From contig CALJDH010000311.1 of the NCBI GenBank assembly GCA_938023895.1, forward strand, positions 1 through 14,947: a DNA stretch of 14,947 nt, read 5' to 3'. The position numbers and the translations under genes were made by a program. This document shows positions 1 through 14,947 of this stretch, one piece after another. How positions within the stretch are numbered: the stretch's first letter is position 1; each line of letters begins with the position of its first letter. Under the pieces are notes generated by a model. It saw only the letters and a list, made by a program, of their open reading frames with translations. It did not search any database and had not been told where the DNA came from. The DNA comes from an uncultured Aliiroseovarius sp. GTDB taxonomy: Bacteria > Pseudomonadota > Alphaproteobacteria > Rhodobacterales > Rhodobacteraceae.

Positions 1-756
1 GTGGCCGCGTGCAAAGCCGCCCGCCCCCTGTCCGAGGTCGAGGCCGCCGCCCGCGCCGCAAGCCCCACCCGTGGCTTCGCGACATCCCTGATGAAAGACG
101 CCGAAACCGGCTATGGCCTGATCGCCGAGGTCAAAAAGGCCAGCCCGTCCAAGGGCTTGATCCGCCCGGATTTCGACCCTCCCGCGATCGCCAAAGCCTA
201 CGAGGCCGGCGGCGCATCCTGCCTGTCGGTCCTGACCGACGCACCGTCCTTCCAAGGCGCAGATGAGTTCCTTGTCGCCGCCCGGTCCGCCGTGTCGCTG
301 CCCGCGCTGCGCAAGGACTTCATGTATGACACCTATCAGGTCGCCGAAGCCCGCGCCTTGGGCGCCGACTGCATCCTGATCATCATGGCCTCGGTCGAAG
401 ACAGCCAAGCACAAGATCTTGAAGATGCAGCCTTTTCTTGGGGCATGGATGTACTGGTCGAAGTCCATGACGAGGAAGAGCTGGAACGCGCGACGATCCT
501 GAAGTCCCCGCTTCTGGGCGTGAACAACCGCAACCTGAAGACCTTCGAGACTTCGCTCGACACCACCCGCCGCCTGTCGAAATTGGCCGGGAAAGAGCGT
601 CATCTGGTCTGCGAAAGTGGCCTCTTCACCCCGCAAGATCTGGCCGATATGGCCGAGCATGGCGCGCGCAGCTTCCTGATCGGTGAAAGCCTGATGCGTC
701 AAGACGATGTCGAGGCCGCAACCCGCGCCATCCTTGCTGACCCGGTGCCCGCATGA
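1..756 (+). CDS. trpC: Indole-3-glycerol phosphate synthase, 5'-truncated by window edge
   Basis: This enzyme closes the indole ring of 1-(2-carboxyphenylamino)-1-deoxyribulose 5-phosphate, releasing CO2 and water, in cytosolic tryptophan synthesis. The visible 251 residues form a TIM barrel with the family's catalytic residues in order: the [10 protein letters not shown] motif (Glu43, Lys45), LRKDF (Lys105), Glu154 in LVEVHDEEE, the NNRN motif at 175-178 and CESG (Glu205). Family members are usually about 260-270 residues. The open frame begins at base 1 with no visible ribosome site, so about 15-20 N-terminal residues probably lie upstream and the GTG at base 1 is likely internal. The stop overlaps the moaC start as ATGA. 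In this order trpC normally follows trpG and trpD, which would lie to the left. The identification is secure; the start is not in view. Confidence 0.96.
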
Positions 757-1247
757 GCGATAGCCCCCTGACCCATTTCGACGCCGAGGGACAGGCCCAT
801 ATGGTCGATGTCTCGGACAAGGCCGTGACGGACCGCGTTGCGCTGGCCGAAGGATTCGTGCGCATGACGCCTGAGACACTGGCGTTGGTGACCTCGGGCA
901 CGGCCAAGAAAGGCGACGTGCTGGGTATTGCGCGGCTGGCCGGGATCATGGGGGCCAAGAAAACCTCGGACTTGATCCCGCTCTGCCACCCGCTGCCGAT
1001 CACGAAGGTTGCGCTGGAGCTTGAGCCGCAGCCCGACCTGCCCGGCGTGCGCATCACGGCGACCGTGAAAACCGGCGGCCAGACTGGCGTGGAAATGGAA
1101 GCCCTGACCGCCGTGTCGACCGCCTGCCTGACGGTCTATGACATGCTGAAAGCGGCGGAAAAGGGCATGGAAATCACGGGTATTCGCCTTCTGCGCAAAG
1201 AAGGCGGAAAATCAGGAACTTACACGGCAGATTCTGGGGCAGACTGA
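753..1247 (+). CDS. moaC: Cyclic pyranopterin monophosphate synthase
   Basis: MoaC converts the cyclic GTP-derived intermediate made by MoaA into cyclic pyranopterin monophosphate, an early step of molybdenum cofactor synthesis in the cytosol. The protein is 164 residues, the normal length. It shows the N-terminal [10 protein letters not shown] segment, the [12 protein letters not shown] block (His79), the TGVEMEAL block at 111-118 and VYDMLKA, with Asp130 and Lys133 matching the E. coli active-site Asp128 and Lys131. The ATG overlaps the trpC stop by four bases and the stop overlaps the moeA start by one, so the three genes are probably one translationally coupled transcript. No internal promoter is evident. 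No moaA or moaB is visible in the window. Confidence 0.97.
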
Positions 1248-2419
1248 TGATCACGGTGAACGAGGCGTTGGACGCAATCTTTGATCTGGTCACGCCTTGT
1301 GGAACCGAAGAGGTGTCGCTGGCCGAGGCCGCGGGTCGTGCCCTCGCCGCTCCCGTCACCGCCACCCGCCTGCAACCGCCTTTCGCCGCCTCGGCCATGG
1401 ATGGCTACGCGCTGAACGGCGTGGAAGCCGATCCCGAGGCGATGTTCCGCGTGATTGGCGAAAGTGCCGCCGGCCACGGGTTCGACGGCCGCGTCGGCCC
1501 CGGCGAATGCGTGCGCATCTTCACCGGCGCGCCCCTGCCCGAAGGCACCAATCGCGTGATCATTCAGGAAGATGTGGACCGCAAGGGCAACCTGATTACG
1601 CTGGCCCGAAAGCTCGACAAAGGACCGCATGTGCGCCCGGCAGGTGCCGACTTCAAACCCGGTGATAGCATCCCTGCCCCCCGCGTGCTGACGCCCTCCG
1701 ATCTGGCGCTGGCCGCAGCGATGAACGTGCCCACCCTGACCGTGTCCCGCAAACCCGTCGTAGCGCTTTTGGCCACCGGGGACGAACTGGTCATGCCCGG
1801 CGAGGAACCGGGCCCGGACCAAATCATCGCCTCGAACAGTTTCGGTCTGAAAGCCCTGATCGAGGCAAACGGTGGCCATGCCCGTATGTTGCCCATCGCA
1901 CGCGACAATGCAGACAGCCTGCGCACCGCGCTGGATCTGGCAGCGGACGCCGACCTGATCGTGACCATTGGTGGCGCCTCGGTCGGGGATCACGACATCG
2001 TTGGCGATGTGGCGGCCGAAATGGGCATGGATCAGAGTTTCTACAAAGTCCTGATGCGCCCCGGAAAACCGTTGATGGCTGGTCGCATGGGCGATGCCGT
2101 GATGATCGGGCTGCCCGGAAACCCAGTGTCTTCAATGGTTTGCGGCCATGTGTTCCTCGTTCCAGCCCTGCGCGCCATGCAGGGGCTAGGTGAAGCCGCC
2201 GCGCCACGTCACCACGCTACTCTTTCTGCAGATATTGGCCCGAACGGCCCCCGCGAGCACTATATGCGTGCTCGTGTTGATAGCGGCGAAATCACTGTCT
2301 TCGACAGCCAGGACAGCGCCCTTCTGAGCGTTTTGGCGCAAGCGAATGCGCTGCTGGTACGCCCGGTCGCGGCGCCCGCGCTGGAAGCCGGTGCACAGGT
2401 TGAGTATCTGCCGATCTGA
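1247..2419 (+). CDS. moeA: Molybdopterin molybdenumtransferase
   Basis: MoeA inserts molybdate into adenylylated molybdopterin, completing the basic molybdenum cofactor. The 390-residue protein has the expected domain series: an N-terminal MoeA domain with ASAMDGYAL (Asp52) and TGAPLPEGTN (93-102), a central MogA-like domain with LLATGDEL (174-181), TIGGASVGDHD (240-250), MRPGKPLMAG (270-279) and GLPGNPVSS (288-296), and a C-terminal beta domain ending in VEYLPI. Its ATG shares one base with the moaC stop (TGATG), which argues for coupled translation. The gene ends 143 bases before lexA. Only a weak 5-bp hairpin without a T-run follows the stop, so no intrinsic terminator is apparent and read-through into lexA is possible. 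Confidence 0.97.
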   Translation: MITVNEALDAIFDLVTPCGTEEVSLAEAAGRALAAPVTATRLQPPFAASAMDGYALNGVEADPEAMFRVIGESAAGHGFDGRVGPGECVRIFTGAPLPEGTNRVIIQEDVDRKGNLITLARKLDKGPHVRPAGADFKPGDSIPAPRVLTPSDLALAAAMNVPTLTVSRKPVVALLATGDELVMPGEEPGPDQIIASNSFGLKALIEANGGHARMLPIARDNADSLRTALDLAADADLIVTIGGASVGDHDIVGDVAAEMGMDQSFYKVLMRPGKPLMAGRMGDAVMIGLPGNPVSSMVCGHVFLVPALRAMQGLGEAAAPRHHATLSADIGPNGPREHYMRARVDSGEITVFDSQDSALLSVLAQANALLVRPVAAPALEAGAQVEYLPI

Positions 2420-2446
2420 TCCGCAGGGCCACGCATCGGCCCACAG

Positions 2447-2475
2447 TTGACACAAAAAGAGAACATGGATAGAAC
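2447..2475 (+). promoter_or_regulatory. Sigma-70-type promoter of lexA
   Basis: A perfect -35 hexamer TTGACA (2447-2452) is followed, after a 17-base spacer, by TAGAAC (2470-2475), a 4/6 match to the -10 consensus. It lies 88 bases before the lexA ATG. The -10 hexamer contains one of the GAAC half-sites of the LexA boxes, so bound LexA would block RNA polymerase. The elements are visible in the sequence; their use as the lexA promoter is inferred. Confidence 0.75.
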
Positions 2476-2486
2476 AGAACTTGAAC
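2461..2486. promoter_or_regulatory. Tandem LexA-binding sites (SOS boxes), GAAC-N7-GAAC-N7-GAAC
   Basis: GAAC occurs at 2461-2464, 2472-2475 and 2483-2486, exactly 11 bases apart. Each neighbouring pair forms GAAC-N7-GAAC, the complement of the GTTC-N7-GTTC direct repeat reported as the SOS box of Rhodobacter and other alphaproteobacteria. Two overlapping boxes therefore share the middle half-site, which lies in the -10 hexamer. The likely role is autorepression of lexA, relieved after RecA-stimulated cleavage. A fourth GAAC at 2477-2480 is out of phase. Confidence 0.8.
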
Positions 2487-2562
2487 GCCCCGCAACGAGG
2501 GCTCTGGGCTGAAGGTCTGAATCTTTCCCTTTCGCCCCGCAAACGAGGACGGAGGAACGCAG

Positions 2563-3261
2563 ATGCTGACCCGCAAGCAGTTGGAGCTTCTGGAATTTAT
2601 CCACAAACGCATGCAAAAGGATGGTGTATCGCCGTCTTTTGACGAGATGAAAGAGGCGCTGGACCTACGCTCCAAGTCCGGCATTCACCGTTTGATCACA
2701 GCGCTTGAGGAACGCGGTTTTATCCGCCGCCTCGCCCATCGCGCCCGCGCGATCGAGATCGTAAAACTGCCCGAGACCATGGAAACTGGCGGCCGTGCCG
2801 GGTTCGAACCGCGGGTAGTTGAAGGCGGGCGCCCTGAAAGCACGCCAAATACCGCGATGCCCTTGGACGCGCTCGGCGTGAACGAGCTTCCGCTTCTGGG
2901 CCGGATTGCTGCAGGCGAGCCGATCGAAGCCATCACCGATGGGGCACAACATGTGTCTGTACCCGGCGCGATGCTGGGTTCTGGCGGACGCCACTATGCG
3001 CTTGAAGTGAAAGGCGACTCGATGATTGACGCCGGGATCAACAACGGAGATGTCGTTGTGATCCGCGAAACCAATCAAGCTGACAATGGCGACATCGTGG
3101 TTGCACAGGTTGATGGCTACGAGGCAACGCTGAAACGCTACCGCAAGAACGGCGATATGATCGCGCTTGAGGCGGCAAACCCTGCCTATGAAACCCGCCT
3201 TTTGCCTGAAGGTCAGGTGAAAGTGCAGGGTAAGCTGGTCGGGCTGATCCGGACCTACTAA
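2563..3261 (+). CDS. lexA: LexA repressor, SOS response regulator
   Basis: LexA represses DNA-damage genes and inactivates itself by cleavage when RecA filaments form. The 232-residue protein has an N-terminal winged helix-turn-helix (about 1-66) with [11 protein letters not shown] and the recognition region [10 protein letters not shown] linker leads to the cleavage site Ala117-Gly118 in GRIAAGEP, and the S24-type peptidase domain carries the catalytic Ser153 (GDSM) and Lys191 (EATLKRY). The extended linker around residues 70-105 is longer than in E. coli LexA (202 residues), as is common in alphaproteobacteria. The start is set by GGAGG at 2551-2555, seven bases before the ATG. It has its own promoter with tandem LexA boxes and ends at a terminator shared with the convergent phaR. 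Confidence 0.97.
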
Positions 3262-3287
3262 GCCGTTAAGTACTACGCGAAACGAAG

Positions 3288-3312
3288 AAAGCCCGGTCTG
3301 TGCCGGGCTTTT
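3288..3312. terminator. Intrinsic terminator between convergent lexA and phaR
   Basis: An 8-bp perfect stem AAGCCCGG (3289-3296) / CCGGGCTT (3303-3310) with a 6-base loop is followed by a short T-run on the plus strand, 27 bases after the lexA stop. Read on the minus strand, the stem is followed by TTTCTTCGTTT, so it can also end phaR transcription coming from the right. Confidence 0.85.
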
Positions 3313-3335
3313 CCATTTAGTCAGTGACGTTTGTC

Positions 3336-3896
3336 TTAGCTGAGTTTAGACAGCTTCGACTGAAGCTCGACCAATTGCTTCTTTATCTTATCCAGCTCGT
3401 CGGCATCACCTGACTTCTCTTCCGTTTCGCTATCCTGCGTTGGTCCCGAAGATCCGGAGAAGCCGCTCATCATCGCTTTCATGAAGGCTTCCTGCTGGGC
3501 TTGCATGGCCTCGAACCCCGGCATGTTCGCCATGGGATTGCCGATGCCGCCAAAATTTTCCATCATCTTCGACTGACCATCACGCAGCATCTCGAAGCTG
3601 GCCGCAAGAAACTGCGGCACAATGCTTTGGGCCTGCGTGGTATAGGAACGGACCAGATCGGTCAGCACATCCACCGGCAAGACGTTTTCGCCGCGGCTTT
3701 CGTGTTCCGCAATAATTTGCAGTAGATACTGACGCGTCAGGTCATCACCGGATTTCAGGTCAATGATCTGCACCTCGCGCCCATCACGGATGAACCCCGC
3801 AATGTCGTCCAAGGTGACGTAATCGGACGTTTCCGTATTATAGAGCCGCCGGCTTGCATATCGCTTGATCAGCAGCGCGTCCTGAGACTTGTTCAT
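3336..3896 (-). CDS. phaR: Polyhydroxyalkanoate synthesis repressor PhaR
   Basis: PhaR is a cytosolic repressor of phasin and other PHB genes that binds DNA and also PHB granules, so granule formation titrates it away and derepresses phaP. The protein is 186 residues. The N-terminal PHB/PHA DNA-binding domain (about 8-70) contains LIKRYASRRLYNTETSDYV, the family signature. The PHB accumulation domain follows (about 73-115), then a Met/Gly-rich linker and a C-terminal Lys/Leu coiled-coil-like segment (165-185). A frame extending 11 codons upstream exists, but GGGGAGG six bases before the ATG at 3894-3896 fixes the shorter start, and the extension would run through the operator. It lies downstream of phaP in the same direction, with its own probable promoter. 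Confidence 0.95.
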   Translation of the reverse strand: MNKSQDALLIKRYASRRLYNTETSDYVTLDDIAGFIRDGREVQIIDLKSGDDLTRQYLLQIIAEHESRGENVLPVDVLTDLVRSYTTQAQSIVPQFLAASFEMLRDGQSKMMENFGGIGNPMANMPGFEAMQAQQEAFMKAMMSGFSGSSGPTQDSETEEKSGDADELDKIKKQLVELQSKLSKLS

Positions 3897-3923
3897 GTTA
3901 CCTCCCCGCAGAAATTTGTCTTT

Positions 3924-3963
3924 CTGCACTGCAAAATCCTAACAGCGCGGGGCGTAAAGGCAA
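3924..3963 (-). promoter_or_regulatory. phaR promoter with a PhaR operator (autoregulation)
   Basis: Read on the minus strand, a candidate -35 TTGCCT (3958-3963) and -10 TAGGAT (3936-3941) are separated by 16 bases, each a 4/6 match. Just downstream of the -10, at 3924-3934, lies CTGCACTGCAA (plus strand), one base from the reported PhaR site CTGC-N3-GCAG. The 13 bases at 3921-3933 are identical to 4608-4620 in the phaP operator. The operator position at the expected transcript start suggests negative autoregulation. The operator call is stronger than the hexamers. Confidence 0.65.
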
Positions 3964-3995
3964 GACTTTTGCTCAAATTCCGTGCGGAACCCTCA

Positions 3996-4027
3996 AAAAG
4001 AAAAGGACGGGTCAATGACCCGTCCTT
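3996..4027 (-). terminator. Intrinsic terminator downstream of phaP
   Basis: A perfect 10-bp stem AAGGACGGGT (4003-4012) / ACCCGTCCTT (4018-4027) is followed on the minus strand by a T-rich tract (complement of 3996-4004). It lies 44 bases past the phaP stop and before the phaR promoter, so it should insulate abundant phaP mRNA from phaR. A second, imperfect GC hairpin (TGCCGGAG... on the minus strand, about 4036-4060) lies between the phaP stop and this terminator. Confidence 0.85.
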
Positions 4028-4071
4028 CAGGAAGTTGCCGGGGGGAGGAGTGCTCCGGCATATATCCTTAC

Positions 4072-4515
4072 TTATTTCGAGGTTGCCTTTTTGGCAGCTT
4101 TCGAAACTTCGTCGGTTGCTTTTTTAACTGCAGCCTGAGCTTCTTCGCCCAGCTCTTTGCCGGCAGCCATCATCAACTCAACGGTTTCAGCTTGAACTTT
4201 TTTAGCAACTTCAGCGAAAGCAGCCATATTTTCAGCAGCCAGTTCAGCCTGAGCCGAAGCGAAGTCGGTCATGGCTTTGGTGTAGTCGGTTGCTTCGTCT
4301 TTGGCAGCAGCAACGTCACCCATTTTGGCCAGGGTTTCTTTGGTCCACTTGGTCGAGATCTCGGCCGATTTGTCAGCAGCCTGCAGGGCTACTTTCGACA
4401 TTTTCTCGCCCAGGGCGGCCTGGTTTTTGAAAGCGTCTTGAGCAATCGACATGTCCATCGGGAAGTTGGCCATCATGTCCTGGAACATTTTGTTGAAGTC
4501 TTGAGTCTTAGTCAT
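4072..4515 (-). CDS. phaP: Phasin, PHB granule surface protein
   Basis: Phasins coat intracellular PHB granules and control their number and size. The 147-residue protein has no predicted membrane segment and is nearly all amphipathic helix rich in Ala, Lys, Glu and Met. Blocks such as MFQDMMANFPMD (10-21), the central KWTKETLAKMGDVAAAKD region (56-73) and a Lys/Ala-rich tail (128-147) fit the phasin_2 family. The start at 4513-4515 is chosen because AGGAG lies about ten bases upstream; a longer frame adding 19 residues has no such site. Its codons favour GCT, GTT, AAA and GAA, unlike the GC-ending codons of its neighbours, which fits very high expression. It is preceded by two PhaR operators and followed by its own terminator. 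Confidence 0.92.
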   Translation of the reverse strand: MTKTQDFNKMFQDMMANFPMDMSIAQDAFKNQAALGEKMSKVALQAADKSAEISTKWTKETLAKMGDVAAAKDEATDYTKAMTDFASAQAELAAENMAAFAEVAKKVQAETVELMMAAGKELGEEAQAAVKKATDEVSKAAKKATSK

Positions 4516-4574
4516 CTTAAAGCTCCTAGAGTTGCGGGGGCGCCGGGAGAAAGCGCCGTTCTGTTTCTGCAACC

Positions 4575-4603
4575 AATATGTATGCTGCAGTGCAGCAAAT
4601 CAA
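4575..4603 (-). promoter_or_regulatory. Candidate phaP promoter with operator in the spacer
   Basis: On the minus strand, TTGATT (4598-4603) and CATATT (4575-4580) are separated by exactly 17 bases, each a 4/6 match to the sigma-70 consensus. The spacer contains an intact CTGC-N3-GCAG element (4585-4595), so PhaR bound there would directly exclude polymerase. The implied leader before the phaP ATG is roughly 50 bases. The hexamers are modest on their own; the operator placement raises confidence. Confidence 0.6.
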
Positions 4604-4625
4604 GTTTTTTCTGCACTGCAGCATA
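4581..4625. promoter_or_regulatory. Double PhaR operator as a 15-bp perfect inverted repeat
   Basis: TATGCTGCAGTGCAG (4581-4595) is repeated in inverted orientation as CTGCACTGCAGCATA (4611-4625), a perfect 15-bp match separated by 15 bases. Each arm contains CTGC-N3-GCAG, the motif reported for PhaR in Rhodobacter and Paracoccus. One copy sits between the phaP -35 and -10, the other upstream of the -35. The spacing between site centres (28 bases) is close to, but not exactly, three helical turns. The expected role is PHB-dependent repression of phaP. Confidence 0.82.
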
Positions 4626-4666
4626 TACCGCTTTAAGTTGTTGATTTCACAAGCCCTTAGACGACA

Positions 4667-6472
4667 CTAGGCTTCCGGTACCGCCCTTACGTAGGTTCCG
4701 GGTGCTGGCGCAAGCGGCTGGTGCGACGAATCACCGGGCTCGCGCGCATCGACCTTCTTGCCGGACTTCTTAGACAGCCATTTGTCCCAGCGGCCCCACC
4801 ACGATCCTTCGTGGAAGCTGGCACCTTCCTGCCAGTCCTCGGGTGCCTCGGTCCAATCCTGGTTGGTATAGTGCCCGTATTTCTTCTTCGAGGGCGGGTT
4901 CACGATCCCTGCGATATGACCGCTTTCGGACAGGATAAAGGTCTTGTCCTTGCCGGACATCTGCCGCATCCCGATATAAGAAGACTTCCACGCAGCGATG
5001 TGATCGGTCTCGCAGGCGATGGCGCAGATCGGAGTCTCGACATCCGACAGCTTCAGGGTTTCACCCAGCAGGTTAAATCCATCCTCAGCGAATTCGTTGC
5101 CCACACACAGCCCGCGCAGATACTCGACTGTCATCTTGGCTGGCAGGTTGGTGCTATCGCCATTCCAGTAGAGCAGATCAAAGGCCGGTGGCGTCTTACC
5201 CAGCATGTAGCTGTTGATTGCCGGACCATAGATCAGGTCATTTGGGCGCAAGTACGAGAAGGTGCGCGACATGAAGAAGCTATCCAGATAACCGCGTTCG
5301 GTCACCTCTTCTTCGATTCCGTCGACGAAATCCTCATCCAGGAACACACCAACCTCGCCCTGATCCGCGAAATCGGTCAGCGTGGTAAAGAATGTGGCCG
5401 AGTTCACCGACTTGTCGCCACGCTTCTTCATCAGCGCCAGCGTCAGGGACAACGTGGTGCCCGCAATACAATAGCCAACAACGTTTACCTTCTGCTGACC
5501 TGTGATCGCTTTCACCTCGCGGATCGCAGCCATATAGCCGTCTTCCACGTAATCCCCCAACCCTACATCACTATATGTAGCGTCCGGGTTGACCCAACTG
5601 ACAACAAACAGCGTATAGCCCTGATCAACGATCCATTTGATCAGGCTGTTCTGTTCTTTCAGGTCCATGATGTAGAACTTGTTGATCCAGGGCGGGAAGA
5701 TGATCAGAGGCCGCGCATAGACCTTCTCGGTCGTGGGGGTGTATTGGATCAGCTCGATCATGCGGTTGCGATAGACGACCTCGCCGGGGGTAGTCGCGAT
5801 GTTTCCACCAACCTCGAATGCGCTTTCGTCGACCAGCTTGACCAGAAGCTCGCCGTCATTGGCCTCCAGATCCGACACAAGGTTCTCCAGCCCATCGACC
5901 AACGACTGACCGTTCGTCTCGATCGCGCGTTCCATCGCGTCGGGGTTGGTGCCCAGAAAGTTTGTCGGGCTCATCATGTCGATCATTTGCTGGGTAAAGA
6001 AGTCCAGTCGCTTGCGCTCATCTGCATCCAGCCCTTCGACACCGTCCAAGGCTTCAGACATCGCACCCGAGGTGATCTGATACTGCCGCTTCAGATAATT
6101 AAAGTAAGGATGCGTTTCCCAAAGGGGGTTCGAGAAACGGCGATCCTTGGGACCGTTGTCTTCAGGGGCTTTGAACTCGCCCGACATCAGGGCCGACTGC
6201 GCTTCGACCGCGTGTTCCAGCGTTTTGCCCCAGAAGGCGGCCTGCTGTTCGATCATTTTCGCGGGGTTGGCCATCATGTCGGACCACATCGAATTGGCCG
6301 CCTTGATATAAAAGTCCTGCCCCGGGCCCTGAAGGCTGGGACGTACGGGTTTTCGGTTTGACATGATCTCGCCCAGACGGGTGGACAGCTCTTCAATCTT
6401 AGCAAGATTCGCGCCCAATTCGCTGGTATCCGGCACCAAACCTGCCGAAGTTTCTTTTTGATCAGTTGTCAT
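4667..6472 (-). CDS. phaC: Class I polyhydroxyalkanoate (PHB) synthase
   Basis: PhaC polymerises (R)-3-hydroxybutyryl-CoA into PHB at the granule surface, releasing CoA. The 601-residue length fits class I enzymes, which work without a PhaE or PhaR synthase subunit. The N-terminal PhaC_N domain covers roughly 115-290, with the alpha/beta-hydrolase catalytic domain after it. The triad is visible: Cys335 in VVGYCIAGTT, Asp490 in CETDHIAAW and His519 in SESGHIAG. The box reads G-Y-C-I-A-G, so Ala replaces the first Gly of the usual G-x-C-x-G-G; I believe this variant is common in Rhodobacterales. A G-rich AGGGGGGA lies about ten bases before the ATG. The gene is upstream of phaP, with no terminator between them, and divergent from phaZ. 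Confidence 0.97.
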   Translation of the reverse strand: MTTDQKETSAGLVPDTSELGANLAKIEELSTRLGEIMSNRKPVRPSLQGPGQDFYIKAANSMWSDMMANPAKMIEQQAAFWGKTLEHAVEAQSALMSGEFKAPEDNGPKDRRFSNPLWETHPYFNYLKRQYQITSGAMSEALDGVEGLDADERKRLDFFTQQMIDMMSPTNFLGTNPDAMERAIETNGQSLVDGLENLVSDLEANDGELLVKLVDESAFEVGGNIATTPGEVVYRNRMIELIQYTPTTEKVYARPLIIFPPWINKFYIMDLKEQNSLIKWIVDQGYTLFVVSWVNPDATYSDVGLGDYVEDGYMAAIREVKAITGQQKVNVVGYCIAGTTLSLTLALMKKRGDKSVNSATFFTTLTDFADQGEVGVFLDEDFVDGIEEEVTERGYLDSFFMSRTFSYLRPNDLIYGPAINSYMLGKTPPAFDLLYWNGDSTNLPAKMTVEYLRGLCVGNEFAEDGFNLLGETLKLSDVETPICAIACETDHIAAWKSSYIGMRQMSGKDKTFILSESGHIAGIVNPPSKKKYGHYTNQDWTEAPEDWQEGASFHEGSWWGRWDKWLSKKSGKKVDAREPGDSSHQPLAPAPGTYVRAVPEA

Positions 6473-6500
6473 AAGACGAATTCCCCCCTATCATTTCGCT

Positions 6501-6512
6501 ACTGCAGCATAT
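6501..6512. promoter_or_regulatory. Partial PhaR-like site in the phaC-phaZ divergent region
   Basis: ACTGCAGCATAT here is identical over 12 bases to the outer half of the phaP operator (4616-4627), but the second GCAG half is degenerate: the minus strand reads CTGCAGTAGCG. It lies 29 bases upstream of the phaC ATG and 72 bases upstream of the phaZ ATG in the 111-base intergenic region. It may be a weak PhaR site controlling one or both genes, or a decayed copy. I saw no convincing -35/-10 pair for either gene. Confidence 0.5.
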
Positions 6513-6583
6513 CAAAAACCGCATGTGTTAAGGACTATGCAAACGCAGCACCGAAAAAGCAAAGGCTAATTAGGGGATTGTGC

Positions 6584-7900
6584 ATGCGCTATATGGCGAC
6601 CTACGACCTGATGGAGACCATCCGGAATACGAATCAGTGGCTTGGCGCCACGGCTGCAGCAATGGGCTCCTACCCGGCGACGGCTTTGTTCCCCAGCCCT
6701 GTGTTTCAAATGATGGCCGCCTGGGGCGAAGTCACCGAGCGCAGCTTTCACCGTATGATTGTAAAGCCGGACTGGGGCATCACCAGTGTGGTGGCCGAAG
6801 ACGGGCGTGATCACGTGGTGCAGATCGAGAAGCTGGTCGAGCGTCCCTTCGGCGATTTGATCCAATTCAAGGTTCTGGGCCGTCCAGAAAAAGCACGCCG
6901 CGTGATGCTGGTTGCCCCCATGTCGGGCCACTATGCGACGCTGCTGCACTCGACCGTCGCCAGCCTTCTGCCCGACGCCGAAGTCTATGTGACCGACTGG
7001 CACAATGCCCGTGACATCCCGGTCAGCGAAGGCAAGTTCGACGTCGAAGATTATACCCTCTATCTGGTGGACTTCATGCGCGCCCTTGGCCCGGACATCA
7101 ACGTTGTGGCTGTGTGCCAACCAGCCCCGCTGACGTTGGCCGCCACCGCCTATCTGGCTGAGATCGACCCCGAGGCGCAGCCGCAGACCCTGACCCTGAT
7201 CGGTGGCCCGATCAACCCGGATGCAGCTGCCACCGACGTGACCGACTTTGGTCGTCGCGTGACCATGGGCCAGCTGGAAGAACTGGCAATTCAGCGCGTA
7301 GGCTTCAAGTATGACGGTGCGGGCCGCATGGTCTATCCGGGCCTGCTGCAGCTGGCCGGCTTCATGTCGATGAACTCCGAGACGCACTCAAAAGCCTTTG
7401 CCGACCAGATCATGCGCGTCGCCAAGGGCGAGGCGTCGGACCACGACAAGCACAACCGTTTCTACGATGAGTACCTGGCCGTCATGGACATGACCGCCGA
7501 GTTCTATCTGTCGACCGTCGAACGTCTGTTTAAGAATTGCGAAGTCGCGAAGAACGAGTTCGTCGTGGATGGCCACAAGATCGATATTGGCGCCATCACC
7601 GATGTTGCCGTGAAGACCGTCGAAGGCACCAAGGACGACATTACCGCCCCGGGCCAGTGTATCGCTGCTCTGGACCTGCTGACGGGCCTGTCGGACGACA
7701 AGAAAGCCAGCCACCTAGAAGAAGGCGCCGGTCACTATGGTATTTTCGCGGGCAAGAGTTGGCGCAACAACATCCGCCCGCTGGTTCTGGACTTCATTGA
7801 CCAGAACGCGGGACGCCACGCCGCACAGGCTGCGAAGAAAAAGGCCGCCAAGAAGGGCAAGCCGGTTGCTGTGAAGGCCGTGAAGAAAGCTGCCAGCTAA
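6584..7900 (+). CDS. phaZ: Intracellular PHB depolymerase with Lys/Ala-rich tail
   Basis: PhaZ releases hydroxybutyrate units from native intracellular PHB granules. The 438-residue protein fits the intracellular depolymerase family that uses a cysteine nucleophile. Cys178 lies in VVAVCQPAPLTL, the counterpart of Cys183 of Ralstonia PhaZa1; Asp351 or Asp352 in TKDDITAPGQC and His384 in EGAGHYGIFAGKSWR complete the triad. A frame beginning 42 codons earlier exists, but AGGGG at 6572-6576, seven bases before the ATG at 6584, and the family-typical MRYMATYDLMETIRNTN start decide for the shorter form. The last 25 or so residues are almost only Ala, Lys, Val and Gly, resembling histone-H1-like tails. 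It diverges from phaC and ends at a strong terminator. Confidence 0.95.
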   Translation: MRYMATYDLMETIRNTNQWLGATAAAMGSYPATALFPSPVFQMMAAWGEVTERSFHRMIVKPDWGITSVVAEDGRDHVVQIEKLVERPFGDLIQFKVLGRPEKARRVMLVAPMSGHYATLLHSTVASLLPDAEVYVTDWHNARDIPVSEGKFDVEDYTLYLVDFMRALGPDINVVAVCQPAPLTLAATAYLAEIDPEAQPQTLTLIGGPINPDAAATDVTDFGRRVTMGQLEELAIQRVGFKYDGAGRMVYPGLLQLAGFMSMNSETHSKAFADQIMRVAKGEASDHDKHNRFYDEYLAVMDMTAEFYLSTVERLFKNCEVAKNEFVVDGHKIDIGAITDVAVKTVEGTKDDITAPGQCIAALDLLTGLSDDKKASHLEEGAGHYGIFAGKSWRNNIRPLVLDFIDQNAGRHAAQAAKKKAAKKGKPVAVKAVKKAAS

Positions 7901-7922
7901 ACCGGTGGTTCGCTAAAGACAC

Positions 7923-7959
7923 AAAAAACGCGCCTGCCCTGCGGCACGGCGCGTTTTTT
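7923..7959. terminator. Bidirectional intrinsic terminator between phaZ and the hydrolase genes
   Basis: A 12-bp perfect inverted repeat, AAAAAACGCGCC (7923-7934) and GGCGCGTTTTTT (7948-7959), encloses 13 bases that can pair further (TGCC/GGCA). The A-run and T-run at its two ends make it usable for both phaZ from the left and the convergent hydrolase gene from the right. Confidence 0.92.
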
Positions 7960-7977
7960 ATGTCCTAGAGGCAGAGA

Positions 7978-8703
7978 TCACGCGATGGCGCGAACCCTCA
8001 ACTGCAATGGCAACTCCATCCAAGCACGCAAACCGATATTCACATGCTCGGGCGTTTCCAGTGTCGGCAGGTGCCCTGCTTCCGGCAGGATGACCAGCTC
8101 GGCGTCCTGAACCAGTTCGGCCATGGTTTCATGGCGCTTGGGTGGGGTCAGCTTGTCATGCGCGCCACACATCACCATTGTCGGCACCTTCAATCGTTGT
8201 AGCGCGCGCTGCGCGTCCGGTCTGCGTTGTAGCGCGCGGGACTGGCGCACGAAGACCTCTGGCCCGATATCGCGGGCCATTTGGAACACCAGATCCATGA
8301 TCTCGTCTCGTTTCGGTCCGGGCGCCAGTACCTCGGGCGAGAATGCCTCGGACATCGCTTGATCCAGCCGACCAATGTTGGCGTGCACGATCTGCGGTTC
8401 GCGCCACGCGGCCTGCGCGGGCGTATCCGCCAAGGGCGAGGTCGAGATCAGCGCCAGCCGGTTCACCCGGTCGGGCGCACGTCGCGCCATCTCCATCGCG
8501 ACGATCCCGCCAAGGCTAAGCCCCGCCAGCGCAAAGCGCGAAGGCAGTTGATCCAGCAAACGCGACGCCATCTCGCGGACGGTTTCACCTTGCGTGGGTG
8601 TGGCCACAATCACTGTGTGGTCACGTGATAAGTCATTGATTTGCGGCCCGAAAACGCGTGCGTCGCACATCATCCCCGGAATCAAAACCAAAGGTTCCCT
8701 CAT
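7978..8703 (-). CDS. Alpha/beta-hydrolase, substrate unknown
   Basis: This 241-residue cytosolic protein has a single alpha/beta-hydrolase domain. It begins with VLIPGMMCDARVF (the oxyanion region) and contains the nucleophile elbow GLSLGG (Ser63), the acid Asp183 in CGAHDKLTP and His211 in PEAGHLP, all correctly spaced for an active esterase, thioesterase or lactonase. A frame 99 codons longer runs into the upstream gene in another frame; GAGG eight to eleven bases before the ATG at 8701-8703 sets the start. It is the last of three hydrolase genes on this strand, 64 bases after the previous one, with a terminator behind it. Nothing in the sequence fixes the substrate. PHB oligomer cleavage is conceivable from the neighbouring pha cluster, but this is conjecture. 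Confidence 0.88.
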   Translation of the reverse strand: MREPLVLIPGMMCDARVFGPQINDLSRDHTVIVATPTQGETVREMASRLLDQLPSRFALAGLSLGGIVAMEMARRAPDRVNRLALISTSPLADTPAQAAWREPQIVHANIGRLDQAMSEAFSPEVLAPGPKRDEIMDLVFQMARDIGPEVFVRQSRALQRRPDAQRALQRLKVPTMVMCGAHDKLTPPKRHETMAELVQDAELVILPEAGHLPTLETPEHVNIGLRAWMELPLQLRVRAIA

Positions 8704-8767
8704 GCCTGCCTCGTTATTTTTTATCTTCTTTAGCAGAACTGTGAGGGCTGCCCCGGATGGGCGCAAG

Positions 8768-9736
8768 TTATAACCCGCGTGCCCAGTCCAGAATTTTCGC
8801 GACCGTGGGATCTGTGCCATTCGGACTGACAATGTCGCCCGCCAACACATGCGCCATCGGATCATCGACCGCCGCCGAGGACACCACGTGCCGATACACG
8901 ATCCCGCCCCATCCTGCGGCAACCTTCTCGGTCGCATCGGCCGATACCACCTGATCCTCTTTAGAGTAGATGAACAGTGCCGGTACATCGACAATCCCAT
9001 AGCCCGAATTCGCCGCGACCTTCACCATCGCCGCCATCGGCATCAACGCAGTGGTGGGATAGCTTTCCGTCCAATACTTGGCTTGCGCGTCATTGATTGG
9101 CGTGAAGCCACGGGTGGAGCCCACTGCCAGCGGCACCCAGTGACGCGCAGCGGGGAAGGTCAGAAGGGCGGCCTTGGAATCCTTAATCCCGAAATTGGGC
9201 GAGATGAAAGTGATCCCCTTCACAGCTTTGGACGCCGTGTCGTCAAACATGCCAAGCGCCGTCACAGTGCCGCCCGTCGAGGTTGCTATGATCAGAACCT
9301 CTTCCCCGATGGCACGTCCGATCGCCATCGCCTCGGCAAAATCGACCATCCAGTCATTGACGGTCGGCCCCGCCATTGCCTCGGCGCTACGACCGTGCCC
9401 CGCCAGACGCGCATTATAAAGGTTAGCGCCCAGTCCTTCGGCCACCAGTTGTTGGGCTGGACTGATTTCCTGATGGGTGGCAGAGAACCCGTGGATATAG
9501 ACGACGGACAAGGGCGTCTTCTGCCCTGCCTCGCCTGCCCAAACGATCTGTTTCTCGGCACCGTTTACCAGATCATCGAACACCGCTTCCCGCTGCGCCA
9601 AATAGGCTTCGGGATCAGGACCGATGGCGGCTTCGTCAAACTGAACATTAAGATCAACCGGCTCGTACGGTCCGATTACGAACAGGGCCGCAACAACAGC
9701 GGATACACCCATGGCGGTACGCAACGGACCCTTCAT
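8768..9736 (-). CDS. Membrane-anchored or exported alpha/beta-hydrolase (lysophospholipase-like)
   Basis: The 322-residue protein starts with a short basic stretch and a hydrophobic segment (about 8-23), which looks like an uncleaved signal anchor or signal peptide, so it probably acts at the periplasmic face. The hydrolase domain follows: VVYIHGFSATHQEISP (79-94), the nucleophile motif ATSTGG with Ser153, Asp261 in YSKEDQVV and His296 in DDPMAHVL. The nucleophile box has Ala where Gly is usual (A-x-S-x-G), as in some serine hydrolases of the lysophospholipase / monoacylglycerol lipase type. GAGGTG precedes the ATG, whose first bases overlap the stop of the upstream hydrolase (ATGA), arguing for coupled translation. 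An 18-codon longer frame lacks support. Its substrate is unknown. Confidence 0.87.
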   Translation of the reverse strand: MKGPLRTAMGVSAVVAALFVIGPYEPVDLNVQFDEAAIGPDPEAYLAQREAVFDDLVNGAEKQIVWAGEAGQKTPLSVVYIHGFSATHQEISPAQQLVAEGLGANLYNARLAGHGRSAEAMAGPTVNDWMVDFAEAMAIGRAIGEEVLIIATSTGGTVTALGMFDDTASKAVKGITFISPNFGIKDSKAALLTFPAARHWVPLAVGSTRGFTPINDAQAKYWTESYPTTALMPMAAMVKVAANSGYGIVDVPALFIYSKEDQVVSADATEKVAAGWGGIVYRHVVSSAAVDDPMAHVLAGDIVSPNGTDPTVAKILDWARGL

Positions 9737-10488
9737 GCTGCACCTCGGGTCAGAACGACCTTTACCATTTTCTGGATCGTGCGCAGGCATTCGTCATCCG
9801 AGAACCGATGATCCGCTCCTTTCACCAGGATCAGGCGGATATCGTCGCCTTCGACATGCTCCAGCAGCTTCACGGCTTGCGAGGTCGGCACCGCGTCATC
9901 TTCGGTCCCCTGAAGGAAACGTACGGGCATATCCAGTTTCAGCGGCGAACGCAGGACGAAGTTGTCGCGCCCATCCTCGATCAGACGTTTGGTGATGATG
10001 TAGTCCTCGTCGTAATCCGAGGGGAGCGTCAGGAAGCCTTCGCGCTCCAACTCGGCTTTCTGCTCGTCGGTGAACCCAGCCCAATATCCATCCTCGGTGA
10101 AATCCGGCGCGGCGGCGATGGTCACCAGCCCCATGATCCGCTCGGGCCGCGCCCGCGACAACAGAAGCGACTGCCAGCCGCCCATCGAGCTGCCGACCGC
10201 CAGAATGGGTCCGTCGATCAGCTTGTCGACGACTTCCAGCGTGTCCTCGTGCCAGTCGCCTATGCTGCCTTCGGCAAACTCGCCCGAGCTGACGCCGTGG
10301 CCGGAATAGTCAAACCGCAGGAAAGCGCGGCCTTGCTCTTTCGCCCACGCTTCAAGCGCGACGGCCTTGGTGCCTTCCATGTCCGATTTCAGACCAGACA
10401 GGAACACAATCGTCGGCCCCTGCCCCTCTGTTTTCACATAGGCAATGCGACGCCCCTGTTTGGTGTCTAGGTGCTGGATTTCGGACAT
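9733..10488 (-). CDS. Alpha/beta-hydrolase, ABHD10-like
   Basis: This 251-residue protein has one hydrolase domain and no signal peptide. The HG-type oxyanion region reads [15 protein letters not shown] (28-42), the [12 protein letters not shown] segment (58-69) is typical of the family, the nucleophile is Ser101 in GSSMGG, the acid is Asp197 or Asp198 in GTEDDAVP and the base is His227 in GADHRFSD. The [12 protein letters not shown] and DYSGHG segments resemble ABHD10, a mitochondrial depalmitoylase and acyl-glucuronide esterase with many alphaproteobacterial relatives; this is recalled similarity, not a search. GGGAG lies before the ATG at 10486-10488, which is preferred over a 19-codon extension. 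It is the first gene of the hydrolase unit, divergent from thrS, and overlaps the next gene by four bases. Confidence 0.9.
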
Positions 10489-10568
10489 ATTGGCTCCCTC
10501 GTCTGTTGTTGGCGACGACAATATCCACCGCGTGCGCCAGTGCAATCCCTCTTGTGTCGGGTCGGGCG

Positions 10569-10597
10569 TTGACAGAGCTGTCGCAAGCCGTCAAAAG
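10569..10597 (+). promoter_or_regulatory. Candidate thrS promoter
   Basis: A perfect TTGACA at 10569-10574 lies 86 bases before the thrS ATG, but the -10 region at the right distance is poor: CAAAAG at 10592-10597 with a 17-base spacer matches only 3/6. The -35 overlaps a GACAG-AG-CTGTC near-palindrome (10571-10582). No T-box or long leader is present. The rest of the 172-base divergent region (10489-10660) shows nothing else I can support. Confidence 0.4.
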
Positions 10598-10660
10598 ACG
10601 CGCACACATAACCCGCAACCGGGCGTTCCGTGGGCGCCAAAACGACGAGGAGCTAGGCAA

Positions 10661-12607
10661 ATGAGCCAGATTTCCCTTACATTTCCCGATGGCAATGCGC
10701 GTAAGTTCGACGCAGGTGTAACCCCTGCTGAGGTCGCTGCCAGCATTTCCAACTCGCTGGCCAAGAAGGCCATTTCCGCCACTGTGAACGGGGCCCATTG
10801 GGACCTGCAATGGCCGATCGAGGACGACGCTCAGATCGCCATTCATACGATGAAGGATCCCGATCAGGCGCTGGAACTGATCCGCCACGACTTTGCCCAC
10901 GTGATGGCGCGTGCCGTGCAAGAGATCTGGCCGGACGTCAAAGTCACCATCGGCCCGGTTATCGACAATGGCTGGTACTATGACTTCGACCGCGAAGAGC
11001 CGTTCACGCCGGAAGATCTGGGCGCGATCGAAGCCAAGATGAAAGAAATCATCAATAAGCGCGATCCCGTCACCACCGAGATCTGGGAACGTGACCGCGC
11101 GGTGAAGTTCTATCAGGCCAACAATGAACCTTACAAGGTCGAGCTGATCGAAGCCATTCCGGGCGACGAACCGCTGCGTATGTACTGGCACGGGCACTGG
11201 CAGGATCTCTGCCGTGGTCCGCACCTGCAGCACACGGGCCAGCTGCCCGCCGACGCGTTCAAATTGATGAGCGTGGCCGGGGCATACTGGCGCGGTGATA
11301 GCGACCGCGCCATGCTTCAACGTATCTATGGTGTGGCCTTCCAGAACAAGGACGGGCTGAAGAAGCACCTGCACATGCTGGAAGAGGCCGCCAAGCGCGA
11401 CCACCGCAAGCTGGGCAAAGAAATGAACCTGTTCCACATGCAGGAAGAAGCCCCCGGTCAGGTGTTCTGGCACCCGAACGGCTGGACCATCTATACCGAG
11501 CTTCAAGACTACATGCGTCGCCAGCAACGCAAGGGCGGCTATGTCGAGGTCAACACGCCTCAAGTCGTGGACCGCAAACTGTGGATCGCCTCGGGTCACT
11601 GGGACAAATACCAAGAAAACATGTTCATCGTTGAGGTGGACGAGGATCACGCCCGCGAAAAGGCGGTGAATGCGCTGAAGCCCATGAACTGCCCGTGCCA
11701 CGTGCAGGTGTTCAATCAGGGCCTCAAATCCTATCGCGACCTGCCCCTACGCATGGCCGAGTTCGGCTCCTGTGCGCGCTATGAGCCTTCGGGGGCTCTG
11801 CATGGGATCATGCGGGTACGCGGGTTCACGCAGGATGATGGGCACATCTTCTGTACCGAAGATCAGATCACCGAAGAAACCGCACGGTTCATCGAATTCC
11901 TGTCCAAGGTCTATGCCGATCTGGGCTTCCACAACTGGACCATCAAGCTGTCGACCCGTCCGGAAAAGCGCATCGGTGAAGATGAAAGCTGGGACCGCGT
12001 GGAAAAGGCACTTGGTGACGCCTGTAATGCGGCGGGCTACGAGTATGAGATCCTCGAAGGCGAAGGCGCGTTCTATGGTCCGAAGCTCGAGTTCACCCTG
12101 ACCGATGCCATCGGCCGTGACTGGCAGTGCGGCACGCTGCAGGTGGACCCATTCTTGCCGGAACGTCTTGAGGCCAACTATATCGGTGAAGACGGCGCCA
12201 AGCACCGCCCGGTCATGTTGCACCGCGCGACGCTGGGCTCGTTCGAGCGTTTCATTGGCATCCTGATTGAAGAACACGCGGGAAAACTGCCCTTCTGGCT
12301 GGCGCCGCGCCAGGTAGTTGTCGCCTCGATCGTGTCGGACGCGGATGATTATGTGCATCAAGTCGTCGAGACCCTGAAAGCCCAAGGTATCCGTGCCGAG
12401 GCCGACATTCGCAACGAGAAGATCAACTATAAGGTCCGCGAGCACTCGGTCGGTAAAGTGCCGGTCATTCTGGCCGTCGGCATGAAAGAGGTCGAAGACG
12501 GCACCGTGTCGATGCGTCGTCTGGGCGAGAAGCACTCGAAAGTGCTGCCGCTGGACGAGGTCGCCGCCGATTTGGCCAAGGAAGCCACCGCGCCCGACCT
12601 GGCCTGA
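10661..12607 (+). CDS. thrS: Threonine--tRNA ligase
   Basis: ThrRS charges tRNA-Thr and edits mis-acylated Ser-tRNA. At 648 residues it is full length with all domains: TGS (1-62), the editing domain with its zinc-like cluster HDFAH (His76, His80) and CRGPH (Cys184, His188), the class II core with MNCPCH (Cys344), motif 2 [10 protein letters not shown] (Arg373), DDGHIF (His395) and motif 3 around [10 protein letters not shown] (His521), then the anticodon domain from about 550. Cys344, His395 and His521 correspond to the E. coli zinc ligands Cys334, His385 and His511, all shifted by ten. A frame 72 codons longer is rejected because GAGGAG lies about ten bases before the ATG at 10661 and the TGS domain starts there. 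It is monocistronic, ending at a strong terminator. Confidence 0.98.
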
Positions 12608-12625
12608 CCGCCTAAATCCTTAACT

Positions 12626-12661
12626 AAAGCGCCCTTTGACCCCGTCAGAGGGCGCTTTTTT
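12626..12661 (+). terminator. Intrinsic terminator of thrS
   Basis: A perfect 10-bp stem AAAGCGCCCT (12626-12635) / AGGGCGCTTT (12649-12658), with a possible inner GAC/GTC pairing, is followed by a T-run, 18 bases after the thrS stop. Confidence 0.92.
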
Positions 12662-13021
12662 ATGTCCAAGGGCTGTTACACGGGCTCACAAAACACGTGA
12701 GACCGCCCCTGCCGCAGCGCAGAAAGTTGTAACATTACAAAAATCTGCACGCCCAATCTTGAAAGATGTGATCCGCGCGACGGCAGTTTTCGTAACAATT
12801 CAAGACCGCGCAAACTGGCCAACCCGGCGGAAACGCAAGTTTTCTTGGGCTTTCGCCAATTGCCCGTGACCTCTTCCGCTCACGCCCGCGTTATGCGCCG
12901 CTCGCGCTGACCTGACAGGCCCGTGATCCACGTTTTCGTGAGTGGAGACCGCCCATTTCCCCGCTTAGCTTTTCCTTACCGCCTCGAAGCGGAACGAATT
13001 ACAAACCCGAAAGGAAATACG
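12662..13021. other. Gene-free region between thrS and bufA1
   Basis: These 360 bases hold no gene I can support; the one open frame here starts inside the thrS terminator, has no ribosome site and resembles nothing. GTAACA-type words occur at 12674-12680 (inverted), 12729-12734 and 12792-12797, the second being part of a palindrome. A small CAAG-TTTT-CTTG hairpin lies at 12836-12847 and an imperfect CCACG-TTTT-CGTG hairpin at about 12937-12950. Just before bufA1 the AAGGAA ribosome site is seen. The bufA1 promoter must lie here, but no -35/-10 pair stands out. Confidence 0.6.
12727..12740. promoter_or_regulatory. Palindromic operator-like element upstream of bufA1
   Basis: TTGTAA-CA-TTACAA is a 6-2-6 inverted repeat, AT-rich in a GC-rich background, about 280 bases before bufA1 and 66 bases beyond the thrS terminator. 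Its size and symmetry fit a dimeric regulator site. The regulator is unknown, and I do not match it to a known consensus. Confidence 0.4.
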
Positions 13022-13315
13022 ATGTCGAAGAAAACTGTAGCCATCCTGGGCGCCGTCACCGCTGCTGTAGCTGCCAACGCTGCTCCGGCTTTTGCTGAAG
13101 ACAATGAAAAATGCTTCGGTGTTTCGCTGGCAGGCCAGAATGACTGTGCAGCTGGTCCCGGCACCACCTGCGCCGGTTCGTCGACCATCGACTATCAGGG
13201 CAACGCTTGGAAGCTGGTTCCGGCCGGCACTTGCGAAACCATGGAAATCACCGATGCAGACGGCAAGAAACACATGGGTTCGCTGACCGCGACCGAGATG
13301 AACCTGCCCGGCTAA
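13022..13315 (+). CDS. bufA1: Bufferin precursor (DUF2282, BufA1-type RiPP)
   Basis: BufA1 proteins are small ribosomally made precursors whose cysteines are converted by BufB/BufC to copper-binding heterocycles; the product is thought to buffer copper in the periplasm. The 97-residue protein has a typical Sec signal peptide (basic MSKK, hydrophobic Ala/Val core, probable cleavage after AFA at residue 25), then a core with four cysteines: Cys31, Cys42, Cys50 and Cys71, in [17 protein letters not shown] and PAGTCETM. Unusually for RiPPs, the signal peptide is N-terminal and the modified core makes up most of the mature protein. The start is supported by AAGGAA about nine bases upstream. GCT-rich codons suggest high expression. 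A stem-loop separates it from bufB. The family match is confident; the copper role is inherited from characterised relatives. Confidence 0.92.
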
Positions 13316-13348
13316 TCCGCACAGATTTCTGACTAGTCCCCATAAGAC

Positions 13349-13379
13349 CGCTCTGGCCAAGGCCGAATTGGCCAGAGCG
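13349..13379 (+). promoter_or_regulatory. 12-bp perfect stem-loop between bufA1 and bufB
   Basis: CGCTCTGGCCAA (13349-13360) and TTGGCCAGAGCG (13368-13379) are perfect inverted repeats around a 7-base loop, 33 bases past the bufA1 stop and 33 bases before the bufB ATG. No T-run follows (the next bases are ACCCAAACG), so it is not a standard terminator. An mRNA-stabilising 3' structure for the precursor message, or a partial attenuator that keeps precursor in excess of enzyme, is the likely role. Confidence 0.75.
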
Positions 13380-13412
13380 ACCCAAACGCACAAGAACATG
13401 AAGGGCTTTGAC

Positions 13413-14291
13413 ATGCTGAACCAACGCAACAACACGACGCTTCCCGTTGGCGCTGGCGTTGGATACAAGCCGCAGCATTTCCAAGACCTTCTGAACGCGC
13501 CCGGTGCTGTCACCTGGCTGGAGATCCACGCCGAGAACTATATGGTCGACGGTGGTCGTCAGATCGCACAGCTACGTCATCTTGCGGAGCACTTCCCGAT
13601 TTCAGTGCATGGTGTAGGCGCTTCGATCGGCGGCGAGGGCCGCTTGGACCCGGAACATCTGGCCCGTTTGAAAAAGCTGGTGGATTGGCTAAACCCGGCC
13701 AGCTTCTCGGAACATCTGGCGTGGTCGACCCATGACAGTGCCTTCCTGAACGACTTGCTGCCCCTGCCCTACACGAACGACACGCTGACCCGCGTCACCG
13801 CCCATATCAACGAGGTGCAGGACCTGCTAGGCCGCAAGATGCTGCTGGAAAACCCGTCGTCTTACCTGGCCTTCGCGGAAAGCACCTGGTCCGAGCCCGA
13901 CTTCATCCGTGAAGTCGCCCGCCGCACTGGTTGTGGCCTGCTTCTGGACGTGAACAACGTCTTCATCTCGGCCACCAATCTGGAGTTCGAGGCACTGGAC
14001 TATCTGGACGCCTATCCGCTGGAATTGGTCGAGGAAATCCACCTTGCCGGCCACGACGAAGACGCGGACGAACTTGGCCGCAAGCTGTTGATCGACAGCC
14101 ACGGCAAACCCGTGGACGAGCCCGTCTGGGCGTTGTTTGACCACGTCATCGCCCGCACTGGCGCGCGCCCTGCCCTGATCGAGTGGGACAATGACGTGCC
14201 CGAGTGGGATGTGCTGGAAAGCGAAGCCGCCCGCGCCACAGCGCAGATGGAGGCCGTTGTCGCAGGACAAAGCCTGATGGTGTCCGCATGA
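13413..14291 (+). CDS. bufB: MNIO maturase of the bufferin precursor (DUF692)
   Basis: BufB belongs to the multinuclear non-heme iron oxidases (DUF692, the MbnB family), TIM-barrel enzymes that use two or three irons to rebuild cysteine side chains in RiPP precursors. The 292-residue protein shows the expected metal and active-site motifs in order: GAGVGYKPQHF (13-23), WLEIHAENYM (35-44), SVHGVG (His66), FSEHLAW (Glu100, His101), LLENPSSY (144-151), LLDVNNV (177-183), EEIHLAGH (His210, His214), IDSHG (Asp228, His230) and LIEWDNDVP (Glu257, Asp259). The start at 13413 has AAGGG about nine bases upstream and gives the usual family N-terminus; upstream frame extension would enter the stem-loop. 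The stop overlaps bufC by ATGA, so the two should be made together. Confidence 0.93.
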   Translation: MLNQRNNTTLPVGAGVGYKPQHFQDLLNAPGAVTWLEIHAENYMVDGGRQIAQLRHLAEHFPISVHGVGASIGGEGRLDPEHLARLKKLVDWLNPASFSEHLAWSTHDSAFLNDLLPLPYTNDTLTRVTAHINEVQDLLGRKMLLENPSSYLAFAESTWSEPDFIREVARRTGCGLLLDVNNVFISATNLEFEALDYLDAYPLELVEEIHLAGHDEDADELGRKLLIDSHGKPVDEPVWALFDHVIARTGARPALIEWDNDVPEWDVLESEAARATAQMEAVVAGQSLMVSA

Positions 14292-14947
14292 CCCAAGGCA
14301 CACTGACCCAAACGCCCGCCCGCGCCATCGTATCTCAGGCCGAATTCCGCGCTGCGATCCTGAACGCACAAGCCGATGTGCCCGCGGGGCTGGTGAACCC
14401 GGATGGCCAGCAGGCCTCCAAACGCTTCTCGGTCTATCGCAACAACGTGGTGCACAGCCTGTCCGAGGCGATGCTGACCGGATTCCCGGTGTTGACCAAA
14501 CTGTTGGGCGAGGAGTTCTTCCGCGAGATGGCGAAAGTCTATCTGCGCATCCACCCGCCAGCTTCGCAGCTGATGATGCACTATGGCGCGGCCCTGCCCG
14601 GATTTCTGGAAAGCTTCCCGGGCACGCTGCACCTGAAATACCTGCCAGATGTGGCCCGTCTGGAGTTAGCCCTGCGACGCGCCTATCACGCGGGCGATGC
14701 CGACCCGATTGACCCGGCTAAACTCACCACCCTTGGCCAGCACGAGTTGATGGAGGCCCATCTGACGCTGGCCCCCGCCTGTGAGGTGCTGCAAGCCAAA
14801 TGGCCCGCCAAATCCATCTGGGATTTCAACATGGCTGACGGCCCACAACCCAGCGCAGGCGGCGAAAACATCCTGATCTCGCGCATCGGGTATGAGCCGA
14901 AAACGTTTTTGCTGCCGGAAGGCGCGGCCGAGTTCATCTCGTCGCTG
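14288..14947 (+). CDS. bufC: BufC-type partner protein (DUF2063), truncated by window end
   Basis: The frame is open from the ATG overlapping the bufB stop to the last base, giving 220 residues with no stop. The N-terminal part matches the DUF2063 / putative DNA-binding domain: an early helix with SQAEFRAAIL (16-25), then RFSVYRNNVVHSLSEAM (46-62), TGFPVLTKLLGEEFF (64-78), and the LPDVARLE region (118-125). This family accompanies DUF692 enzymes and is the RiPP recognition partner that presents the precursor to the maturase; MbnC is a more distant counterpart. Typical members are about 250-260 residues, so perhaps 30-40 residues are missing. In other bacteria a DoxX-like membrane gene often follows; it would lie to the right and cannot be seen. 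Confidence 0.9.
   Translation, partial: MTQGTLTQTPARAIVSQAEFRAAILNAQADVPAGLVNPDGQQASKRFSVYRNNVVHSLSEAMLTGFPVLTKLLGEEFFREMAKVYLRIHPPASQLMMHYGAALPGFLESFPGTLHLKYLPDVARLELALRRAYHAGDADPIDPAKLTTLGQHELMEAHLTLAPACEVLQAKWPAKSIWDFNMADGPQPSAGGENILISRIGYEPKTFLLPEGAAEFISSL

Follow-up and report, generated by a model that had tools for sequence, protein, structure and literature searches.

A probable bufferin-1 operon of Aliiroseovarius or near kin, with a tandem palindromic operator and an intercistronic hairpin as its putative regulatory anatomy

Results

The window (the whole stretch of DNA analysed here, an entire contig of 14,947 bp from an assembly that is 56% complete) most probably ends in a bufferin-1 operon that belongs to an Aliiroseovarius species or a close relative, a reading to which, on family matches and comparison of loci, we give a probability of about 0.88. 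The genes bufA, bufB and bufC lie in a row, with doxX predicted just past the contig end (Table 1). The gene set itself is of an already known type and is ordinary among relatives; the regulatory anatomy around it, an operator upstream of bufA and a hairpin between bufA and bufB, is the part for which we found no description within the searches made, and an initial annotation of this DNA included neither.

Table 1 Coordinates of the operon and its putative regulatory elements in the window.
Feature	Position	Strand	Remarks
Palindrome 1	12880-12893	+	TNACG-N4-CGTNA type; exact site at -141 or -142 in 7/7 loci L030-L036
Palindrome 2	12913-12926	+	one mismatch; 15 bp from palindrome 3
Palindrome 3	12928-12941	+	one mismatch; phased 15 bp with palindrome 2
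bufA	13022-13315	+	DUF2282 precursor, 97 codons / 97 aa
Intercistronic hairpin	13349-13379	+	between bufA and bufB; 12-bp stem, no T-tail
bufB	13413-14291	+	MNIO maturase, 292 codons / 292 aa
bufC	14288-14947	+	DUF2063 partner protein, first 220 codons; contig end cuts gene

The order, strands and coordinates of the three genes are those that the initial annotation had given, with the bufC ATG (14288) overlapping the bufB TGA. The profile search that it had proposed as a check assigned all three proteins to the families it named (DUF2282, DUF692/MNIO and DUF2063) above the Pfam cut-offs: the bufA product matched DUF2282 (PF10048) at 87 bits (cut-off 22.4, E=8.3e-25), the bufB product matched MbnB_TglH_ChrH at 343.9 bits (E=7.1e-103, above the cut-off) and the bufC product matched DUF2063 at 84 bits (cut-off 27.2, E=9.4e-24). 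BufB also exceeded the cut-off of the NCBIfam bufferin-maturase model MNIO_BufB (NF050167; 375.5 bits, cut-off 310), and the earlier call of a bufferin-type operon is thereby strengthened; no BufA1 model was reported in the NCBIfam search of the operon proteins. The ApyH and ChrH models of NCBIfam stayed below their cut-offs for BufB. BufA2 bufferins are alike in combining a periplasmic bufferin with an MNIO enzyme, but the precursor here reached only 18.3 bits against the NCBIfam BufA2 model (cut-off 60). The cut bufC is about 41 codons short of the 261 in its counterpart from a related genome (L031). The PME type 1 partner of bufferin-1 operons consists of DUF2063 and an RRE domain; by Pfam, no RRE domain was found in the cut BufC (first 220 aa) or in L031. 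The closest named loci belong to Aliiroseovarius (BufB identity 98% and 97%), a genus placed within Rhodobacterales, the background that had been suggested for this DNA.

The precursor carries the four annotated cysteines at positions 31, 42, 50 and 71 (spacing C-x10-C-x7-C-x20-C), and its residues 1-25 resemble a Sec signal by eye (N-terminus MSKKTV...APAFA-ED). This spacing is kept in 104/104 loci, comprising the window, 19 further loci of the genus and 84 of the family, and in all 79 loci with a located bufA among 80 loci from named organisms, 11 of which duplicate earlier loci. A class-wide sample, in which 47 of 142 genomes matched and the best loci were taken (n=29, one of them from the same family), retained constant outer spacings, whilst the middle spacing was 7 in 17 loci, 6 in eight and 8 in four. 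The central cysteines of Buf1 are described as the targets of post-translational modification, with the first and last forming a disulphide, in the part of Antoine et al. 2025 (PMC12452194) drawn on here, and the roles that had been assigned to the four residues agree with this description. By analogy, Cys42 and Cys50 would be modified, Cys31 and Cys71 would form a disulphide and the operon would respond to copper in this organism. Two family genomes (G027 and G120) carry two tandem bufA genes, at L143 and L193.

Among solved MNIOs the nearest to BufB by sequence was 3bww (E=3.1e-41), followed by TglH and MbnB chains. Eleven BufB residues were compared (H66, H101, E146, N147, D179, N182, H210, D228, H230, E257 and D259), which we take to be mostly metal ligands. 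Each is conserved in 102 or 103 of the 103 rows from Rhodobacterales, where the one exception is a gap, and in 27/27 class rows, and all are common to the 3bww, TglH and MbnB alignments with two exceptions: the MbnB alignment stops short of H66, and TglH differs at D259. For the related enzyme FonB, the sections of PMC13097082 used here give Asp249 as the catalytic base and Arg15, Arg16 and Phe250 as selectivity sites. Matched by motif, BufB D259 corresponds to FonB Asp249, whereas Arg15/Arg16/Phe250 become Lys19/Pro20/Asn260; the asparagine fits the statement, in the same sections, that DUF2282 enzymes do not conserve the Phe250 site.

Of the 21 genus genomes, 20 gave a DUF2282 match, and the same 20 an MNIO match; in the family, sampled at one genome per genus, DUF2282 was detected in 85 of 120. 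The layout in the genus places thrS upstream of the operon and doxX downstream, the latter 3' of bufC in all 18 relatives whose contigs reach past bufC (17 loci by ORF clustering and L037 by direct reading; the L025 contig ends inside bufB). The initial annotation had pointed to the sequence past the right edge for a DoxX gene, and these 18 relatives have it there; the window's own assembly (56% complete) has no doxX match, as expected given that the contig ends inside bufC. The doxX product of one relative (L032) scored 23.9 bits against PF07681 (cut-off 23.6), and in bufferin-1 operons generally a DoxX gene is frequent, not obligatory. ORF clustering across the 104 loci recovered doxX in 74, bufC in 72, bufB in 69 and upstream thrS in 64, figures which are undercounts owing to flanks of ca. 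4 kb and a crude choice of ORFs; a direct search found BufB in 103/104.

The one genus member in which neither DUF2282 nor MNIO was matched (G008) has a genome that is 100% complete. At the corresponding position (L313, G008:C7), a terminator-like end comes after thrS, and beyond it lie an ArsC-like gene on the opposite strand and a gene read as thyX (all by eye); the operator is absent, at up to three mismatches, from the 800 bases after thrS. As genes and operator are both absent, the whole operon is missing as a unit, and its absence from a complete genome implies that it is not indispensable.

Upstream of bufA, palindromes 2 and 3 together form CGTGA-N3-ACG-N4-CGTGA at 12922-12941, the only exact match in the window. 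With up to two mismatches, this double site occurred upstream of bufA in 19/19 testable rows (of 20) in the genus and in 50/84 family loci, where mononucleotide shuffles gave expectations of 0.05 and 0.2, and it was absent from a control stretch ca. 1 kb further upstream (0/19 and 0/82). The genus count is partly circular, as the genus rows, together with the first 29 family loci seen, had served to define the pattern; in the family loci outside those 29, the operator was present in 32/55. It was likewise found in 63/79 loci of the named set, or 51 of the 68 with bufA located (of 69) when only new named loci are counted, and in 0/29 loci of the class sample.

Exact matches to the operator in the 21 genus genomes numbered 30, of which 17 were at bufA, eight were copies of one identical string and five were single, against three matches for a reversed-pattern control. 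The repeated string lies inside an apparent ribosomal protein S4 gene (by eye, in three of the eight loci read). Across the 120 family genomes there were 88 exact matches (20 at bufA, 12 of the S4 string and 56 others; reversed-pattern control, 10), and the 56 others could be due to coding bias or could be further targets. This excess of matches away from bufA weakens the word dedicated as applied to any regulator acting here, and no wider regulon was identified from these operator matches. A looser search (29 positions, up to three mismatches) returned many matches beyond bufA, with the zero-mismatch ones, among the matches listed, all at bufA. When ORF clusters present in at least 4 of the 104 loci were inspected by eye for regulator genes near the operon, an NrsF-like cluster was seen in five loci and a LysR-like cluster in four, ca. 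3.5 kb downstream of the operon; none of these clusters was a regulator gene recurring beside most operator-type loci. A sigma-70 consensus scan of 12600-14947 returned no promoter.

The homologous operons of Caulobacter are preceded by GTAACC-N16-CGAA, reported as their SigF site in the part of PMC3511200 used here, with start sites mapped by 5' RACE, and the cited part of PMC12452194 reports sigma factor and NrsF genes in Buf1 clusters. NrsF is the anti-sigma partner of SigF. This arrangement of an NrsF gene and a GTAACC-N16-CGAA promoter is not found in the genus: NrsF was detected in 0/21 genomes, and GTAAC-N16-18-CGAA (one mismatch) in 3/19 rows vs. 1.95 expected. Within the family NrsF occurred in 17 of 120 genomes, 14 of which have bufA, and it lay within ca. 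3 kb of bufA in 12 of those 14 and on another contig in two (the two genome lists were compared by hand). All 12 NrsF-adjacent loci carried, between -166 and -262 relative to the first cysteine codon, a GTAAC-N16-18-CGAA-like site (one mismatch allowed), whilst such a site was present in this span in none of the other 72 family loci and further upstream in 10 of them; the span was chosen after the data were seen, and shuffles expect 7.9 of 84 anywhere. The tandem operator was present in 1/12 NrsF-adjacent loci vs. 49/72 of the others, with 23/72 of the others lacking it at the threshold used. In the named set 10/79 loci had a SigF-like site and 5/79 had both this site and the operator. By its upstream sequence, the window belongs to the putative operator type and not to the SigF-NrsF type.

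The 97-nt gap between bufA and bufB folds at -28 kcal/mol (z = -2.29), with five of 200 shuffles folding equally well. Within the 120 bases that follow bufA, 90/104 loci (18/20 genus rows and 72/84 family loci) had a stem of at least 9 bp, where dinucleotide shuffles predict 6.7, compared with 17/103 control stretches of 120 bases inside bufB and 15/103 upstream of bufA. The hairpin starts at a median of 13 bases past the bufA stop. It recurred in 69/79 loci of the named set (5.5 expected) and in 9/27 of the class set (1.7 expected), here with mononucleotide shuffles. Its sequence varies between genera, and within the genus several stem pairs change on both sides, for example from C-G to T-A, in a comparison that does not allow for relatedness; pairing at the two outermost positions examined is lost in some of the 20 rows, and the fit is poor in L024 and L026. 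We rejected an intrinsic terminator, as only 9 of the 90 hairpins have at least five T in the next nine bases and a terminator scan did not list the hairpin of the window. At gathering thresholds, the window had no Rfam match. Intercistronic hairpins of an mRNA-stabilising or ratio-setting kind are known from Rhodobacter photosynthesis operons, and we read the present hairpin as a putative element of this kind.

Elsewhere in the window, trpC, moaC and moeA stand in a tight row at 1-2419 with their ends touching or overlapping. Two GTTC-N7-GTTC sites (2461-2486; two in the window vs. 0.47 expected), which we take to be alphaproteobacterial SOS boxes, lie upstream of lexA (2563-3261). A polyhydroxybutyrate (PHB) cluster occupies 3336-7900, with a PHB accumulation regulator, a phasin (its match just below the cut-off) and PhaC on the minus strand and a PHB depolymerase on the plus strand, and three adjoining alpha/beta hydrolase genes follow on the minus strand at 7978-10545.

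Discussion

The operon resembles the bufferin-1 (Buf1) operons of Caulobacter vibrioides, as far as these are described in the part of PMC3511200 used here, in its gene families, in the order bufA-bufB-bufC(-doxX) and in its DUF2282 precursor. It differs in its surroundings: SigF with GTAACC-N16-CGAA promoters there, but a tandem palindrome upstream, a thrS neighbour and a genus devoid of NrsF matches here. Comparison of these upstream and intercistronic sequences suggests, with a confidence that we would put at even, that the Rhodobacterales bufferin operon may have been rewired: a dedicated factor at tandem 15-bp-phased palindromes (TNACG-N4-CGTGA) would replace SigF-NrsF, and a hairpin whose shape is kept while its sequence changes would set a high ratio of precursor to enzyme.

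Judging from this anatomy, an unlinked transcription factor may act at the palindromes that precede bufA, and the hairpin that follows this gene would keep the precursor mRNA in excess over the enzyme mRNA. From what is known of the family, BufC would present the precursor to BufB, and this enzyme would act in the cytoplasm, oxidising Cys42 and Cys50 to 5-thiooxazoles; the product would then leave by the Sec pathway (as 72 residues, should cleavage follow residue 25), Cys31 and Cys71 would pair, and the mature product would bind excess copper in the periplasm.

The same chemistry might also serve a target that is not mainly copper, such as chromate, cadmium, gold or general envelope stress, and we do not recognise the operator as the site of any copper sensor known to us. 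In the portion of PMC3511200 cited, the response of the Caulobacter operons to chromate and cadmium runs through SigF, and members that are gold-induced or fused to MerC are mentioned in the portion of PMC12452194 (Antoine et al.) cited; however, the latter also describes a characterised bufferin that binds copper, and the Caulobacter buf genes are listed in a copper-response table (PMC8224329, from the part that holds the table), so that we regard a mainly non-copper role as unlikely.

Lys-Cys captophorins (fontiphorin, oxazolin and gonophorin) are alike in their MNIO and PME1 enzymes, and 5-thiooxazole is reported for them in the cited sections of PMC13097082, but their precursors carry EGKCG repeats where the precursor here is a DUF2282 domain. 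A RiPP of the methanobactin or oxazolin (HvfA) type, serving copper uptake or signalling, would have the enzyme superfamily in common with this operon, and BufB does score 235.6 bits against HvfB and 61.4 bits against MbnB, yet both values fall under the NCBIfam cut-offs (360 and 325), and with a DUF2282 precursor devoid of the EGKCG repeat this alternative is very improbable. A decaying or inactive operon, to which the open bufC and the lack of the operon in G008 might point, is scarcely credible, as it is the contig end that cuts bufC, none of the conserved cysteines or enzyme residues is lost and the genes persist in 20 of the 21 genus genomes.

The literature searched, which did not extend to the founding PNAS 2024 bufferin paper, yielded no description of the operator or the hairpin. 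The words 'hairpin' and 'promoter' are absent from the available text of PMC12452194 and PMC13097082, and the accessible part of the latter notes that transcriptional regulators are frequent, with reference to a supplementary table.

The operon adds one further species to a widespread, recently described class of copper buffers, and it is a near-constant operon of one marine genus (20/21), in which the loss in G008 offers a natural control. The comparison predicts a ratio-setting hairpin and a stress regulator that is distinct from SigF and has a defined binding site. If the proposed rewiring is true, the resulting high ratio of precursor to enzyme would be what a RiPP buffer protein needs.
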